Shown piece by piece: positions 1 to 64,000 of a stretch of DNA of 64,000 nt; position 1 is the first letter of the stretch, and each line of letters starts with the position of its first letter. The position numbers were made by a program, and so were the translations under genes. The notes under the pieces were generated by a model that had not been told where the DNA came from, did no database searches, and worked only from the letters and a program-made list of their open reading frames with translations. Source of the DNA: Luteitalea sp. TBR-22 (lineage in GTDB: Bacteria > Acidobacteriota > Vicinamibacteria > Vicinamibacterales > Vicinamibacteraceae); NCBI RefSeq assembly GCF_016865485.1, contig NZ_AP024452.1:372001-436000 (forward strand), given 5' to 3'.

Positions 1-513
1 ACCACGTCCAACCGCCTGCGCACCGCGGTGGTGCTGGCCAACCAGCGCGTGCACCTCGCCTCGCAATCGGACCCGAGCCTGCAGGGCATGGCGACGACCG
101 TCGCCGCCGTGCTGGTGGCAGGCAACGTCGTGTCGTTTGCCAACGTCGGCGACAGCCGCATCTACCGCCTCGGTCCCGGCCCGTCGCGTCTGCTGACCGA
201 GGACGATGCGGCGACGGTGGACCAGCTGGACTCGGCGGGCGAGCGCATCGGGTCGCGCCGCGCGCTCACGCGCGCCCTCGGCGCGGAGTCCGAGGTCACG
301 CCCTCGATGGCGGAGATGCCGGTGCCGGCCTGGCTGCGGCTGTTGATCTGCAGTGACGGGCTGCACGGCGTGGTGGGGATCGAGGAACTCGAGCCGGCGG
401 CCATCGACGGCTCGCCGCAGGACGTGGCCAGCCGCCTGGTCGCCCAGGCCATCGACGCCGGCACCCGTGACAACGTCAGCGTCCTGATCGTGGACGTGGG
501 AGAGCGACAGTGA
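1..513 (+). CDS. PP2C-family Ser/Thr protein phosphatase, 3' part
   Basis: The reading frame is open from the first base, so the true start lies upstream and only about 170 C-terminal residues are present. PP2C signatures are clear: the core strand with VGDSRIYRL, where the Gly-Asp pair binds the metal ions; LLICSDGL, with a second metal-binding Asp; and the C-terminal GTRDNVSVLIVDV, with the last metal-binding Asp. PP2C enzymes remove phosphate from Ser/Thr using two Mn or Mg ions and in bacteria usually oppose Hanks-type kinases. The stop overlaps the next start (GTGA), so the following gene is probably translationally coupled. Confidence 0.85.
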   Translation, partial: TTSNRLRTAVVLANQRVHLASQSDPSLQGMATTVAAVLVAGNVVSFANVGDSRIYRLGPGPSRLLTEDDAATVDQLDSAGERIGSRRALTRALGAESEVTPSMAEMPVPAWLRLLICSDGLHGVVGIEELEPAAIDGSPQDVASRLVAQAIDAGTRDNVSVLIVDVGERQ

Positions 514-1121
514 ACGACAGCACCGGCCATCGGCCTTCGGCCAGCGGCCTTCGAGTTCCCCTTCGGGCCCCTGTGGCCTTCGCACTTCGGCTGCTGTTGG
601 TCATCCCGGCATTCGCCATCGCGGCAGTGTCTGGCGCGGCCTCCGCCCAGCCCCTGCCGGCCAAGGACACGCAGCCCTACAAGAGCCTCGTGTACAACGT
701 GGCGTTCAGCTACCCGAAGGACGACTGGGTGGCGGTGCCCGCCACCGGCGGCAACATCGCCCTGCTGATGCAGAAGAAGGGCGAGGCCAGCCTGGCCCTC
801 GACTACACGGTCCTGCGCGTCGCGCTCGCCGCCGACGAGATCGACGACACCTTCAAGGAGATCGAGCTCGAGCAGCTCACGCAGCGCGCCCCCCACGCGC
901 GCGTCGTCAGCAGCGCGCTCAGCGAACTCGGCGGCAACAAGGTGGTGGTGATCCGCTACGGGGCGAGCGGACTCACCGGTGACCTCGACGTCACGCAGTA
1001 CAGCGTCGTGAGCGGCGCGTCCCTCTACCGCCTGACCTGCGCCGCCACGCGTGCGACGGCGGCCAGGCACGCGCGCGCCTGCGACACGGTCGCCCGCACC
1101 CTGACCGTCGGCAAGAAGTGA
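510..1121 (+). CDS. Exported protein of unknown function
   Basis: A 203-aa protein starting at GTG and overlapping the phosphatase stop by 4 bases. A hydrophobic stretch (about residues 27-46, ending in a SGAASAQP-like cleavage region) suggests a signal peptide with a long n-region. The mature part is a small alpha/beta domain beginning YKSLVYNVAFSYPKDDWVAVP, reminiscent of PsbP or lipoprotein-type domains that start with a F-SYP-DW motif. Two Cys occur near the C-terminus. I do not recognise a specific family. It overlaps the next gene by 4 bases, so all three form one operon. Confidence 0.7.
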   Translation: MNDSTGHRPSASGLRVPLRAPVAFALRLLLVIPAFAIAAVSGAASAQPLPAKDTQPYKSLVYNVAFSYPKDDWVAVPATGGNIALLMQKKGEASLALDYTVLRVALAADEIDDTFKEIELEQLTQRAPHARVVSSALSELGGNKVVVIRYGASGLTGDLDVTQYSVVSGASLYRLTCAATRATAARHARACDTVARTLTVGKK

Positions 1122-1474
1122 CCCCGGCTCGCCGCACGCGGGTGCGCGGACCGGGCGGCGCCCTCGTCGGCGAGGTGGTCGAGGCGCGCACGGCGTGGGG
1201 GCGCATGGTGGGCCTGCTGGCGCACACCTCGCTGCCCGTCGGCGAGGGCCTGCTGCTCGCGCCGGCCTGGTCGATCCACACGTGGTTCATGCGCATCCCG
1301 ATCGACGTGGTGTTCCTCGATGGCGAGGACCGCGTGCTGCGCGTGTTCCCGGCCCTGCCCGCGTGGCGCCTCGTCTCGGGCACGCGCCAGGCACGCACGG
1401 TCCTCGAGTTCGGGGCCGGCACCCTCGCGCGCACCCCACTGACGGTGGGCGACCAGGTGACCTTCGAACGCTGA
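1118..1474 (+). CDS. DUF192 family protein
   Basis: A 118-aa protein from GTG at 1118 overlapping the preceding stop. It has the DUF192 layout: a GRMVGLL segment, an EGLLL strand, the diagnostic SIHTWFMRIPIDVVFLD block at about residues 52-68, then RVLRVFPALPAW and a C-terminal VLEFGAGTLARTPLTVGDQV. DUF192 proteins are small beta-barrel proteins, often exported, of uncertain function. This copy lacks an obvious signal peptide. It ends the operon; the junction with the convergent peptidase carries paired repeat arms. Confidence 0.85.
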   Translation: MTPARRTRVRGPGGALVGEVVEARTAWGRMVGLLAHTSLPVGEGLLLAPAWSIHTWFMRIPIDVVFLDGEDRVLRVFPALPAWRLVSGTRQARTVLEFGAGTLARTPLTVGDQVTFER

Positions 1475-1609
1475 GGCTGGCAATCTGAAATTCGAAGTCT
1501 GAAATTCTCGCGGGGCGCGGCGGCGCCGCAGCCCCTCGGGTTGCCGCGAGCGGCAAGGCCGAGAGGCCGGCCGCCGATCAGTTTCAGATCTCACGTTTCA
1601 GACTGCCGT
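1475..1609. repeat. Convergent junction with TCTGAAA heptad arms and central hairpin
   Basis: Downstream of the DUF192 stop the plus strand has TCTGAAA at 1484-1490 and 1498-1504, two heptads apart. Downstream of the peptidase stop the minus strand has the same word twice, again 14 nt apart (plus-strand TTTCAGA at about 1582-1588 and 1596-1602). Each gene end therefore carries its own sense copy. Between the arms TTGCCGC (1541-1547) pairs with GCGGCAA (1550-1556), extended by CTCGG/CCGAG outside; this could act as a bidirectional terminator. Confidence 0.6.
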
Positions 1610-3874
1610 TCACTCGGGGCCCGGCCGCAGGTGCGCCAGGAAGTACCGTGCGATCAGCGCGTGCAGGTGCAGCGACGTGCCCGGCCCCTCGGCAATCGCG
1701 TGCGTGCGATTGGGGTAGGCCATCATGTCGAAGGGCTTGCCCAGCTCGATCAGCCGGTTGATCAGCCGCTCGGCGCCCTGGAAGTGCACGTTGTCGTCGC
1801 CCGTGCCGTGGACGATCAGCAGCTTCCCGCGCAGGCCTTCGGCGTAGTGGATCGGCGAGCCCGCCTTGTAGCCGGCGGCGTTGGCGTCCGGCAGGCCCAT
1901 GTAGCGCTCCTGGTAGATCGTGTCGTAGAGCCGCTGGTCAGGCACCGGCGCCACCGACACGCCCACCTGATACAGGTCGGGATGGCGGAACATGCCGTTC
2001 AGGGTGCTCGTGCCGCCGCCGCTCCAGCCCCACAGTCCGACGCGTGACCGATCGAGGAACGGGAAGCGGGCAAGGATGGCGCGTGTGGCCGCCGCGTGCT
2101 CGCGCGACGACAGGTCGCCGATGCTGCCGTACACCACCTTGCGCCACGCGGTGCCGCGCGACGCGGGCGTGCCGCGGGTGTCGACGCTCACGACCACGTA
2201 GCCGGCATCGGCAAGCGCGCGATGGAACAGCGTCCGCGGACCGCCCCAGCGATCGGTCACCGACTGCGCCGCCGGTTCGCCGTACACGTACACGACCATC
2301 GGATACCGCTTCGCGGGATCGAACGACGCGGGCTTGATCATCCAGCCGTCGAACGTCACGCCGTCGGCCTCGACCCGGAAGAACTCGAGCGGCGCCCGGT
2401 GCGGCTCGACGAGACGCGCCTCGAGTTCCGACGTGTCGGTGAGCGTCCGCAGCGATCGATGCGACGCCAGGTCGACCACGTCCACGACTGGCGGGCGGTC
2501 GGCGCGCGACCAGGTGTGGAATGCATGGCGGCCGTCCGGCGCGACGTCGTACTCGTGCCAGCCGGCCTGTGCGTCGGGCGTCACCCGTTCAGGCGCGGCC
2601 CCGCCGTCCAGTCGCGAGCGATACAGGTAGCGCTGCGTGGCGCTGGCCGGGCTGGCCGTCACGTACAGCCAGCCGCCGCGCTCGTCGACGCCCGCCAGGT
2701 CCATGGCGTCCGCCTCGAACGGCGTCACCGAGCGAGCCTGCCCGTCGTTCACGCCGACCCGCAGTACGTGGCGCCACGCGCCCCGCTCGCTGGCGATCAG
2801 GAAGGCGCGGCCGGCATCGATCCACACGGGGCGGTCGGTCGGCTCGACCCACGTGTCGAGCTGGTCGCGGAACAGGCGGCGGACGTCGCCCGTGCGCGCG
2901 TCGGCGAGCAGCACGTCATTGCGCTGCTGCAGCCGATCGAGCTGCTGCAACACGAGGGTGTCCGCGTCGCGCCAGTCGACGCGCGCGACGTAGGTCTGCC
3001 GCGGGTCGCCCTCGGTGCGCATCCAGCGGGTCTTGCCGCCGCCCGCCGGGACCACGCCCACCCGCACGGCGGAATTGGTGGTGCCCACCTTCGGGTACGC
3101 GAATCGCGTGACGACGGGGTAGGTCGTGTCGGTGTTGTTGACGAGCGAGAACTGGCCGACCTCCGTCGTATCGAACTGCCAGTAGGCCACGTGACGGCCG
3201 TCGGGGCTCCAGCGGAAGCCGTCGCGGACGTCGAGCTCCTCCTCGTACACCCAGTCCGACGTGCCGTTGATCGTCGTCGCCGAGCCGTCGGCGGTCAGGC
3301 GCGTGATGCGGCCGTCGTCGAGCCGCTCGACGAAGATGTCGTTGGCGCGGACGTAGGCGACGCGCGAGCCGTCGGGCGAGAACTTCGCGAACATCAGCGT
3401 CGACGGCGCTGCGTCGCCTCCGAGCTTGCGCAGGCGTCCCGAGGCGACGTCCAGCACCCAGTAGTCGCCCCGGGTGTTCCGTCGCCACACCCGCACGGTG
3501 TTGGTGAACACCAGCAGCCGCCTCCCGTCGGCCGACCACGCGTAGTCGGCCATCTCCAGCGGGTCGGTGGCTCCCTGGGGCACGAGGCGCGACGCAGGCA
3601 CGAGCACCCGCCGCTCGCCCGACACGGTGTCGTAGCGCACGAGGTCGGGTGCCTTCGCGCCGCTCGCGCGTTCGAGCGTCGTGTAGCCCCCACCCTCGTC
3701 GACCCATCGGGCCGGCCCGAAGCGCGGCACGTCGTAGGTGCGCTCCCGGAAGATGCGGGAGAGGCGCGTGTCGAGGCCTGCATCCCCGGTGAGCGACTGG
3801 GCGGTCGCGACGGTGGACGCAAGCAGCAGGGCTGTCGCCGCGAGGGCACGAGCGGCGCCGGTCGACTTGAGCAT
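1610..3874 (-). CDS. Dipeptidyl peptidase IV (serine peptidase S9B)
   Basis: A 754-aa exported peptidase. I chose the ATG at 3874 because it directly precedes a signal peptide (MLKSTGAARALAATALLLAS, then TVATAQ); the frame stays open further upstream without homology. An N-terminal beta-propeller carries the DPP4 substrate-N-terminus motif D207-W-V-Y-E-E-E. The C-terminal alpha/beta hydrolase domain has Ser618 in GWSGGG, Asp693 in HGTGDDNVH and His725 in NRTHAIAEG, the full S9 triad in correct order. It should cleave X-Pro dipeptides from peptide N-termini in the periplasm. Length matches the family. It is a single gene, divergent from the DUF6797 gene. Confidence 0.95.
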   Translation of the reverse strand: MLKSTGAARALAATALLLASTVATAQSLTGDAGLDTRLSRIFRERTYDVPRFGPARWVDEGGGYTTLERASGAKAPDLVRYDTVSGERRVLVPASRLVPQGATDPLEMADYAWSADGRRLLVFTNTVRVWRRNTRGDYWVLDVASGRLRKLGGDAAPSTLMFAKFSPDGSRVAYVRANDIFVERLDDGRITRLTADGSATTINGTSDWVYEEELDVRDGFRWSPDGRHVAYWQFDTTEVGQFSLVNNTDTTYPVVTRFAYPKVGTTNSAVRVGVVPAGGGKTRWMRTEGDPRQTYVARVDWRDADTLVLQQLDRLQQRNDVLLADARTGDVRRLFRDQLDTWVEPTDRPVWIDAGRAFLIASERGAWRHVLRVGVNDGQARSVTPFEADAMDLAGVDERGGWLYVTASPASATQRYLYRSRLDGGAAPERVTPDAQAGWHEYDVAPDGRHAFHTWSRADRPPVVDVVDLASHRSLRTLTDTSELEARLVEPHRAPLEFFRVEADGVTFDGWMIKPASFDPAKRYPMVVYVYGEPAAQSVTDRWGGPRTLFHRALADAGYVVVSVDTRGTPASRGTAWRKVVYGSIGDLSSREHAAATRAILARFPFLDRSRVGLWGWSGGGTSTLNGMFRHPDLYQVGVSVAPVPDQRLYDTIYQERYMGLPDANAAGYKAGSPIHYAEGLRGKLLIVHGTGDDNVHFQGAERLINRLIELGKPFDMMAYPNRTHAIAEGPGTSLHLHALIARYFLAHLRPGPE

Positions 3875-3941
3875 GCCCGAGTGTACTTGGGCTCGGCGAG
3901 TCACGAGCGGGGGAGCGCCTCGCGGTAACATCGGCACCTCG

Positions 3942-6620
3942 ATGCCGCGTGTCCCGTCACTCCGCCTGATTGCCGGCGTCTGTGCCCTTGCCGCGGCCAC
4001 CGCGGGGGGCGGCAGTGCGCTTTCCGGTCGCGAGACCATCCAGTCGGCGACCATGACCCCCGGGCCGTGGCTCGAAGACGATGCGCCGTTCTTCTCGTCG
4101 GTGGTCGATGCGCGCGCCGCCGGTGCGTCCCTGCCGGCGACCAACCTCGCGCCCCGCGCGCTGGTGCTGCCCGCTGGCCGCGGGCAGTGGGTCGCCTTCG
4201 ACCCCGACCTGCTGCGGGTGGTGGCGGCCTGGCAGGGTGCCGGCGTGACGCCGACCGCCTTGGCGCCCGGCTCGTACCACAAGCTCGATCGCAAGACTCC
4301 GGGTGGGCAGAAGGACCTGCCGGCGCCCGACGGCCGCATCGTCATCGCGACAGGCCTGTATGCGGGCTGGCAGACCGGCGACCGCGTGAGGTTCGAGGAT
4401 CCGCGCGCCCCGGCGCCCTCGCCCGAGGAGGTGGGGCGGGGCCCGATCGCCGCTGAAGACGGCCGGTTCTCGGCCATTCGCCTGACGCGCGACGGTGCGG
4501 TGCTCGAGTACGAGGTCGCCGGCACGGCGGTGCAGGAGTGGATGTCGGGCGTGCCCTCGCGGTCCGACGTCGTGGTGCGGCAGTTCGCGGTAGCCCCGAG
4601 CACGCAGGTGCACTGGCTCGTCGTCGGCGTGCCCGCGCCCGGTCACGACGTGCACCTGGCGACGTCGCGTGGGGCGCGGGGGATCACGCTGCAGGCGGTC
4701 ACGCCTGCCGCGGGCATGGCGGTGCAGGTCGTGCGCGTGCCGGCGCACGCTGCGCCGGTGCGCTTTGCCGTGGCCATCCATCCGGCCGACGCCGTGCCCG
4801 CCGTGGCGCTCGGGCCGGTGCCCACGACGGTGGCCGCGCCCCGCTGGCGCGAGGCGGTCACCACGCGCGTGACGCCGTCGTCGTCCCGCGACGCGTACGT
4901 CGTGGACGACATCGCCTTGCCCATGCCGAACCCCTGGAAGCGCCTGGTGCGCGTCAGCGACGTGCAGTTCCTGGCCGACGGCACGGCGGTGTGCGTCACG
5001 CTCGATGGCGACGTGTGGACCGCGCGTGGCGTCGGGTCGCGCGACGGGGAGGTGCAGTGGCGGCGGTTCGCGTCTGGGCTCCACGAGCCGCTCACGCTCG
5101 CCATCCGCGACGAGCAGGTTCACGTCTTCGACCGCAACGGCATCTGGCGCCTGCGCGACACCAACGGCGACGGCGAGGCCGACCGGCACGAGCTCTTCTC
5201 GAATGCCTTCGCGCAGACCGCCGACACGCGCGAGTTCCCGAGCACCATCCGGCTCGGGCCGGGCGGCGAGTTCGTGATCGCCAAGGGCGGGCAGGAGGCG
5301 ACGACCATCGGCAAGCACAACGGCAGCGTGCTGCGGATCTCGGCCGACGGCCGTACGGCGACCGTGCTCGGCTACGGCCTGCGCCAGCCGCAGCTCGCGG
5401 TGCACCCGCAGACCGGCCTGGTGACGGCCAGCGATCAGCAGGGCCACTACATCCCGAGCACGCCGCTGCACATCGTGCGCGACCGCCAGTTCTACGGGTT
5501 CCTGAGCGACATCCTGCCGAAGGAGGTCTACCCGGCGCCGATTGCCGCGCCGCTCACGTGGATTCCGCACGACGTCAACGCGTCGGCGATGTCGCAGGTG
5601 TGGATGCTCGAGTCGCGCATGGGGCCGCTCGACAACGGGCTGGTGCACATCGCGTACAACCGCCCCGAGTTGTTCCGGGTGCTGCTCGACCTCGACAGGC
5701 CGGTGCCGCAGGCCGCCGTCGTCAGCCTCACGTCGGCCTTCGATTACCCGCCCCTGAACGGCGCGGTCAACCCCGAGGACGGGCAGCTGTACATCGCCGG
5801 CTTCCAGATCGTCGGCTGGGGCACGACCGCGACGCGGCTCGCGGGCCTCGGCCGCGTGCGCTACACCGGCGCGCCCGTCACCGTGCCTCGGCAGCTGACG
5901 CCGATGCGGGAAGGCGTGCTGCTGCGCTTCGACCTCGCGCTCGACAGGGCGAGCGCGGCAAACGCTGCCAACTTCGCGGCGGCCAGCTGGGGCTACAAGC
6001 GGACCTTCAGGTACGGGTCGCCGAACTACAAGGCCGACGGCACGCCGGGCGTCGATCCGCTGTCGCCCAGCGTCGCCTACGTCTCGGCCGATGGTCGCGG
6101 CGTGTTCGTGACCATCCCCGGCATGAAACCGGTGATGCAGTTGAAGGTGGCCTGGACCCTGAAGGCACGCGACGGTCGCGAGGTGAAGGGCGAGGCGTAC
6201 ACGACGCCCTACGCGCTCGAGCCGTTCAACCCGCGCGCCGAGGGCTTCGGCGACATCACGCTCGACCTCACGCGCCGCGAGGCGCCGGTCGGGCCGGTCG
6301 TGGCTGCGGCGCCGACGGTGGACGAGGGACGCGAGGTGTTCGTGCGGTACGGGTGCCTGGCCTGCCATGCGCCCGAACGCGGTGCCGCGCCCAAGATGGG
6401 CCCGACGCTGGCAGGGCTGTACGGCACGTCGCGACGCCTCGCGAACCGGCCGGAACCCGTCGTCGCCGACGAGGCCTACCTCCGACAGTCCATCCGCGAG
6501 CCCGCGGCCGCCGTCGCCGAGGGCTTCGATCGGCCCGGGGTCGGCATGCCCAGCTTCACCGGCGTGCTCACGGACGGGCAGGTCGAGTCGGTAATCCTCT
6601 TCATCAAGAGCTTGAAGTGA
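3942..6620 (+). CDS. DUF6797-type beta-propeller protein with C-terminal cytochrome c domain
   Basis: An 892-aa protein starting at the ATG at 3942, which opens a signal peptide (LIAGVCALAAATAGG). Most of the protein (about residues 40-770) looks like the DUF6797 plus NHL/PQQ-type propeller seen in large periplasmic proteins of Planctomycetota, Verrucomicrobiota and Acidobacteriota; a propeller strand has DTNGDGEADR. The last ~95 residues are a class I cytochrome c domain with C805-L-A-C-H809 and a likely axial ligand in GMPSF (Met869). It is probably a periplasmic dehydrogenase or binding protein that passes electrons through its heme; the substrate is unknown. A sulfatase follows, as is common for polysaccharide catabolism. 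Confidence 0.8.
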   Translation: MPRVPSLRLIAGVCALAAATAGGGSALSGRETIQSATMTPGPWLEDDAPFFSSVVDARAAGASLPATNLAPRALVLPAGRGQWVAFDPDLLRVVAAWQGAGVTPTALAPGSYHKLDRKTPGGQKDLPAPDGRIVIATGLYAGWQTGDRVRFEDPRAPAPSPEEVGRGPIAAEDGRFSAIRLTRDGAVLEYEVAGTAVQEWMSGVPSRSDVVVRQFAVAPSTQVHWLVVGVPAPGHDVHLATSRGARGITLQAVTPAAGMAVQVVRVPAHAAPVRFAVAIHPADAVPAVALGPVPTTVAAPRWREAVTTRVTPSSSRDAYVVDDIALPMPNPWKRLVRVSDVQFLADGTAVCVTLDGDVWTARGVGSRDGEVQWRRFASGLHEPLTLAIRDEQVHVFDRNGIWRLRDTNGDGEADRHELFSNAFAQTADTREFPSTIRLGPGGEFVIAKGGQEATTIGKHNGSVLRISADGRTATVLGYGLRQPQLAVHPQTGLVTASDQQGHYIPSTPLHIVRDRQFYGFLSDILPKEVYPAPIAAPLTWIPHDVNASAMSQVWMLESRMGPLDNGLVHIAYNRPELFRVLLDLDRPVPQAAVVSLTSAFDYPPLNGAVNPEDGQLYIAGFQIVGWGTTATRLAGLGRVRYTGAPVTVPRQLTPMREGVLLRFDLALDRASAANAANFAAASWGYKRTFRYGSPNYKADGTPGVDPLSPSVAYVSADGRGVFVTIPGMKPVMQLKVAWTLKARDGREVKGEAYTTPYALEPFNPRAEGFGDITLDLTRREAPVGPVVAAAPTVDEGREVFVRYGCLACHAPERGAAPKMGPTLAGLYGTSRRLANRPEPVVADEAYLRQSIREPAAAVAEGFDRPGVGMPSFTGVLTDGQVESVILFIKSLK

Positions 6621-6655
6621 CATCCCGGGGCTGGGCGCTGGGCCAGTGCCGACCG

Positions 6656-6743
6656 CCGACGCCGACTCCCGATTCCCGACTCCCGACTCCGACTCCCGAC
6701 TCCCGACTCCCGACTCCCGACTCCCGACTCCCGACTCCCGACC
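6656..6743. repeat. Heptameric tandem repeat (GACTCCC)n
   Basis: Between the cytochrome and sulfatase genes lies an array of about ten imperfect copies of the heptamer GACTCCC, with one ATTCCC variant and one shortened unit. It is non-coding by context: the sulfatase signal peptide starts at 6775, so the array lies in its 5' leader. The period is 7, as in the other intergenic repeats of this window. Confidence 0.85.
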
Positions 6744-6774
6744 GCGAACACCCAGTGAGACACTGAGCCCCGTC

Positions 6775-8253
6775 ATGCACCTGCATCGATTCGCCGTGCT
6801 TGCAGCGCTCTTCCTCGGGCTCGTGCCCGCGTTCGCGGTGGCGCAGGCTCCGGTCCCGCCAGCGCGCCGACCGAACATCCTCGTGATCCTCACCGACGAC
6901 CAGCGCTGGGACGCGCTCGGCGTGGTGCAGCGCGCACAGGGCGACGCGGCACTGTTCCCGTGGCTGAAGACCCCCAATCTCGATCGCCTCGCCGCCGAGG
7001 GCGCGCGATTCGACCACGCGTTCGTCACCACGTCGCTGTGCTCGCCGAGCCGTGCGTCGCTCCTGAGCGGCCGCTACGCGCGTCGTCACCAGGTGCTGAA
7101 CAACTTCACCGAGTACCCCGTCGACCTGCCCAGTTACCCGAGGCGATTGAAAGACGCCGGTTACGAGACCGCATATGTCGGCAAGTGGCACATGGGCGAG
7201 GACAACGACGCGCCGCGCCCGGGCTTCGACCACTGGATGAGCCACCGCGGCCAGGGGAACTACTTCGACAACGAGTTCAACATCGACGGCACGCGCACGA
7301 AGATCCCCGGCTACTACACGACCGTCGTCACCGACCACGCGGTGCAGTGGATCGGGAAGGCGCACGACAGGCCGTGGCTGCTCGTGCTCGGGCAGAAGGC
7401 GCCACACGGTGGACCGATCCAGCCGGAGCCGCGGTTCGCGCACGCCCTCGACGCGTTCCCCGTGCGCCTGCCCGTCAGCTACGACAACTACCGCGCCGCC
7501 GACGGAAAGCCCGCCTGGCTCGAGGAGAGCCTCCCGACCTGGCACGGCGCGAAGGGGCCGCTCTACGACCTGAAGACCCACGACGCCTTCGTGCGCGCGT
7601 ACCTCGCGACGCTGCTGTCGGTGGACGAGGCCGTGGGCCGCGTGTACGAAGCGCTCCGCAAGAGCGGGCAGCTCGACGACACGGTCATCGTCTTCACCAG
7701 CGACAACGGCTTCGTGCTCGGAGAGCACGGTCGGGTCGACAAACGGACGATGTACGAGGACAGCATCAGGGTGCCGCTGCTGGTGCGGTATCCGAGGGTC
7801 GTCCGTCCGGGGACGGTCGTGAGCCGGATGGTGCTGAGCCACGACCTGGCGCCGAGCCTGCTCGAGATCGCGGGCGCATCGCCTCTCGCCGACGTGACAG
7901 GCGCGTCGTGGCTGCCGCTGCTGCGCGGGCAGGCCGTGGCGTGGCGCGAGGCGTTCCTCTACGAGTACAACTTCGAGAAGCAGTTCCCGTACACGCCCAA
8001 CGTGCGTGGCGTGCGGACCGATCGCTGGAAGTTCATCAGGTACCCGCAGGGCGACGGGTCACCTGATCGGTTCACGGCCGAACTGTACGACCTGCGAGCC
8101 GACCCGCACGAGTTGAAGAACCTGAGCGCCGATCCCGCGCACGCCGCAACGCGCCGCGAGATGGAGCGCCTGCTCGAGCAGGTCTCGACGCAGGCCGGCG
8201 CCGACCGCATGCCCGTCTACGAGGGGATCGTCAACGTGCGGCCGGTGCACTGA
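6775..8253 (+). CDS. Sulfatase (formylglycine-dependent, type I)
   Basis: A 492-aa exported sulfatase. The ATG at 6775 begins a signal peptide (FAVLAALFLGLVPAFAVAQ); the frame is open further upstream only because the heptamer repeat lacks stops. The metal-binding Asp41-Asp42 lie in ILTDDQRWD. The modification motif C89-S-P-S-R, whose Cys becomes formylglycine, is intact and followed by ASLLSG. Also present are GKWHMG, a SDNGFVLGEHG metal site and a C-terminal RTDRWKFIRY segment typical of bacterial carbohydrate sulfatases. It hydrolyses sulfate esters, probably on a polysaccharide, in the periplasm. It needs a formylglycine-generating enzyme not seen here. Confidence 0.93.
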   Translation: MHLHRFAVLAALFLGLVPAFAVAQAPVPPARRPNILVILTDDQRWDALGVVQRAQGDAALFPWLKTPNLDRLAAEGARFDHAFVTTSLCSPSRASLLSGRYARRHQVLNNFTEYPVDLPSYPRRLKDAGYETAYVGKWHMGEDNDAPRPGFDHWMSHRGQGNYFDNEFNIDGTRTKIPGYYTTVVTDHAVQWIGKAHDRPWLLVLGQKAPHGGPIQPEPRFAHALDAFPVRLPVSYDNYRAADGKPAWLEESLPTWHGAKGPLYDLKTHDAFVRAYLATLLSVDEAVGRVYEALRKSGQLDDTVIVFTSDNGFVLGEHGRVDKRTMYEDSIRVPLLVRYPRVVRPGTVVSRMVLSHDLAPSLLEIAGASPLADVTGASWLPLLRGQAVAWREAFLYEYNFEKQFPYTPNVRGVRTDRWKFIRYPQGDGSPDRFTAELYDLRADPHELKNLSADPAHAATRREMERLLEQVSTQAGADRMPVYEGIVNVRPVH

Positions 8254-8261
8254 TCACACGC

Positions 8262-8355
8262 GGCTCAAGGCTTCAGGCTCGAGGCTCAGAAAGCACAGCA
8301 CCCATTCAGCATGATTTCTGAGCCCTGAGCCCTGAGCCCTGAGCCCTTGAGCCGC
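8262..8355. terminator. Bidirectional repeat hairpin (CTGAGCC heptads) at convergent gene ends
   Basis: The junction between sulfatase and selenoprotein gene is a long inverted repeat. The left arm begins GGCTCAAGG and ends GGCTCAGAAA; the right arm begins TTTCTGAGCC, runs through four CTGAGCC heptads from 8318 and ends CCTTGAGCC. Read in the sense of either gene it begins GGCTCAAGG and ends GGCTCAGAAA. The transcript could form a long GC-rich hairpin, so a bidirectional terminator role is plausible. There is no strong U-tract. Confidence 0.6.
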
Positions 8356-8360
8356 CGTGC

Positions 8361-8996
8361 CTACCCCCGCACCACCGCCTCGACGAACTCCGCTTCCGGC
8401 ACGGCCCCGAGGATGTCGGCGCTCTCGTTGATGACGGTCTTCGGCACGCCCGACACGCGGAAACGCCGCACGAGATCGGGGTACTCCACGGCCGAGACCG
8501 CCGCAGTGGTGATGTGATCGCTCTCGACCGCCAGCTGCCATCCCAGGCGGACCGCCCGGGGACAGTGCGGTCAAGTCGGTGTCGAGAAGATCTGGAGCGC
8601 GCGCGGCTCCGAGAGCGTCGCGACCAGGCCGCGTGACTCCTCGGTGAGGCCGGAATCGCCGGCCGAGGCGATGAGGATGCCCTCCAGCAGCGACACCAGT
8701 TCGTAGCCGTCAGGTGCGCCGTAGAACCGCAGGCCGCGGTCCCGGTCGCCGACGATGGCGACGCCCGGTGCCGCGACGATGCCGTAGAGCTCGACGTCTG
8801 CGGTGTCGAGCACCATGTTCTTCTCCTCGAGGCTGACCAGCGCGTTGGCGCGCGGGAAGTCCTCGAGGATGCGCTTGGTGGTGGCGCAGGTCTCGCAGCC
8901 GAAGGTCTGGGTGAAGAACACGAGCCGCACCGGGTTGGTCATCCCCGACAGCCGCTCGGTCAGCGCCCGCATCTCATCGTCGCTGAAATAGCTCAC
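8361..8996 (-). CDS. Protein disulfide oxidoreductase, predicted selenoprotein (UGA = Sec142)
   Basis: Read through one in-frame TGA (8571-8573) this is a 211-aa protein, GTG at 8996 to TAG at 8361. It has two thioredoxin folds, as in the PDO family (Pyrococcus furiosus PDO is of similar length with CxxC motifs at 35-38 and 146-149). The first fold has C34-E-T-C37 after VFFTQTFG. The second has FSTPT-U142-P-H-C145-PRAV, where relatives have C-P-Y/H-C, so the UGA sits exactly at the nucleophilic Cys. Homology continues after the UGA, including the cis-Pro loop RVSGVPKTV. A SECIS-like hairpin follows at the right distance. Known: bacterial Sec insertion needs SelA, SelB, SelC and SelD, none encoded here. 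Inferred: a cytosolic thiol/selenol oxidoreductase. Ordinary gene callers would stop at residue 141. Confidence 0.85.
8542..8560 (-). promoter_or_regulatory. Bacterial SECIS element
   Basis: On the mRNA strand, CCCGGGC pairs with GCCUGGG in a 7-bp stem (one G-U pair) closing a 5-nt GGUCC loop. The loop GG falls at +18/+19 after the UGA, next to +19/+20 in Escherichia coli fdhF, whose apical loop also carries GGUC. SelB recognises such loops to deliver Sec-tRNA. The stem also codes for the protein, as is usual in bacteria. Confidence 0.8.
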
Positions 8997-9007
8997 GGGA
9001 CCATCTT

Positions 9008-9043
9008 ATCGGGGATCGCGGATCGGGGATCGGGGATCGGGGA
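9008..9043. repeat. Heptameric tandem repeat (ATCGGGG)n
   Basis: About five copies of ATCGGGG, one with a GC variant, lie between the divergent selenoprotein and SDR genes. The period is 7, matching the other simple repeats of the window. Any promoter for either gene must lie in or beside it; I recognise none. Confidence 0.8.
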
Positions 9044-9089
9044 GGCGGCGGGGCCTCGGGCGAGCGAGAGGCGTCGTAATCGCGTGGCC

Positions 9090-9833
9090 ATGACGACTCA
9101 CGACGGGGCGACGCCCGTCATGCTCATCACCGGCGGCAGCGGCGGGATCGGCCGGGCGCTGGCCGCGCGGCTGCGCCAGCAGGGCTGCACGGTGATCGTC
9201 GCCGCTCGTGACGCCGACCGCCTGCATGCAGCGGCGGCCGAGCTCGACGTCGAGCCCGTCCAGGTCGACGTGACGGTGGCCGCCGAGGTCGACGCGCTCG
9301 TCGCCGGCGTGCTGGCCCGTCATGGGCGGATCGACGGCGTGGCGCACTGTGTCGGCTCGATCCTGCTCAAGCCGCTCCACCTGACCAGTGACGATGACTG
9401 GGCGCGCACGCTGCTGCTGAACCTCACCTCGGCGTTCCACGTGATGCGGGCCGTCGTGGCCAGGCATCGGGCGCCGCTCTCCATCGCGCTCGTGTCCTCG
9501 TCGGCCGCCGGGATCGGGCTGCCCAATCACGAGGCGATTGCCGCGGCCAAGGCCGGCATCGAAGGGTTGGTGCGCTCGTCGGCGGCCACCTACGCGGGGC
9601 GGGGTGTGCGGGTGAACGCCGTCGCCCCGGGCCTGGTGCGCACGCCGCTCGCGGCGCGCATCACCGGCAGCGAGGCAGCGCTGAAGACGTCCCTCGCGCT
9701 GCACCCGATCGGCCGCATCGGGGAACCCGACGATGTGGCGGCGGTGCTGGCGCACCTGCTCGATCCGGCCAGTTCGTGGATCACCGGCCAGGTGATCGGC
9801 GTCGACGGCGGCATGTCGCGCGTCCGCGCGTGA
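9090..9833 (+). CDS. SDR-family NAD(P)-dependent oxidoreductase
   Basis: A 247-aa Rossmann-fold protein; ATG at 9090 is preferred over a GTG two codons upstream. The cofactor loop TGGSGGIG is at residues 14-21, the NAG-equivalent region is HCVGS, and the catalytic Ser lies in SSSAAG (136-138). The usual Y-x-x-x-K is altered: Lys154 is present in AAAKAG but the Tyr position is Ile150 (NHEAIAAAKAG). SDRs with this pattern form a recognisable subgroup, so activity may use another general acid or be lost. The C-terminus GQVIGVDGGMS is standard. Substrate unknown. Confidence 0.88.
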   Translation: MTTHDGATPVMLITGGSGGIGRALAARLRQQGCTVIVAARDADRLHAAAAELDVEPVQVDVTVAAEVDALVAGVLARHGRIDGVAHCVGSILLKPLHLTSDDDWARTLLLNLTSAFHVMRAVVARHRAPLSIALVSSSAAGIGLPNHEAIAAAKAGIEGLVRSSAATYAGRGVRVNAVAPGLVRTPLAARITGSEAALKTSLALHPIGRIGEPDDVAAVLAHLLDPASSWITGQVIGVDGGMSRVRA

Positions 9834-9876
9834 CCAGGGGGCTCATGGTGGCCACTGCGGTATCGTGCAAGCAGGC

Positions 9877-10836
9877 ATGAACGTTTCCCGTTCCTTCCAT
9901 GACGCCCTCGTCGAGGCGACCGGCGCGCCGCTGACGCCGGCCGCGATCGAGACCGTGCAGGTGAACGTCGGACTCGCGTGCAACCTCGCGTGCCTGCATT
10001 GCCACGTCGAGAGCGGCCCGAAGCGCACCGAGGCGATGTCGCGCGAGACGATGGCGCAGGTGCTGGACGTGGCGAGAGCGGCTGGCGCGCGGGTGGTCGA
10101 CATCACCGGAGGGGCGCCGGAGATGCATCCGCACTTCCGGTGGTTCGTCGACGAGGCGATCCGGATCGGCGCGCGGGTGATGGTGCGCACCAACCTCACG
10201 ATCCTGCTCGAAGAGGGCTACGTCGACCTGCCGGCATGGTTCGCGACCCGACGGGTGCACCTGGTGGCGAGCCTGCCCTGCTACACCGCAGCCAACGTGG
10301 ACGCGCAGCGGGGGCGAGGGACCTTCGACGGATCGATCGCGGCCCTGCGCGCGTTGAACGCCGTGGGCTACGGCGTGCGGCAGGACCTGCCCCTCGACCT
10401 CGTGTACAACCCCGGCGGCACGGGCCTGCCCGGTCCCCAGGCCGCGCTGGAAGCCGACTATCGTCGTCGGCTGGCCGAGGACTGGGGTCTGGCGTTCACA
10501 CGCCTGCTGACGATCACCAACATGCCGATCGGGCGCTTCGCGCGGGACCTGGCGCGCGAGGATCGGCTGGAGCCGTATGTGGCCAGGCTCGCCGATGCCT
10601 TCAATCCCGCGACGGTCGAGGGGCTGATGTGCCGGCACCAGTTGCACGTCGCCTGGGACGGGCAGTTGTACGACTGCGACTTCAACTACGCGCTCGGCAT
10701 GGGGGTGGTCGGCGTGCCGCCGCACATCGGCGACGTCACCCCGGAGACGTTCCTGCAGAGGCGCATCGCGACGGCCGCGCACTGCTTCGGTTGCACGGCG
10801 GGCGCGGGTTCGAGCTGCGGAGGCGCGCTCGCATGA
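9877..10836 (+). CDS. arsS: Radical SAM protein, ArsS-like (arsenosugar biosynthesis family)
   Basis: A 319-aa protein from ATG at 9877. The 4Fe-4S/SAM motif is C35-NLA-C39-LH-C42. Family-specific blocks follow in order: DITGGAPEMHPHFRW, SLPCYTAANVDAQRG, LNAVGYG, LDLVYNPGG, LTITNMPIGRF, LMCRHQLHVAWDG and YDCDFNYALG, the last belonging to the DUF3641 C-terminal domain. A Cys-rich tail (CFGCTAGAGSSCGG) probably binds an auxiliary cluster. ArsS enzymes are implicated in adding a deoxyadenosyl group to arsenic when making arsenosugars. No arsM or other ars gene is adjacent, so the substrate here is uncertain. It overlaps the next gene by 4 bases. Confidence 0.88.
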   Translation: MNVSRSFHDALVEATGAPLTPAAIETVQVNVGLACNLACLHCHVESGPKRTEAMSRETMAQVLDVARAAGARVVDITGGAPEMHPHFRWFVDEAIRIGARVMVRTNLTILLEEGYVDLPAWFATRRVHLVASLPCYTAANVDAQRGRGTFDGSIAALRALNAVGYGVRQDLPLDLVYNPGGTGLPGPQAALEADYRRRLAEDWGLAFTRLLTITNMPIGRFARDLAREDRLEPYVARLADAFNPATVEGLMCRHQLHVAWDGQLYDCDFNYALGMGVVGVPPHIGDVTPETFLQRRIATAAHCFGCTAGAGSSCGGALA

Positions 10837-11627
10837 GTCGAGCGCGGCCTTCGACCGCCGGGCACCGCTCCTCGGGCGCCGGGCACCGGTCACCGACCGC
10901 AGGCACGCCAGCAGGTGCGAGGCGTGCCGGCATCGCGGAGTTCGAGGGCTTTCCGCGCGACACCGTCACGTTCCTGCGGGCGCTGGCGCGCAACAACACC
11001 GAGGAGTGGCTCGAGGCCAACCGCGCACGGTACGAGGCCGCGATCCTGACGCCGGCCCGCCAGTGCGTGGTGGCGGTGGGCGAGGCGCTGCACGCCGCGG
11101 GGTGTCGCGTGGTGGCCGACCCGCGCGTCAACGGGTCGATCTTCCGCATGGCGCGCGATCGGCGATTCCGGCCTGACGCCCCGCCCTACAAGACACACCT
11201 GGCGTTGATCTGGTGGGCCGAGGGCGTGCGGATGGCGCAGCCGTCGTTCTATCTGCAGATCAACGGCAAGGGACTGGAACTCGGCGTGGGGCTGCCCGAG
11301 GTGCCGCGCGAGCGTCTGCCTGCGGTGCGGCGCTGGCTGGCCGAGGGCGACCACGCCGCGCGGCTGCTGCGCGCCATGGACGTGTCGGGCCCTGATGCGC
11401 CGACCTGGGAGCTTCGGGAGCTGGCGCGTCCGCCTGCCGAGTTCCGTGGGTTGACCGACGAGGCGGCGCGGCGGGCGGTGCGCTTCATCGGCGGATGGGG
11501 TGGCTGGACGCTCACTACCCATCCGCCGGAGCTCTTCACGGCCGAGTTTCCGGCCTGGCTTGTCGGGACCTGTCGTCCGTTGCTGCCGTTCTTCCACGTG
11601 TTCGAGGAGGCGTTGAGCGAGGGGTAG
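10833..11627 (+). CDS. DUF2461 family protein
   Basis: A 264-aa protein whose ATG overlaps the preceding stop (ATGA), so it is translationally coupled to the radical SAM gene. After a low-complexity N-terminus of about 30 residues come the DUF2461 hallmarks: FEGFPRDTVTFLRALARNN, EEWLEANRARYE, the RIYRD-like FRMARDRRF, PPYKTHLAL and SFYLQINGKGLELGVGL. DUF2461 proteins are widespread, cytosolic and without an assigned reaction. The stop codon TAG is itself part of a REP-like palindrome. Confidence 0.85.
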   Translation: MSRARPSTAGHRSSGAGHRSPTAGTPAGARRAGIAEFEGFPRDTVTFLRALARNNTEEWLEANRARYEAAILTPARQCVVAVGEALHAAGCRVVADPRVNGSIFRMARDRRFRPDAPPYKTHLALIWWAEGVRMAQPSFYLQINGKGLELGVGLPEVPRERLPAVRRWLAEGDHAARLLRAMDVSGPDAPTWELRELARPPAEFRGLTDEAARRAVRFIGGWGGWTLTTHPPELFTAEFPAWLVGTCRPLLPFFHVFEEALSEG

Positions 11628-11685
11628 GGCGGGCGGTCTCCGACCGCGCCGCACTCGACGGCGGCGGGGGTGGGACACCCCGCCC
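11625..11685. repeat. REP-like palindrome pair
   Basis: Beginning at the DUF2461 stop (GTAGGGCG head), GCGGTC (11634-11639) pairs with GACCGC (11643-11648) around TCC, and GGGGTG (11668-11673) pairs with CACCCC (11677-11682) around GGA. The same words, GGGGTG around a 3-nt loop and a GTAGGG/CCCTAC boundary, recur at 45523-45620. The rest of this 374-base gap holds the respiratory promoter and two palindromes annotated separately. Confidence 0.65.
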
Positions 11686-11748
11686 TCCCGGAATCCGGAA
11701 TCCGGAACCCGGTGCCCGGTGCCCGTCCGTGTTCAGCGAGCTTTGCCA

Positions 11749-11777
11749 TTGACAGCTTGTGAAAGTTTTCACATTAT
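11749..11777 (+). promoter_or_regulatory. Sigma70-type promoter of the respiratory operon
   Basis: A perfect -35 TTGACA (11749-11754), a 17-bp spacer and a -10 CATTAT (11772-11777), in an AT-rich patch that stands out from the surrounding sequence. The predicted start near 11784 leaves a leader of about 220 nt before actA. The spacer and -10 are occupied by a palindromic operator, suggesting repression. Confidence 0.7.
11757..11774. promoter_or_regulatory. Rex- or CRP/FNR-like operator
   Basis: TTGTGAAAGTTTTCACAT contains TGTGAAA and TTTCACA as a perfect 7-bp inverted repeat around GT. It fits the Rex consensus TTGTGAA-N4-TTCACAA at all but the last base, and equally the CRP half-sites TGTGA-N6-TCACA. 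It fills the -35/-10 spacer and overlaps the -10, a position typical of a repressor. Rex responds to the NADH/NAD ratio and controls respiratory genes in many bacteria, which fits this operon. No rex or crp gene lies in the window. Confidence 0.65.
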
Positions 11778-11915
11778 CGGGCCGTGGCTGGTTGGCGGCC
11801 GGCCACGACTCGTCCGGGAGGCCTCTGGTCTCGCGGTCGAGGTGTCGCTAGGACTATCCAAAGGCAGTCGAGAGGCTCGGTGGACCCGAGTGTCCCGGGA
11901 AAACCGGTCACAACG

Positions 11916-11955
11916 GGCGCAATTTGCGCCTGTTGCGCAGATTCTGTGACAGAAT
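11916..11955. promoter_or_regulatory. Two palindromes in the actA leader
   Basis: GGCGCAA and TTGCGCC form a 7-bp inverted repeat around one T (11916-11930). ATTCTG and CAGAAT form a 6-bp inverted repeat around TGA (11941-11955). Both lie in the untranslated leader 47-86 nt before the actA start. They may be additional operators or RNA hairpins; nothing identifies the ligand. Confidence 0.4.
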
Positions 11956-12001
11956 ACGCGCCGCCTTGCGCGTCCGGCGCGAGGTGTGCCGCTTCCGAAC
12001 C

Positions 12002-12652
12002 ATGAGCCAGATCTTTCCGCGCAGCGCCAACGCGATCGCTCGCTTCACCCTCGTCGGGGTGCTCCTCTTCGGGGGCCTGGTGGCCTCCATCGTGGGGATG
12101 TCGATGCGGTCCGACTTCGTGACCGGCGCCAACTCGAACGTCGACCAGCCGGTCCAGTTCAGTCACCTGCACCACGCGGGGGGCATGGGCATCGACTGCC
12201 GGTACTGCCACACGTCGGTCGAGGTGGCGGCATCGGCCAACATCCCGCCCACCAAGACCTGCATGAACTGCCACAGCCAGATCTGGGCGCAGAGCCCGTA
12301 CCTGGAACCGGTGCGGTCGAGCTGGAAGACGGGGCAGTCGCTGGTCTGGACGCGGGTGCACGACCTGCCCGACTTCGTCTACTTCAACCACTCCATCCAT
12401 GTGAAGAAGGGCATGGGCTGCGAGACCTGCCATGGCCGCATCGATCAGATGCCGGGCATCCAGCAGAAGAGCTCGCTGCAGATGGAATGGTGCCTGGAGT
12501 GCCATCGGAACCCCGAGAAGTTCGTGCGCCCGCGTGAAGCGGTGTTCACGATGGGGTACGAGCCCGAGGGCGATCAGCTCGAAATCGGCCGCAAGCTGGT
12601 GCAGGAATACAAGATTCAGAGTCTGACGACCTGTTCGACGTGCCACCGGTGA
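12002..12652 (+). CDS. actA: Alternative Complex III subunit ActA, pentaheme cytochrome c
   Basis: A 216-aa protein with one N-terminal membrane anchor (about residues 13-35, FTLVGVLLFGGLVASIVG) and five heme motifs in order: CRYCH (from residue 66), CMNCH, CETCH, CLECH and CSTCH. This matches the pentaheme ActA subunit of Alternative Complex III, the quinol oxidase that replaces the bc1 complex. It carries electrons on the periplasmic side to the mono-heme subunit and on to the oxidase. It is the first gene of the operon actABCDEF-SCO-ctaCDEF. Confidence 0.95.
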   Translation: MSQIFPRSANAIARFTLVGVLLFGGLVASIVGMSMRSDFVTGANSNVDQPVQFSHLHHAGGMGIDCRYCHTSVEVAASANIPPTKTCMNCHSQIWAQSPYLEPVRSSWKTGQSLVWTRVHDLPDFVYFNHSIHVKKGMGCETCHGRIDQMPGIQQKSSLQMEWCLECHRNPEKFVRPREAVFTMGYEPEGDQLEIGRKLVQEYKIQSLTTCSTCHR

Positions 12653-12749
12653 GGACCACCCGTGGGGCGTGCGCGGTGGCCGGTGCCGGTCGTCGCGCGT
12701 GGTCGTCTGCCCGCTGCCGGCCCGTGGCCGTCAGCCTCCGTTGCGAATC

Positions 12750-15700
12750 ATGAGTGATATCGATCTGTCGGCCATCCGCACGCGGCTCGCGTCGGCTTCG
12801 GGTCCCACCTTCTGGCGCAGCCTCGACGAGGTCGCCGAGACCCCGGAGTTCCAGCAGTACCTGCAGCGCGAGTTCCCCGAGAACGCCGCGGAGTGGGCCG
12901 ATCCGGCCGGGCGACGACAGTTCCTCAAGCTGATGGGCGCCTCGCTGGCGCTCGCCGGCGTGACGGGCTGTACGCGCCAGCCGACCGAGCACATCGTCCC
13001 GTACGTGGTGCCGCCCGAGGGCTTCGTGCCCGGCAAGACGCAGCTGTTCGCGACGGCGATGCCGCGCGACGGTTTCGCCGAGCCGATTCTCGCGGTGAGC
13101 CACCACGGCCGTCCGATCAAGGTCGAGCCCAATCCTGATCACCCGTACGGCGGCGGCACCAGCCGCTACGCGCAGGCGTCGGTGCTCGGGCTCTACGACC
13201 CGGATCGTTCCCAGTCGTTGACGTACAAGGGCGCGATTCGTTCCGTGGCCGATTTCCAGGCCGCGATGACCGGCGCGCTGACGGCCCAGCAGGCCATCGC
13301 GGGCGCGGGGTTCCGGATCCTCACCGGCACGATCACCTCGCCGTCGCTGGCCGCGCAGATCGAGGCGGTGCTGAACATCTACCCCGAGGCGCGGTGGATC
13401 CAGTACGAGCCGCTCGGCCGTGACGCGGTGGCCAGTGCACTTGCCGGAGCGTTCGGTCAGCGCCTCGAGCCGGTCCTCAAGATCGAGAACGCCGACGTCA
13501 TCCTCTCGCTCGACGGCGACTTCATGGAGTGCGGCGCGGCCGAGCTGAAGTACGCGCGCGCCTTCGCGGACCGCCGCCGCCTCGAGGGCGGTGCCACGAC
13601 GATGAACCGGCTCTACATGGTCGAGAGCCGGACCAGCAACACCGGCACCAAGGCCGACCACCGCCTCGCGGTTCGCGCTGCCGACGTCGAGGCCATCGCC
13701 CGTGCAGTCGCGGCGAAGCTGGGCGTCGCCGGCGTGACCGCCGGTGCGCTGCCGCCGAAGGTCGAGCAGAAGTGGATCGACGCGGTGGCCGAGGACCTCA
13801 AGACGGCCGGCGCCAAGGCGCTCGTCGTGGCCGGCGACCACCAGACGGCCGGCGTGCAGGTCATTGCCGCGGCCATCAACCAGGCGCTGGGCGCCGTGGG
13901 CAGCACCGTCGACTACTACCCGTCGCAGGCGGCACGGGTGGAGGGTCGCACCGGTGAACTCGGTGAACTCGTCGGCGACCTCGCCGCGGGCAAGGTCGAC
14001 CTGCTCCTGGTCCTCGACGCCAACCCGGTGTACGACGCGCCGGTGGATCTCGGGTTTGCCGACCAGCTGAAGAAGGCGACCATCCGCGTGCACGCCGGCC
14101 TTTACCGGGACGAGACCGCGGAGCTGTGCCAGTGGCACGTGCCGCTGACCCACTACCTCGAGAGCTGGGCCGACCTGCGCGGCGTCGACGGCACGGTGTC
14201 GATCGCGCAGCCGCTGATCAACCCCCTGTACGACACGGCGCGCAGTCCCTACGAGGTGCTCGCGGCCTTCGGCGACAACCCGGCGGCCACGACGTTCGAG
14301 ACGGTGCGCGGCTACTGGGAGAACGCGTTCGGCGGCGGCACGCTCATGGCGGCCGACGGGACGCCGTTTGCGAGCTTCGACAAGTTCTGGCGTCGCGCCG
14401 TGCACGACGGCTTCGTCGCCGGCACGGCGGCCGCGCCGGTGGCCATCGGCGCGCCCTCGGCCATCCCCGCCGCGCCCGCGCCGCCGGCGGCTGACGCGCT
14501 CGAGGTGACCTTCAGCGCCGACCCGAGCGTGCACGACGGCCGTTTTGCCAACAACCCGTGGCTGCAGGAACTGCCCAAGCCGCTCAACAAGGTCACCTGG
14601 GACAACGTGATCGTGATGAGCCCGCGGACGGCCGAGAAGCTGGGCATCGGGGCGCAGAGGCTGACCAAGTACCAGGCGCAGGTCGCCACCGTGACGCTGA
14701 ACGGACGCGCGGTGAGCGGGCCGGTGTGGGTGCAGGCCGGGCATCCCGACAACAGCGTCAACCTGCAGCTCGGCTACGGCCGCACGGCGGCCGGCCGCGT
14801 CGGCACCGGCCTGGGCTACAACGCCAACCTGATCCGTCGATCGTCGAGCCCCTGGTTCGCCACCGGCGCCAGGGTCGAGGGCACCGGCGACACCTACCAG
14901 GTCGCCAGCACGCAGCTGCACTTCGCGATGGAGAACCGGGCGGTGGTCCGCACCGCCGCGCTCCCGCTGTACAAGGCCGAGCCCACCTTCGCCCAGCACA
15001 TGACGCATGTCCCCAAGTACGAGGACACGCTGCATGGCAACGAGTGGCAGTACGAGGGCTACAAGTGGGGGATGATCATCGACCTCAACGCCTGCGACGG
15101 CTGCAATGCCTGCGTCGTGGCGTGCGTGTCGGAGAACAACATCCCGGTCGTGGGCAAGCAGCAGGTCGCCACGGGGCGCGAGATGCACTGGATCCGCATC
15201 GACCGCTACTACGAGGGCGATCTCGACAACCCCACGGTGCACGACCAGCCGCTCACCTGCATGCAGTGCGAGAACGCGCCCTGCGAGGTGGTGTGCCCCG
15301 TCGCCGCGACGGTGCACAACCAGGAGGGGCTGAACGACATGGTCTACAACCGCTGCGTGGGCACGCGCTACTGCGCGAACAACTGCCCGTACAAGGTGCG
15401 GCGGTTCAACTTCCTGCTCTACAGCGACTGGGACACCAAGTCGCTGAAGATGGCGCGCAACCCCGAGGTCACGATCCGCAGCCGCGGCGTGATGGAGAAG
15501 TGCACGTACTGCGTGCAGCGGATCAACTCGGCGCGCATCACCGCCAAGCTCGAGGACCGGCGCATCAAGGACGGCGAGGTGCGCACCGCGTGCCAGAGCG
15601 CCTGCCCGACGCAGGCGATCCACTTCGGCGACCTGAACGACCCCGAGAGCCGCGTCGCGAAGCTCCGCAAGGAGCCGCGCAACTACGGCCTGCTCGAGGA

Positions 15701-15887
15701 CCTCAACACGCGGCCGCGGACCACGTACCTGGCCGCGGTGCGCAATCCCAACCCGGTGCTCTCGCCCGAGGCGGCCAACGTCCCCGCCCACGGCGGTGGC
15801 CACGGGGCGCCGGCGGAGGGTCACGCGCCGGCCGCGGGCACCGACGCACACGGCGAACCGGCCAAGCCGGCCGCCGCGACGCACTAG
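12750..15887 (+). CDS. actB: Alternative Complex III subunit ActB, molybdopterin-like/Fe-S protein
   Basis: A 1045-aa protein; ATG at 12750 chosen because MSDIDLSAIRTRL begins the conserved N-terminal extension. A Tat-like signal R55-R56-QFLKLMGAS follows, the TAT-variant-translocated type. Residues ~70-730 resemble a molybdopterin oxidoreductase core, which in this family is thought not to hold Mo. The C-terminal part is ferredoxin-like: C782-DGC-NAC-VVAC, CMQCENAPCEVVC, CVGTRYCANNC and CTYC...CQSAC, enough Cys for four Fe-S clusters. A His/Ala/Pro-rich tail closes it. ActB links the hemes to the membrane quinol subunits. Confidence 0.95.
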   Translation: MSDIDLSAIRTRLASASGPTFWRSLDEVAETPEFQQYLQREFPENAAEWADPAGRRQFLKLMGASLALAGVTGCTRQPTEHIVPYVVPPEGFVPGKTQLFATAMPRDGFAEPILAVSHHGRPIKVEPNPDHPYGGGTSRYAQASVLGLYDPDRSQSLTYKGAIRSVADFQAAMTGALTAQQAIAGAGFRILTGTITSPSLAAQIEAVLNIYPEARWIQYEPLGRDAVASALAGAFGQRLEPVLKIENADVILSLDGDFMECGAAELKYARAFADRRRLEGGATTMNRLYMVESRTSNTGTKADHRLAVRAADVEAIARAVAAKLGVAGVTAGALPPKVEQKWIDAVAEDLKTAGAKALVVAGDHQTAGVQVIAAAINQALGAVGSTVDYYPSQAARVEGRTGELGELVGDLAAGKVDLLLVLDANPVYDAPVDLGFADQLKKATIRVHAGLYRDETAELCQWHVPLTHYLESWADLRGVDGTVSIAQPLINPLYDTARSPYEVLAAFGDNPAATTFETVRGYWENAFGGGTLMAADGTPFASFDKFWRRAVHDGFVAGTAAAPVAIGAPSAIPAAPAPPAADALEVTFSADPSVHDGRFANNPWLQELPKPLNKVTWDNVIVMSPRTAEKLGIGAQRLTKYQAQVATVTLNGRAVSGPVWVQAGHPDNSVNLQLGYGRTAAGRVGTGLGYNANLIRRSSSPWFATGARVEGTGDTYQVASTQLHFAMENRAVVRTAALPLYKAEPTFAQHMTHVPKYEDTLHGNEWQYEGYKWGMIIDLNACDGCNACVVACVSENNIPVVGKQQVATGREMHWIRIDRYYEGDLDNPTVHDQPLTCMQCENAPCEVVCPVAATVHNQEGLNDMVYNRCVGTRYCANNCPYKVRRFNFLLYSDWDTKSLKMARNPEVTIRSRGVMEKCTYCVQRINSARITAKLEDRRIKDGEVRTACQSACPTQAIHFGDLNDPESRVAKLRKEPRNYGLLEDLNTRPRTTYLAAVRNPNPVLSPEAANVPAHGGGHGAPAEGHAPAAGTDAHGEPAKPAAATH

Positions 15888-15917
15888 GCCGTACTCAGGA
15901 CAGGACGCGAGGCAACC

Positions 15918-17300
15918 GTGCTAGACCACGCGAAGGAAGCAGTCCCGGGAGCGCGCTATCTGGCGCCAGGGCACAACTTCGGGTCGATCACCGACAAGAT
16001 CAGCGGCATCATCACGGGGCGCACCCCGTTCAGCTGGTTCATCGGATTCCTGATCGGGTTCTCGATCCTCCAGGTGCTCCTGGTGTCGATCGCCTACCTG
16101 CTGTTCAAGGGCACCGGCATCTGGGGCATCAACAACCCGGTCGGCTGGGGCTTCGCGATCATCAACTTCGTGTGGTGGATCGGCATCGGTCACGCCGGCA
16201 CGCTGATCTCGGCGATCCTGATGCTCTTCCGGCAGCACTGGCGTACCTCGATCAACCGCGCGGCCGAGGCCATGACGGTGTTCGCGGTGGCCTGCGCGGC
16301 CATCTTCCCGATCTTCCACACCGGCCGTCCGTGGCTGGCGGCGTACTGGCTGCTGCCGTACCCGAACACGATGGGCCTGTGGCCGAACTTCCGCAGCCCG
16401 CTCATCTGGGACGTCTTCGCGGTCTCGACGTACGCGACCATCTCGATCGTCTTCTGGTACCTCGGCCTCATCCCCGACCTGGCGACGATGCGTGATCGCG
16501 CCAAGGCGCCGCTTGCCAGGAAGCTCTACGGGATCTTCGCCCTCGGCTGGCGCGGCTCGGCCATCCACTGGCAGCGCTACGAGATGGCCTCGCTGCTGAT
16601 GGCCGGCCTCAGCACCCCGCTGGTGCTCTCGGTGCACACGGTGGTGAGCTTCGACTTCGCCGTCTCGGTCATCCCGGGCTGGCACGCGACGATCTTCCCG
16701 CCCTACTTCGTCGCCGGCGCCATCTACGCCGGCTTCGCGATGGTGCTCACGCTGATGATCCCGATGCGTGCCATCTACGGCCTGCACGACTTCATCACCG
16801 AGCGCCACATCGACAACATGGCCAAGGTGACGCTGGCCACCGGCCTGATCGTGTTCTACGGCTACTGCATGGAGGCCTTCTTCGGCTGGTACAGCGCCAA
16901 CCAGTTCGAGTCCTACATGATCACCAACCGCATGACGGGCCCGTACGCCGGCTACTACTGGGCGCTGATCTTCTGTAACGGCGTCGTGCCGCAGCTGCTC
17001 TGGTCCAAGAAGGTCCGCACGTCGTTGCTGCCGCTCTTTGCCGTCTGCATGGCCGTCAACGTCGGCATGTGGCTCGAGCGCTTCGTCATCGTCGTGACGT
17101 CGCTGCACCGCGACTTCGTGCCGAGCTCGTGGGGCATGTACTACCCCACCATCTGGGACTGGAGCACGTTCATCGGCACGATGGGCCTGTTCCTGACGCT
17201 GTTCTACCTGTTCATCCGTGTGCTGCCGATGATTTCGATCTTCGAGATCCGCACGCTGACGCCGGCGGCCCACGCCAAGGGAGATGCGCACCATGGCTGA
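15918..17300 (+). CDS. actC: Alternative Complex III subunit ActC, NrfD-like quinol-binding membrane protein
   Basis: A 460-aa integral membrane protein from GTG at 15918. It has about ten hydrophobic helices and the NrfD/PsrC fold signature: WWIGIGHAGTLISAILMLFRQHWR near the quinol site, FHTGRPWLAAYWLLPYPN and MPHE-like segments. NrfD-type subunits bind menaquinol or ubiquinol and may contribute to proton translocation. It overlaps actD by 8 bases. Confidence 0.95.
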   Translation: MLDHAKEAVPGARYLAPGHNFGSITDKISGIITGRTPFSWFIGFLIGFSILQVLLVSIAYLLFKGTGIWGINNPVGWGFAIINFVWWIGIGHAGTLISAILMLFRQHWRTSINRAAEAMTVFAVACAAIFPIFHTGRPWLAAYWLLPYPNTMGLWPNFRSPLIWDVFAVSTYATISIVFWYLGLIPDLATMRDRAKAPLARKLYGIFALGWRGSAIHWQRYEMASLLMAGLSTPLVLSVHTVVSFDFAVSVIPGWHATIFPPYFVAGAIYAGFAMVLTLMIPMRAIYGLHDFITERHIDNMAKVTLATGLIVFYGYCMEAFFGWYSANQFESYMITNRMTGPYAGYYWALIFCNGVVPQLLWSKKVRTSLLPLFAVCMAVNVGMWLERFVIVVTSLHRDFVPSSWGMYYPTIWDWSTFIGTMGLFLTLFYLFIRVLPMISIFEIRTLTPAAHAKGDAHHG

Positions 17301-17844
17301 GACCGTCCAGGCACCTGCCCTGTACGGCCTGATGGCCGAGTTCGCCGATGCCACCGAGCTGGTGCGTGCCGCCAAGGCGGCCCACGCGGCGGGGTACCGC
17401 CACATGGACGCCTACAGCGCCGCGCCGATCCACGGCCTGGCCGAGGCGCTCGGGCACGACGACCGTCGCGTCCAGAAGTTCACGTTCACCGGCGGTTTCT
17501 TCGGGTTCTGTGCCGGCTTCGGCCTGTGCTACTGGGCGTCGGTCATCGAGTACCCGCTCAACATCGGCGGTCGCCCCCTGAACAGCTGGGTGGCGTTCTC
17601 CATCCCGACCTACGAACTGACGATCCTGTTCGGCGGGCTGGCGACGACGTTCGGCATGCTGGCGCTGTGCGGGTTCCCCCAGCCGTATCACCCGGTGTTC
17701 AACGTCGAGGCGTTCCGGAAGACGGCCTCGAGCACGGGCTTCTTCCTGTGCCTCGAGGCGACCGATCCGCACTTCGACGTCGCGCGCAGCCGCGCCTTCC
17801 TCGAGGGGCTGCACCCGAAGGCGATCAACGAGGTCACCCCGTAG
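17293..17844 (+). CDS. actD: Alternative Complex III subunit ActD (DUF3341)
   Basis: A 183-aa protein. I prefer ATG at 17293 because AAGGGAG at 17277-17283 lies 9 nt upstream; an ATG at 17284 abuts that sequence. The soluble N-terminus has YGLMAEFADATELVRAAKAAHAAGYRHMDAYS, typical of DUF3341. Two transmembrane helices follow (about residues 53-80 and 96-122). ActD is a peripheral stabilising subunit of the quinol oxidase. Overlap with actC suggests coupled translation. Confidence 0.93.
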   Translation: MAETVQAPALYGLMAEFADATELVRAAKAAHAAGYRHMDAYSAAPIHGLAEALGHDDRRVQKFTFTGGFFGFCAGFGLCYWASVIEYPLNIGGRPLNSWVAFSIPTYELTILFGGLATTFGMLALCGFPQPYHPVFNVEAFRKTASSTGFFLCLEATDPHFDVARSRAFLEGLHPKAINEVTP

Positions 17845-17846
17845 CC

Positions 17847-18548
17847 ATGGGTCACGTACTGACGTCCGTCCGGCCGGTTCGGAGAACCGGCCCTACTCCC
17901 GGGACCGGAGCCGGCCGCGCGGCTCGCGTCGCCGCGGCCTGCGGTCTGCTGCTGGCCGGCGCGCTCGTCGCGGGTTGCCGGCAGGACATGCACGACACGC
18001 CGCGCTACGAGCCGCTCGAGGAGAGCGACTTCTTCGCCGACAAGCGGGCGATGCGTCCCATCCCCGAGGGCACCGTCGCGCGCGGCAACCTGCGCGAGAA
18101 CGAGGTGTTCTACACGGGCAAGGAGAACGGCGAGCTGGTCGACGAACTGCCGCCGGAGGTGAAGCTCGACAAGGCCCTTCTCGACCGCGGCCAGCAGCGC
18201 TTCAACATCTACTGCGCCCCCTGCCACTCGCCGCTCGGCGACGGCAACGGCACGGTGGTGCAGCGCGGCTACAAGCGCCCGGCGTCGTACCACACCGAGC
18301 GGCTGATGAGCATCCCGATCGGCTACTTCTACGATGTGATCACCAACGGCTTCGGCCAGATGCCGGATTACTCCGCGCAGGTGGCGCCCGCCGATCGCTG
18401 GGCCATCGCGGCCTACATCCGCGCGCTGCAGCTGAGCCAGGACGCGACCATCGAGGACGTGCCGGCCGACAAGCGCGGTGAACTCGACGGCGCTGCGCCC
18501 GCCCACGCGGCCGAGGCGTCCCACGGAGGAGGGGCCGCCCATGACTGA
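17847..18548 (+). CDS. actE: Alternative Complex III subunit ActE, lipoprotein mono-heme cytochrome c
   Basis: A 233-aa lipoprotein with lipobox LVAG-C44 and one heme motif C123-A-P-C-H127; a likely Met ligand lies in FGQMPDYS. This is the mono-heme electron-exit subunit that hands electrons from ActA to cytochrome c or directly to caa3 oxidase. The n-region of the signal peptide is unusually long (about 25 residues, Arg/Gly/Pro/Thr-rich) because a REP-like palindrome (17872-17892) lies in frame inside it. It overlaps actF by 8 bases. Confidence 0.93.
   Translation: MGHVLTSVRPVRRTGPTPGTGAGRAARVAAACGLLLAGALVAGCRQDMHDTPRYEPLEESDFFADKRAMRPIPEGTVARGNLRENEVFYTGKENGELVDELPPEVKLDKALLDRGQQRFNIYCAPCHSPLGDGNGTVVQRGYKRPASYHTERLMSIPIGYFYDVITNGFGQMPDYSAQVAPADRWAIAAYIRALQLSQDATIEDVPADKRGELDGAAPAHAAEASHGGGAAHD
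17872..17896. repeat. REP-like palindrome inside actE signal-peptide codons
   Basis: GGCCGGTTC (17872-17880) and GAACCGGCC (17884-17892) form a perfect 9-bp stem with a GGA loop, followed by CTAC. The intergenic element at 45573-45597 has the same layout: arm, TCGGAAA-type centre, arm, CCTAC. Here it is translated, about 25 nt after the actE start codon. Confidence 0.7.
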
Positions 18549-19728
18549 GCCCAATCTCAACCCGGAGCTCTTCCAGGCGCCGCCACAGATCGACACGCTG
18601 CAGAAGGTCGGCTTCGGCGTCGGCCTGCTCGGGATCGTCGCGCTGGCGGTCGGCTTTGCCGGCAACCCGGAGCAGTTCTACAAGTCGTACCTGCTGGCCT
18701 ACGTGTTCGTGCTCGGGATCCCCATCGGCAGCCTCGCGCTCCTGATGGTGCACCACCTGTCGGGCGGACGGTGGAGCCTCGCGCTCCGGCGCACGTTCGA
18801 GGCGTCGGCGCGCACGATCCCGCTGATGGCGGTGCTGTTCCTGCCGGTCATCCTCGGCATCCACCACCTCTACGAGTGGTCGCACCTCGACGTGGTGGCC
18901 AACGATCCCATCCTGCGGCACAAGGCGCCGTACCTGAACCAGTCGGGCTTCATCGTCCGGGCGGTCGCGTACTTCGCGATCTGGTCTGGGCTGGCGCTGA
19001 TGCTGGCGCGCTGGTCGGCGCAGCAGGACACGCAGTCGTTCCCGCTCGACCGCTTCAACAAGATTGCCGGCCCCGGCGTGCTCATCCTCGGCCTCACCGT
19101 GACGTTCGCGTCGGTGGACTGGGTGATGTCGCTCGACCCGCACTGGTTCTCGACCCTGTTCGGCCTGTGGTTCCTGGTTGGCATGGCGCTGACGGCCCTG
19201 GCGTTCTCGATCGTCGTGGCGTCGCTGATCCACAACAACGTTCACGTCGCCAAGGCGCTCTCGACCGATCGCTTCCACGACTACGGCACGCTGCTGTACG
19301 CCTTCATCATGCTGTGGGCGTACCTGTCGTACTCGCAGTTCCTGATCATCTGGTCGGCGAACCTGCCCGAGGAAATCCCCTACTACCTGCGCCGCTTCGG
19401 CAATGGCTGGCAGGGCATCACCCTGGTCATCGTGGCCGGCCACTTCGTGTTGCCGTGGCTGCTGCTGCTGTTCCGCTCGACCAAGCGCATGCGCGGCCGG
19501 CTCGTCGCCGTGGCGTCGTTCATGCTCGTGATGCGCTTCCTCGACGTGTTCTGGCTGATTGCCCCCTGGGTCAAGCAGGGCGCGTTCGGGGTGCACTGGA
19601 TGGACATCGCCGCGACGCTCGGCGTGCTCGGCCTGTGGGTCGGCGCGTTCTGCTACCTGCTGAAGGGCCGCGCATTGCTGCCGGTCGGCGATCCCTATCT
19701 CCCAGAGGCGTTGGCAGATGGCCACTGA
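18541..19728 (+). CDS. actF: Alternative Complex III subunit ActF, second NrfD-like membrane protein
   Basis: A 395-aa integral membrane protein from ATG at 18541, overlapping the actE stop. About ten hydrophobic helices are visible; GIPIGSLALLMVHHLSGGRW and HHLYEWSH contain the conserved His residues of ActF. It is a shortened NrfD paralogue of ActC and completes the six core subunits. The 3' end overlaps the next gene by 11 bases. Confidence 0.94.
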   Translation: MTEPNLNPELFQAPPQIDTLQKVGFGVGLLGIVALAVGFAGNPEQFYKSYLLAYVFVLGIPIGSLALLMVHHLSGGRWSLALRRTFEASARTIPLMAVLFLPVILGIHHLYEWSHLDVVANDPILRHKAPYLNQSGFIVRAVAYFAIWSGLALMLARWSAQQDTQSFPLDRFNKIAGPGVLILGLTVTFASVDWVMSLDPHWFSTLFGLWFLVGMALTALAFSIVVASLIHNNVHVAKALSTDRFHDYGTLLYAFIMLWAYLSYSQFLIIWSANLPEEIPYYLRRFGNGWQGITLVIVAGHFVLPWLLLLFRSTKRMRGRLVAVASFMLVMRFLDVFWLIAPWVKQGAFGVHWMDIAATLGVLGLWVGAFCYLLKGRALLPVGDPYLPEALADGH

Positions 19729-20305
19729 TCACCACCATCACAGCTCGCACGGCGACGATGGCGCCGGGCCGCTGAACCACGAGACCACCGACATCTCGCT
19801 CGACGGGGTCGGGAAGCTGACCATCGGCTTCGTGATCATCATCAGCGTCGTGTCCGCCGTCATGTACGGCACCTACCGGATGCTGGACCGTCGCGCGACC
19901 GCCGCCGACACGTCGATCTCGAAGATCAACGAGGGACGCGGCGTGGGGACCGACGCGCGGTCGCGTCCGCTGATGGATCGGGCCAACACGATGGATCAGG
20001 CCGGCACGCAGCCGGCCGGGCCGAAGCTGCTCACCAACGAGCCGGCATGGCTGGCCGACATCAAGAAGGCGCAGCACCAGGCCCTGACCACGTACGGCTG
20101 GGTCGACAAGGCCAACGGCGTGGTGCGGCTGCCGATCGAACGTGCCAAGGAGCTGGTCGTGGCCGACGGCATGGCAGCCGTGAAGGGGGCGACGGCCGTC
20201 GCCGCCGCGCCGGCTGATGGCGCGACGCCGGCGCCCGACGCCGCGGCACCCGCCGCTGCCCCTGCCGCTGCGCCGGCCGCACCGGCCGCGACGCCGAAGC
20301 AGTAA
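19718..20305 (+). CDS. Small membrane-anchored protein of the respiratory operon, unknown function
   Basis: A 195-aa protein. A His-rich N-terminus (ATDHHHHSSHGDD) precedes one transmembrane helix at about residues 33-50. A conserved-looking block reads LTTYGWVDKANGVVRLPIERAKELVV at about 126-151, and the tail is Ala/Pro-rich (about 40 residues). YGWVD...GVVR-PI-RA segments recur in proteins of acidobacterial oxidase operons, but I know no assigned role. Its position between actF and SCO, with overlap, suggests an assembly factor or supercomplex linker. Confidence 0.8.
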   Translation: MATDHHHHSSHGDDGAGPLNHETTDISLDGVGKLTIGFVIIISVVSAVMYGTYRMLDRRATAADTSISKINEGRGVGTDARSRPLMDRANTMDQAGTQPAGPKLLTNEPAWLADIKKAQHQALTTYGWVDKANGVVRLPIERAKELVVADGMAAVKGATAVAAAPADGATPAPDAAAPAAAPAAAPAAPAATPKQ

Positions 20306-20328
20306 TCCGGAAGTCGAAGGAGTCACAC

Positions 20329-21225
20329 ATGCCCGCTGCCCGCTGCCTCCGTCACGCGCTCCTGGCGACCCTCGTGGTCGCGACCGTGGGCGTGTGCCCG
20401 GCGGCGGGGCAGGGACGGGTGCCGTCGGAGGCAGGCACGCCCACCGACCAGCGCCCGAAGGCGCTCGAGGGCGTGGGCTATGCGCAGCGGCTCGGCGAGC
20501 AGGTGCCGGCCGACCTGTCGTTCGTCGACGAGACGGGCCGGCCCGTCCGCATGGGCGACTACTTCGGGAAGCGCCCGGTGGTGCTGGTGCTGGCGTACTA
20601 CGAGTGCCCGATGCTCTGCACGCAGGTGCTGTCGGGCATGACGGCGGGCCTCAAGGGCCTGCAGTTCGACGCCGGCAACCAGTTCGACGTCGTGGTGGTG
20701 AGCATCGACCCGGGCGAGGGCCCGGGGTTGGCGGCGCAGAAGAAGGCGTCGTACCTGGCGCACTACGACCGCGAGCAGACCGCCGGCGCGTGGCACTTCC
20801 TGACGGGACGCAAGGCCGAGATCGACAGGCTGGCCAGCGCCGTGGGGTTCTCGTACACCTACGACGAGAAGACGGACCAGTACGCGCATGCCGCCGGGCT
20901 GTCGATCCTGACGCCCGAGGGGAAGGTCGCCCGGTACCTGTTCGGGATCGACTTCGCCCCGCGCGACCTGCGGCTCGGCATCGTCGAGGCGACCGATCGG
21001 AAGATTGCCACGCCGATCGACAGCGTGCTGCTGTACTGCTACCACTACGACCCCGCGGCGGGGAAGTACGGGCTGATGGCGATGAAGCTGGTGCGGACGG
21101 CCGGAGCGCTGTTCGTGCTGGCGATGGTGGTGGGCTTCGTGGTCCTGCGGCGTCGTGAGCGCCGCGGCCTGTACGGCGGGGGCGCCCCGGTGGGCGTGCC
21201 GCCGGGTGCTTCACACAAGGCGTAA
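20329..21225 (+). CDS. SCO1/SenC-type copper chaperone for CuA assembly
   Basis: A 298-aa protein with an N-terminal signal or anchor (LRHALLATLVVATVGVCPAAG), a thioredoxin-like fold with copper ligands C93-P-M-L-C97 and H187 in YAHAAG, and a C-terminal membrane helix (about residues 258-275). SCO proteins deliver copper to, or reduce the thiols of, the CuA site of cytochrome oxidase subunit II, encoded next. A GAAGGAG ribosome binding site lies 6 nt before the ATG. Confidence 0.93.
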   Translation: MPAARCLRHALLATLVVATVGVCPAAGQGRVPSEAGTPTDQRPKALEGVGYAQRLGEQVPADLSFVDETGRPVRMGDYFGKRPVVLVLAYYECPMLCTQVLSGMTAGLKGLQFDAGNQFDVVVVSIDPGEGPGLAAQKKASYLAHYDREQTAGAWHFLTGRKAEIDRLASAVGFSYTYDEKTDQYAHAAGLSILTPEGKVARYLFGIDFAPRDLRLGIVEATDRKIATPIDSVLLYCYHYDPAAGKYGLMAMKLVRTAGALFVLAMVVGFVVLRRRERRGLYGGGAPVGVPPGASHKA

Positions 21226-21235
21226 GTCAGAGGAT

Positions 21236-22228
21236 ATGGGCGGCACCTTCACTCTCTTCCCGTCACAGGGCTCGACGCTCGCAGGTCGCGTCGACAACCT
21301 GTACTTCTTCATGCTCGCGGTCACCCTGTTCTTCACGGTGCTCGTGGCGGCCCTGGTGGTGGTCCTCGCGCTCAAGTACCGTCGCAAGCAGGCGGACCAG
21401 GTGGGCGCGAACATCCACGGCAGCACGGCGCTCGAGGTGATCTGGACCGCGATCCCGCTGCTCATCGCCATGGTGATGTTCGTGTGGGGCACCAACGTCT
21501 ACTTCGCGCTGGCCAAGCCGCCGGCCGAGGCGATGGAGGTGTACATCATCGGCAAGCGCTGGATGTGGAAGGCGCAGCACCTGACGGGCCACCGCGAGAT
21601 CAACCAGCTGCACGTGCCGATCGGGCGCCCGGTGAAGCTGCTGATCTCGTCCGAGGACGTCATCCACAGCTACTACATCCCGGCCTTCCGCCAGAAGATG
21701 GACGCCGTGCCCGGCAAGACCACGACGATGTGGTTCGAGGCCACCAAGCCGGGCGAGTACCAGCTGTTCTGCGCCGAGTACTGCGGCACGCAGCACTCGG
21801 GGATGATCGGCAAGGTCATCGCGATGGAGCCGCGCGCGTACCAGCAGTGGCTCGCCGCGGGCGCGCCGGCCGGGACGCTGACCTCCAACGGCGAGCAGGA
21901 GTTCACCACGCTCGGCTGCGTCACCTGCCACCGCGAGGACGGCAAGGGGCGCGGGCCGTCGCTGGTCGGCGTCTTCGGCAAGTCGCAGGCGCTGGCCGAC
22001 GGCAGCAGCGTGCACGTCGACGAGGCGTACCTGCGCGAGTCGATCCTCAACCCGCAGGCGAAGATGGTGCCCAACTACCAGCCGATCATGCCCACCTATC
22101 AGGGCCAGATCAGCGAGGACGCCCTCGTCTCGCTCATCGCGTACATCAAGTCGCTCGAGAAGCCGGGCGCCGCGCCTGCAGGGGCGGCTGGCACCCACGA
22201 GGCGGCCCCGGCCGCGGGCACGCACTAG
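21236..22228 (+). CDS. ctaC: Cytochrome c oxidase subunit II with fused cytochrome c (caa3 type)
   Basis: A 330-aa protein from ATG at 21236. Two transmembrane helices (about residues 22-48 and 65-85) precede the cupredoxin domain. CuA ligands are visible in C179-AEY-C183-GTQ-H187-SG-M190. A cytochrome c domain follows with C228-V-T-C-H232 and Met in IMPTY. The fusion defines caa3-type oxidases, which accept electrons without a soluble cytochrome c. The Ala/Pro/His tail resembles the tails of ActB and ActE. Confidence 0.96.
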   Translation: MGGTFTLFPSQGSTLAGRVDNLYFFMLAVTLFFTVLVAALVVVLALKYRRKQADQVGANIHGSTALEVIWTAIPLLIAMVMFVWGTNVYFALAKPPAEAMEVYIIGKRWMWKAQHLTGHREINQLHVPIGRPVKLLISSEDVIHSYYIPAFRQKMDAVPGKTTTMWFEATKPGEYQLFCAEYCGTQHSGMIGKVIAMEPRAYQQWLAAGAPAGTLTSNGEQEFTTLGCVTCHREDGKGRGPSLVGVFGKSQALADGSSVHVDEAYLRESILNPQAKMVPNYQPIMPTYQGQISEDALVSLIAYIKSLEKPGAAPAGAAGTHEAAPAAGTH

Positions 22229-22237
22229 GACACGGCC

Positions 22238-23887
22238 ATGCACGACGTCAGAACCGAACCCGCACCGTCTGCCAGCCAGGCGCCCACCACGCCCGAGGTG
22301 CATTACATCAACGCGACGCACGGCGCCATGTCGTGGTTCTTCACCAAGGACCACAAGCGCATCGCGCTGCTGTACCTGTACGCCGTGTCGGCGTTCTTCC
22401 TGGTCGGCGGCATCTTCGCGATGCTCATCCGGCTCGAGCTGGCGACGCCGCGCGGCGACCTGCTCACGGCCGAGACGTACAACAAGGTCTTCACCGCGCA
22501 CGGCGTGGTGATGGTGTTCTTCTTCCTGATCCCGGTCGTGCCGACCATCCTGGGCAACTTCCTGGTGCCCATCATGATCGGCGCCAAGGACCTGGCGTTC
22601 CCCCGACTGAACCTCGCCAGCTGGTACGTCTACATGGCCGGTGGCCTGTTCGGTGTCGCGGCGCTCGTCTCGGGCGGCGTCGACACGGGCTGGACGTTCT
22701 ACACGCCGTACTCGACGGCGGCCTCGAACACCCACGTCGTGCTGACCGGCCTCGGGGCGTTCATCGCGGGCTTCTCGTCGATCTTCACCGGCATCAACTT
22801 CATCGTCACCATCCACACGATGCGCGCGCCGGGCATGACGTGGGACCGCCTGCCGCTGTTCATCTGGTCGCACTACGCCGCCAGCCTGATCATGATCCTC
22901 GGCACGCCGGTGGTCGCCGTGACGCTGTTGATGGTCGTGCTCGAGCGCACCCTCGGCCTCGGCTTCTTCAACCCGGCGCTGGGCGGCGACCCGGTCCTGT
23001 ACCAGCACCTGTTCTGGTTCTACTCGCACCCGGCGGTCTACATCATGGTGCTGCCGGCGATGGGCGTGATCTCGGAACTGGTGTCGGCGTTCTCGCGCAA
23101 GCCGGTGTTCGGCTACAAGATGGTCGCCATCGCCAGCCTCGGCATCGCGCTGGTCGGCTTCCTGGTGTGGGGCCACCACATGTTCACGACGAGCCAGTCG
23201 GTGCTCGCCGCCATGGTGTTCTCGATCCTGAGCTTCCTGGTGGCCATCCCCTCGGCCATCAAGGTGTTCAACTGGACGGCGACGCTGTACCGCGGCTCGG
23301 TGGAGCTCGCCTCGCCGATGCTCTACGCGCTCGGCTTCATCGGGCTGTTCACCATCGGCGGCCTGACCGGCCTGTTCCTGGCCGCCATCGGCCTCGACAT
23401 CCACGTCCACGACACCTACTTCGTGGTGGCGCACTTCCACTACGTGATGGTCGGCGGCACGGTCACGGCGTACCTCGGCGGCCTGCATTTCTGGTGGCCG
23501 AAGATGACCGGCAAGCTGTACTCCGAGGGATGGGCGAAGGTGGCCGCGGTGCTGGTGTTCGTCGGGTTCAACCTGACGTTCTTCCCGCAGTTCGTGCTCG
23601 GCTACCTCGGCATGCCGCGCCGGTACCACGCCTACCCGGTGGAGGAGCTGTCGTGGCAGGTGCTCAACATCCTGTCGTCGGCCGGCGCGTCGATCCTCGG
23701 CATCGGCTTCCTGCTCCCGGCGTTCTACCTGACCTACTCGGCCCTGAAGGGCCAGCCGGCCGGACCGAACCCGTGGGGCGCCTACGGCCTGGAGTGGGAG
23801 ACGACTTCGCCGCCGCCGACCGCGAACTTCGAGGTCACGCCGATCGTGACCAAGCCCGCGTACTACTACGCCCCCGAGGAGCACTGA
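22238..23887 (+). CDS. ctaD: Cytochrome c oxidase subunit I (A2-type)
   Basis: A 549-aa protein with twelve predicted helices and all heme a / a3-CuB ligands: the early His of [12 protein letters not shown]264 in the CuB motif, the H-H pair in GHHMFT, and [14 protein letters not shown]. The D-channel region reads Y262-S-H-P-A-V-Y: the Glu of A1-type enzymes is replaced by Ala and preceded by Tyr-Ser, the hallmark of A2-type oxidases. It reduces oxygen and pumps protons. Confidence 0.97.
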
Positions 23888-23888
23888 G

Positions 23889-24545
23889 GTGAGCCACTCG
23901 TCCGCGCACGCCGCGCATCACCCGGCGCTGCAGCACCACTTCGACACGCTCGAGCAGCAGCAGAACGCCAGCACGCTCGGGATGTGGATGTTCCTGGTCA
24001 CCGAAGTGCTGTTCTTCGGCGGCTTCTTCATGGCGTACATCCTGTACCGCTGGATGTACAACGCCTCGTTCCACGAGGCCAGCCACGAGCTCAACGTGTG
24101 GCTCGGCCTGTTCAACACGGCCGTCCTGATCGGCAGCTCGCTGACGATGGCCCTCGCGGTGCGCGCCAGCAAGACGGGCGAGAAGTCGGCGCTGGTGTTC
24201 TTCCTGATCGCGACGCTGGTGCTCGGGAGCATCTTCCTGGGCGTCAAGGTCGTCGAGTACTCGGAGAAGTTCACCCACCACCTCGTGCCGGGCAAGCACT
24301 TCGCCTTCCACGACGCCAACCTGAAGAACGGCGCCGAGATCTACTTCTCGCTGTACTTCGGCATGACCGGCCTGCACGCCACCCACATGATCCTCGGCGG
24401 CTTCGTGCTCGTGCCGCTGATCGTCATGGCGATGAAGGGCAGGTTCACGCCGGAGTGGTACACGCCGATCGAGCTGTTCGGCCTGTACTGGCACTTCGTC
24501 GACATCGTCTGGATCTTCCTGTTCCCGTTGCTGTACCTGATGTGA
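23889..24545 (+). CDS. ctaE: Cytochrome c oxidase subunit III
   Basis: A 218-aa membrane protein from GTG at 23889, one base after the ctaD stop, with a GAGGA ribosome binding site inside ctaD. It has about five helices: LGMWMFLVTEVLFFGGFFMAYILYR is the family signature, and GMTGLHATHMILG and YWHFVDIVWIFLFPLLYLM close it. Subunit III stabilises subunit I and the D-channel. The N-terminus is His-rich. Confidence 0.95.
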   Translation: MSHSSAHAAHHPALQHHFDTLEQQQNASTLGMWMFLVTEVLFFGGFFMAYILYRWMYNASFHEASHELNVWLGLFNTAVLIGSSLTMALAVRASKTGEKSALVFFLIATLVLGSIFLGVKVVEYSEKFTHHLVPGKHFAFHDANLKNGAEIYFSLYFGMTGLHATHMILGGFVLVPLIVMAMKGRFTPEWYTPIELFGLYWHFVDIVWIFLFPLLYLM

Positions 24546-24630
24546 ACCGGGCGGTCCGCCTTCGCCCCTTCCGGGCTTCGGCGTGACGGGTGCCTCGGTG
24601 CCCTGGGCACCCGGCGGCTACTGGTCCTCA

Positions 24631-24657
24631 AGCGTTAAGCGTTAAGCGTTAGGCGTC
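24631..24657. repeat. Heptameric tandem repeat (AGCGTTA)n
   Basis: Three perfect copies of AGCGTTA and a fourth degenerate copy (GGCGTCA) lie just before the ctaF start. This is another intergenic repeat with period 7 but a different word. Confidence 0.8.
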
Positions 24658-24662
24658 AACGA

Positions 24663-24959
24663 ATGTCCCACGTCGCTCCGAAATCGCAGCTCTTCGCCGT
24701 CTTCGCGGCGCTCATGGTCCTCACCGTCGTCACCGTGCTGGTGTCGCGCGTGAACCTCGGCTACTTCAACCTGCCCGTGGCGATGGCGGTGGCCGTCACC
24801 AAGGCGTTGCTCGTCGTGCTGATCTTCATGGAAGTGAAGTACAGCCCGAAGCTGGTGCAGGTGACCGCCGCCGCCGGGTTCCTGTTCCTCGGCATTCTCG
24901 TCTTCTACACGATGACGGATTACCTCAGCCGTAACATGCTCGGCGTCGCCGGCCGCTAA
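24663..24959 (+). CDS. ctaF: Cytochrome c oxidase subunit IV family protein
   Basis: A 98-aa protein with three hydrophobic helices (about residues 9-27, 36-56 and 66-83). The segment VAMAVAVTKALLVVLIFMEVKYS matches the prokaryotic subunit IV family, whose central helix carries a K-A-L-V-...-FM-V pattern. It completes the caa3 oxidase and is the last gene before the operon terminator. Confidence 0.92.
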   Translation: MSHVAPKSQLFAVFAALMVLTVVTVLVSRVNLGYFNLPVAMAVAVTKALLVVLIFMEVKYSPKLVQVTAAAGFLFLGILVFYTMTDYLSRNMLGVAGR

Positions 24960-24978
24960 CGTACCCGGTCATCACGCC

Positions 24979-25028
24979 GCACGCGTCGCCGGCGCGTGCG
25001 TCACGAGCCGCCCCTCGAGGCGGCTCGT
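24979..25028 (+). terminator. Double hairpin terminator of the respiratory operon
   Basis: Two stem-loops follow the ctaF stop. GCACGCG (24979-24985) pairs with CGCGTGC (24993-24999). ACGAGCCGCC (25003-25012) pairs over 10 bp with GGCGGCTCGT (25019-25028) around a CCTCGA loop. There is no long U-tract, but stem strength and position fit transcription termination between two functionally unrelated units. Confidence 0.65.
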
Positions 25029-25118
25029 CGTGTCTATGGCGCCGGGCGACCCCCGCCCGATCGTCCAGTCGGCCCTGTACGCCGAACCGGCTACCATGAC
25101 TGCAGTTCGACAGCAGCC

Positions 25119-26804
25119 ATGCCCAATCCAGTCCTGCTCGCGGTGGATGACGACCCCGGTGTCCGCGGCGCGATCGTGCGCGACCTTCGCGAGCACTACG
25201 ACGAGGACGACACCCCGGCCGACCGGCAATACGAGGTCCTCGCCGCCGACTCCGGCGCCGCTGCCCTCGATCTTGTCGACCGCCTGCGCCAGCGCCGGCA
25301 GCCGATCGCGCTGGTGCTGTCGGACGAGCGCATGCCGGGCATGGGCGGCGTGGACCTGCTCACGAAGGTTCGCGACGCCTCGCCGCATACCAAGCGCGTC
25401 CTGCTGACGGCCTATGCCGACACCGACGTCGCGATCCGTGGCGTCAATCGCGCCCGCCTGGACCTGTACCTCACCAAGCCGTGGAACCCGACCGAGCTGT
25501 TCTCGCCGCTCGACGACCTCCTCGCGGCCTGGCGCGCCGAGGCACGCCACGAAGATGCGCGCACGCTCCTCTTCGGCGATCGCTGGTCGCGCGAGTGCTA
25601 CCAGCTGCGCGAGTTCCTGGCGCGCAACCGGGCGCCGTACCGGTACCACGACACGGCGAGCCCGGAAGGTCGTGAGGCCCTCACCGCGTTGGTGGGCGAC
25701 GAGTGGCCCGCGCTACCCCTGCTCGTGACGCAGGAGGGCCTGCGCCTCGAGCGCCCGGACGTCCAGGCGCTGGCCACCCACCTGCACCTGCAGACGCGCG
25801 CCGAGCTCGAACGCTACGACCTCGTGGTGGTCGGCGCCGGCCCCGCCGGCCTCACCTCGAGCGTCTACGGCGCCTCGGAAGGGCTGCGGACGCTGCTGCT
25901 CGACCGCGATGCGCCGGGCGGGCAGGCCGGCCTGAGCGCCCGGATCGAGAACTACCTCGGATTCCCGGCGGGCCTGTCGGGGCGCGACCTCACCACGCGC
26001 GCGGTGGCGCAGGCGCGCAAGTTCCACGTCGAGATCGTCAGCCCGCAGGCCGTGACGGCGATGCGGGTGGAGCACGAGTACAAGGTGCTGCGCCTGGCCG
26101 ATGGGCACGAGGTGCAGGCCTCTGCCGTGGTGCTCGCGATGGGCGTGCAGTGGCGCAAGATCACCGGCGTCGACGGCCTCGACCGGTTCACCGGCGCCGG
26201 GGTGTATTACGGCGCCTCGATGGCCGAGGCCCGCACGTGTCGCGACGAGACCGTGTACGTCGTGGGCGGCGCGAACTCTGCCGGGCAGGCGGCGCTGAAC
26301 TTCGCGGAGTTCGCCCGGAAGGTCGTGATGCTGGTAAGGGGCCCCGACCTGTCGGCCACCATGTCGGAGTACCTGATTGCGAACATCAGGCAGCGCGACA
26401 ACATCGAGGTCCTCACGCACACCTGCGTGGTGGGCGCCGAGGGCGACGACCGCCTGCGTTCCCTCACCCTCGCCTCGCCGTCGGGCGAGGGCGCGCGGAC
26501 GGTGGAGGCAGCCTCCCTCTACGTGATGATCGGCGCCGCGCCGGACACCGACTGGCTCGGCGACGTCGTGGCGCGCGACCCGCGCGGCTACATCTACACG
26601 GGGCCCGACCTCCCGCGTCCTCCCGGCAGCACGCGGCCGGAGGGATGGCCGAGGAGCCGCGACCCGTGGCTCCTCGAGACGTGTGTGCCGGGCGTGTTCG
26701 CCGCCGGCGACGTCCGGTGCGGATCGGTCAAGCGCGTCGCGTCGAGCGTCGGCGAGGGCGCCGTCGCCATCCAGTTCGTCCACCAGTACCTCGCGGGGAA
26801 GTAG
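25119..26804 (+). CDS. Fused response-regulator receiver / thioredoxin-reductase-like flavoprotein
   Basis: A 561-aa protein; ATG at 25119 opens the receiver (MPNPVLLAVDDDPGVRG). Residues 1-130 are a CheY-like receiver with phospho-acceptor Asp69 in LSDERMPGMGG, Thr in LLTAYAD and Lys in LYLTKPWNP. A linker or glutaredoxin-like segment (about 145-225) follows. The rest is a TrxR-like FAD/NAD(P)H reductase with VVGAGPAGL and GGQAG...IENYLGFP, a second nucleotide motif VVGGANSAGQAA and GVFAAGDVR. The redox Cys pair of true thioredoxin reductases is missing, so it probably does not reduce thioredoxin. The next two genes complete a signalling cassette. Confidence 0.92.
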   Translation: MPNPVLLAVDDDPGVRGAIVRDLREHYDEDDTPADRQYEVLAADSGAAALDLVDRLRQRRQPIALVLSDERMPGMGGVDLLTKVRDASPHTKRVLLTAYADTDVAIRGVNRARLDLYLTKPWNPTELFSPLDDLLAAWRAEARHEDARTLLFGDRWSRECYQLREFLARNRAPYRYHDTASPEGREALTALVGDEWPALPLLVTQEGLRLERPDVQALATHLHLQTRAELERYDLVVVGAGPAGLTSSVYGASEGLRTLLLDRDAPGGQAGLSARIENYLGFPAGLSGRDLTTRAVAQARKFHVEIVSPQAVTAMRVEHEYKVLRLADGHEVQASAVVLAMGVQWRKITGVDGLDRFTGAGVYYGASMAEARTCRDETVYVVGGANSAGQAALNFAEFARKVVMLVRGPDLSATMSEYLIANIRQRDNIEVLTHTCVVGAEGDDRLRSLTLASPSGEGARTVEAASLYVMIGAAPDTDWLGDVVARDPRGYIYTGPDLPRPPGSTRPEGWPRSRDPWLLETCVPGVFAAGDVRCGSVKRVASSVGEGAVAIQFVHQYLAGK

Positions 26805-28202
26805 ATGGCCGATCCCTTCACGCAGCCGCTCGCCGAGGCCCTCGCCCGCGTGGCGATACTCGAGTCGGTTGACGACTCCGGGCGCGCCTGGCTGGCGGAG
26901 CGGGCCGAGGACCGCACCTTCGAGGCCGGGCAGGACATCTTCGTCGCTGGCGAGACCGCCGAGTGGATGGCGATGATGATCGCCGGCGAGGTGCACGTGC
27001 TCCGTCCCGACACCGGGGAGCCCTTCATCTTCGTGCACGAGGGCGACGTGAGCGGCGTGCTGCCCTATTCCCGCATGGTGACGCTGCGGGCCACGGCTCG
27101 CGCGGTGCAGCGCAGCCGAGCGGCCCTGCTGCACAAGCGCCATTTCCCCGACCTGCTGCGGGAACTGCCCGAGGTCGGCGAGCGCCTCGTGTGGATGATG
27201 GCCGACCGCATCAGGGAACAGGCCGTCAGCGAGACACACCGCGAGAAGCTGATGGCGCTCGGCAAGCTCTCGGCCGGCCTCGCCCACGAGCTGAACAACC
27301 CCGCCGCCGCCGTGCAGCGCGCCGCGGCGCAGCTCTGCACGCTGCTGACGGAGCTGCAGGAGTCCGCCGCGGGAGAGGCACCCATCGGCAGGCACCTGTG
27401 CTCGACGACGGCCGCTGATCCCGACCCGATCGAGCGTGCCGACCACGAGCGCGCGCTGCGGCAGTGGTCGCGCGCCGAGGGCCACGACATCCCGCGCGAC
27501 GCGCTCGCGGCGCTCGCCGACGCGGGACTCGGCGTCGCCGAGGTCACCGAGCTCCTCGCCGGCGTGCCCCGCGAGGCGATTGCCGGCCTCGTGGTCCGTA
27601 CCACCATGGCCTGGCGCGCCAGGGCGCTGGTCACCGACATCGAGCGCGCGACGACGCGCATCGCCGACCTGGTCGGCGCGATCAAGGAGTACTCGTACCG
27701 CGACCAGGCGCCGGTGCAGACCGTCGACATCAAGGCCAGCCTCGAGCGCACGCTCACCGTCTTCACGCCGCGCCTCAAGCACGGCGTCACCATCGAGCGC
27801 GCCTACGAGGCCGATCTCCCCCCGGTCGAGGCCAACGCCGGCGAGATCACGCAGGTGTGGACCAACCTGATCGACAACGCCGTCGACGCGATGCAGGAGC
27901 GCGGCACGCTGCGCGTCGCGGCGCGCCGCGAGGGCGACGCGGTCGTCGTCGAGATCGGTGACTCGGGACCGGGCATCCCGCCCGATCGGGTGCGCCAGAT
28001 CTTCGAGCCGTTCTTCACCACCAAGCCGATGGGCGAGGGCACCGGGCTGGGCCTCGACATCGTCCGCGGCATCGCGCGTCGGCACAAGGGCGGCGTGCGA
28101 CTGCTGCATTCGAGGCCCGGCGACACGGTGTTCGAGGTGCGGCTCCCGACCGGGGCTGCGGCAAGGGAGGAGACCGATGGCGATCACGTGCCGGCATCGT
28201 GA
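26805..28202 (+). CDS. Sensor histidine kinase with N-terminal cyclic-nucleotide-binding-like domain
   Basis: A 465-aa cytosolic kinase starting directly after the upstream stop. Residues ~15-130 form a cNMP-binding-like beta-roll (FEAGQDIFVAGETAEWMAMMIAGEVHV). The H-box is SAGLA-H161-ELNNPAAA; the ATPase domain has the N-box NLIDNAVDAM, G1 GDSGPGIP and G2 GEGTGLGLDIVRGI. The cNMP-like domain may sense a redox ligand rather than cAMP. The likely partner is the receiver on the adjacent flavoprotein. The 3' end overlaps the zinc-finger gene by 26 bases. Confidence 0.93.
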   Translation: MADPFTQPLAEALARVAILESVDDSGRAWLAERAEDRTFEAGQDIFVAGETAEWMAMMIAGEVHVLRPDTGEPFIFVHEGDVSGVLPYSRMVTLRATARAVQRSRAALLHKRHFPDLLRELPEVGERLVWMMADRIREQAVSETHREKLMALGKLSAGLAHELNNPAAAVQRAAAQLCTLLTELQESAAGEAPIGRHLCSTTAADPDPIERADHERALRQWSRAEGHDIPRDALAALADAGLGVAEVTELLAGVPREAIAGLVVRTTMAWRARALVTDIERATTRIADLVGAIKEYSYRDQAPVQTVDIKASLERTLTVFTPRLKHGVTIERAYEADLPPVEANAGEITQVWTNLIDNAVDAMQERGTLRVAARREGDAVVVEIGDSGPGIPPDRVRQIFEPFFTTKPMGEGTGLGLDIVRGIARRHKGGVRLLHSRPGDTVFEVRLPTGAAAREETDGDHVPAS

Positions 28203-28443
28203 CCAGGACACGCATCCTGCGCCCCGCACCGAGGGCTGCGAGGAGTGCCTGAAACTCGGCGATCGCTGGGTGCACCTGCGGTTGTGCCTGGTGTGCGGGC
28301 ACGTGGGGTGCTGCGACTCGTCGAAGAACAAGCACGCCACCAGGCACTTCCACGCGACGCAGCATCCGCTGGTCCGCTCGCTCGAGCGCGGCGAGCGCTG
28401 GGCCTGGTGCTACGCCGACGAGGAGTTCTTCGAGGAGGCGTGA
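28177..28443 (+). CDS. UBP-type zinc finger protein
   Basis: An 88-aa protein from ATG at 28177, inside the kinase 3' end. Cys/His spacing fits a ZnF-UBP domain: C5, H7, C21-x2-C24, C37-x2-C40, C45 and His residues in KHATRHFHATQH. In eukaryotes this fold binds the ubiquitin C-terminus; bacteria lack ubiquitin and the partner is unknown. Its overlap with the kinase argues for a shared pathway. Confidence 0.9.
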   Translation: MAITCRHRDQDTHPAPRTEGCEECLKLGDRWVHLRLCLVCGHVGCCDSSKNKHATRHFHATQHPLVRSLERGERWAWCYADEEFFEEA

Positions 28444-28489
28444 GGCCGCCCACGCCTTCAACGCGCCGATCCGTCGCGCCGATCCGTAG

Positions 28490-28511
28490 CCGTCGACCTT
28501 CAGGTCGACGG
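28490..28511. terminator. Hairpin between convergent genes
   Basis: CCGTCGACCT (28490-28499) and AGGTCGACGG (28502-28511) form a perfect 10-bp stem with a 2-nt loop, between the zinc-finger gene and the convergent TIGR00300 gene. It may terminate both. A GTAG/CTAC boundary outside the stem recalls the REP-like elements. Confidence 0.55.
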
Positions 28512-28518
28512 TCGGTGC

Positions 28519-29742
28519 CTACGCCTGCAGCTGCAACGCCAGCTGCTTGAGGAACAGGCCGACGTCGGTGACGACCCCCACCGTCTGCGCGGATCCGCGA
28601 TCGGACAGCTTGGTGACGACGGCCGGGTTGATGTCCACGCACACGACCTTCACCCACGACGGCAGCATGTTGCCGACGCCGATCGCGTGGAGCATCGACG
28701 ACAGCATCACCACCAGACCGGCGCCGGCCAGCAGCGCCGCGTAGCGTTCCTGCGCCTCGATCAGGTCCATCACCGTGTCGCGCAACGGCCCGTCGTCGCG
28801 GATGCTGCCGGCCAGCACGAAGGGCACCCGGTGGGTGACCAGGTCGTACATCACGCCGCTGGTGAGCACGCCCGATTCCACGGCCGGCACGATCCCGCCG
28901 GCGCGGTTGACGCGGTTGATGGCCTTCATGTGGTGCTTGTGGCCCTCGTGCACGGGCACGCCCTGCGCCAGGTCGACGCCGAGCGAGGTGCCGAAGAAGC
29001 ACGACTCGATGTCGTGGACGGCGATGGCGTTGCCGCCGAGCAGGCCGTCCACCCAGCCGGCGCGGATCAGTTCGGAGAAGTAGGGCGCGCCGCCGGTGTG
29101 GACCACCACCGGCCCGGCGACGAAGATGATCCGCTCGCCGCGTGCCCGCACGTCGCGCATCACCTGGGCGATGCGCGCCACCGACGCCTCGACGCGGCGC
29201 TCCGACGAGATGTCGTTGGCCATGAACGCGAAGTGCTGGCGATCGCGCTCCTGGAACTCCGGCACGATGCGGATGCCGTCGGTGCCGCACACCACCCGAT
29301 CCCCGCGTCGGACGTCGCGGAGCTTGCGGCAGGCGGCGGCTGCCCCATCGGGGCTCACCACGACGATGGCGTCCATCCGCTGGCTGGCGACCTCGAGCCA
29401 GCGGCCGTCGACGCGGACGGCCGTGCGGTGGTTGGTGGTCGAGTAGAAGTCCTCGGGCACCGCCCCGTCCATGTCGGCGACGCGAATCAGCGCGTCGACC
29501 TGGTCGACCGGCGCGCAGCCGAGGGGCAGGAGCGCCTCGAGGATCCGGTCCAGGCCGTCCGGCGTCCCGGCCGACACGCGGAGCACCAGCTCGGAGAAGT
29601 CGTTGTTGGTCCGGCCGATCTCGAAGCGCTGGACCTCGAAGGCGCCCTCGTGGGCGATGACGGCATCGAAGATGGTGTTCAGCAAGCCCGAGTCGATGAG
29701 ATGGCCGCTGGCCTCGACGACCGCGGATGTCGTGCCCTTCAT
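28519..29742 (-). CDS. TIGR00300 (LOR/SDH domain) protein, probable ornithine cyclodeaminase
   Basis: A 407-aa protein from ATG at 29742. It matches the LOR/SDH conserved-domain family of archaea and some bacteria: an N-terminal regulatory-like domain (SGHLIDSGLLNTIFDAVIAHEGAFEVQRFEIG), then DFYSTTNH, FMANDISSERRVE, a Rossmann region with VAGPVVVHTGG and GWVDGLLGGNAIAVHDIE, and LAGSIRDDGPLRDT. The archaeal member from Methanococcus maripaludis is an ornithine cyclodeaminase, as is the C-terminal half of cyanobacterial arginine dihydrolase fusions. Conversion of ornithine to proline and ammonia is therefore the best guess. No arginine-degradation gene is adjacent. Confidence 0.82.
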   Translation of the reverse strand: MKGTTSAVVEASGHLIDSGLLNTIFDAVIAHEGAFEVQRFEIGRTNNDFSELVLRVSAGTPDGLDRILEALLPLGCAPVDQVDALIRVADMDGAVPEDFYSTTNHRTAVRVDGRWLEVASQRMDAIVVVSPDGAAAACRKLRDVRRGDRVVCGTDGIRIVPEFQERDRQHFAFMANDISSERRVEASVARIAQVMRDVRARGERIIFVAGPVVVHTGGAPYFSELIRAGWVDGLLGGNAIAVHDIESCFFGTSLGVDLAQGVPVHEGHKHHMKAINRVNRAGGIVPAVESGVLTSGVMYDLVTHRVPFVLAGSIRDDGPLRDTVMDLIEAQERYAALLAGAGLVVMLSSMLHAIGVGNMLPSWVKVVCVDINPAVVTKLSDRGSAQTVGVVTDVGLFLKQLALQLQA

Positions 29743-29868
29743 GACGGCAGATTATGGCAACTCCGCGATCTTTCGCATCTTCGCTGCGTCATGGTCGTCC
29801 CCTTTGACTTGAACTGTGACGAAGTTACCCGTACCCTTCTTCATCTTTCACCCTGCGGGAGGAGTGCG

Positions 29869-32800
29869 ATGACAGCAATCATGAAGGGGACGTTGACGCG
29901 AGCGCTGTGTGCGCTGGCCGTCCTCGCGGCCACCGGGTCGGCGGCCTGGGCGCAGTCGGGCCTGGCCACCGTCACCGGCATCGTGTCGGACGGCCAGGGG
30001 GCGGCGGTCCCCGGCGCGTCGGTCACGGCAACCAATACGGCCACGAACGTCCCCTACACGGGCGTCTCGAACGAGGCGGGGGTGTACACCATCAACGCCC
30101 TCCCGATCGGGGCCTACCAGGTCAAGGTGGAGCTCTCGGGCTTCAAGACGGTCACCACCAACGTCAGCCTGTCGGCGGGCCAGACGGCGCGCGTGGATGC
30201 GGCGCTCGAGGTCGGCAGCCTGACCGAGTCGGTCGAGGTCACGGCGACCAGCGCGGTGCTCCAGACGGAGAACGCGGTGGTCGGCGCGAAGATGGAGCGC
30301 GAGCAGGTGGAGAAGCTGCCGATCCAGGGCCGCAACCTCTCGACGGCGACGCTGTACACCGCCGGGGTCACCTCGCCCAATCCCTCGTCCTTCAACAGCC
30401 TGAAGAACACCGGCGGCGGTCGCCCGTACGTGAACGGGCAGCGCGAGCAGGGCAACAACTTCATGCTCGACGGCGTCGACATGAACGACGCCATCGACAA
30501 CCTCATCGCCTACCAGCCGAGTCCGGACGCGGTGGAGCAGGTGAGCGTCGAGACCAACAACTACTCGGTCGAGCAGGGCAACGTCGCCGGCGCCATCGTC
30601 AACATGGTGCTCAAGTCAGGCACCAACCGCGTGCAGGGCAACGGTTTCTGGTACTGGCGCGACAACGAGCTGGCGGCGACCCCGTGGGCCACCAACCGGT
30701 TCGGGGGCAGGAAGGCCGGCTTCACGCGCGACATCTTCGGCGGCACGATCGGCGGCCCGATCGCCAAGGGCAAGCTGTTCTTCTTCGCCGACTACCAGGG
30801 CGGCCGGCTCGAGAACCCGCCTGCCGATTCGTTCACGACGGTCATCCCCGACGCGTGGCGCAACGGCGACCTGAGCAGCCTGCTGGCGAGCAACATCGTC
30901 GTGCGCGACCCGCTCACCGGGCAGCCGTTCCCGAACAACCAGATCCCCGTCTCGCGCTTCAGCACGTTCGCGCGCAACCTGCTGGCCAACGAGGCGCTCT
31001 ATCCGCGGGCCAACGTGAACCGGGCGATCTCGGACTTCCGCCAGAACTACCTGGGCAAGTCCGCCTCCTCGGAGCGCACCAACCAGTACGACTTCAAGGT
31101 CGACTGGAACGCCTCGACCAACGACAAGACGTACGTCCGCTTCTCGCGCCAGACGCACTTTGCCGAGACCGAGCAGACGGCGATGCCGCTCCTGTACGGG
31201 TCGATCTCCGAGAACCCGTTCTGGAGCGTGGCCGGCAACTGGAACCGCATCTTCGGCGCCAACATCGTCAACGACCTGCTGATCGGCTACAACGACAACT
31301 CGTTCAACAGCGCTCCGCTCGACCTGCGCGGCCTCGGCGCGTTGAACAACCAGCTCGGTATCGGCGGCGATCAGCCGATTCCCGGCCTGACGCAGGTCGC
31401 CCTGGGCAACAACGTCTCCAACATCGGGACGATCGGCATCGGCAGCAACACCAACAACGGCGTGTTCCAGATCAACGAGCGCCTCACGTGGCTGAAGGGC
31501 CGCCACACGCTGAAGTTCGGCGGGTCCTGGAACCACTACGTGATGGACCGCTACTACTCCGGCAACAACGGGCAGCTCGGGTTCATCACCTACAACGGCA
31601 ACTTCACGGGCGCCGCCTTCGCCGACTTCCTGCTCGACCAGGTCCAGAGCAAGGGCCGCGGCTCGCTGTCGGAGCCCTGGACGCACCTGCAGGACCGCAT
31701 CGCGTTCTACGTCGCCGACGACTTCAAGGCCACCGACCGGCTGACGCTGAACCTCGGCCTGCGCTGGGGCTACACGTCGCCGCTCGTCGAGAAGGACGAC
31801 CGGCAGGCCAACTTCGACCTGACCAACGCGCAGCAGCTGTTCGCCGGGCAGAACGGCAACAGCCGTGCCCTCTACGAGCCCTACTACAACGGCTGGGAGC
31901 CGCGCATCGGCGCCGCCTACCGCGCCGGCGACAAGTGGGTCTTCCGCGGCGGCTACGGCATCACGCAGTACATGGAGGGCACGGGCGCCAACCTGCGCCT
32001 GCCGCTGAACCCGCCGTTCTTCTTCGAGTCGCAGACGACCTACGACATCAACAACCCCGGGACGATCTCCACCGGGTTCCAGGGCCTGCAGGCGCTGGAC
32101 CGCCCCTCGGGGGTGGTGCGCGCATGGGATCCCAACCTGCGTCCGCAGTTCACGCAGCAGTGGAACGTCTTCGCGGAGTACCTGCTCGGGGCGCGCACGT
32201 CGATCAACGTCGGGTACGTCGGCAACAAGTCGAGCAACCTCGTGACGCCGATCGAGGGCAACCAGCCGCTGCCCGGCACCGGTGACCCGGCGACGTGGCC
32301 CAGCCTGCAGTCGCGGCGGCCGCTGTTTGCCTTCAACCCGCTGATCACCGACATCAGCACCACGGCGTCGCGTGGCCGCAGCGATTACCACGCGCTGCAG
32401 ACCACCTTCAAGCAGCGGATGTGGAAGGGCCTCGACCTGACCGCCAACTACACGCTCAGCCGCGCCAACTCGAACAACCTGGGCTACTACGGCTCCGGCG
32501 GTGTGGCGTCCGAGGGCGCGTACCCGGTCAACAGCTACGACATCGAGATGAACTACGGTCCGGCGTTCTTCGACGCCCGGCACATCGTCTCGATCGCCGG
32601 CAGCTACCAGCTGCCGGTGGGTCGCGACCGCGCGTTCGGCGCCAACATGGCCAAGGCGCTGGACTGGATCGTCGGCGGCTGGGACACGAGCTTCGCCTTC
32701 ACCGCCCACACGGGCTACCCGATCACGGTGCAGGACAGCAACCGCCCGTCGCGGCAGACGACGCGCTCGCTCGACTGGCCGAACCTGGTCGGCGACCCGG

Positions 32801-33114
32801 TGCCGGCCAACCAGACCATCGACAAGTGGCTGGAGCGCTCGGCCTTCCAGTCGGCGCCCCTGGGCACGTTCGGCAACGCCGGCGTCGGCGTGGCGCGGGC
32901 GCCGAGCTACTGGAACGCGGACTTCTCGCTGTCCAAGCGCCTGGTCACCTTCGGCCGCCAGTACATCCTGCTGCGCGGCGAGGCGTTCAACGTGTTCAAC
33001 CACCCGAACTTCGGGCCGCCCGATCGCAACATCCAGAGCCAGACGTTCGGCACCATCACCAGCACGGTCGGCGACCCGCGGGTCATCCAGCTGGTGGCCA
33101 AGTACTTCTTCTGA
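29869..33114 (+). CDS. Oar-like TonB-dependent outer-membrane receptor
   Basis: A 1081-aa protein from ATG at 29869 behind a GGGAGGAG ribosome binding site; the frame is open further upstream without homology. It has a signal peptide (LCALAVLAATGSAAWAQ), a carboxypeptidase-regulatory-like domain (about residues 28-110, TVTGIVSDGQGAAVPGASV), a plug domain (LPIQGRNLSTATLYTAGV ... YVNGQREQGNNFMLDGVDMND), and a long beta-barrel ending in Phe (VAKYFF), the outer-membrane insertion signal. Such receptors import oligosaccharides, peptides or siderophores using TonB-ExbBD. No substrate-specific neighbours. It is preceded by 126 bases shared with the divergent TIGR00300 gene. Confidence 0.93.
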   Translation: MTAIMKGTLTRALCALAVLAATGSAAWAQSGLATVTGIVSDGQGAAVPGASVTATNTATNVPYTGVSNEAGVYTINALPIGAYQVKVELSGFKTVTTNVSLSAGQTARVDAALEVGSLTESVEVTATSAVLQTENAVVGAKMEREQVEKLPIQGRNLSTATLYTAGVTSPNPSSFNSLKNTGGGRPYVNGQREQGNNFMLDGVDMNDAIDNLIAYQPSPDAVEQVSVETNNYSVEQGNVAGAIVNMVLKSGTNRVQGNGFWYWRDNELAATPWATNRFGGRKAGFTRDIFGGTIGGPIAKGKLFFFADYQGGRLENPPADSFTTVIPDAWRNGDLSSLLASNIVVRDPLTGQPFPNNQIPVSRFSTFARNLLANEALYPRANVNRAISDFRQNYLGKSASSERTNQYDFKVDWNASTNDKTYVRFSRQTHFAETEQTAMPLLYGSISENPFWSVAGNWNRIFGANIVNDLLIGYNDNSFNSAPLDLRGLGALNNQLGIGGDQPIPGLTQVALGNNVSNIGTIGIGSNTNNGVFQINERLTWLKGRHTLKFGGSWNHYVMDRYYSGNNGQLGFITYNGNFTGAAFADFLLDQVQSKGRGSLSEPWTHLQDRIAFYVADDFKATDRLTLNLGLRWGYTSPLVEKDDRQANFDLTNAQQLFAGQNGNSRALYEPYYNGWEPRIGAAYRAGDKWVFRGGYGITQYMEGTGANLRLPLNPPFFFESQTTYDINNPGTISTGFQGLQALDRPSGVVRAWDPNLRPQFTQQWNVFAEYLLGARTSINVGYVGNKSSNLVTPIEGNQPLPGTGDPATWPSLQSRRPLFAFNPLITDISTTASRGRSDYHALQTTFKQRMWKGLDLTANYTLSRANSNNLGYYGSGGVASEGAYPVNSYDIEMNYGPAFFDARHIVSIAGSYQLPVGRDRAFGANMAKALDWIVGGWDTSFAFTAHTGYPITVQDSNRPSRQTTRSLDWPNLVGDPVPANQTIDKWLERSAFQSAPLGTFGNAGVGVARAPSYWNADFSLSKRLVTFGRQYILLRGEAFNVFNHPNFGPPDRNIQSQTFGTITSTVGDPRVIQLVAKYFF

Positions 33115-33130
33115 TCGCCTGACCTTCGGA

Positions 33131-33214
33131 AGGACGGAAGGGTAGAAGAGTAGAAGAGTAGAAGGCAGGGCGGGAAGGGCGAAGGGCGGAAGTCTTCAAG
33201 GCTTGAAGGCTTCT
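33131..33214 (+). repeat. TAGAAGAG octamer repeat element, copy 1
   Basis: Downstream of the TonB receptor stop come three TAGAAGAG-type octamers, then GCAGGGCGGGAAGGGC and a short hairpin made of TCTTCAAG and CTTGAAGG words. The same composite occurs 3' of the genes ending at 36859 (minus), 39632 (plus) and 39815 (minus), always in sense orientation relative to the gene. Confidence 0.75.
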
Positions 33215-33360
33215 CCTTGCACCCTCCCGCCCTGTTCCTTTTCCGGGAAGCCCACAACGTCAACGCTACGTCGCCGCGCTCGAGAACCCAGCGCCCACCG
33301 GGCTTCTATCCAGCGCCTCCCTCCGTGGTCTGCTGGTCTTCTTCGCAGCGACGCTTCACC

Positions 33361-33392
33361 TTGACAGTGACCCTCCGCGATGTGCGTATACT
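33361..33392 (+). promoter_or_regulatory. Candidate sigma70 promoter for the TPR regulator
   Basis: TTGACA at 33361-33366 and TATACT at 33387-33392, with a long spacer of 20 bp. The initiator would fall a few bases before the ATG at 33406, giving an almost leaderless transcript. The upstream 150 bases hold only the repeat element and unremarkable sequence. Confidence 0.4.
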
Positions 33393-33405
33393 CCGGCTCG
33401 AAGCC

Positions 33406-35763
33406 ATGCCGGACTGCCGGAACTCGGTGAGCGCGGAAGCGATTGGCACGCATGTGGCGCGAGTCAAGGGCAGCAAGCAGTTCGGCGCGTCTCCGCGTTT
33501 GCAGGAGTTTCTCCAGTTCGTCGTCGACGAGGCGCTGGCTGGCCGGGCCGACACGCTGAAGGAACACACGATCGCCGTGTCGGTGTACGGACGGCCATCG
33601 AGCTTCGACCCGAAACTCGACTCCATCGTGCGAACCGAGGCGAGGCGGCTGCGCGCCCGCCTGCAGGCGTATTACCAGTCCGAAGGAGCCGCCGACCACG
33701 TTCGGATCGAGTTGCCGCTCGGACGCTACGTGCCGGAGTTCGTCGCGCGACGCACCGAATCCCCGGCACTGCTCCCCGAAGACCGAGCGGGCTCCAACGA
33801 CACGGCCCGCGACTCGCCAGCCGAGACCCCAGCGACAGCACCCCAGCATTCTGGGCGAGCATCCGCCAGGTCCAGGACGCGCACCTATTGGGTCGCGGCC
33901 GGCCTCATTGCGATCGTGCTGGTCTTGGCTGCGGCAGTGCTGCTCCAGCAGCCACGCACGACTCTGCCCGGCGAACGACGCGTGTCGGTCCTGATCGTTC
34001 CCTTCGACTACGAGCCAGGGCTCGAGTTGCCGGTCGGCTCCCTCGAGAGCGCCATCGAGTTCGCGCTGACTGAGTCGAGGATGGTGCAGGCGGTCCCTCG
34101 GGTGCGGGTCACAGACGCGTTCCGATTGATGCGCCTCGATCCTGCGACGCGGCTCACGCCCGACCTCGCGACGGAAGTTGCTGCACGGGACAGCGCCATC
34201 GACGTGGTGCTGACGGGCGACGTCACACGGCAGCGGAACGAGTTGGTCGTGTCGGCTGGCTTGCGAGAGGCGGCCACCACCCGTGCGCTCGCCTCCATCC
34301 GCAAGCCTCTGAAGACGCCGGACGAAGCATTCACCGTCGCGGCGAGCCTCGCGACGTGGGTGCGGTCGCTCGTCCGAGATGTCGATGCTCGACGGGAGCA
34401 ACTGGAGCCTGCCGCGACCCGTTCCATAACGGCGTTGCGGGCCTACTCGCGCGGGCTGGAGCAGGCCGACGAGCAGAAGTGGGCCGCCGCCGAAGCCCTG
34501 TTCAGGGATGCGATCGCGGATGATCCACAGTTCGCTTCCGCGCACATACGCCTGGCGTGGGCGCTTCGCGCAGTGGGAAGATCCAACGAAGAGGTCTTGA
34601 TCGCAGCACGCCGGGCGGAAGCGTTGGCTGCACATGCCAGCGAACAAGAGCGGCTCTTCATTCGGGCGAGTGTCCGGCATCTCGAAGGTCGCCTGGCTGA
34701 GGCCCTTCAGATCTACGAGGCTTTGGTGCAGGCCCACCCTGATCACCCGGGGGCTCTGGGTAACCTGACCGGCACCGGATTTCCGCTTCGGCCCTCGCAG
34801 GCAAACGCCTACTGGAGGCGGTACGCCGATCTGCGGCCGAACGACGCCAACCTCGCGCTCGAGACTGCGACGCAGTTGGCCTTCTCAGGCGCGCCGCGTG
34901 CGCTTGCTGACAGGTACCTGACCAGGGCGAGATCACTTGATCCCGGTCCGGATGCATCGTGCCTAATCCAGCACGTCGAGGCGTTCCATCCGTGGACCGC
35001 GGGCGATGTCGGCCCATGGCTGCGCGCGGTGGACTGCGCGGCGCGTGTCGCGCCGAGCAGCAGGCACGCCATTTGGGTCAGTTTGCTGCTGCTGAGCGCC
35101 GGCCGGCCGTCCGCGGCCTCGGACGGCTTCCTTCGCACTGGCGATTCGGTGGCCACAAGTCGGTGGTCGGCCATCGCCGCCGCTGCTGCGGGAGATCGCG
35201 GGGCACTGAGGAGGCACGCGCTGGACCTGAAGGACACCCGCCCCAACGCCTTGTCGACCATCCTGCAGGCTTGGGCAGGCGAGCGCGAGTCGGCCGCTGC
35301 CATGGCGGCGAGCCGCACTTTGAGTGTGGTGCCGGGGGCGAGCCCCACCCAGCTGGAGGCCTTCTGGCAAGTGGCCGAAGCCGAACTCGGTGTGGCTCGA
35401 GGCGAGACGCTTGGTACGCAGTGGTCTGACCAGTTGAGGCGGGCCATGACGTCGCTCGAGGCGACCGGCGCTCCGGAGTACTTCATTGCGGCGCACCGTC
35501 TCTCCGTGTTGTTCGAGCGCAGGGGCGATGTGACAAGCGCCCGACGCGTGCTGGAGCAGGCGGTGTCGCGCCGCGCCGAAGCATACCCGACGTCCGTCGT
35601 CTTCTGGCTGGCGTGTCTCGACCGCCTGGCGCAACTCGAACGTCAGGGAACCACCTCGGAGGCCGGGACGGGGTCGTCACGCATGCTCGCGGCCACCCTT
35701 GCGGCAGCCGAACCAGGGTTCAACCCTGCGGCGGTATTCAGCAACGTGACAGGCCGGCGCTGA
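33406..35763 (+). CDS. Membrane-bound winged-helix-like regulator with TPR domain
   Basis: A 785-aa protein; ATG at 33406 fits the promoter above, an in-frame GTG at 33382 is possible. Residues ~20-115 contain the block LQEFLQFVVDEALAGRADTLKEHTIAVSVYGR...DSIVRTEARRLRARLQAYY, found at the N-terminus of many acidobacterial signalling proteins and resembling a winged-helix domain. One transmembrane helix lies near 160-182 (VAAGLIAIVLVLAAAVLLQQ). The periplasmic part begins with a TolB/FlgO-like domain (RVSVLIVPFDYEP) and continues with TPR repeats (about 340-500, WAAAEALFRDAIADDPQFASAHIRLAWAL). Layout resembles CadC-type one-component regulators. Codon third positions look less uniformly G/C than in neighbours. 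Target unknown, possibly the next gene. Confidence 0.75.
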   Translation: MPDCRNSVSAEAIGTHVARVKGSKQFGASPRLQEFLQFVVDEALAGRADTLKEHTIAVSVYGRPSSFDPKLDSIVRTEARRLRARLQAYYQSEGAADHVRIELPLGRYVPEFVARRTESPALLPEDRAGSNDTARDSPAETPATAPQHSGRASARSRTRTYWVAAGLIAIVLVLAAAVLLQQPRTTLPGERRVSVLIVPFDYEPGLELPVGSLESAIEFALTESRMVQAVPRVRVTDAFRLMRLDPATRLTPDLATEVAARDSAIDVVLTGDVTRQRNELVVSAGLREAATTRALASIRKPLKTPDEAFTVAASLATWVRSLVRDVDARREQLEPAATRSITALRAYSRGLEQADEQKWAAAEALFRDAIADDPQFASAHIRLAWALRAVGRSNEEVLIAARRAEALAAHASEQERLFIRASVRHLEGRLAEALQIYEALVQAHPDHPGALGNLTGTGFPLRPSQANAYWRRYADLRPNDANLALETATQLAFSGAPRALADRYLTRARSLDPGPDASCLIQHVEAFHPWTAGDVGPWLRAVDCAARVAPSSRHAIWVSLLLLSAGRPSAASDGFLRTGDSVATSRWSAIAAAAAGDRGALRRHALDLKDTRPNALSTILQAWAGERESAAAMAASRTLSVVPGASPTQLEAFWQVAEAELGVARGETLGTQWSDQLRRAMTSLEATGAPEYFIAAHRLSVLFERRGDVTSARRVLEQAVSRRAEAYPTSVVFWLACLDRLAQLERQGTTSEAGTGSSRMLAATLAAAEPGFNPAAVFSNVTGRR

Positions 35764-35876
35764 AAGCACCTCATCACCCCCGCCTCACCCCTCCTCACTG
35801 ACGTGGACCCGGGGCCGCTTGCCATCCTGCTGGCTGTCCTGCAGGACCAAGCCACCACCCACGAGGAGTAAGCAAG

Positions 35877-36569
35877 ATGCCCCAGTGTCATTTCTCCACC
35901 CGCCGCGCCGTTCACGGCGGCCTCCACGCCCTCGCCGTTGCCGCCCTGGTTGCAGCCGCGGGGCTCACGTCGAGTGCCCAGAAAAGGGGCGCACCCACTC
36001 ACGCCACGGCTGAAGTCGCCTTCGCGGACCGCCTCGACAGCGGCGGAAATCCGGTCGATGGTCTGACCAGTGACGGTGGCGGCGCGTACCTCGCGCTGGT
36101 CGGTCTGGAGGCCGGCGATGTCCGCCTCGACCTCCGCAGCACCGGCCGTGTCGTTACGGTCCGCCTGGGCGCGCCGGAGTCCACGGCGACCGGCGTCGTC
36201 GTTCCCAGTGGGGTGACCATGCTGGCGGACGAAGCCTTCTTCGTCCCCGACATTCTTTCGATTCCTAAGGGCACGACCGTCAAAAGAGTCGGCCGCATCG
36301 GGCTCGGCTCGGGTTACCCCAATCACGCGCTGGGATTCCGGTACACCACAAGCCAGAACGTCACTATCTACGGCTCCGAGCTCTGCGTGACACGGCGCAA
36401 CGTCGCAGGGGCCGTCTGGGACATCAGCTCATCGTGCGCACAGGAAACAAGCGACGTCGCCGGCCTGTTCGAGGAGAACGTGAAAGCCAAGGTGACTCAC
36501 CGGTTCAAGGCGACATACATCGTGCCGTTCGCGGCAACGGTAACCTGCACCGCCAACTGTCCTCAGTAG
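35877..36569 (+). CDS. Secreted protein of unknown function
   Basis: A 230-aa protein from ATG at 35877 with a GAGGAG ribosome binding site 8 nt upstream. Signal peptide: LHALAVAALVAAAGLTSSAQ. The mature part looks all-beta (DVRLDLRSTGRVVTVRLG, VTMLADEAFFVPDILSIPKG) and holds four Cys in its last ~65 residues (LCVTRR, SSCAQE, VTCTANCPQ), which could form disulfides. I recognise no family. It lies 113 bases after the TPR regulator, same strand. Confidence 0.65.
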   Translation: MPQCHFSTRRAVHGGLHALAVAALVAAAGLTSSAQKRGAPTHATAEVAFADRLDSGGNPVDGLTSDGGGAYLALVGLEAGDVRLDLRSTGRVVTVRLGAPESTATGVVVPSGVTMLADEAFFVPDILSIPKGTTVKRVGRIGLGSGYPNHALGFRYTTSQNVTIYGSELCVTRRNVAGAVWDISSSCAQETSDVAGLFEENVKAKVTHRFKATYIVPFAATVTCTANCPQ

Positions 36570-36771
36570 CTCCTCTCGGTGTATCGGGTGGCGAGCGGCT
36601 GTGCCGCCGGCCACCCGATCGGTGCTCCTTTGGGCTCCATACCCTCAAGACGTCGCTGGACGTGGCGTTCCGGCCGGTCTTCCGGAGCCCGCCTCGGACC
36701 GTACAAGTGCGGTTTGCCCTTTTGTACGACGCCGAAGGAGTTGCCGGTGGCGGTCGGCTTGCCGTCGTCCA
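36570..36771. other. Non-coding convergent junction with inverted repeats
   Basis: No convincing gene. TCGGGTGGC (36584-36592) and GCCACCCGA (36610-36618) form a 9-bp stem with a 17-nt loop, a candidate terminator for the secreted-protein gene. Further on CGTACAA and TTGTACG form a 7-bp inverted repeat near 36698-36733. Then the octamer repeat element begins. Confidence 0.45.
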
Positions 36772-36872
36772 CGGACGTCTTCAAGACTTCAAGACTTGAA
36801 GAATTCCTGCCTTCCGCCTTCCCGCTCTGCCTTTTTACCTTCTACTCTTCTACTCTTCTTACCTTTTCCTGC
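36772..36872 (-). repeat. TAGAAGAG octamer repeat element, copy 2
   Basis: Minus-strand copy of the composite at 33131-33214: TAAGAAGAG/TAGAAGAG octamers, then GCAGAGCGGGAAGGCGGAAG and TCTTCAAGTCTTGAAG hairpin words. The TAA stop codon of the minus-strand beta-propeller gene lies at its 5' edge, so the element starts at the end of translation. Confidence 0.75.
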
Positions 36873-37956
36873 CGATCCCGAACTGGTCGCCGCAGGCGAC
36901 CACGCGGGAGTCGGCGACCTGCACCTCCACCAGTTTCTCGCTGCCGATCTGGCGGCCGGTCTCGTCCTGGAGGGCCTTGACGAGCCGTCTCGATGCCACG
37001 TCGAACACTTCGCCGGTCGACGGGAATGCCAGCCGGCCGTCCAGGCTGAAGGTCACCCACCCTGGCTGATCGCGCACCTTCAGCGTCGCCACCTGGCGGG
37101 GCGGCATGACGGTGTTGTCGAACACGTGCAGCGCCGAGTTGTGCCCATCACAGACCCACACCTCGCGCTCGTCGGGCGTGAGGCCGATGCCGTGGCTGGG
37201 GCAGCCGTGCCGTGCCACGGGTCCCTTCTCGACGCCCTGCACGTCCACCTGGTGCAGCACCTTGCCGGTGCGGATGTCGCCGACCTCGAAGCCGAGCCGC
37301 TCGTTCACGTTCACGTACGCCAGCGTCTCCGCGGCGTTGACCGTGAACGGCCTGATCGAGGCCGAGAACGGCCCGACGCGCCCGACCACCGTGTGCGTCC
37401 TCGCGTCGGCAATCGAGAGATACGGCGAGGCCAGTCCCTCGAGGTACACGTGGCGGCCCTTCGGCCCCCAGAGCGTGTTGTGCGCCTTCGAATCGAGCTT
37501 CAGGGTCGAGATCGTGCGTCCGGTGAGGCCGTCGATGACGTTCCAGTGGGGTCCCTCGAACGAGGGCACGTACAAGGTACGGCCGTCCGGCGACACCGAC
37601 AGCCGGTCGCAGCCGCCCGCCGGCGCCACGTCCCACACCACGCGGTCGGTGTTCAGGTCGATGCAGATCAGGCGCGTGATGCTGGTCACCCACAGCCGGC
37701 CGGTCCGCGCGCTGGCGGCCACGCCCTTGACGTTGACCGCCTCCTTGCCGTCGGCCACGGCCCACGTGGGGATTCGGCGGACGAAGGCGAAGTCGTCGTC
37801 GATGTCGTAGACGAGCACGCCGACACCGCCGTACTGCTGGTAGTTCCTGATGCCCGGCTGCGCCACGTACAGGTAACGCCGCGCCGCCCCGGCACTGGCT
37901 GCCATGGGCGCCAACGCCATCGCCGCGCCAGCCGCGAGAAAGTCGCGTCGCTTCAT
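36859..37956 (-). CDS. Tat-exported beta-propeller protein (YVTN type)
   Basis: A 365-aa protein from ATG at 37956. It starts MKRRDFLAAGAAMALAPMAAS, a twin-arginine signal. The rest repeats short beta-propeller blades: YLYVAQPG, DRLSVSPDGRTLYVPSFEG, WNVIDGLTGRTISTL, HGIGLTPDEREVWVCDGHNSALHVFD and WVTFSLDGRLAFPSTGEVFD. Proteins of this kind include lactonases and heme-d1-like propellers, but no catalytic signature stands out. Folded export to the periplasm is likely. It is probably cotranscribed with the upstream secreted protein (7-base gap). Confidence 0.82.
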   Translation of the reverse strand: MKRRDFLAAGAAMALAPMAASAGAARRYLYVAQPGIRNYQQYGGVGVLVYDIDDDFAFVRRIPTWAVADGKEAVNVKGVAASARTGRLWVTSITRLICIDLNTDRVVWDVAPAGGCDRLSVSPDGRTLYVPSFEGPHWNVIDGLTGRTISTLKLDSKAHNTLWGPKGRHVYLEGLASPYLSIADARTHTVVGRVGPFSASIRPFTVNAAETLAYVNVNERLGFEVGDIRTGKVLHQVDVQGVEKGPVARHGCPSHGIGLTPDEREVWVCDGHNSALHVFDNTVMPPRQVATLKVRDQPGWVTFSLDGRLAFPSTGEVFDVASRRLVKALQDETGRQIGSEKLVEVQVADSRVVACGDQFGIGRKR

Positions 37957-37963
37957 CGCGTCC

Positions 37964-39088
37964 TCACAGTTCCTTCAGCCAGGCTTGCGCGAAGGCCTGG
38001 GCGGCGGTCACCGCCGGCTTGCCGGCGCGATAGCAGGCCTTCCACAGGCTGCCCTGCCTCTCGTGGGCGGCGCTCACGAACACCTGCCGTCCGTTCTTGT
38101 CGGCGGTCTTCGCGGCGAAGTCGACGGTCGGCACCAGCGCCACGAAGGCCGTGAGCTGCTGCTTGAGCACGCCCTTGAGGTTGTGCTCGTTCCACGCCAC
38201 CTGCTCGGCTTCCTTGCGGCCCTGCTCGGCCTCCGCGTACAGCGCCGCCGTCGTGTCGGGGCCTTCCACCTCGAGGGATCGAATCAGCGCGTAGCCGCGG
38301 CGTATCGCCGCCTCGTCGGTCATTGCCAGGATGGCTTCGGCCTCCTTCAGGATCCGGGCGCTGCGCGCTTTCGACGGTCCCGTCGACGACCTGGCCGATT
38401 CCCGCCACGAGTCGAGCTGGAAGGGAATGATGCGCTTGATCTCCGCGCCCGACTGCTTCTCGGCGGTGTCGACGATGTTGGCCGCCATCTGCCGCTTGTT
38501 GTACGCCTCGTAGGCGGCGAAGTCGCCCTTCTTCATCATCTGGTCGGGCGTGCTCACCTTCAGCCCGTGGTCGACCGCGTCGTACTGCCGCTTGATCGCC
38601 TCGGCGTGCGCGCTGACGAACGTCTCCGACATCACCAGCGACTTCAACGCGGCGCCGGCCTTCTGCACGAACGCGACGCGCCCGCCGTCGTCGAGGGCCT
38701 TCAGGGCGGCGCTGGTGGCCTTGCCGAGGTACGGCACGTCGGGCAGTTGGCCAGGCTGTTCGTCACGCAGCACCCGGTTGGCGTTGTCGGCCAGCCGGAA
38801 GTTGGCCAGGTCGAGTGGGTCGGAGGGCGTGGCGGGTGCCGCCGCGCGCGGCGCCGCGGCGCTCGACGTGCCGGTCGCCGGCGTCGTGGCGGGTGCGGCG
38901 GTGGTCGCCGGTGCGGGGGCCGGCGCGGGTGTCGGCGCGGGCTCGGTCGTCGTCTCGGTGGGGGCCGGCTTGCCCTTGAGGACGTCGGCAGCCTTCTTCT
39001 TCAGCAGCCCGCCGAACTGGGCGCCGAGGCCGACAGGCGCGGCGACGAGCACCGACAGAACGAGGCCGAGCACGATCCTTGACGTCAT
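37964..39088 (-). CDS. Secreted protein of unknown function with Pro/Thr/Ala linker
   Basis: A 374-aa protein from ATG at 39088. Signal peptide IVLGLVLSVLVAAPVGLGAQ; a short FGGLLKKKAADVLKG motif; a low-complexity Pro/Thr/Ala linker (about residues 40-85); then a mostly helical domain (TSAALKALDDGGRVAFVQKAGAALKSLVMSETF) to the end. It ends AFAQAWLKEL. I recognise no family. Upstream partner of the propeller gene. Confidence 0.7.
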   Translation of the reverse strand: MTSRIVLGLVLSVLVAAPVGLGAQFGGLLKKKAADVLKGKPAPTETTTEPAPTPAPAPAPATTAAPATTPATGTSSAAAPRAAAPATPSDPLDLANFRLADNANRVLRDEQPGQLPDVPYLGKATSAALKALDDGGRVAFVQKAGAALKSLVMSETFVSAHAEAIKRQYDAVDHGLKVSTPDQMMKKGDFAAYEAYNKRQMAANIVDTAEKQSGAEIKRIIPFQLDSWRESARSSTGPSKARSARILKEAEAILAMTDEAAIRRGYALIRSLEVEGPDTTAALYAEAEQGRKEAEQVAWNEHNLKGVLKQQLTAFVALVPTVDFAAKTADKNGRQVFVSAAHERQGSLWKACYRAGKPAVTAAQAFAQAWLKEL

Positions 39089-39170
39089 GAGTTGGAGTCC
39101 TCCATCGAGAGAGTGGACGCCGGCCCGCCGAACGTGACGCGGTCGACCTACCAGCGGCTACCATCATCTG

Positions 39171-39632
39171 GTGACAACGAGCCTGCAGGAGCAGTACGCG
39201 CCGTCAAGTATCTGCTACGGCTGTGGTCCCGCCAACCCGCAGGGCCTGCAGGTGCGCAGCGTCGTCGACGGCGACCGGGTCGTGTGCGACTGGACCCCCG
39301 CGCCGCACCATCATGCCTTCCCCGGGATGGTCAACGGCGGCATCATCGGCAGCATCCTCGACTGCCACTGCAACTGGGCGGCCGCATGGCACCTGATGAA
39401 GCGCCTCGGGCTGGACCACCCGCCATGCACCGTCACGGCGAGCTACACCATCGAGATGAAGCGCCCGACGCCAATCGACGGCCCACTCCACCTGGTGGCA
39501 CGCGTCGTCGAGGCCACCGACGACCGGTGTACCGTCGAGGGCACGCTCGAAGCGGCCGGCCGCGTGACGGCGACGTGCCGCGGCGTGTTCGTCGCCGTCA
39601 AGCCGGGCCACCCGGCGTATCACAGGTGGTAG
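39171..39632 (+). CDS. PaaI-family hotdog thioesterase
   Basis: A 153-aa protein from GTG at 39171. The N-terminus CYGCGPANPQGLQ and the hotdog motif AFPGMVNGGIIGSILDCHCNWAA (catalytic Asp in the central helix) match PaaI/YigI-type acyl-CoA thioesterases; TASYTIEMKRPTPIDGPLHL forms the following strands. It likely hydrolyses an acyl- or aryl-CoA in the cytosol. It stands alone, divergent from the secreted-protein gene. Confidence 0.85.
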   Translation: MTTSLQEQYAPSSICYGCGPANPQGLQVRSVVDGDRVVCDWTPAPHHHAFPGMVNGGIIGSILDCHCNWAAAWHLMKRLGLDHPPCTVTASYTIEMKRPTPIDGPLHLVARVVEATDDRCTVEGTLEAAGRVTATCRGVFVAVKPGHPAYHRW

Positions 39633-39633
39633 A

Positions 39634-39803
39634 GCGAAGGGTAGAAGAGTAGAAGGACAGAAGGAAAGAAGGCAGAGCGGGAAGGGCCAAGGGGGAAGCA
39701 CCGAAGGGTTGAAGGCTTCACCTTCTTGAGGGCTTCGTGCTTGCTCTTTCTTCCGCCTTCCCGATTTGCCTTCTACTCTTCTGCTCTTCTACCTTCGTTC
39801 CTT
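39634..39803. repeat. TAGAAGAG octamer repeat elements, inverted pair (copies 3 and 4)
   Basis: Two copies face each other at this convergent junction: plus-strand arm 39634-39719, beginning two bases after the thioesterase stop, and minus-strand arm about 39720-39803, beginning about a dozen bases after the ABC permease stop. Each contains TAGAAGAG octamers and a GCA-...CGGGAAGG segment. The transcript could fold into a long imperfect hairpin. Nothing else occupies the gap. Confidence 0.75.
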
Positions 39804-39814
39804 CGTCAACGCGC

Positions 39815-41011
39815 TCAGAGTTCGCGGAGCGCGTTGACGATCGGCAGGCGGGCGGCGCGGATGGCCGGCAGGATGCCGCCCAGAAAGCCCATGACGAGGG
39901 CGCACGCGAGGCCCTGGACCAGCAGGGCCGGCGTCACCCGGAACGCGAACGCCACCTGGCTGAACGACTGGAAGTTCATCGTCGACGTGCGGTAGCCGTC
40001 GAACACGCCCCACGCGAGCAGGCCGCCGGCGATGCCGCCGATGAGCGCGAGCACCGCCGACTCCGCCATCACCGACGCGACGATCGACAGGGCCCCGAAG
40101 CCGAGCGCCCGCAAGGTGGCGATCTCGCGCGTGCGGCTGGCCACCGCGTTGTACATCGTGTTGATCGCGCCGAACACCGCGCCGATGCCCATCAACCCCG
40201 CGATCACGAAGCCGATCGTGCGGATGATCGTCTGCAGCACCGTCGACTGTTCGGCCAGGTAGTCGGTCTCGCGCTGCGCCATCACGTTGAGGCGCGGGTC
40301 GGCCGCGAGCGCCGCCTTGAACGCCTCGAGCCCATCCTCGCGCTCGAGCTGCACGTACACCGACTGGAACGAGTCGCCTCGCCGGTACGCGCCCTGCAGT
40401 ACGCGTGCATCGCACCAGATCTCCGATTCGGAGATGGCGCCGTCGGCTTCGAACACGCCGACGACCTTCCACACGTTCTCGCCCCAGCGCACGTCGCGGC
40501 CCACCTCCAGCCCCGTGAACTGGCCCGCGGCAGCCCGCCCGACGATGATCTCGTTGCGTCCCGGCTGGAAGGGCCGGCCCTCGACCATGCGCAGCCGCGG
40601 CCTGACCGCGAACGCGCCCGGCTCCACGCCGCGCAGCGGCACGTTGGCGTCGCTGCCGGTCGAGCGCTTGGGGTGGTTGACGATCACGAAGAGCTCGGCG
40701 GACGCGACGGGACCATCGGGGCCCTGCGCGAGACCGGGCGCGTCCTTCACCAGCTGCGTGTGCTCGCGCATCAGGATGCTCGACAGCTCCGAGTCGGTGC
40801 CGGCACGCATCACGATGGCCGTCCGAGGATCGCCGGCCGTGGTCATCGCGGCCCGGAAGCCCTGGGCGATCGAGAGCACGGCGACAAACACCACCACGAC
40901 GCCGGCGATGCCGACGATGGCCACGATGGAGGAGCCGAGGCGCTGCGGGATGCTGCGGACGTTGACGGCCGTGATGGCGAGGATCTGCGAGAGTGCCTGC
41001 ATGGCGATCAC
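39815..41011 (-). CDS. MacB/FtsX-type ABC transporter permease
   Basis: A 398-aa protein starting at GTG 41011 (overlapping the upstream stop, GTGA) or ATG 41002. The N-terminal helix (IVAIVGIAGVVVVFVAVLSIAQGF) is followed by a ~220-aa periplasmic MacB-PCD-like domain and three C-terminal helices with the FtsX signature TREIATLRALGFGALSIVASVMAESAVLALIGG. It is the second permease of a four-gene exporter operon. Confidence 0.9.
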   Translation of the reverse strand: MIAMQALSQILAITAVNVRSIPQRLGSSIVAIVGIAGVVVVFVAVLSIAQGFRAAMTTAGDPRTAIVMRAGTDSELSSILMREHTQLVKDAPGLAQGPDGPVASAELFVIVNHPKRSTGSDANVPLRGVEPGAFAVRPRLRMVEGRPFQPGRNEIIVGRAAAGQFTGLEVGRDVRWGENVWKVVGVFEADGAISESEIWCDARVLQGAYRRGDSFQSVYVQLEREDGLEAFKAALAADPRLNVMAQRETDYLAEQSTVLQTIIRTIGFVIAGLMGIGAVFGAINTMYNAVASRTREIATLRALGFGALSIVASVMAESAVLALIGGIAGGLLAWGVFDGYRTSTMNFQSFSQVAFAFRVTPALLVQGLACALVMGFLGGILPAIRAARLPIVNALREL

Positions 41012-42162
41012 CCCTGGCGCCGCAGCGCGTCGACGATGCGAAGGCGACCGGCCTGCCAGGCGGGCAGCAGGCCCGCGGCGATGCCGAGCGCGACAATCAG
41101 CCCGACGCCGAGCACGAGGTCGCGCGTCGGCAGGAAGAACGCCGGCAGGAGACCGCCCGTCGGGTCACCCTGCTGCGTGATGAGCCACGCGACCAGCAGG
41201 CCGGCACCGCCGCCGATGACGGCGAGCATCACCGACTCCATCAGCACCAGCCCGAGCAACTGGCCGTCGCCGAAGCCGAGCGTCTTCATGATCGCCAGCT
41301 CGTTGGTCCGCTCGCGCACCGCCTGCGCCATGGTGTTGGCCGCCACCAGCAGGATGGTGAACAGCACGGCGGCGAGGATGGCCATCAGGATGCTGCCGAT
41401 GTCGCCGATCTGCTTGGCGAACGCCTGGACGAACGCCTTCTCGGTGGACGTCTTGGTCTCCGACGACGAGTTGGCGAACAGCGCATCGAGCCGCGCCGCC
41501 ACGTCCTCGGACTGCCGCGGATCAGCCACCCGCACGACGTACCAGCCCGTCAGGTCCTTGCCGAACGTGCGCGTCTCGTTGAAGTAGGCGTAATGGAAGA
41601 AGAACTGCGTGGTGTCGGTGCCCTTGGTGCCCGCCTCGTAGATGCCGTCGATGGTGAAGGTCCAGGGGGCGTCGTCGGCGGTGCGCCAGATCGTGCCCCT
41701 CAATGGAACCCGGTCGCCGACCTTCCAACCGAAGCGATCGGCGAGCGCCCGACCCACGACCGCCCCGGTCCGATCGGCAAACCATGCCTGCTTCTGGGCG
41801 TCCGGCAGCACGTACTCCGGGTACATGGCCAGCCATGACTCGGGATCGACGGCAAACTGCGCGAAGAAGTTCTTCGGGTCCTGGTAGATGCCGCCGAACC
41901 AGCTCGAGTGCGTCACCCCAGACACCCCGGGCGTCGCGGCGATGCGATTCATGTAGCTCAGGGGCAGCGGCTGGATGAACGACACCTTCTGGATCATCAC
42001 GAGCCGGTCCTGACCCGCCAGATCGACGCCCATGCCGAAGGCGACGCGCAACGCCATGAGCGCGCCGAACAGCAGGAAGGCGATGAAGATCGACAGCGCC
42101 GTGAAGAGCGTGCGCAGCTTGCGCCGCAGCAGGCCCCGCCACACCAGGTGAAGGTACTTCAC
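41008..42162 (-). CDS. MacB/FtsX-type ABC transporter permease
   Basis: A 384-aa protein starting at GTG 42162, whose first bases overlap the ATPase stop. It has an N-terminal helix ([28 protein letters not shown]), a periplasmic domain, and FtsX-type C-terminal helices with [34 protein letters not shown]. It pairs with the downstream permease, so the exporter is probably a heterodimer. Confidence 0.9.
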
Positions 42163-42863
42163 GCCGCCACCTCCTGCACCAGCAGGCCCTTCTCGAGGTG
42201 CACCAGGCGCGAGGCACACGCGGCGGCGTGCGGGTCGTGCGTCACCATGACGATGGTCTTGCCGTGCTCGCGGTTGAGGGTGCTGAGCAGCGCCAGGATC
42301 TCGTCGCCCGACTTGCGATCGAGGTCGCCCGTCGGCTCGTCGCAGAGCAGGAGCGTCGGATCGGTGACGATGGCGCGCGCGATGCCGACGCGCTGCTCCT
42401 GGCCGCCCGAGAGCTGGCGCGGATAGTGGCTGGCGCGCTCGGACAGCCCCACCACCGACAGCGCAATCGACGCCCGCTTCCGACGTTCGGCCCCGGACAA
42501 CCGCGTGAGCAGCAACGGCAGCTCGACGTTGCGCTGCGCCGTGAGGACCGGCAGCAGGTTGTACAACTGGAACACGAACCCGACGTGCTCCGCGCGCCAT
42601 CGCGCCAGCGCCGACGAGGACAGGGCATCGATGCGCTGGCCGCCCACCTCGATGCTGCCGGCGGTCGGCTGGTCGAGGCCGCCCAACAGGTTGAGCAACG
42701 TCGTCTTGCCCGATCCGGAGGGGCCCATCAGGGCAAGGAACTCGCCTGGTGCGATGTCGAGGTCGACCCCCTGCAGCACGGCGATGCGCTCGCTGCCGCG
42801 GCGGTACGTCTTCTCCAACTGGCGGACCTTCACGAGCGGCGACGAGGTGGCTGGAGCGTTCAT
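42159..42863 (-). CDS. ABC transporter ATP-binding protein (MacB/LolD type)
   Basis: A 234-aa ATPase from ATG at 42863. Walker [10 protein letters not shown] starts at residue 47, Q-loop in FVFQLYN, signature [14 protein letters not shown], Walker [13 protein letters not shown] and switch His in VMVTHD. This is the LolD/MacB branch that powers mechanotransmission-type exporters. Overlaps of 4 bases with both neighbours indicate tight translational coupling. Confidence 0.95.
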
Positions 42864-44116
42864 TTCGTGGTCTCCTCGATGGCGGCGCCATCGGTCAGCG
42901 TGGCCGGTGGGTCGACGACGACGCGGTCACCCGCGACGAGGCCCGACGTGATCTGCGTGTCGGCTCCGCTCGTGCCGCCCGTTTCGACGGCGCGCCGGGT
43001 GACCCGGCCCTGGCTGGCGAGCAGGACCCACGTGCGGTCACCTTCGCGACGCAGGGCGGTCGTCGGCACCCAGAGCGACGGCGCCTCGCGCGTGCCGGCC
43101 CCCGCCACCTGCCCCGGCTTGAGGAAGGTCACCTTGACGCCCATGTCGGGCAGCAGGCGAGTATCGAGGGCATCGAAGCCGATGCGGACGAGCACGGTGG
43201 CCTTCTGGCGATCCGCCGTCGGCACCGTGGTGATCACGTGTGCCGGGATCTGCCAGTCGGGGTAGGCGTCGAGCACGGCGCGCACGGGTTGCCCGTCGGA
43301 CACGCGCGTGATGTAGCTCTCGTTGACGTCGACCTCGATCTCGAGCGAGGTCATGTCGACGATGGTGCAGATGCCGGTGCGGGTGAAGCCGCCGCCGGCC
43401 GACACGGGCGAGATCATCTCGCCCGGCTGCGCGTCCTTGGACACGGCCTTGCCGCTGAACGGAGCGCGGATGATCGTGTCGTCGAGATCGGTGCGGCGCA
43501 CCGCGACCTGCTGCTCGGCGACGTTCACGTCCTGGCGCGCCGCCTGCAGGCGGGCGCGCAGCGCATCGACCTGTGCCGTCGCGGTGTCGACGTCGGCGGC
43601 GGGCACGAGGTTCTCCTTGGCGAGTCGCTGCTGACGGCCCAGCGCGAGTTCTGCCTCACGGATCCGCACTTCCGTCTCGGTGAGTTGCGTGCGCGCCGAC
43701 GCCAGCTGAGCCTCTGCCAGCTGCAGGAGCGCGCGGGCGGTGGAGTCGTCGAGACGGGCGAGGACCTGTCCCTGCGTGACCGCCATGCCTTCCTCCACGT
43801 GGATCGAGACGACCTTCCCGGTGACGCGCGACGACACCGTGGCCCGCCGCCTCGCCGTCACGTACCCCGAAGCGTTGAGCACGGCATCGTCGCCGCTCCC
43901 GGTCGTGCCCGGTCGGCGCGCGACGACGGCCGCGGTTCTCACGGGCGTCGGGCGGGGGCGCGTCCAGGCCCACCAACCGGCGCCGGCGACAGCCAGCAAC
44001 ACGAGGCCGAGCAGCCAGCGGCGCCGTCCCCCGGCGCCCTGCCGGGCGCTCCGATCGAGCTTGAGTGACGCGAGGTCGGCGCTGAGATCGTTCACGGAGA
44101 TGTCCCCAGACGGCAC
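42860..44116 (-). CDS. HlyD/MacA-family periplasmic adaptor subunit
   Basis: A 418-aa protein, GTG at 44116 (an in-frame GTG a few codons later is possible). One transmembrane helix near residues 33-51 (RRWLLGLVLLAVAGAGWWAWTRP). A biotinyl-lipoyl half-motif (VSSRVTGKVVSIHVEEGMAVTQGQVLARLDD), a coiled-coil hairpin (about 125-210), the second lipoyl half (TIIRAPFSGKAVSKDAQPGEMISP) and beta-barrel domains follow. It links the permeases to an outer-membrane channel. First gene of the exporter operon; the substrate is unknown. Confidence 0.92.
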   Translation of the reverse strand: MPSGDISVNDLSADLASLKLDRSARQGAGGRRRWLLGLVLLAVAGAGWWAWTRPRPTPVRTAAVVARRPGTTGSGDDAVLNASGYVTARRRATVSSRVTGKVVSIHVEEGMAVTQGQVLARLDDSTARALLQLAEAQLASARTQLTETEVRIREAELALGRQQRLAKENLVPAADVDTATAQVDALRARLQAARQDVNVAEQQVAVRRTDLDDTIIRAPFSGKAVSKDAQPGEMISPVSAGGGFTRTGICTIVDMTSLEIEVDVNESYITRVSDGQPVRAVLDAYPDWQIPAHVITTVPTADRQKATVLVRIGFDALDTRLLPDMGVKVTFLKPGQVAGAGTREAPSLWVPTTALRREGDRTWVLLASQGRVTRRAVETGGTSGADTQITSGLVAGDRVVVDPPATLTDGAAIEETTK

Positions 44117-44268
44117 CGCACGTGCCGTCGTCGATGGTCATTGACGATAGACTGCGCGCGACGTTCGGGTTCATCGGCGAACGCACGCTGTCGCCCGGCG
44201 AGCGGCGAGGGCGCCGGGCCGGCTGTTTCGACGTTCCGATTTCGAACGGCTCGCTTCACACTGGGGGC

Positions 44269-44769
44269 ATGTTCCACGTTCCCTCACTCAGCGCCGACCC
44301 AGCGACGTTCCACGCGGAACTGCGTGCGCAACTGCAGGCCCTGCTCGGCGACGAGCGTGATCTCGTCGCGAACCTCGCCAATGCCGCCGCGCTCATCTGG
44401 CACACCACGCCTGACCTGAATTGGGCTGGATTCTATCTCCGCCGCTCCGAGAGCGAGCTGGTGCTGGGGCCGTTCCAGGGCAAGCCGGCCTGCGTGCGCA
44501 TCGCGGTGGGGAAGGGCGTGTGCGGCACGGCGGTGGCGCGCGACGCCTCCGTGCTGGTCGAGGACGTCCACGCGTTTCCCGGACACATCGCCTGCGATGG
44601 CGACTCGCGGTCGGAACTGGTGGTGCCGATCCGCCACGCTGGGCGCGTCGTGGGCGTCCTGGATCTCGACAGTCCGAGCCTGGCCCGGTTCAGCCAGGCC
44701 GACCAGGAAGGGTTCGAGGCGTTGGTCCGGACGCTCGAAGCTTGCACGGACCTGCGATCTGTGTCATAA
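44269..44769 (+). CDS. msrC: Free methionine-(R)-sulfoxide reductase (GAF domain)
   Basis: A 166-aa GAF-domain enzyme; ATG at 44269 gives the usual family length, although the frame is open upstream. The signature blocks GPFQGKPACVRIAVGKGVCG and HAFPGHIACDGDSRSELVVPI are complete. Cys75, Cys85 and Cys109 have the spacing of the three redox Cys (84, 94, 118) of the Escherichia coli enzyme. It reduces free Met-(R)-sulfoxide using thioredoxin-type donors. It stands alone and is followed by a palindrome. Confidence 0.93.
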   Translation: MFHVPSLSADPATFHAELRAQLQALLGDERDLVANLANAAALIWHTTPDLNWAGFYLRRSESELVLGPFQGKPACVRIAVGKGVCGTAVARDASVLVEDVHAFPGHIACDGDSRSELVVPIRHAGRVVGVLDLDSPSLARFSQADQEGFEALVRTLEACTDLRSVS

Positions 44770-44800
44770 CACGCATAACGATGCGTGTTGTAACGCGCAT
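44768..44800. promoter_or_regulatory. AACACGCAT palindrome with a third half-site
   Basis: AACACGCAT (44768-44776) and ATGCGTGTT (44781-44789) are perfect 9-bp inverted repeats around AACG; a third similar half-site AACGCGCAT lies at 44792-44800. It overlaps the msrC stop and sits about 120 bases before YceI. Multiple half-sites suggest an operator for YceI more than a terminator, since no U-tract follows. Confidence 0.45.
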
Positions 44801-44920
44801 CGCCTCTCGAACGTCTACGATGAGGGAACGGGGCCGGTTGGCTGGCCTCGTGATGCGTCCACCAGTCGGGGCGGCATGGACACCCGTCGCCCCGTTCGAC
44901 ACAGATTCAGGAGTTGACCC

Positions 44921-45505
44921 ATGGTTGCTCGTCTTGCCCTTGCCGCCGCCGCCGTCGCGATGCTCGCGACCCCAGCCGCCGCCCAGACCTGGAAGATCGA
45001 CACCGCCCATTCCACGGCCTCGTTCACGGTCCGCCACATGATGGTGAGCAACGTGCACGGCCGCTTCGGCAAGCTCGAAGGCACGATCGTGTACGACGGC
45101 AAGAACGTCGCGAGCGTGAAGGCCGATGCGGTCATCGACGCCACCACCATCACCACCGACAACGAGAAGCGCGACGCGCACCTCAAGAGCCCGGACTTCT
45201 TCGACGCGGTCAACCACCCCAGGATCACGTTCAAGAGCAAGCGCGCGGAGGCGGTCGGCAAGGGCAAGTTCAAGCTGATCGGCGACCTGACGATGCGCGG
45301 CAAGACGAAGGAGGTCGTGCTCGACGTGGACGGCCCGACCGATCCGGTCACCGTGCAGAACGCCCAGCGCATCGGCGCCACCGCGACGACGACGATCAAC
45401 CGCCAGGACTACGGCGTGAGCTGGAGCCGCACGATGGACGGCGGCGGGTACGTGGTGAGCGACGAGGTCAGGATCACGCTCGAACTCGAGCTGATCAAGC
45501 AGTAA
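44921..45505 (+). CDS. YceI family periplasmic protein
   Basis: A 194-aa protein from ATG at 44921 with signal peptide LALAAAAVAMLATPAAAQ. The lipocalin-like YceI barrel is complete: WKIDTAHSTASFTVRHMMVSNVHGRFGKLEGTI, NEKRDAHLKSPDFFD, ITFKS, GDLTMRGKTKEVVLDV and DYGVSW. YceI proteins bind polyisoprenoids and are linked to stress responses. An AGGAG sequence lies 9 nt upstream of the start. Confidence 0.94.
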   Translation: MVARLALAAAAVAMLATPAAAQTWKIDTAHSTASFTVRHMMVSNVHGRFGKLEGTIVYDGKNVASVKADAVIDATTITTDNEKRDAHLKSPDFFDAVNHPRITFKSKRAEAVGKGKFKLIGDLTMRGKTKEVVLDVDGPTDPVTVQNAQRIGATATTTINRQDYGVSWSRTMDGGGYVVSDEVRITLELELIKQ

Positions 45506-45522
45506 GGCGTCGCGCACCAAAT

Positions 45523-45620
45523 GGGTAGGGCGGGGTGTCCCACCCCGCCGTTGGTGACATCGTCCTGCTAACGGCGCGGTCGGAAACCGCGCCCTACCTC
45601 GGGAGACCGCGCCCTACCAC
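45523..45620. repeat. REP-like palindrome cluster
   Basis: GGCGGGGTG and CACCCCGCC (9 bp, TCC loop, 45529-45549), GGCGCGGT and ACCGCGCC (8 bp, CGGAA loop, 45573-45593), then a half element ending GCGCCCTACC. GTAGGGCG or CCCTAC words mark the boundaries. The group lies between the convergent YceI and 575-aa protein genes and may serve as terminator. Confidence 0.7.
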
Positions 45621-45632
45621 AGGAATGCCCTC

Positions 45633-47360
45633 TCAAGGTTCCACCCGGTGAGGGCCCCGTCTCTCCAGGCTGACGAGTGTCCAGCGCTCATCACCTCGCC
45701 TGAAGACCAACGTGACCGCCGGTTCCTCTTCGCCATTCGCGTCGACGCTCCCGTCGCCGGCGGCCGGGTCGTTCACGTCGTGCATGCCGACCCATAGGTG
45801 CGAGCCGACCGGCAGCGACGTCGCTTCTGGCAGCGCGACTCCGCCGCCATCGGCGACGGCCGCGCCACGTCGCGTCGTCGTGCCGGTCTCGTTGTCGAAC
45901 AGTCCCCAGCGGATGCGGCGCGAGGGCGTTCGCTCCACGAGCCCAGCCTCGACGGAGGCATCGGCGTACGTCAACGTCCCGTCGAGGGCCAGCGCCGGTC
46001 TGGTCACCGCGGCATCGGCCGTCAACCAGGCCCGTCCGATCGCGTCCCGGCGCGAGGCGAGCAGGTCGACCAGTCGCCTGCTCGTGGCCTCGCTGGAGTA
46101 GCGCGCGAGCGCGACGACCTCCCGCAACCGTGCATCGGTGAACCCCACGATGCGGCGCGCGGCCCACGAGGCGTCATCGCTGCGCATCTCGACGAAGGCC
46201 TGATTGGGGACGAGCGGGCGCCAGGCGCGCGGGTCGAAGCCGTCGGCAGGCACGCGGCCGATGCCGCGCTCGATGGGCGCCTCGCGCGCATGCCAGTCGG
46301 GGCGACGCAGGCCGAACGTCCACAGCCGCTGCAGCATCGGGCCAGGGTCGTACAGGTACTCGATGCCCTCGCGTGCGCCGTGCGGGCGCCCGTCGGCCAC
46401 GCCGAGTCCCATGCCGGCCCCCTCGAGGTAGTGGCGGATGACGTGGCGGCCGTCCGCGCGAGGTTGCAGGACGTCCTGTGTCATCCGCGGGCCGAGGCGC
46501 GTCAGGTTCAGCCACGCGCCGACGACACGCAGCGCGCGGAGTTCACGGCGGTGCTCGTGTGGGATGACGTCGTTGGGATCGTCGGGCCGGGTCGCGCGGA
46601 ACCGGAACGCGCCGAGCCGCACGCCAGGTGGCCGCCGGGCCACGGCCGCACGGTAGGTTCCGTCGTCGTGCGGCGCGGCGCCCCGCAGGAGGGCCGCGAT
46701 GTCGGACGGGCGCAGCGGCACGACACGGCCCGTGCGCGTGGTGATGGTGGCGCCGGCGGCAGGCTGCAGACCGTGCGGCCGCAGCCTGACGATCGACCAG
46801 CGCGCGTGGTGGTAGCCGACCTGCCGCAGCAGGGTGGCAACCACCACCGTCGTGCCGGTCACGGTCTCGGGGTGCGACACCGGGTCGAAGACGACGTCCC
46901 ACATGGCGCCATCGGCATCCCGCGCCGTGAGGCGTGGCGCGGTGCTCGCGTCGATGGCGACGACCTGCAGCGACGCGTCCTGCGTGGGGGCTGCATCCTC
47001 GGCGGCGCCCGGACAGGTCATGCACGTCGCTGGTCGCAGCACCTCGTCCGATTCGGGCACATCGCGCGCCTGGTTGGTGAACCAGCTCGAATCGGGTACG
47101 TCGTCGATCGAATTCACGTTCAGCGCCCGCGTGCCGGTGGGCGTGGAGGTGCGAGTGACGGTGAGGTCCCGTGCCACTTCGTACAAGCGACCGTGGGGCA
47201 CCGGGCGTGCCCCCCTGGCGTCCTGGGTTTCCGGCTCACTGGTGAGGGGAGAGTCGCGGTGGACGCGGGCCGCGGGTGGCCTGTCGGCGGCGCCGAGCAG
47301 CGCGAGACACGCCGCCAGTGCGGCGACGCGATGGATGGCGGCGCAAGTGTGGCGTGACAT
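45633..47360 (-). CDS. Exported protein of unknown function (SSWFTN family)
   Basis: A 575-aa protein from ATG at 47360 with signal peptide (IHRVAALAACLALLGAADRP). A conserved-looking N-terminal block reads NVNSIDDVPDSSWFTNQ at about residues 80-96; proteins with this block occur in myxobacteria and acidobacteria next to outer-membrane barrels, as here. A segment IVRLRPHGL and a Cys pair CMTC are visible. The C-terminus holds a beta-rich domain (SHLWVGMHDVNDP). The gene follows the barrel gene by 10 bases on the same strand. Function unknown. Confidence 0.75.
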   Translation of the reverse strand: MSRHTCAAIHRVAALAACLALLGAADRPPAARVHRDSPLTSEPETQDARGARPVPHGRLYEVARDLTVTRTSTPTGTRALNVNSIDDVPDSSWFTNQARDVPESDEVLRPATCMTCPGAAEDAAPTQDASLQVVAIDASTAPRLTARDADGAMWDVVFDPVSHPETVTGTTVVVATLLRQVGYHHARWSIVRLRPHGLQPAAGATITTRTGRVVPLRPSDIAALLRGAAPHDDGTYRAAVARRPPGVRLGAFRFRATRPDDPNDVIPHEHRRELRALRVVGAWLNLTRLGPRMTQDVLQPRADGRHVIRHYLEGAGMGLGVADGRPHGAREGIEYLYDPGPMLQRLWTFGLRRPDWHAREAPIERGIGRVPADGFDPRAWRPLVPNQAFVEMRSDDASWAARRIVGFTDARLREVVALARYSSEATSRRLVDLLASRRDAIGRAWLTADAAVTRPALALDGTLTYADASVEAGLVERTPSRRIRWGLFDNETGTTTRRGAAVADGGGVALPEATSLPVGSHLWVGMHDVNDPAAGDGSVDANGEEEPAVTLVFRRGDERWTLVSLERRGPHRVEP

Positions 47361-47370
47361 CGGGCACCAA

Positions 47371-48612
47371 TCAGAACGGCACGCCGGCCGCGAAGACCAC
47401 CATGAGCCCCTCGTGGCTGCGGGCCAGGTCGACACGCAGGAACGTCGAACGAACGCCGTGCAGCCGTACGCCCAGCCCGAAGTCGCTCTCGAGCTCTTGC
47501 AGGTCGAGACGGCGCGTCTCGCTCACCACCTTTCCCGCATCGCCGAACGCCGCGACCTCGATGAAGCGATTGACCATGACGCGCCACTCGGCGCTCAACA
47601 GCAGGCTGTGACGATCGCGGAAGCGCCAGCTCGTGAATCCGCGCAGCGTGTCGCCCCCTCCCAGTGACGGGAGCAGGAAGAACGGCACCGCATCACCGGT
47701 GGCCGGGTGCGTCGTCTCGACCCGAGTGCGCAGCGAGAGCACCCAGAGGTCCTGCAGCACCGGCTGGTGGTGCACGGCCTCGTACACCATGCGGCGGAAC
47801 GACAGTGCACCGTCGCGCGTGTGGTGCGCCGAGGCGCGGGTCATGACCAGGGTGCCGGCCCGCGCCTGGCCGTCCTCGCGGCGGGTGTCCAGCCCGACCT
47901 GGACGAAGGGCTGCAGGTACGCCGGGCTGGTCCCGAGACCGGGCAGATCCTGCGGCCCGTACGCCTCCTCGATAGACGGCGCATCGCCGGACCCGCTCAC
48001 GACGGTCCAGTGGCTGTACTCGAGGCCGGCGGCCACCCTCAGCGGGGCCACCGGGCGTGCGCCGATCTGCACCTGCGCGTACGGCTGCTCGAACCCGTAG
48101 CTCACACGGTCGTCCTCGGAGGTCGCCGAGGTCCCGAGTCCGAAGAACCCCACCTGTGTCGCCCGGCGCCATCCGGCCAGGGCCAGCAGTTCCGTCCGCG
48201 GCCCCGGCAGCGGCGTCACGTACTCGACCTCCGCCCGGACGTAGCCCCTGACCGTCAGGCTCCCACGCGCGTCGAGCAGGCCGTGGCGGCCGACCGACGA
48301 GCGATGCCCGGCTCCGAGCGTCAGTCCGCCGCCCTGGTACGCGTTGTCGAAGAACGGGTGCCAGGCCGATGGTCGCTCGCCGAGCAGGGCACCTTCAACG
48401 CGATCGAGGATTCGTTCGACGCGCCCGGGAACGTGCGGCTGAAGTTGCGTCGCCTTCTCGCGCTGCCGGATCGCGATGGCCTCCGCCGGCCCAGTCGCGC
48501 CGTCCGGCTGTGCCTGGACGGGAGTCGCGTTCCACAGCGCGCAGGCTGCCGCGAGTCCGGGCACCACCGCCCTCCAGCCCGAGCCGCGGCGATGCGTCGC
48601 CACGCTGGTCAT
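47371..48612 (-). CDS. BamA/TamA-like outer-membrane beta-barrel (surface antigen D15 type)
   Basis: A 413-aa protein from ATG at 48612, overlapping the permease stop (ATGA). Signal peptide: VVPGLAAACALWNATPVQAQ. The barrel shows alternating strands and the D15 hallmarks: LPSLGGGDTLRGFTSWRFRDRHSLLLSAEWR, with the RGF motif of the lid loop, then FGDAGKV, and a C-terminal Phe (VVFAAGVPF). No POTRA repeats are visible, so it is barrel-only. It probably acts with the downstream exported protein. Confidence 0.87.
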   Translation of the reverse strand: MTSVATHRRGSGWRAVVPGLAAACALWNATPVQAQPDGATGPAEAIAIRQREKATQLQPHVPGRVERILDRVEGALLGERPSAWHPFFDNAYQGGGLTLGAGHRSSVGRHGLLDARGSLTVRGYVRAEVEYVTPLPGPRTELLALAGWRRATQVGFFGLGTSATSEDDRVSYGFEQPYAQVQIGARPVAPLRVAAGLEYSHWTVVSGSGDAPSIEEAYGPQDLPGLGTSPAYLQPFVQVGLDTRREDGQARAGTLVMTRASAHHTRDGALSFRRMVYEAVHHQPVLQDLWVLSLRTRVETTHPATGDAVPFFLLPSLGGGDTLRGFTSWRFRDRHSLLLSAEWRVMVNRFIEVAAFGDAGKVVSETRRLDLQELESDFGLGVRLHGVRSTFLRVDLARSHEGLMVVFAAGVPF

Positions 48613-49652
48613 GCCACGTCGTCCCGCAGCGCGGGGCGCCTCGCGATGCCGAGCAGGGTGTGGGTGCGGACGAGGATGATCGGGCCGATCACCAGCCCGA
48701 TGAAGCCGAAGGCGGCCACGCCGCCAAGGAGGCCGAAGAAGATCACGAGTCCGTTGATCTGCGTGCGCCCGCTGAGCAGCCACGGGCGCAACACGTTGTC
48801 GGCCATGCTGATGCCGAGACTGCCGACCAGCAGCAGCGCCACGCCACGCCAGACCTCGCCGGTGATCACCAGCACGACACCGATGGGCACCCACACGAGC
48901 GCGGCGCCTACCACGGGCAACAGCGAGGCGAAAGCCAGGACGCAGCCCCAGAACAGCGGCGGCCCGATCGACAGCGCCCAGAACGCGACGCCCCCGATCG
49001 TCCCCTGTGCCAGGGCGACGATGGCGCCGGCGCCGACGCTGGCGACGACCATCTCGCGCGTCTCGCGCATCAGGCGCTCGCTGTCGGTGCGGCGCATGGG
49101 CAGCACGTCCTGCAGGCGCCTGGCCAGCATGTCGCCGTCGCGCAGCAGGAAGAAGAGCGCGAACAGCATGGCGAGCAGGTCGCCGATCGTGGCGACCGCG
49201 TCTGCCGCCAACGAGCCGACTCTCGGCGCCAGCAGGGCGATCGCCCGATGCGCCGCGTCGCCGAGCAGGGCGGTCGGGTTCTCCGGCAGGGCGACCGGCA
49301 CGCGTGTGCGAATCGCGCCCCAGGCTTCCCGCACGTGTCGTGGCGCGTCCGACCCCGTCTGCTGCAGGTACGTGGCCGCATGCGGCAACTCGGTGGCGAG
49401 CGCCGACAGGAACAGGCCGGTCGGGAGCAGGACGGCCGCGCCGGCCAGCGTCGTCGTCGCCAGGGCGGCGCGGGCCGGCCCGATCCTGGCCGCGAGCCGC
49501 TGCTGCACGCCGCTGAACAGCACCGCGAGGACGGCCGCCCAGGTCAGGGCGACGACGAACGTGCCGAGCACCAGCCAGGAGAGATAGACCCCCAGCAGCA
49601 CGAGCCCGTAGAGAAGCGGTCGCTGGCGCGGAGCGACGGCGAAGTCGCGCAT
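48609..49652 (-). CDS. AI-2E family (PerM-type) membrane transporter
   Basis: A 347-aa membrane protein from ATG at 49652. About seven to eight helices with the family pattern: YGLVLLGVYLSWLVLGTFVVALTWAAVLAVLF at the N-terminus, a central soluble coil, then VGAGAIVALAQGTIGGVAFWALSIGPPLFWGCVLAFASLLPVVGAALVWVP and the closing FFGLLGGVAAFGFIGLVIGPIIL. Family members export AI-2 or Na+/H+, and many are uncharacterised. First gene of a three-gene operon. Confidence 0.92.
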   Translation of the reverse strand: MRDFAVAPRQRPLLYGLVLLGVYLSWLVLGTFVVALTWAAVLAVLFSGVQQRLAARIGPARAALATTTLAGAAVLLPTGLFLSALATELPHAATYLQQTGSDAPRHVREAWGAIRTRVPVALPENPTALLGDAAHRAIALLAPRVGSLAADAVATIGDLLAMLFALFFLLRDGDMLARRLQDVLPMRRTDSERLMRETREMVVASVGAGAIVALAQGTIGGVAFWALSIGPPLFWGCVLAFASLLPVVGAALVWVPIGVVLVITGEVWRGVALLLVGSLGISMADNVLRPWLLSGRTQINGLVIFFGLLGGVAAFGFIGLVIGPIILVRTHTLLGIARRPALRDDVA

Positions 49653-49686
49653 GCCGCTTTGGTAAGCGCAATCGGACAGCTTGTCG

Positions 49687-49735
49687 AGTAATCACAAGAG
49701 GTGACTGGGCCGCCGGTCGCCACGCGGATACCGTC
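49687..49735 (+). promoter_or_regulatory. Regulon motif copy 1 with -10-like element
   Basis: AGTAATCACAAGAGGTGACT (49687-49706) contains a TCAC-N5-GTGA inverted repeat. TACCGTC at 49729 starts 41 bases after the motif's first G. The same pair occurs before the amidohydrolase and HdeD genes. It lies between the divergent permease and the 351-aa protein genes; the TACCGTC side points to the latter, 41 bp ahead of its ATG. Confidence 0.65.
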
Positions 49736-49769
49736 AGGACTCTCATCAGTGACGACTGGAGGGTCGGCG

Positions 49770-50825
49770 ATGACGGGCAGGAAGCTTCTGCTGGTGGCAC
49801 TTGCGGCGATCGTGATCGTGTGCGGCTCGGACCGCACGCGGGCGCGGGGCCGGCCCGCGACGGCAACCCCACCCCTTCCGGCGCGGCTTGCCGAGTACAT
49901 CCAGGCCCACGTCCGGCTCACCTCCGCCGAGCAGCAGCAGCTGTTGGCCGGGTCGCCGGTGACCAAGCTCATGCAGAGCGACCCCTCGAAGGAGGTGGCG
50001 ATCTTCGGCGCGGTCTGGGTCGATGCCCCCATCGCGCGCTACGTCGCGGCGGTGCGCGACATCGAGCAGTTCGAGAAGGGCGCCAACTTCCTGGTCACCA
50101 AGAAGATCAGCAGTCCTCCCCGTCTCGAGGACTTCGACCGGCTGACGTTGCCCGCCGACGATCTGGCCGACCTCCGCCAGTGCAAGGTCGGCGACTGCGA
50201 GATCAAGCTGAGCGCGAATGCCCTGACGCGCCTGAGGAACGGGGTGGACTGGTCGCGGCCGACCGCGACCGCCGATGCCGAACGCGGCCTGCGCAAGATC
50301 GCCTTCGAGTACGTCACGGGCTATCTGGAAGGGGGCAACGCTCGCCTGGCCGCCTACCGCGACACCGATCGACCGACGTTCGTCGCGCAGGAGTTCGCGA
50401 CGATGGTGAAGCAGATGCCGTCGCTCACGACGTACCTGCCCGACCTCAAGCGGTACCTGCTGGAGTATCCGGCCTTCACCCTGCCGGACTCGGAGTCGTT
50501 CCTGTACTGGCAGGATGCCAAGTTCGGCCTCAAGCCGACCGTGCGCATCAACCATCTCACCATCGCGGAGCGACCGACGCACACGGCGGTCGTCTCGAAG
50601 ATGCTCTATGCCAGCCACTACTTCTGGACCGCCATCGAGCTGCGGGTGCTCGTCCCCGATCCGGCACGCGGCCAGGGCTTCTGGTTCGCGAACGTCAATC
50701 GCAGCCGATCCGACGGCCTCGGCGGCTTCCTGGGATCAATCATCCGGGGCAAGGTGCGAGGCGAGGCGGAGAAGGGCATGCGCGCCGCGCTGGAGACGAC
50801 CAAGGCCAGGCTGGAAGCGCGCTGA
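49770..50825 (+). CDS. Exported protein of unknown function
   Basis: A 351-aa protein from ATG at 49770 with CTGGAGGG before it. Signal peptide LLLVALAAIVIVCG. The mature part has a mixed fold, with DVRQCKVGDCEIKLS-like wording (DLADLRQCKVGDCEIKLSANAL), a Cys pair, a long helical middle and a beta-rich C-terminal half (LTIAERPTHTAVVSKMLYASHYFWTAIELRVLVPD). I recognise no family. It is the first gene of the unit containing the second TonB receptor and carries regulon motif copy 1 upstream. Confidence 0.7.
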   Translation: MTGRKLLLVALAAIVIVCGSDRTRARGRPATATPPLPARLAEYIQAHVRLTSAEQQQLLAGSPVTKLMQSDPSKEVAIFGAVWVDAPIARYVAAVRDIEQFEKGANFLVTKKISSPPRLEDFDRLTLPADDLADLRQCKVGDCEIKLSANALTRLRNGVDWSRPTATADAERGLRKIAFEYVTGYLEGGNARLAAYRDTDRPTFVAQEFATMVKQMPSLTTYLPDLKRYLLEYPAFTLPDSESFLYWQDAKFGLKPTVRINHLTIAERPTHTAVVSKMLYASHYFWTAIELRVLVPDPARGQGFWFANVNRSRSDGLGGFLGSIIRGKVRGEAEKGMRAALETTKARLEAR

Positions 50826-50843
50826 TCCACCGGTGTGGCGGCA

Positions 50844-50865
50844 GCCGGGACGGGGACGTCCCGGC
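50844..50865 (+). other. Intercistronic hairpin
   Basis: GCCGGGACG and CGTCCCGGC form a 9-bp stem with a GGGA loop, 18 bases after the stop of the 351-aa protein and before the TonB receptor. It could attenuate transcription or protect the upstream mRNA. Confidence 0.5.
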
Positions 50866-50908
50866 CCCCGGGATCGTCCACGGCATCAGGGCCACCGATA
50901 TCGCACCC

Positions 50909-53900
50909 TTGCACACCGCAGGTCGTCTGGGTACGCGCGGAGTCACCCGGGACGAGCCCTGCTCCCCTGCACGAGGGGCAGGCCGCGCCGGCGCCAGCGG
51001 GATCACGTGCATCCTGCTGGTGGCGCTTGCGTTGCTGGGGCTGCCGTCGGTGCTCTCCGCGCAGTCGTCCGGGACGCTCGTCGGGCTCGTCACCGACGCC
51101 TCGGGTGCGCGCGTGCCCGGCGCCTCGATCGAGGTGTCGGGCGTCGACAGCGGGGTGCGGCGCGAGGCGGCGTCGGCCAGCGACGGCCACTACCGGGTCC
51201 TGCTGTTGCCCCCCGGGTTCTACGAGGTCCGCGTTCGCCGCGACGGGTTCAGCACGGTCACGCTCAGGGGCGTGCGTGTGTTCGCGACCGAGACCACGCG
51301 TGCCGATGCGACCCTCGTGGTGTCGGCCGTGGCCGACGCCACGGAGGTGACGGCGTCGCGCGTCAACGTCGACACGCGCAGTGCCACGCTCGGCCTGGTC
51401 GTCGACGACCCGATGCTGCAGGGGCTGCCCCTGAACGGTCGCAACGTCGTCCAGTTCGGTGCGCTCATGCCCGGCGTGGTGGCCGCCCCCGCGGCGCTCG
51501 GCGGGGCCGCAGGCGACGCGACCGTGGGCGGCGGGCTCGGGAGCAATCCGACCGGGTCGCTGGTCGTCAACGGCATGCGCAACCAGTCGAACAACTTCCT
51601 GCTCGACGGGGCCAACAACAACGACCCGTTCGCGACCGGGTTCGTCCTGCGCCCGCCGCCCGAGGCGATCCAGGAGTTCCGAATCCTGACGCATGCCTAT
51701 CCGGCCGAGTACGGACGCAACGCCGGCTCGATCGTCAACGTCGTCACGCGCGCCGGCACGAACCGGTGGCAGGGACAGGCCTGGACATTCTGGCGCGACG
51801 AGGCGTGGCAGGCCCGCAACCTGTTCGCGCCGCGCGACGCAGAGAAGCCCCTGCTCGACCAGCGACAGTCCGGCGCGACGATCGGCGGCCCTCTCCGGCG
51901 CGACACGCTGCTCGCCTTCGGCTACTACGAGCACTACCGCCAGCGGGCCGGCACCACCGCCGTGCTCGTGGTGCCGACCGCCGCCCAGCGCACCGGCGAC
52001 TTCTCGGGACGCGCGGCCATCCGCGATCCGCGCACGGGAGAGCCGTTCGCCGGCAACCGCATCCCTCAGGAGCGCCTCGACCCGATCGCGCTGGACCTGC
52101 TGCGGACGTTCGTGCCGCTGCCGAACACCGGCGCCGACCGGTTCGTGTCGTCGCCGGTGGTGCGCGACGACCGCCACCACGCGGGCGTGCGCCTCGATTG
52201 GCGCCCGGGTCCGCGCCACGGCCTGATGGCACGCCACTTCTGGAGCGACACCGAGCGGATCACGCCGCCGACAATCCAGCCGTCGGCGCAGGTGGCCAGA
52301 GCCACGCTTCGCGACACGCTGGTCTCGCACACCTACATCGCGGGCGATCGGGCGGTGAACGTCGCCCGATTCTCCGTCAACGGCGTGGACGCGAGTCCCG
52401 CCGTGACCAGTGGCCGCCGCAACGAGGAGTTCGGCATCGACCTGCCCCACACCAACCCGGCGGCCGTCGGGCTGGCGTCGATCCTGATCGAAGGCTACTT
52501 CGCGCCGCTGCCGGTCACGCTCGGCGACCTGCAGCAGCCGTTCGTCGCCCGACGGTCCACCGTGTGGCAGGCCGCCAACGACCTGGCGTGGCAGCGGGGC
52601 GCCCACTCGGTGAAGCTGGGCGGCGAGGTCCGTCGCGACCGCATCACGACGGTGGTCGGCAACCGCGCCAACGGCGACCTCACGTTCTCGGGCGTGCTGT
52701 CGGGCGAGGCGATGGCCGACTTCCTGCTCGGCCTGCCGTCGCAGGTGCGCGTGTCGCCCGGTCAGCAACCCCTCGACGGCCATGGGTGGTCGATTGGCGC
52801 CTACCTGCAGGACCAATGGCGCGTCGCCTCCCGTGTCACGCTCGACCTCGGCCTCCGTTACGAGCTCGCCATCCCGTTCGTCGATGCCAACGACGCGATC
52901 GCGCGGATCGACATGCGCGCGCAGTCGGTGCGCTATCCCGATGCGCCGCGGGGGCTCGTCTTTCCCGGGGACCCCGGCGTACCGCGTGGGCTCGTCCCCA
53001 CCGACACCGACAACCTGGCGCCGCGTCTCGGCCTCGCGTGGGACCTGCGCGGCGACGGGCGCGTTGCCCTGCGCGCCGGCTGGGGCCGCTTTCACGATGC
53101 CATTCCCGGCGCCGGCGACTTCTACCAGAGCGGCTACCTGTCGGCGCCGTTCCGAACGCTGGTGCAACTGAACACGCCAACACCGATCACGCTGGCGCGC
53201 CCCCTTGCCTCGCTCCCCGCGCAGCCCACACGGTTCCCGCCCGGGCTCATCGCGATCGGCTGGGGCGACGACTACCAGACCCCGTACGCCGACCACGCGA
53301 ACGCGGGGCTGCAGGTCCAGATCGGAAGACATGCCGCCCTCGAGGTCGGCTACGTCGGCACGCGGGCGTACCGGCTGCCGATGTTCATCGAGATCAACCC
53401 TGGCGTGGCGGCGCCGGGGCAGACCACGCGCGGGGCCCGTGTCTACCCGGCGTACTCGCTCGTGCGGCCGACCTACTCGGTGGGGCGCGCGTGGTACGAC
53501 GCGCTGCAGGCCAGCGCGCGCGTCCGATCGTGGCGGGGGCTCGACCTGCTCGCGGCCTACACCTGGAGCCATGCCATCGATCACGTCTCGGGCCTGACGA
53601 TCGGCCTCGAGGCCCAGCCACTGCTGCCGGCCGTGCCGGGTGATGCCCGAAGCGTCGCCGACGTCCTGGCGCGCGAGAAGGGCGACGCGCTGTACGACGT
53701 GCGCCATCGCGGCGTGGTCAGCGTCGTCTACCGGGTTCCGGCTCCCCGTGTCGGGCACCGCCTCCTGGGCGCCGTGTTGCGCGACTGGCAGGTCACGGGG
53801 ATCGTGCAGGCCCAGACCGGGTTCCCGTTGACGGTCGGCGACCTCACGCCGGACATCCGGTACCTGATGCCACGGCCGGACCTGCAGTGCGATCCGAACC

Positions 53901-54220
53901 AGGGACCACGCACGGTGCAGCGCTGGTTCCGAACGGAGTGCTTCGTCCGGCGCTCGCTGGCCGAGACCGCCGAGCGGCCCGGCAACCAGGGGCGCAACGT
54001 CGTCCGCGGCCCGGGATTCGCCCGTACCGACCTGGCCGTGTCCAGGGACGTGCCGCTCGGCTCGACCCGGATCCAGTTGCGGCTCGAGGCCTTCAACGTC
54101 TTCAACCAGGCGCGGCTCGCCCAGCCGGGCCGGTTCATCGGCACTCCCGCTTTCGGCGCCATCACGGCGACTGCCGACGACAACCGCCTGCTGCAGCTGG
54201 CGGTCAAGTACGCGTTCTGA
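50909..54220 (+). CDS. Oar-like TonB-dependent outer-membrane receptor
   Basis: About 1103 aa. No ATG or GTG precedes the signal peptide (CILLVALALLGLPSVLSAQ) in frame after the upstream gene; TTG at 50909 is the only reasonable start, and the true start is uncertain. The carboxypeptidase-regulatory domain (GTLVGLVTDASGARVPGASI) is followed by a plug (LPLNGRNVVQFGALMPGV ... NNFLLDGANNNDPF) and a barrel ending LAVKYAF. Context suggests uptake of a substrate handled by the neighbouring amidohydrolase, porins and glutaminase. Confidence 0.88.
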   Translation: MHTAGRLGTRGVTRDEPCSPARGAGRAGASGITCILLVALALLGLPSVLSAQSSGTLVGLVTDASGARVPGASIEVSGVDSGVRREAASASDGHYRVLLLPPGFYEVRVRRDGFSTVTLRGVRVFATETTRADATLVVSAVADATEVTASRVNVDTRSATLGLVVDDPMLQGLPLNGRNVVQFGALMPGVVAAPAALGGAAGDATVGGGLGSNPTGSLVVNGMRNQSNNFLLDGANNNDPFATGFVLRPPPEAIQEFRILTHAYPAEYGRNAGSIVNVVTRAGTNRWQGQAWTFWRDEAWQARNLFAPRDAEKPLLDQRQSGATIGGPLRRDTLLAFGYYEHYRQRAGTTAVLVVPTAAQRTGDFSGRAAIRDPRTGEPFAGNRIPQERLDPIALDLLRTFVPLPNTGADRFVSSPVVRDDRHHAGVRLDWRPGPRHGLMARHFWSDTERITPPTIQPSAQVARATLRDTLVSHTYIAGDRAVNVARFSVNGVDASPAVTSGRRNEEFGIDLPHTNPAAVGLASILIEGYFAPLPVTLGDLQQPFVARRSTVWQAANDLAWQRGAHSVKLGGEVRRDRITTVVGNRANGDLTFSGVLSGEAMADFLLGLPSQVRVSPGQQPLDGHGWSIGAYLQDQWRVASRVTLDLGLRYELAIPFVDANDAIARIDMRAQSVRYPDAPRGLVFPGDPGVPRGLVPTDTDNLAPRLGLAWDLRGDGRVALRAGWGRFHDAIPGAGDFYQSGYLSAPFRTLVQLNTPTPITLARPLASLPAQPTRFPPGLIAIGWGDDYQTPYADHANAGLQVQIGRHAALEVGYVGTRAYRLPMFIEINPGVAAPGQTTRGARVYPAYSLVRPTYSVGRAWYDALQASARVRSWRGLDLLAAYTWSHAIDHVSGLTIGLEAQPLLPAVPGDARSVADVLAREKGDALYDVRHRGVVSVVYRVPAPRVGHRLLGAVLRDWQVTGIVQAQTGFPLTVGDLTPDIRYLMPRPDLQCDPNQGPRTVQRWFRTECFVRRSLAETAERPGNQGRNVVRGPGFARTDLAVSRDVPLGSTRIQLRLEAFNVFNQARLAQPGRFIGTPAFGAITATADDNRLLQLAVKYAF

Positions 54221-54282
54221 GCGACGCGGCGCGTTCGGCGCGTGAGCAGGCACTGACATGTGCCAGGGCCGCGGAGCGGCGT

Positions 54283-54332
54283 CGTAATCACAAGAGGTGA
54301 CTTTCTCCCGCTCCGGCACGGCCGGTAACGTC
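54283..54332 (+). promoter_or_regulatory. Regulon motif copy 2 with -10-like element
   Basis: GTAATCACAAGAGGTGACT (54284-54302) is identical to copy 1, and TAACGTC at 54326 starts 42 bases after the motif's first G. The gap between the TonB receptor stop (54220) and the amidohydrolase start (54400) contains only this signal. A leader of about 65 nt is implied. Confidence 0.7.
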
Positions 54333-54399
54333 TGCGCATCGTCGTGGCGAGGGGCCCGGCATCGCCCTGGCCTCGCCTGCCGGCGGCAAGGAGCGACAG

Positions 54400-55557
54400 A
54401 TGAGCACCAGCGGGTTCGCGTGGCGACGTGTCCTCGGCAGCGTCGCGGCCTGCGCGGCGATGGGATGCCTGGCCTGGGCCGGCCGCGTCGCGCCACTGCG
54501 GGCGCAGGCGGGGGCCGAGTTCCACGACGCGCACTTCCACCTGACCAACTACATCCAGACCGGCATCGACGTGCAGCGCTTCCTCGCGATCATGGGCCCG
54601 CGCACCGGCCGGTCGACGCTGTTCGGCATTCCCCTGCAGCAGACGTGGACGTACGCCAACTCCGGCGAGTTCGCGCCGACGTACTACCTGCACAGCGACG
54701 AGCCGCTCTACTACTACTCGTTCACCGATGCCGCGATCGCCTCGGCGTACCTGCGGCTGCCGGAGGCGCAGCGGGCGCGGTTCGACCCGATGATCACGGG
54801 CTTCAACCCCGCCGACATGTACGGCGTCGAGCACATCCGGCGCGTGCTCACGACGTTCCCCGGCGTGTTCACCGGGATCGGCGAGTTCAGCATCCACAAG
54901 GAGTTCGTGTCGTCCAAGGTCGCCGGTTCCGTGGCGAGCCTGACCAACCCGGCGCTGGACCGCATCCTGGCCTTCGCGGCCGAGGTCGGGCTGGTCGTCA
55001 TCCTCCACAGCGACATCGACATGCCGTTTGCCCGACCGGACACCGATCCGGTCTACCTGGCGCAGACGCGTGCGCTGCTGGCGCGGCACCCGCGCGCCAG
55101 CATCATCTGGGCGCACACCGGGCTCGGGCGCGTCGTGCATCCCTCGGAGGTGACCTCCGGCGCCGCCGGGGCGGTTCGCAGCCCGGCGCACCTCGACGTC
55201 CTCGAGTCGCTGCTGGTCGACCCGGCGCTCCGCCACGTGCACTTCGACATCTCGTGGGACGAGGTCGCCAAGTACGTGGTCGCCTCGCCCGCCTCGGTCG
55301 CACGGACCGCGGCCCTCGTCAACCGCTTCCCCGATCGCTTCCTGTTCGGCACCGACACGGTCGCCCCCGACTCGCCATCGAAGTACTTCGGCATCTACGA
55401 GCAGTACGCGCCGCTCTGGAAGGCGCTGGACGCCGACGCCAGCCGGATGGTGCGACTGGGCAACTACGAGCGCCTGTTCGACGAGGGGCGCCGGCGGGTG
55501 CGGGCCTGGGAGGCGGCGCACGTCGCCGTCGCGGCGGGCACGGGAGGCGCGCGATGA
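54400..55557 (+). CDS. Amidohydrolase family protein (exported)
   Basis: A 385-aa protein from ATG at 54400 with a signal peptide or anchor (VLGSVAACAAMGCLAWAG). The TIM-barrel amidohydrolase pattern is visible: H42-D-A-H45-F-H47 metal site, IGEFSIHKE (bridging position), a metal His in VILHSD, another in WAHTGLGR, and the catalytic Asp in FGTDTVAP. These enzymes hydrolyse amide, lactone or ester bonds or act as decarboxylases. Substrate unknown. Its stop overlaps the porin start. Confidence 0.88.
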   Translation: MSTSGFAWRRVLGSVAACAAMGCLAWAGRVAPLRAQAGAEFHDAHFHLTNYIQTGIDVQRFLAIMGPRTGRSTLFGIPLQQTWTYANSGEFAPTYYLHSDEPLYYYSFTDAAIASAYLRLPEAQRARFDPMITGFNPADMYGVEHIRRVLTTFPGVFTGIGEFSIHKEFVSSKVAGSVASLTNPALDRILAFAAEVGLVVILHSDIDMPFARPDTDPVYLAQTRALLARHPRASIIWAHTGLGRVVHPSEVTSGAAGAVRSPAHLDVLESLLVDPALRHVHFDISWDEVAKYVVASPASVARTAALVNRFPDRFLFGTDTVAPDSPSKYFGIYEQYAPLWKALDADASRMVRLGNYERLFDEGRRRVRAWEAAHVAVAAGTGGAR

Positions 55558-56783
55558 CCCCGGCCGCGCGGACCTGCGTGCTCCTGGTGGCGGGGCTCTC
55601 GTGGCTGGCGCCAGCCCGCGTCGGCGGGCAGCCTGCCGCGGCCGACGCGCCGCCACCGCGTCCCCACGCCGAGATCTACGGGGCCGCCATGCTCGACATC
55701 GGCTACGACTTCAAGCAGATCAACCCCGACTGGTTCGACACCATGAAGGTGACCCAGTTGCCCAAGTCGCCGCGCGAGTTCGGCGAGGACGGTCGCACCT
55801 ACGCGGGGGTGCGACAGAGCCGGTTCGGCGTCAAGACCGGCACGCCGACGGCGCTCGGCGAGCTCACGACGTGGTTCGAGTTCGAGATGTTCGGCGTCGG
55901 TGTCGACGCCGGGCAGACCACGTTCCGCCTGCGGCACGCGTATGGCGAGCTCGGCGCCTTCGGGGCGGGGCAGACCTGGAGCGCGTTCATGGACATCGAC
56001 GTGTTCCCGAACTCGATCGAGTACTGGGGGCCCACGGGCATGGTGCTCTTCCGCAACGTGCAGGTGCGGTACATGCCCGTCCGCGGCACGCACGACGTGG
56101 TGCTCGCCGTGGAACGTCCTGGCGCGAGCGGCGACGAAGGGCCGTACGGCGACCGCATCCAGGTCCAGAACGTCCAGACCCGCAATCCGCTGCCCGACTT
56201 CACCGGCGCGTACAAGTACACGGGCGACGGCTGGGGCTACGTTCGCGTCGGCGGGGCGCTGCGCCGGCTGCAGTGGGACGACCTGCTCGAGGACCAGTTC
56301 ACGCTCGGCGGCAACGCCGTGGGATGGGGCCTGAACCTGAGCGCCAACGTCAACGCCGGGAAACGGGACGTGCTGCGGCTGCAGTTCGTCTTCGGCGAGG
56401 GCATCCAGAACTACATGAACGACGCGCCCGTGGACGTCGCGATCCAGAACAACTTCGCCGACCCCAGGCGTCCGCTGCTCGGCAAGCCGCTGCCCGTGAC
56501 GGGGCTGGTCGCCTTCCTCGATCACAAGTGGAGCAACCGCTGGAGCTCGACGGTCGGGTACTCCCGCACCGACATCGACAACACCGACGGACAGACCGCC
56601 GACGCCTACGGTACCGGCCAGTACGCGCTGCTCAACCTGCTGCACTACCCGGCGCCGAACGTGATGGTCGGCGGCGAACTGCAGTACGGCCGGCGCACCA
56701 ACGCGTTCGACGGGTTCAGTGCAGACGGGCTCAAGTTGCAGTTCTCGTTCAAGTACAACTTCTCGTGGAAGCTGGGAGGGTAG
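55554..56783 (+). CDS. DcaP-like outer-membrane porin
   Basis: A 409-aa protein; ATG at 55554 overlaps the amidohydrolase stop (ATGA). A signal peptide is followed by a barrel with EIYGAAMLDIGYDFKQINPDWFDTMKVTQLP, RQSRFGVKT, FRLRHAYGELG...GQTWSAFMDID and WGPTGMVLFRNVQVRY, the layout of DcaP-type trimeric porins that admit dicarboxylates and small negatively charged compounds. It ends in a beta-strand, FKYNFSWKLGG. Coupled to the amidohydrolase, it probably admits its substrate. Confidence 0.87.
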   Translation: MTPAARTCVLLVAGLSWLAPARVGGQPAAADAPPPRPHAEIYGAAMLDIGYDFKQINPDWFDTMKVTQLPKSPREFGEDGRTYAGVRQSRFGVKTGTPTALGELTTWFEFEMFGVGVDAGQTTFRLRHAYGELGAFGAGQTWSAFMDIDVFPNSIEYWGPTGMVLFRNVQVRYMPVRGTHDVVLAVERPGASGDEGPYGDRIQVQNVQTRNPLPDFTGAYKYTGDGWGYVRVGGALRRLQWDDLLEDQFTLGGNAVGWGLNLSANVNAGKRDVLRLQFVFGEGIQNYMNDAPVDVAIQNNFADPRRPLLGKPLPVTGLVAFLDHKWSNRWSSTVGYSRTDIDNTDGQTADAYGTGQYALLNLLHYPAPNVMVGGELQYGRRTNAFDGFSADGLKLQFSFKYNFSWKLGG

Positions 56784-56787
56784 GTCG

Positions 56788-57819
56788 ATGCCGCTGATGC
56801 CGACGCTACGGATGACGGGAATTCTGGCCGCAATCGCGCTGGTCACCGGCGCGGGGCCGGCCGGCGCGCAGACGGCCGCCGAGATCGACGCGGCCCTCAA
56901 GGCCGCGTACGCCAAGTACAAGGACCTCAAGGAAGGGAAGAACGCCGACTACATCCCGGCGCTCGCCAGGGTGGACCCTGCCATCTTCGGCATCGCCCTG
57001 GTCACCGTCGACGGCAAGGTCTACACCGTCGGCGACATCTCGTCGGAAGTGTCGATCCAGTCGGTGTCGAAGGTCTTCACGATGGCGCGCGTGATGGAGG
57101 AGCAGGGCGCCGACGCGATCCTCGGCACCATCGGCGCCGACGCGACGGGCATGCGCTTCAACTCGATCGTCGCCGTGGAGATGGCCGAGAAGCAGCTCGG
57201 CGGACCGGAGATGAACCCGCTCGTGAACCCCGGCGCGATCGCCGCCACCAGCATGGTGCGGGGCTCGAGCCGGGACGAGATCTGGAAGTCGATCCTCGGC
57301 TACTACTCCGACTTCGCGGGCCGGCCGCTGTCGGTTGACAAGGAGGTCTTCAAGTCCGAATCGGCCACCAACCAGCGCAACAAGGCGATTGGCGCGCTGA
57401 TGTACGCCTACGGCTACATCAAGAGCGACCCGGAGCGGGCCACCGACATCTACACCGAGCAGTGCTCGGTGGCGGTCAGCGCGCGCGACCTCGCGATCAT
57501 GGCGGGCACACTGGCGGCGGGTGGTCGCAATCCGGTGACCGGTCGTCGGGTGCTCAAGGGCGAACTGGTGCCGCGGGTGCTCGCCGTGATGGCGACCGCT
57601 GGCCTCTACGACGACTCCGGCAAGTGGCTGTTCCGCACGGGGCTGCCGGCCAAGAGCGGCGTGGGCGGTGGCCTGATCGCCGTGTCGCCAGGCCGGTTCG
57701 GCATCGCCGTCGTGTCGCCGCCGCTCGACGAGGCCGGCAACAGCGTCCGCGCACAGAAGGCCATCGCCGACATCTCCGACGCGCTCGGCGGCAACCCGTA
57801 CGCCCCGGCGATGCGGTGA
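56788..57819 (+). CDS. glsA: Glutaminase A, exported
   Basis: A 343-aa protein from ATG at 56788. Unlike the cytosolic Escherichia coli enzymes it has a signal peptide (ILAAIALVTGAGPAGAQ). The glutaminase fold, related to serine beta-lactamases, shows S92-V-S-K95 in SIQSVSKVFTM, NPLVNPGAIA, ESATNQRNKAIG and KSGVGGGLIAV, all in normal order. It converts glutamine to glutamate and ammonia. Export implies action on extracellular glutamine or an analogue imported through the adjacent porin. It lies 4 bases after the porin. Confidence 0.93.
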   Translation: MPLMPTLRMTGILAAIALVTGAGPAGAQTAAEIDAALKAAYAKYKDLKEGKNADYIPALARVDPAIFGIALVTVDGKVYTVGDISSEVSIQSVSKVFTMARVMEEQGADAILGTIGADATGMRFNSIVAVEMAEKQLGGPEMNPLVNPGAIAATSMVRGSSRDEIWKSILGYYSDFAGRPLSVDKEVFKSESATNQRNKAIGALMYAYGYIKSDPERATDIYTEQCSVAVSARDLAIMAGTLAAGGRNPVTGRRVLKGELVPRVLAVMATAGLYDDSGKWLFRTGLPAKSGVGGGLIAVSPGRFGIAVVSPPLDEAGNSVRAQKAIADISDALGGNPYAPAMR

Positions 57820-57823
57820 CGTG

Positions 57824-59329
57824 ATGTGGCCTGCCCATCGCCGCGCCAGGATCCGATTCGCCCTGCTCGCGGTGGCCGCGGCCCTGTCGGCGACGCCAAC
57901 CGCAGCCCAGGACGCCGCATCCGAGCCGCCGCGCGAGGGGCGGGTGATCGTGTGTCAGGCCGACGCCGGCCGGCGGCAGCGATGCGAGGCCGACACCAGC
58001 GCGGGCGTCGCGCTGCTGACCGCCCTGCAGGGCACGACCTGCGAGCGCGATCGCTCCTGGGGAACCGACGAGGCGGGCATCTGGGTGGCCGACGGCTGCC
58101 ACGGCGCGTTCCTCGTCGCCGCGCCGCCGCGGCCGCCGGTCGGGGAACTGGGCCCCACCGGGTTCCGGATCGTCGACACCCCGCAGGGAGACGTGAACCT
58201 CAAGTTGTTCACGTACGTGCGGTATCTCGACCAGCGAGGCATCGACGAGACCTACACCGACGCATCCGGCACCACGCGGCCGGTGCGGGCGCGGCAGGAC
58301 ATCCACTTCCAGAAGGTGTTCCTGCAGTTCGTGGGCTGGATCGGCAACCCGCGCCTGAGGTACCTCGCCTACGTCTGGACGGCGAACGTGAGCCAGGGGT
58401 TGCCGGCGCAGGTGGTGGTGGGCGGCAACCTGCAGTACCGCGTGAGCGACCATCTCACGCTGGGCGGTGGCATCGGCGGCCTGCCCGGAACGCGCTCGGT
58501 GGAGGGGAACTTTCCCAACTGGCTCACGGTGGACAATCGCCTCCTGGCCGACGAGTTCTTCCGCCCGTCGTACACCCAGGGCGTCTGGGGCAAGGGACGG
58601 ATCGTCCGGGGGCTCGAGTACTTCGCGATGCTCGGCAACAACCTGAGCCAGCTCGGCGTCGATGCCGGCCAGCTGGGCAACGGCCTGAACACGGTGTCGG
58701 CCTCGCTGATGTGGATGCCGACCACCGGGGAGTTCGGCGTCGGGCTCGGCGACTACGAGCAGCACGAGCGCGTGGCGACGCGGCTGGCGCTGCACGCCAC
58801 GCGCAGTGACGAGAATCGACAGAGCCAGCCCGACACCGAGGCCATCGAGAACACCCAGATCCGCCTCTCCGACGGCAGCATCATCTTCACGCCCGGCCTG
58901 TTCGGCGAGCAGACGACGATCACCGACGCGCGCTACCGGATGCTGGCGGTGGATGGCGGCATCAAGTACCGCGGCTTCGCTCTCGAGGCCGAGTACTACT
59001 GGCGCAGGGTCGATCGGCTGCGCGGGCGAGGCATCGAGATGCTGGCCTTCGACCAGCTGCGCGATCACGGCTTCCAGGTGCAGGCCTCGGCGATGGTGCT
59101 GCCCAGGCAGTTGCAGGTGTACGCGTCGGGCTCGCGGATCGCCGGCGAGTACGGCACGCCATGGGACCTCCGCGCCGGCGTGACCCTGTTCCCGTGGAAG
59201 ACGCCGGTCGCCCGCTGGCACAACGGCCTGATCCACGTCCGCCGTTCACCGGTCGGCGCGCTCTCGCTGCCCCTGGTGGTCGGCGCCAGCGGCCCCGTGT
59301 TCCACAGCGACTTCGTGATCAGTTTCTGA
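57824..59329 (+). CDS. Outer-membrane barrel protein with N-terminal DUF3011 domain
   Basis: A 501-aa protein from ATG at 57824 (GTG at 57821 is possible). Signal peptide FALLAVAAALSATPTAAQ. Residues ~40-98 are a DUF3011 domain: IVCQADAGRRQRCEADTSAGV...TTCERDRSWGTDEAGIWVADGCHGAF with four Cys. A porin-like barrel follows (LKLFTYVRYLDQ, NLQYRVSDHLTLGGGIGGLPG, YFAMLGNNLSQLG) ending FVISF. DUF3011 occurs in exported lectin-like proteins; fusion to a porin is unusual. Its last 84 bases overlap, antisense, the end of the kinase gene. Confidence 0.8.
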   Translation: MWPAHRRARIRFALLAVAAALSATPTAAQDAASEPPREGRVIVCQADAGRRQRCEADTSAGVALLTALQGTTCERDRSWGTDEAGIWVADGCHGAFLVAAPPRPPVGELGPTGFRIVDTPQGDVNLKLFTYVRYLDQRGIDETYTDASGTTRPVRARQDIHFQKVFLQFVGWIGNPRLRYLAYVWTANVSQGLPAQVVVGGNLQYRVSDHLTLGGGIGGLPGTRSVEGNFPNWLTVDNRLLADEFFRPSYTQGVWGKGRIVRGLEYFAMLGNNLSQLGVDAGQLGNGLNTVSASLMWMPTTGEFGVGLGDYEQHERVATRLALHATRSDENRQSQPDTEAIENTQIRLSDGSIIFTPGLFGEQTTITDARYRMLAVDGGIKYRGFALEAEYYWRRVDRLRGRGIEMLAFDQLRDHGFQVQASAMVLPRQLQVYASGSRIAGEYGTPWDLRAGVTLFPWKTPVARWHNGLIHVRRSPVGALSLPLVVGASGPVFHSDFVISF

Positions 59330-61654
59330 CCATCGACCCGTCCGGCGCCGCGACTCGACGTCGGGGATGGGCAGGTGGAACGTGAAGGTCGCGCCACCCT
59401 CGCGGTTCTGCTCGGCATGGATGGTGCCGCCGTGCGCCTCGATGATCGTCCGGCTGATCGACAGCCCGACGCCGGTGCCCGACGGCTTGGTCGTGTACGA
59501 CAGCGAGAAGAGCCGAGTCCTGTCGACGTGGGCCAGGCCGATCCCCGTATCCCGCACCGCGACCCGGACCTCGCCCGGAGGGGCATGCCAGGTGATGATC
59601 GCGAGCCGACGTCGGGCCGGCGGGAGGCCCTCGAGGGCATCGGCGGCATTGGCCACCAGGTTCAGCAGCACCTGCTGCAGTTCGATCGCATCTCCCTCGA
59701 CGGGCGGCAGGTCCGGCTGCAGCGTCAGCGAGATGGCCACCTGTGCGGCGGCGAGCCGCCCGTTGGCCAGGACCATCGCGTCGCCGACGACGGCGTTGAG
59801 ATCGACGAGGTCGCGGCTGACCGTGTGCGTGCTGAACAACGCGCGGTTCCGCTCGATCACCGCATCGGCGTGCCTGCCGGCATCGAGCACCGACGCCAGG
59901 GCCTCGTGCGCGTCGTCGATCGCCCCCTGCGCCAGGAAGCGCCCCGCGGCGGCCGCGCTGGAGATGATGGCGGTCAGTGGCTGCCGCACCTCGTGGGCAA
60001 TCGAGGCCGCGAACGCGCCGAGTGCCGAGATGCGTGACACCCGCGAGAGCTCCGCCTGCAGGCGCTGGACGTGCGCCTCGCTCTCCTTGCGCGCCGTGAT
60101 GTCGGTGTTGGTGCCGATGATGCGCTCCGGGCGGCCGGCCTCGCCCACGGCGCTGCCGCGCATCAGGAACCATCGCTGTGACCCGTCGCGATGCCGAAGG
60201 CGGTGCTCGATCTCGAGTGCCGGCGCCCTGCCCTCGACGACGTCGCGGCTGCGGGATCGCACACGCGGCAGGTCGTCGGCGTGGATGAAGCGCATCCACT
60301 CCTCGACCGTCGTCCGGAGTCCCTCGGGGCCGTAGCCCAGCGCCGTCGCGAGGCCGCCGTCCACGTACAACTGCCCGGTCGCGACGTCCAGATCCCACAC
60401 GCCCACGCCGCCAGCCGACGTCGCCAGCGCGTAGCGTTCCTCGCTGCGCCGCAACGCCGATTCGGCCCGTCGCCGGCGGTTGCGATGCACCAGCAGTCCG
60501 GCGATGGTCGCCATCTGGACCGTGACGAGCGTCGCGGTGCCGACGATCGGCCAGCGATAGCGTTCCCAGGCCGTCGGCTCGCGGAAGCGCACCACGGCGC
60601 CCTCCGGCAGGCTCGACTCCGCGATGCGCCAGCGCTGCAGCTGCCGCCAGTCGAACAGCGGCACGAAGCCGAGGCGCTCGATCGGGATGGTCTCGACCCG
60701 CGTGCCATCGAGCACCCGGGTCATCATGCGGGCGATCTGCGGGCCGGCGCCGCGGTAGGGCCGCACGACTCCCCCGACCAGGCCGAGGCCGACGTGACTC
60801 TCGAGGACGCCGTAGACAGGGACGGGCGAGGCATCGGCAATCAACCGGCCGATCTGCTCTGGTGTCAGGAACGGCCCTGGCGAGTCCTGCCGGTACTCGA
60901 CGAGAAGAATCAGGCCGTCGCGCGGCACCCGGCGCACCGCGGCGATGAGATCGGGCACCGACAGGTCGGCCAGGTAGCTGATCTGCACGCGGTCGGCCAT
61001 CGGCTCGAGCGCCGGACGCACCATGTTGACGTAGCGACCGTCCATGGCGCCCACCAGCACGTACACGCGCCGGGTCTCGGGATGCAGCCGGAGCGCCAGC
61101 TCGAGGCTCTCGCGAAAACCGCCGCCGATGTCGACGCCGCTGATGCCGCCGCCGCGGCGTCGCTCCTCGTCGGGTGGCGCACCGACGCCCGAGAAGAGAA
61201 TCGGCGTCCCCGGGAAGAGGTCGTCTCGATGACGCAGGACGAACTCGCGCGCCGGCGTGCCGTTGGCGAGCACGACGTCGATCCGACGTCCCTTGTACTT
61301 GCGGCGAATCGAGTCACGCAGGGCTTCGGAGGCATCGTGGCTGCCGAGCCGGAAGACGGTCAGGTACTCCTGGAAGTAGTCGACACCGAGATCGGGACGC
61401 TGACCGAGGGCGTCGCGGATCGCGGCATCGAACATCTCGTTGCCGAGGCCGCCTTCGGTGTGGATGTGGATGGCGACGACGGTTCGGGGGGTCGTGGGCG
61501 GTTCCGAAGGCTGAGCTTCTGCACGCTCCACGACCGTGGCTGCCACCAGGAAGACGGCAGTCAACGCCGCCGTGGCGAGGCCGAGACCGCCCGCCTCGTG
61601 ACGTGGAGACGTCGCCCGTCCTGCGCGCGTCCTAGGCCGAGAACGCCACATCAT
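59246..61654 (-). CDS. Sensor histidine kinase with ABC substrate-binding-protein-like sensor
   Basis: An 802-aa protein from ATG at 61654, whose start codon overlaps that of the divergent regulator. After a signal/anchor (LGLATAALTAVFLVAATVV) the extracytoplasmic domain (about residues 60-300) resembles the ABC substrate-binding fold of PF04392 (VVLANGTPAREFVLR, GTPILFSGV, YVLVGAMDGRYV). A helix at about 395-415 leads to a PAS domain (YALATSAGGVGVWDLDVATGQLY), then H-box IA-H554-EVRQPLTAI and ATPase motifs NLVANAADAL, RDTGIGLA and SGTGVGLSISRTI. It likely senses a small molecule in the periplasm and phosphorylates the FixJ-type regulator. Confidence 0.9.
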   Translation of the reverse strand: MMWRSRPRTRAGRATSPRHEAGGLGLATAALTAVFLVAATVVERAEAQPSEPPTTPRTVVAIHIHTEGGLGNEMFDAAIRDALGQRPDLGVDYFQEYLTVFRLGSHDASEALRDSIRRKYKGRRIDVVLANGTPAREFVLRHRDDLFPGTPILFSGVGAPPDEERRRGGGISGVDIGGGFRESLELALRLHPETRRVYVLVGAMDGRYVNMVRPALEPMADRVQISYLADLSVPDLIAAVRRVPRDGLILLVEYRQDSPGPFLTPEQIGRLIADASPVPVYGVLESHVGLGLVGGVVRPYRGAGPQIARMMTRVLDGTRVETIPIERLGFVPLFDWRQLQRWRIAESSLPEGAVVRFREPTAWERYRWPIVGTATLVTVQMATIAGLLVHRNRRRRAESALRRSEERYALATSAGGVGVWDLDVATGQLYVDGGLATALGYGPEGLRTTVEEWMRFIHADDLPRVRSRSRDVVEGRAPALEIEHRLRHRDGSQRWFLMRGSAVGEAGRPERIIGTNTDITARKESEAHVQRLQAELSRVSRISALGAFAASIAHEVRQPLTAIISSAAAAGRFLAQGAIDDAHEALASVLDAGRHADAVIERNRALFSTHTVSRDLVDLNAVVGDAMVLANGRLAAAQVAISLTLQPDLPPVEGDAIELQQVLLNLVANAADALEGLPPARRRLAIITWHAPPGEVRVAVRDTGIGLAHVDRTRLFSLSYTTKPSGTGVGLSISRTIIEAHGGTIHAEQNREGGATFTFHLPIPDVESRRRTGRWSETDHEVAVEHGAAGADHQGQRERADR

Positions 61655-62252
61655 GCCTCGAGACCTGCACGTGTTCGTCGTGGACGACGACCCTCGTGTG
61701 GTGGGATCGATCCAGTTGCTGCTGAGGTCCCACGGGTACGTGTCCGAAGGATTCGTAACGGCTGAGCCGCTGCTGACGAGGACATGCGACGTCCCGGCCT
61801 GCGTGCTGCTGGACCTGTGGCTCGGCGAGCGGAACGGGCTCGAGGTGCAGGACGACCTCAGGCGCCGTGGGTTCACGCAGCCCATCATCTTCCTCAGTGG
61901 ACAGGGAGACGTGCCTTCCGCTGCACGCGCGATGCGGGAAGGCGCCCTCGACTTCCTCGTCAAGCCGGTCGACGAGAAGGAACTGCTCGACGCGCTGGCG
62001 CGCGCCACCGACGTGGCGCATGCGCAGCAGGCGACGCATCACGCACGACGTGAGGCCGCCGGACGACTTGCCCGCCTGACGACGCGCGAGCGCGAGGTGT
62101 GCGACCTCATCGCCCGTGGATTGCTGAACAAGCAGATTGCCTACGAACTGCGGTCGAGCGAGAACACCATCAAGGTCCACCGTGCCCGCGTCATGCGCAA
62201 GCTCCAGGTCGACTCGGTTGCCGCACTGGTGCGTCTGGTGTCGATGCAGTGA
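61653..62252 (+). CDS. FixJ/NarL-type response regulator
   Basis: A 199-aa regulator from ATG at 61653. The receiver has VFVVDDDPRV, phospho-acceptor Asp54 in LLDLWLGE, Ser in FLSGQGDV and Lys in FLVKPVD. The C-terminal LuxR-type helix-turn-helix (about residues 138-199) shows LTTREREVCDLIARGLLNKQIAYELRSSENTIKVHRARVMRKL. Partner of the divergent kinase. It is the best candidate to bind the three-copy motif of this island. Confidence 0.94.
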   Translation: MPRDLHVFVVDDDPRVVGSIQLLLRSHGYVSEGFVTAEPLLTRTCDVPACVLLDLWLGERNGLEVQDDLRRRGFTQPIIFLSGQGDVPSAARAMREGALDFLVKPVDEKELLDALARATDVAHAQQATHHARREAAGRLARLTTREREVCDLIARGLLNKQIAYELRSSENTIKVHRARVMRKLQVDSVAALVRLVSMQ

Positions 62253-62300
62253 ACCCCCGGCTGCTGACGCTGGCTCGACTGCTCCTCAGTGTCCCACAGG

Positions 62301-62618
62301 TCATCCGCGTGATGTCGCCGACGCGATCGCACGGATGAGCTCGCCTTCGTCGACAGGTTTGCGCACCAGCGCATGACCGGCGCGACGTGCCGCCTGCAGT
62401 ACCTCGATCTCCGCGCGCCCGGTGATGAAGACCACGGGGAGGGACATCGATCGCGCGGCAAGATCCGCGACCAGATCGAGGCCGCTCCGGCCCGGCAGCG
62501 TCAGGTCGACGATCGCGCAATCGGCCACCGTGGGCGCCGCAAGGCAGGCTTCTGCCGACGGGAACGCGTGCACGTCGTGCCCGTGTGACCGCAGCAGCAT
62601 TGCCACCGCACGCCGCAC
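62301..62618 (-). CDS. Single-domain response-regulator receiver; true start probably upstream at a non-standard codon
   Basis: From GTG at 62618 it has 105 aa and would lack the first strand. Just upstream in frame the sequence reads LTLLLVDDDPH, the missing strand with its acidic pocket, reaching a CTG at 62651. No ATG, GTG or TTG occurs in frame between there and an upstream stop. The rest is a normal receiver: CAIVDLTLPGRSG with the phospho-acceptor Asp, VVFITGR and LVRKPVDE. No output domain. It may tune phosphate flow from the neighbouring kinase. The start is unresolved. Confidence 0.72.
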   Translation of the reverse strand: MRRAVAMLLRSHGHDVHAFPSAEACLAAPTVADCAIVDLTLPGRSGLDLVADLAARSMSLPVVFITGRAEIEVLQAARRAGHALVRKPVDEGELIRAIASATSRG

Positions 62619-62719
62619 GTGCGGATCGTCGTCGACGAGGAGGAGAGTCAGCTGCGGCCCCCGGGGGCGCCCTCGATGTGCGCGCGGTCCACCGTATCCA
62701 CCTGCCCTTCGTCGGGGCG

Positions 62720-62768
62720 AGTAATCACAAGAGGCGACTGGTCAGGAGCGCGCCCAATCCGTAACGTT
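62720..62768 (+). promoter_or_regulatory. Regulon motif copy 3 with -10-like element
   Basis: AGTAATCACAAGAGGCGACT (62720-62739) differs from copy 1 at one base. TAACGTT at 62762 starts 41 bases after the motif's first G. It lies between the minus-strand receiver gene and the HdeD gene and points to the latter with a leader of about 65 nt. Confidence 0.65.
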
Positions 62769-62838
62769 CGGCCGTCATCCTCGGCCTGCCACGGCGGTCG
62801 TCCGAGGAGACGGTACGCGCTGACACGGGAGGCGTCAA

Positions 62839-63423
62839 ATGCTGGCCAACATCCTGTCCCGATACTGGTGGGCGACCCTGCTGCGTGGCGCCCTGTGGAT
62901 CCTCTTCGGCGGGCTCGTGCTCGCCCAGCCGGGGCTCTCACTGGTGGCGCTCGCGATCACGTTCGGCACGCTCACGCTCGCCGACGGCATCGTCTCCGTC
63001 GTGACCGCAGTCGGTGGGCGGAAGACCTACGAGAACTGGTGGCTGCTGCTGCTCACCGGCATCACCGGCATCGTGGTCGGCCTGCTCAGCCTGGCCAGTC
63101 CCGGCCTGACCGCGCTGGGATTGCTGCTGTACATCGCGGTGTGGAGCGTTGCCACCGGCCTGCTCACGGTCGCCGCTGCCATCCACCTGCGCCGGGAGAT
63201 CGAAGGGGAGGGCTGGCTGGCCCTTGCCGGCGTCGCCTCGGTCCTGTTCGGCATCCTCGTCGCGGTCCGCCCGGGAGCGGGTGCGCTCGCGGTGCTCACC
63301 CTCATCGGCACGTACGCGATCGTCATGGGTGTCGCGCTCATCGCGCTGGCCCTCCGCGCCCGCGCGTTCGTCGGGCGCGTCAAGACCGCGGCCCGCGACG
63401 TCGTGTCGGCGGGAGCGCGGTGA
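62839..63423 (+). CDS. HdeD family membrane protein
   Basis: A 194-aa protein from ATG at 62839 with six hydrophobic helices and the HdeD pattern: [75 protein letters not shown] and [40 protein letters not shown]. HdeD is an inner-membrane protein linked to acid resistance in Escherichia coli; its role elsewhere is unclear. It precedes the GH1 gene by one base and shares its promoter. Confidence 0.9.
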
Positions 63424-63424
63424 C

Positions 63425-64000
63425 ATGGCCGGGCAACGCGTGTCTCGCCGGACGTTGCTCACCGCCGGGTCGACCAGCGGGCTCGGGATGGCGCTGTCTG
63501 CCGCGGGCTGTCGCGAGGCGCCGGCGCCGCTGAGCCCGGCAGCGTCGATCGAGGGCCCGCGTCGCTTCCCCACTGGCTTCCTGTGGGGGACGGCCACGGC
63601 CGCCTACCAGGTCGAGGGCGCGTGGAACGTCGACGGCAAGGGCGAATCGATCTGGGACCGCTACGTGCACACCCCCGGCAAGATCAAGCACGGGGACACG
63701 GGCGACGTCGCGCTCGACCACTATCATCGTTGGGCCGAGGACGTGCGCCTGATGCAGGACCTCGGCGCGACCGCGTACCGCTTCTCGGTGTCGTGGCCCC
63801 GGATCTTCCCCAATGGCACGGGCGCTCCCAACGCGCGGGGACTGGCGTTCTACGACCGGCTCGTCGACGCGCTGCTGGGCAGTGGTCTGCAGCCATTCCT
63901 CACCTGCTATCACTGGGATCTGCCGCAAGCGCTGCAGGAGCGCGGCGGCTGGGAGTCGCGCGACACCGCGCAGGCACTGGCCGACTACGCCGGCTACCTC
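63425..64000 (+). CDS. GH1 family beta-glucosidase, 5' part
   Basis: Open from ATG at 63425 to the window end (192 codons). The N-terminus carries a twin-arginine signal (SRRTLLTAG) with a lipobox-like SAAGC, implying export and perhaps lipid anchoring. GH1 motifs follow: [21 protein letters not shown] (the N-terminal GH1 signature), [42 protein letters not shown] and [12 protein letters not shown]. The catalytic Glu residues (NEP and ENG motifs) would lie beyond the edge. Exported GH1 enzymes release glucose from beta-glucosides. Confidence 0.92.

Follow-up and report, generated by a model that had tools for sequence, protein, structure and literature searches.

According to a 2020 review, protein disulfide oxidoreductases (PDOs) occur exclusively in thermophiles (PMC7465337). 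In Sulfolobus, electrons pass from NADPH through thioredoxin reductase and PDO to peroxiredoxins, the C-terminal site of the enzyme dominates the thiol-transferase activity, and isomerase activity needs both sites (PMC7465337; PMC7278568). A selenoprotein form has been on record for some time: for Carboxydothermus and Symbiobacterium, a 2006 survey listed the selenoprotein "homolog of AhpF, amino-terminal domain" (PMC1794560), reviews from 2022 and 2026 list a TIGR02187 selenoprotein with a UxxC motif (ABB15282.1) as predicted only (PMC9312934; PMC13188914), and 2024 brought four further members, from Asgard archaea (PMC11227280). Thioredoxins and glutaredoxins are also listed as selenoproteins that carry UxxC (PMC13188914).

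Here, we analyzed a window of 64,000 nucleotides from the genome of Luteitalea sp. TBR-22, which consists of one contig of 6,468,984 bases, and examined a candidate selenocysteine (Sec)-containing PDO gene in it. TBR-22 is a bacterium of soil and freshwater. The strain (Acidobacteriota, Vicinamibacteria) was isolated from duckweed and cultured at 30°C, and its annotation was produced with MetaGeneAnnotator in DFAST (PMC8852301). The in-frame TGA that the initial annotation had placed at the first cysteine of the second CxxC motif is present, as the only TGA in the frame, and the described continuation of 69 sense codons up to a TAG follows it (Table 1). The open frame in itself proves nothing: when this GC-rich stretch was shuffled with codon positions preserved, 41% of the shuffles were likewise free of stops. 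The translation contains both of the proposed active sites, and the dual CxxC/UxxC layout holds; no signal-peptide-like start was seen. Pro185 in the GVPKT loop is the cis-proline that would be expected opposite the UxxC site in a thioredoxin fold.

Table 1. Features of the PDO locus of TBR-22 (positions in the window) and homologues without the N-terminal site
Feature	Position	Strand	Details and basis
Sec-containing two-domain PDO coding sequence	8361-8996	-	GTG start, TAG stop (8361-8363), 211 residues; TIGR02187 match, homologues, fold
In-frame TGA, codon/residue 142, read as Sec	8571-8573	-	Same column in 79 Sec homologues, Cys in 40
C-terminal redox center U-P-H-C, residues 142-145	8562-8573	-	Translation, alignment
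N-terminal redox center C-E-T-C, residues 34-37	8886-8897	-	Invariant in set A1 (22 sequences); some other lineages have lost it
GVPKT loop with Pro185 (expected cis-proline), facing UxxC in the C-terminal thioredoxin fold	8436-8450	-	V184, P185, K186 invariant
Putative bacterial SECIS core, CCCGGGC[GGUCC]GCCUGGG	8542-8560	-	7-bp stem including one G-U; loop GGUCC 8549-8553, GG at +18/+19 after TGA
Extended fold around the hairpin, from UGA	8525-8573	-	54-nt RNA, MFE -32.3 kcal/mol, z -3.47 versus dinucleotide shuffles
Sec homologues without N-terminal CxxC			L069, L071, L074, L079, L085-L087, L094, L111-L113, L121, L141, L145, L147, L149-L151

The assignment to the PDO family was borne out by both sequence and structure comparisons. 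The read-through protein matched TIGR02187 ("PDO_seleno_TRX, protein disulfide oxidoreductase") above its cut-off (208.3 bits against 185; E = 7.8e-62), and the match was full-length, running from residue 6 to 209 of the protein and from position 2 to 207 of the 209 in the model. Its closest solved sequences were Aquifex and archaeal PDOs (E = 8e-32). An AlphaFold2 model, for which the alignment input was solely sequences from the 64-kb window and homologous loci, reached a pLDDT of 95.9 and a pTM of 0.91. It has two tandem thioredoxin folds, as in solved PDOs, with a CxxC-type center in each and U for C in the second, and it superposed on the Aquifex PDO 2ayt with a Z score of 33.0 at 1.0 Å over 209 residues. 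The protein did not qualify as AhpF: it scored 38 bits against a cut-off of 503 for TIGR03140 and 61 bits against 688 for TIGR03143, and these alignments covered the thioredoxin-like part only, without the flavoprotein module. A search of plasmids for PDO homologues returned only distant AhpF- or thioredoxin-like matches.

We consider it highly probable that the gene encodes a cytosolic Sec-containing PDO of the TIGR02187 family in which UGA142 is decoded through SelB, tRNA-Sec and the downstream hairpin, and in which Sec142 is the nucleophile of an enzyme fed by thioredoxin reductase. The predicted function that we find most likely, a disulfide reductase, follows from the placement of Sec at the nucleophile of the C-terminal site, the dominant one in Sulfolobus, and from the presence of a canonical thioredoxin reductase gene in the TBR-22 genome. 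In the proposed mechanism, SelB and tRNA-Sec, steered by the hairpin just downstream, would insert Sec at UGA142 in the cell, giving a mature enzyme expected to carry the CETC site in its first fold and the UPHC site in its second. Sec142, presumably a selenolate at neutral pH, would attack the disulfide of the substrate, Cys145 would resolve the mixed selenenyl sulfide to leave an Se-S bond, and this bond would be re-reduced by the NADPH-dependent thioredoxin reductase encoded elsewhere in the genome. The N-terminal CETC site may relay electrons from thioredoxin reductase to the Se-S bond. By analogy with the all-Cys PDO of Sulfolobus, the likely clients are peroxiredoxins and other oxidized protein thiols; for TBR-22, we infer the direction of electron flow as well as the partners and clients.

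It is possible, though in our judgment unlikely, that the selenoprotein is not a general disulfide reductase but acts mainly as an isomerase or oxidase, or serves a single peroxidase as its dedicated donor in the manner of the N-terminal domain of AhpF. The closeness of the fold to AhpF N-terminal domains (a Z score of 28.7 to 5h29) would fit such a role, as would the OsmC-type genes adjoining the PDO relatives at L059 and L068 and the existence of a separate Sec peroxiredoxin in the TBR-22 genome. However, no neighbor gene is conserved across the Sec-PDO loci, the Sec peroxiredoxin appears to be exported while the PDO lacks a signal-peptide-like start, and the N-terminal site that isomerase activity needs has been lost in many Sec relatives.

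Gene context does not decide the function of the TBR-22 PDO. Among 126 neighbors of 34 PDO loci, there was no conserved partner gene, and the commonest neighbor family was peptidase M61, with 6 members. An OsmC-like gene (hydroperoxide reductase family) adjoins the Sec PDO downstream in an Ignavibacterium metagenome-assembled genome (MAG) (L059:5654-6106) and in a Zixibacteria MAG (L068:2163-2627), where it could be a peroxidase client. In three Chloroflexi, a small protein with a CoA-binding domain (PF13380) is encoded directly downstream of the Sec PDO (L073:5793-6209, L088:5707-6102, and L107:5718-6134). In the TBR-22 window, a radical SAM protein with DUF3641 lies two genes from the PDO (9865-10833, plus strand) and has all Cys at its C terminus; the radical SAM family TIGR04167 is listed with Sec members (PMC13188914). 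Farther away, a thioredoxin-reductase-like stretch (25815-26792, plus strand) sits in an open frame of 614 residues; it falls below the thioredoxin reductase cut-off and belongs to a longer flavoprotein.

The gene is very probably a genuine selenoprotein gene, a prediction that draws on homology, fold, the confinement of TGA to position 142, selection, the Sec machinery, the co-occurrence with SelA and the GGU hairpin. Homologues were drawn from related genomes, from named contigs and from the phylum; among the 119 distinct sequences, the column aligned with residue 142 holds TGA in 79 and Cys in the other 40, and TGA occurs at no other position. The Cys homologues for which the initial annotation had proposed looking are thus plentiful, and no other sense codon was seen at the site. 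It is very improbable that the UGA is an ordinary stop and the product a 141-residue N-terminal domain, in which case the downstream half would be either a remnant in decay or an artifact of sequencing. A mechanical open reading frame call does end the gene at the TGA, and the open frame beyond it is unremarkable in GC-rich DNA, but a remnant is at odds with a TGA held at one column in 79 homologues and with the conservation of C145 and GVPKT downstream of it. The C-terminal half is not degraded either: the dN/dS ratio downstream of the TGA was approximately 0.06 to 0.16 against four congeners, lower than or close to the upstream value, which indicates that purifying selection there is no weaker than upstream.

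The Sec machinery gives further support to decoding as Sec and also counts against the ordinary stop. All four of selA, selB, selC and selD, the absence of which would have spoken against a selenoprotein, are encoded in the TBR-22 genome (SelA, 399 bits; SelB, 345 bits; SelD, 336 bits; selC as tRNA-Sec, 65 bits). SelA was present in 54 of 55 Acidobacteriota genomes with a TGA-containing PDO versus 20 of 46 with a stop-free PDO (Fisher P = 1.2e-10, with genomes counted without correction for phylogeny). One genome with a TGA-containing PDO, G399, gave no SelA at E = 1e-40; its assembly is in approximately 150 contigs.

Two other TBR-22 genes carry an in-frame UGA. The SelD gene (L040, minus strand) has one in the motif CAGUASK and is an apparent further Sec gene; by eye, the stem after this UGA closes on a GCU triloop, unlike the GGU loop of the PDO. 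An AhpC-TSA peroxiredoxin-like gene (L159:1376-1960, plus strand; G000:C1, approximately 2.0798 to 2.0804 Mb) carries an in-frame TGA within the motif TGGU, and its N terminus resembles a signal peptide; the product is probably an exported Sec peroxiredoxin.

The hairpin just after the UGA, with its GGU-type apical loop, is a putative SECIS element to which SelB is predicted to bind. The 7-bp stem, the GGUCC loop and the position of its GG were found as the initial annotation had described them, and an Rfam search returned no match to a SECIS family. In the SECIS element of Escherichia coli fdhF, the GG of the loop lies at about +19/+20, and the spacing in the PDO gene is therefore normal. When apical stems around a GU at +19/+20 were scored and compared with synonymous recodings of the same gene, the Sec genes exceeded their recodings (mean z of 2.1) and the Cys genes did not (0.17; Mann-Whitney P = 2e-11); for the TBR-22 gene alone, P was approximately 0.011. 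In the 30 sequences that share this register, pairing holds in 92% of stem cells, a figure that leans towards structure because the sequences were selected for that register, and five C-G to A-U double changes were seen at one stem pair. In other clades, as read by eye, the register is shifted and the loop is either four bases long (GGUC) or a GGU triloop. Three Chloroflexi Sec homologues had no recognizable GGU hairpin at the same spacing; L073 and L088, both with the PF13380 neighbor, are among the genes without one. Readthrough of UGA142 independently of the Sec machinery, by a near-cognate tRNA for Cys or Trp, would agree with the Cys at this column in homologues without TGA, but given the complete Sec machinery in the genome, a hairpin excess confined to TGA genes and a TGA form almost confined to SelA-positive genomes, we give it very little credence.

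The trait columns were left out when the tree was built; it places the TBR-22 PDO in a well-supported clade of Luteitalea that lies among Sec-containing Vicinamibacterales. Further Sec forms came from MAGs labeled Chloroflexi, Zixibacteria, Ignavibacterium, Gemmatimonadetes, Rokubacteria and Aquicultor, although single labels may be wrong. One contig labeled Cyanobacteria (L112) nests within the acidobacterial Sec-PDO clade and is probably from a mis-binned or mislabeled MAG. On the tree, the Sec/Cys label requires at least 13 changes, and the N-terminal CxxC must have been lost 3 times or more; both counts are rough because many forks are weakly supported. Within the 119-sequence set, the N-terminal CxxC is gone in 18 of the 79 Sec proteins (Table 1), usually replaced by SxxG, and in none of the 40 Cys proteins. 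The idea that this loss is exclusive to Sec forms was dropped, since a Cys homologue in G300 (L173) also lacks the motif; it belongs to a Sec-rich family. The first fold of AhpF is likewise without an N-terminal CxxC and of the SxxG type. A broader picture, which we offer tentatively and would not expect to hold in full, is that Sec PDOs constitute a widespread system of mesophiles (Acidobacteriota, Chloroflexota, Zixibacteria, Rokubacteria and others), that Sec was repeatedly gained or lost in it, and that Sec made the N-terminal CxxC dispensable in several lineages, re-creating a single-center layout like that of AhpF, with the TBR-22 protein representing the dual-center stage.

The 2006 survey, the reviews of 2022 and 2026 and the Asgard additions of 2024 place the TBR-22 gene in an already known selenoprotein family. 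The hint in the initial annotation that the CxxC/UxxC combination is undescribed does not stand, as a selenoprotein of TIGR02187 with UxxC was already published in 2006, and novelty was overstated at the family level. What looks less documented is how widely the family occurs across Acidobacteriota and other lineages, and the repeated loss of the N-terminal CxxC. Within the searchable literature, which took in only a minority of subscription papers, there was neither a report of this family in Acidobacteriota nor a biochemical study of a Sec PDO. Our analysis adds a well-supported predicted selenoprotein for a cultured acidobacterium, and since the host is in culture, selenium incorporation and the two-center CxxC/UxxC chemistry are directly testable. 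Natural Sec/Cys pairs and variants that have lost the N-terminal site offer a ready comparison of the role of Sec in a disulfide oxidoreductase. Gene-calling software that does not handle Sec would lose the C-terminal, catalytic half of this gene.

Compared with known systems, the TBR-22 PDO is closest to the Sec members of TIGR02187 in Carboxydothermus, Symbiobacterium and Asgard archaea, with which it shares the match to the full-length family model, the UxxC motif and the encoding by UGA; those members were described as predicted only, and the TBR-22 protein comes from Acidobacteriota. The UxxC thioredoxins and glutaredoxins have the same motif in a thioredoxin fold but are single-domain proteins with one redox center, whereas the TBR-22 PDO has two domains. 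The N-terminal domain of AhpF (5h29, 1zyn, and 1hyu) has the double-thioredoxin fold in common with it (Z scores of 22 to 29), but AhpF has a fused reductase module and relies on Cys only, while the TBR-22 PDO is free-standing and has kept its N-terminal CETC site. The archaeal and Aquifex PDOs (2ayt/2ywm, 1a8l, 1j08, and 2hls, and SsPDO of Sulfolobus) likewise consist of tandem thioredoxin folds with a CxxC-type site in each and a similar spacing of the sites (Z scores of 29 to 33). In contrast to these enzymes, which have been called exclusively thermophilic (PMC7465337), the TBR-22 PDO has Sec in place of the first Cys of the C-terminal site and is found in a host cultured at 30°C, and PDOs are common among the relatives of this host, often as predicted selenoenzymes.
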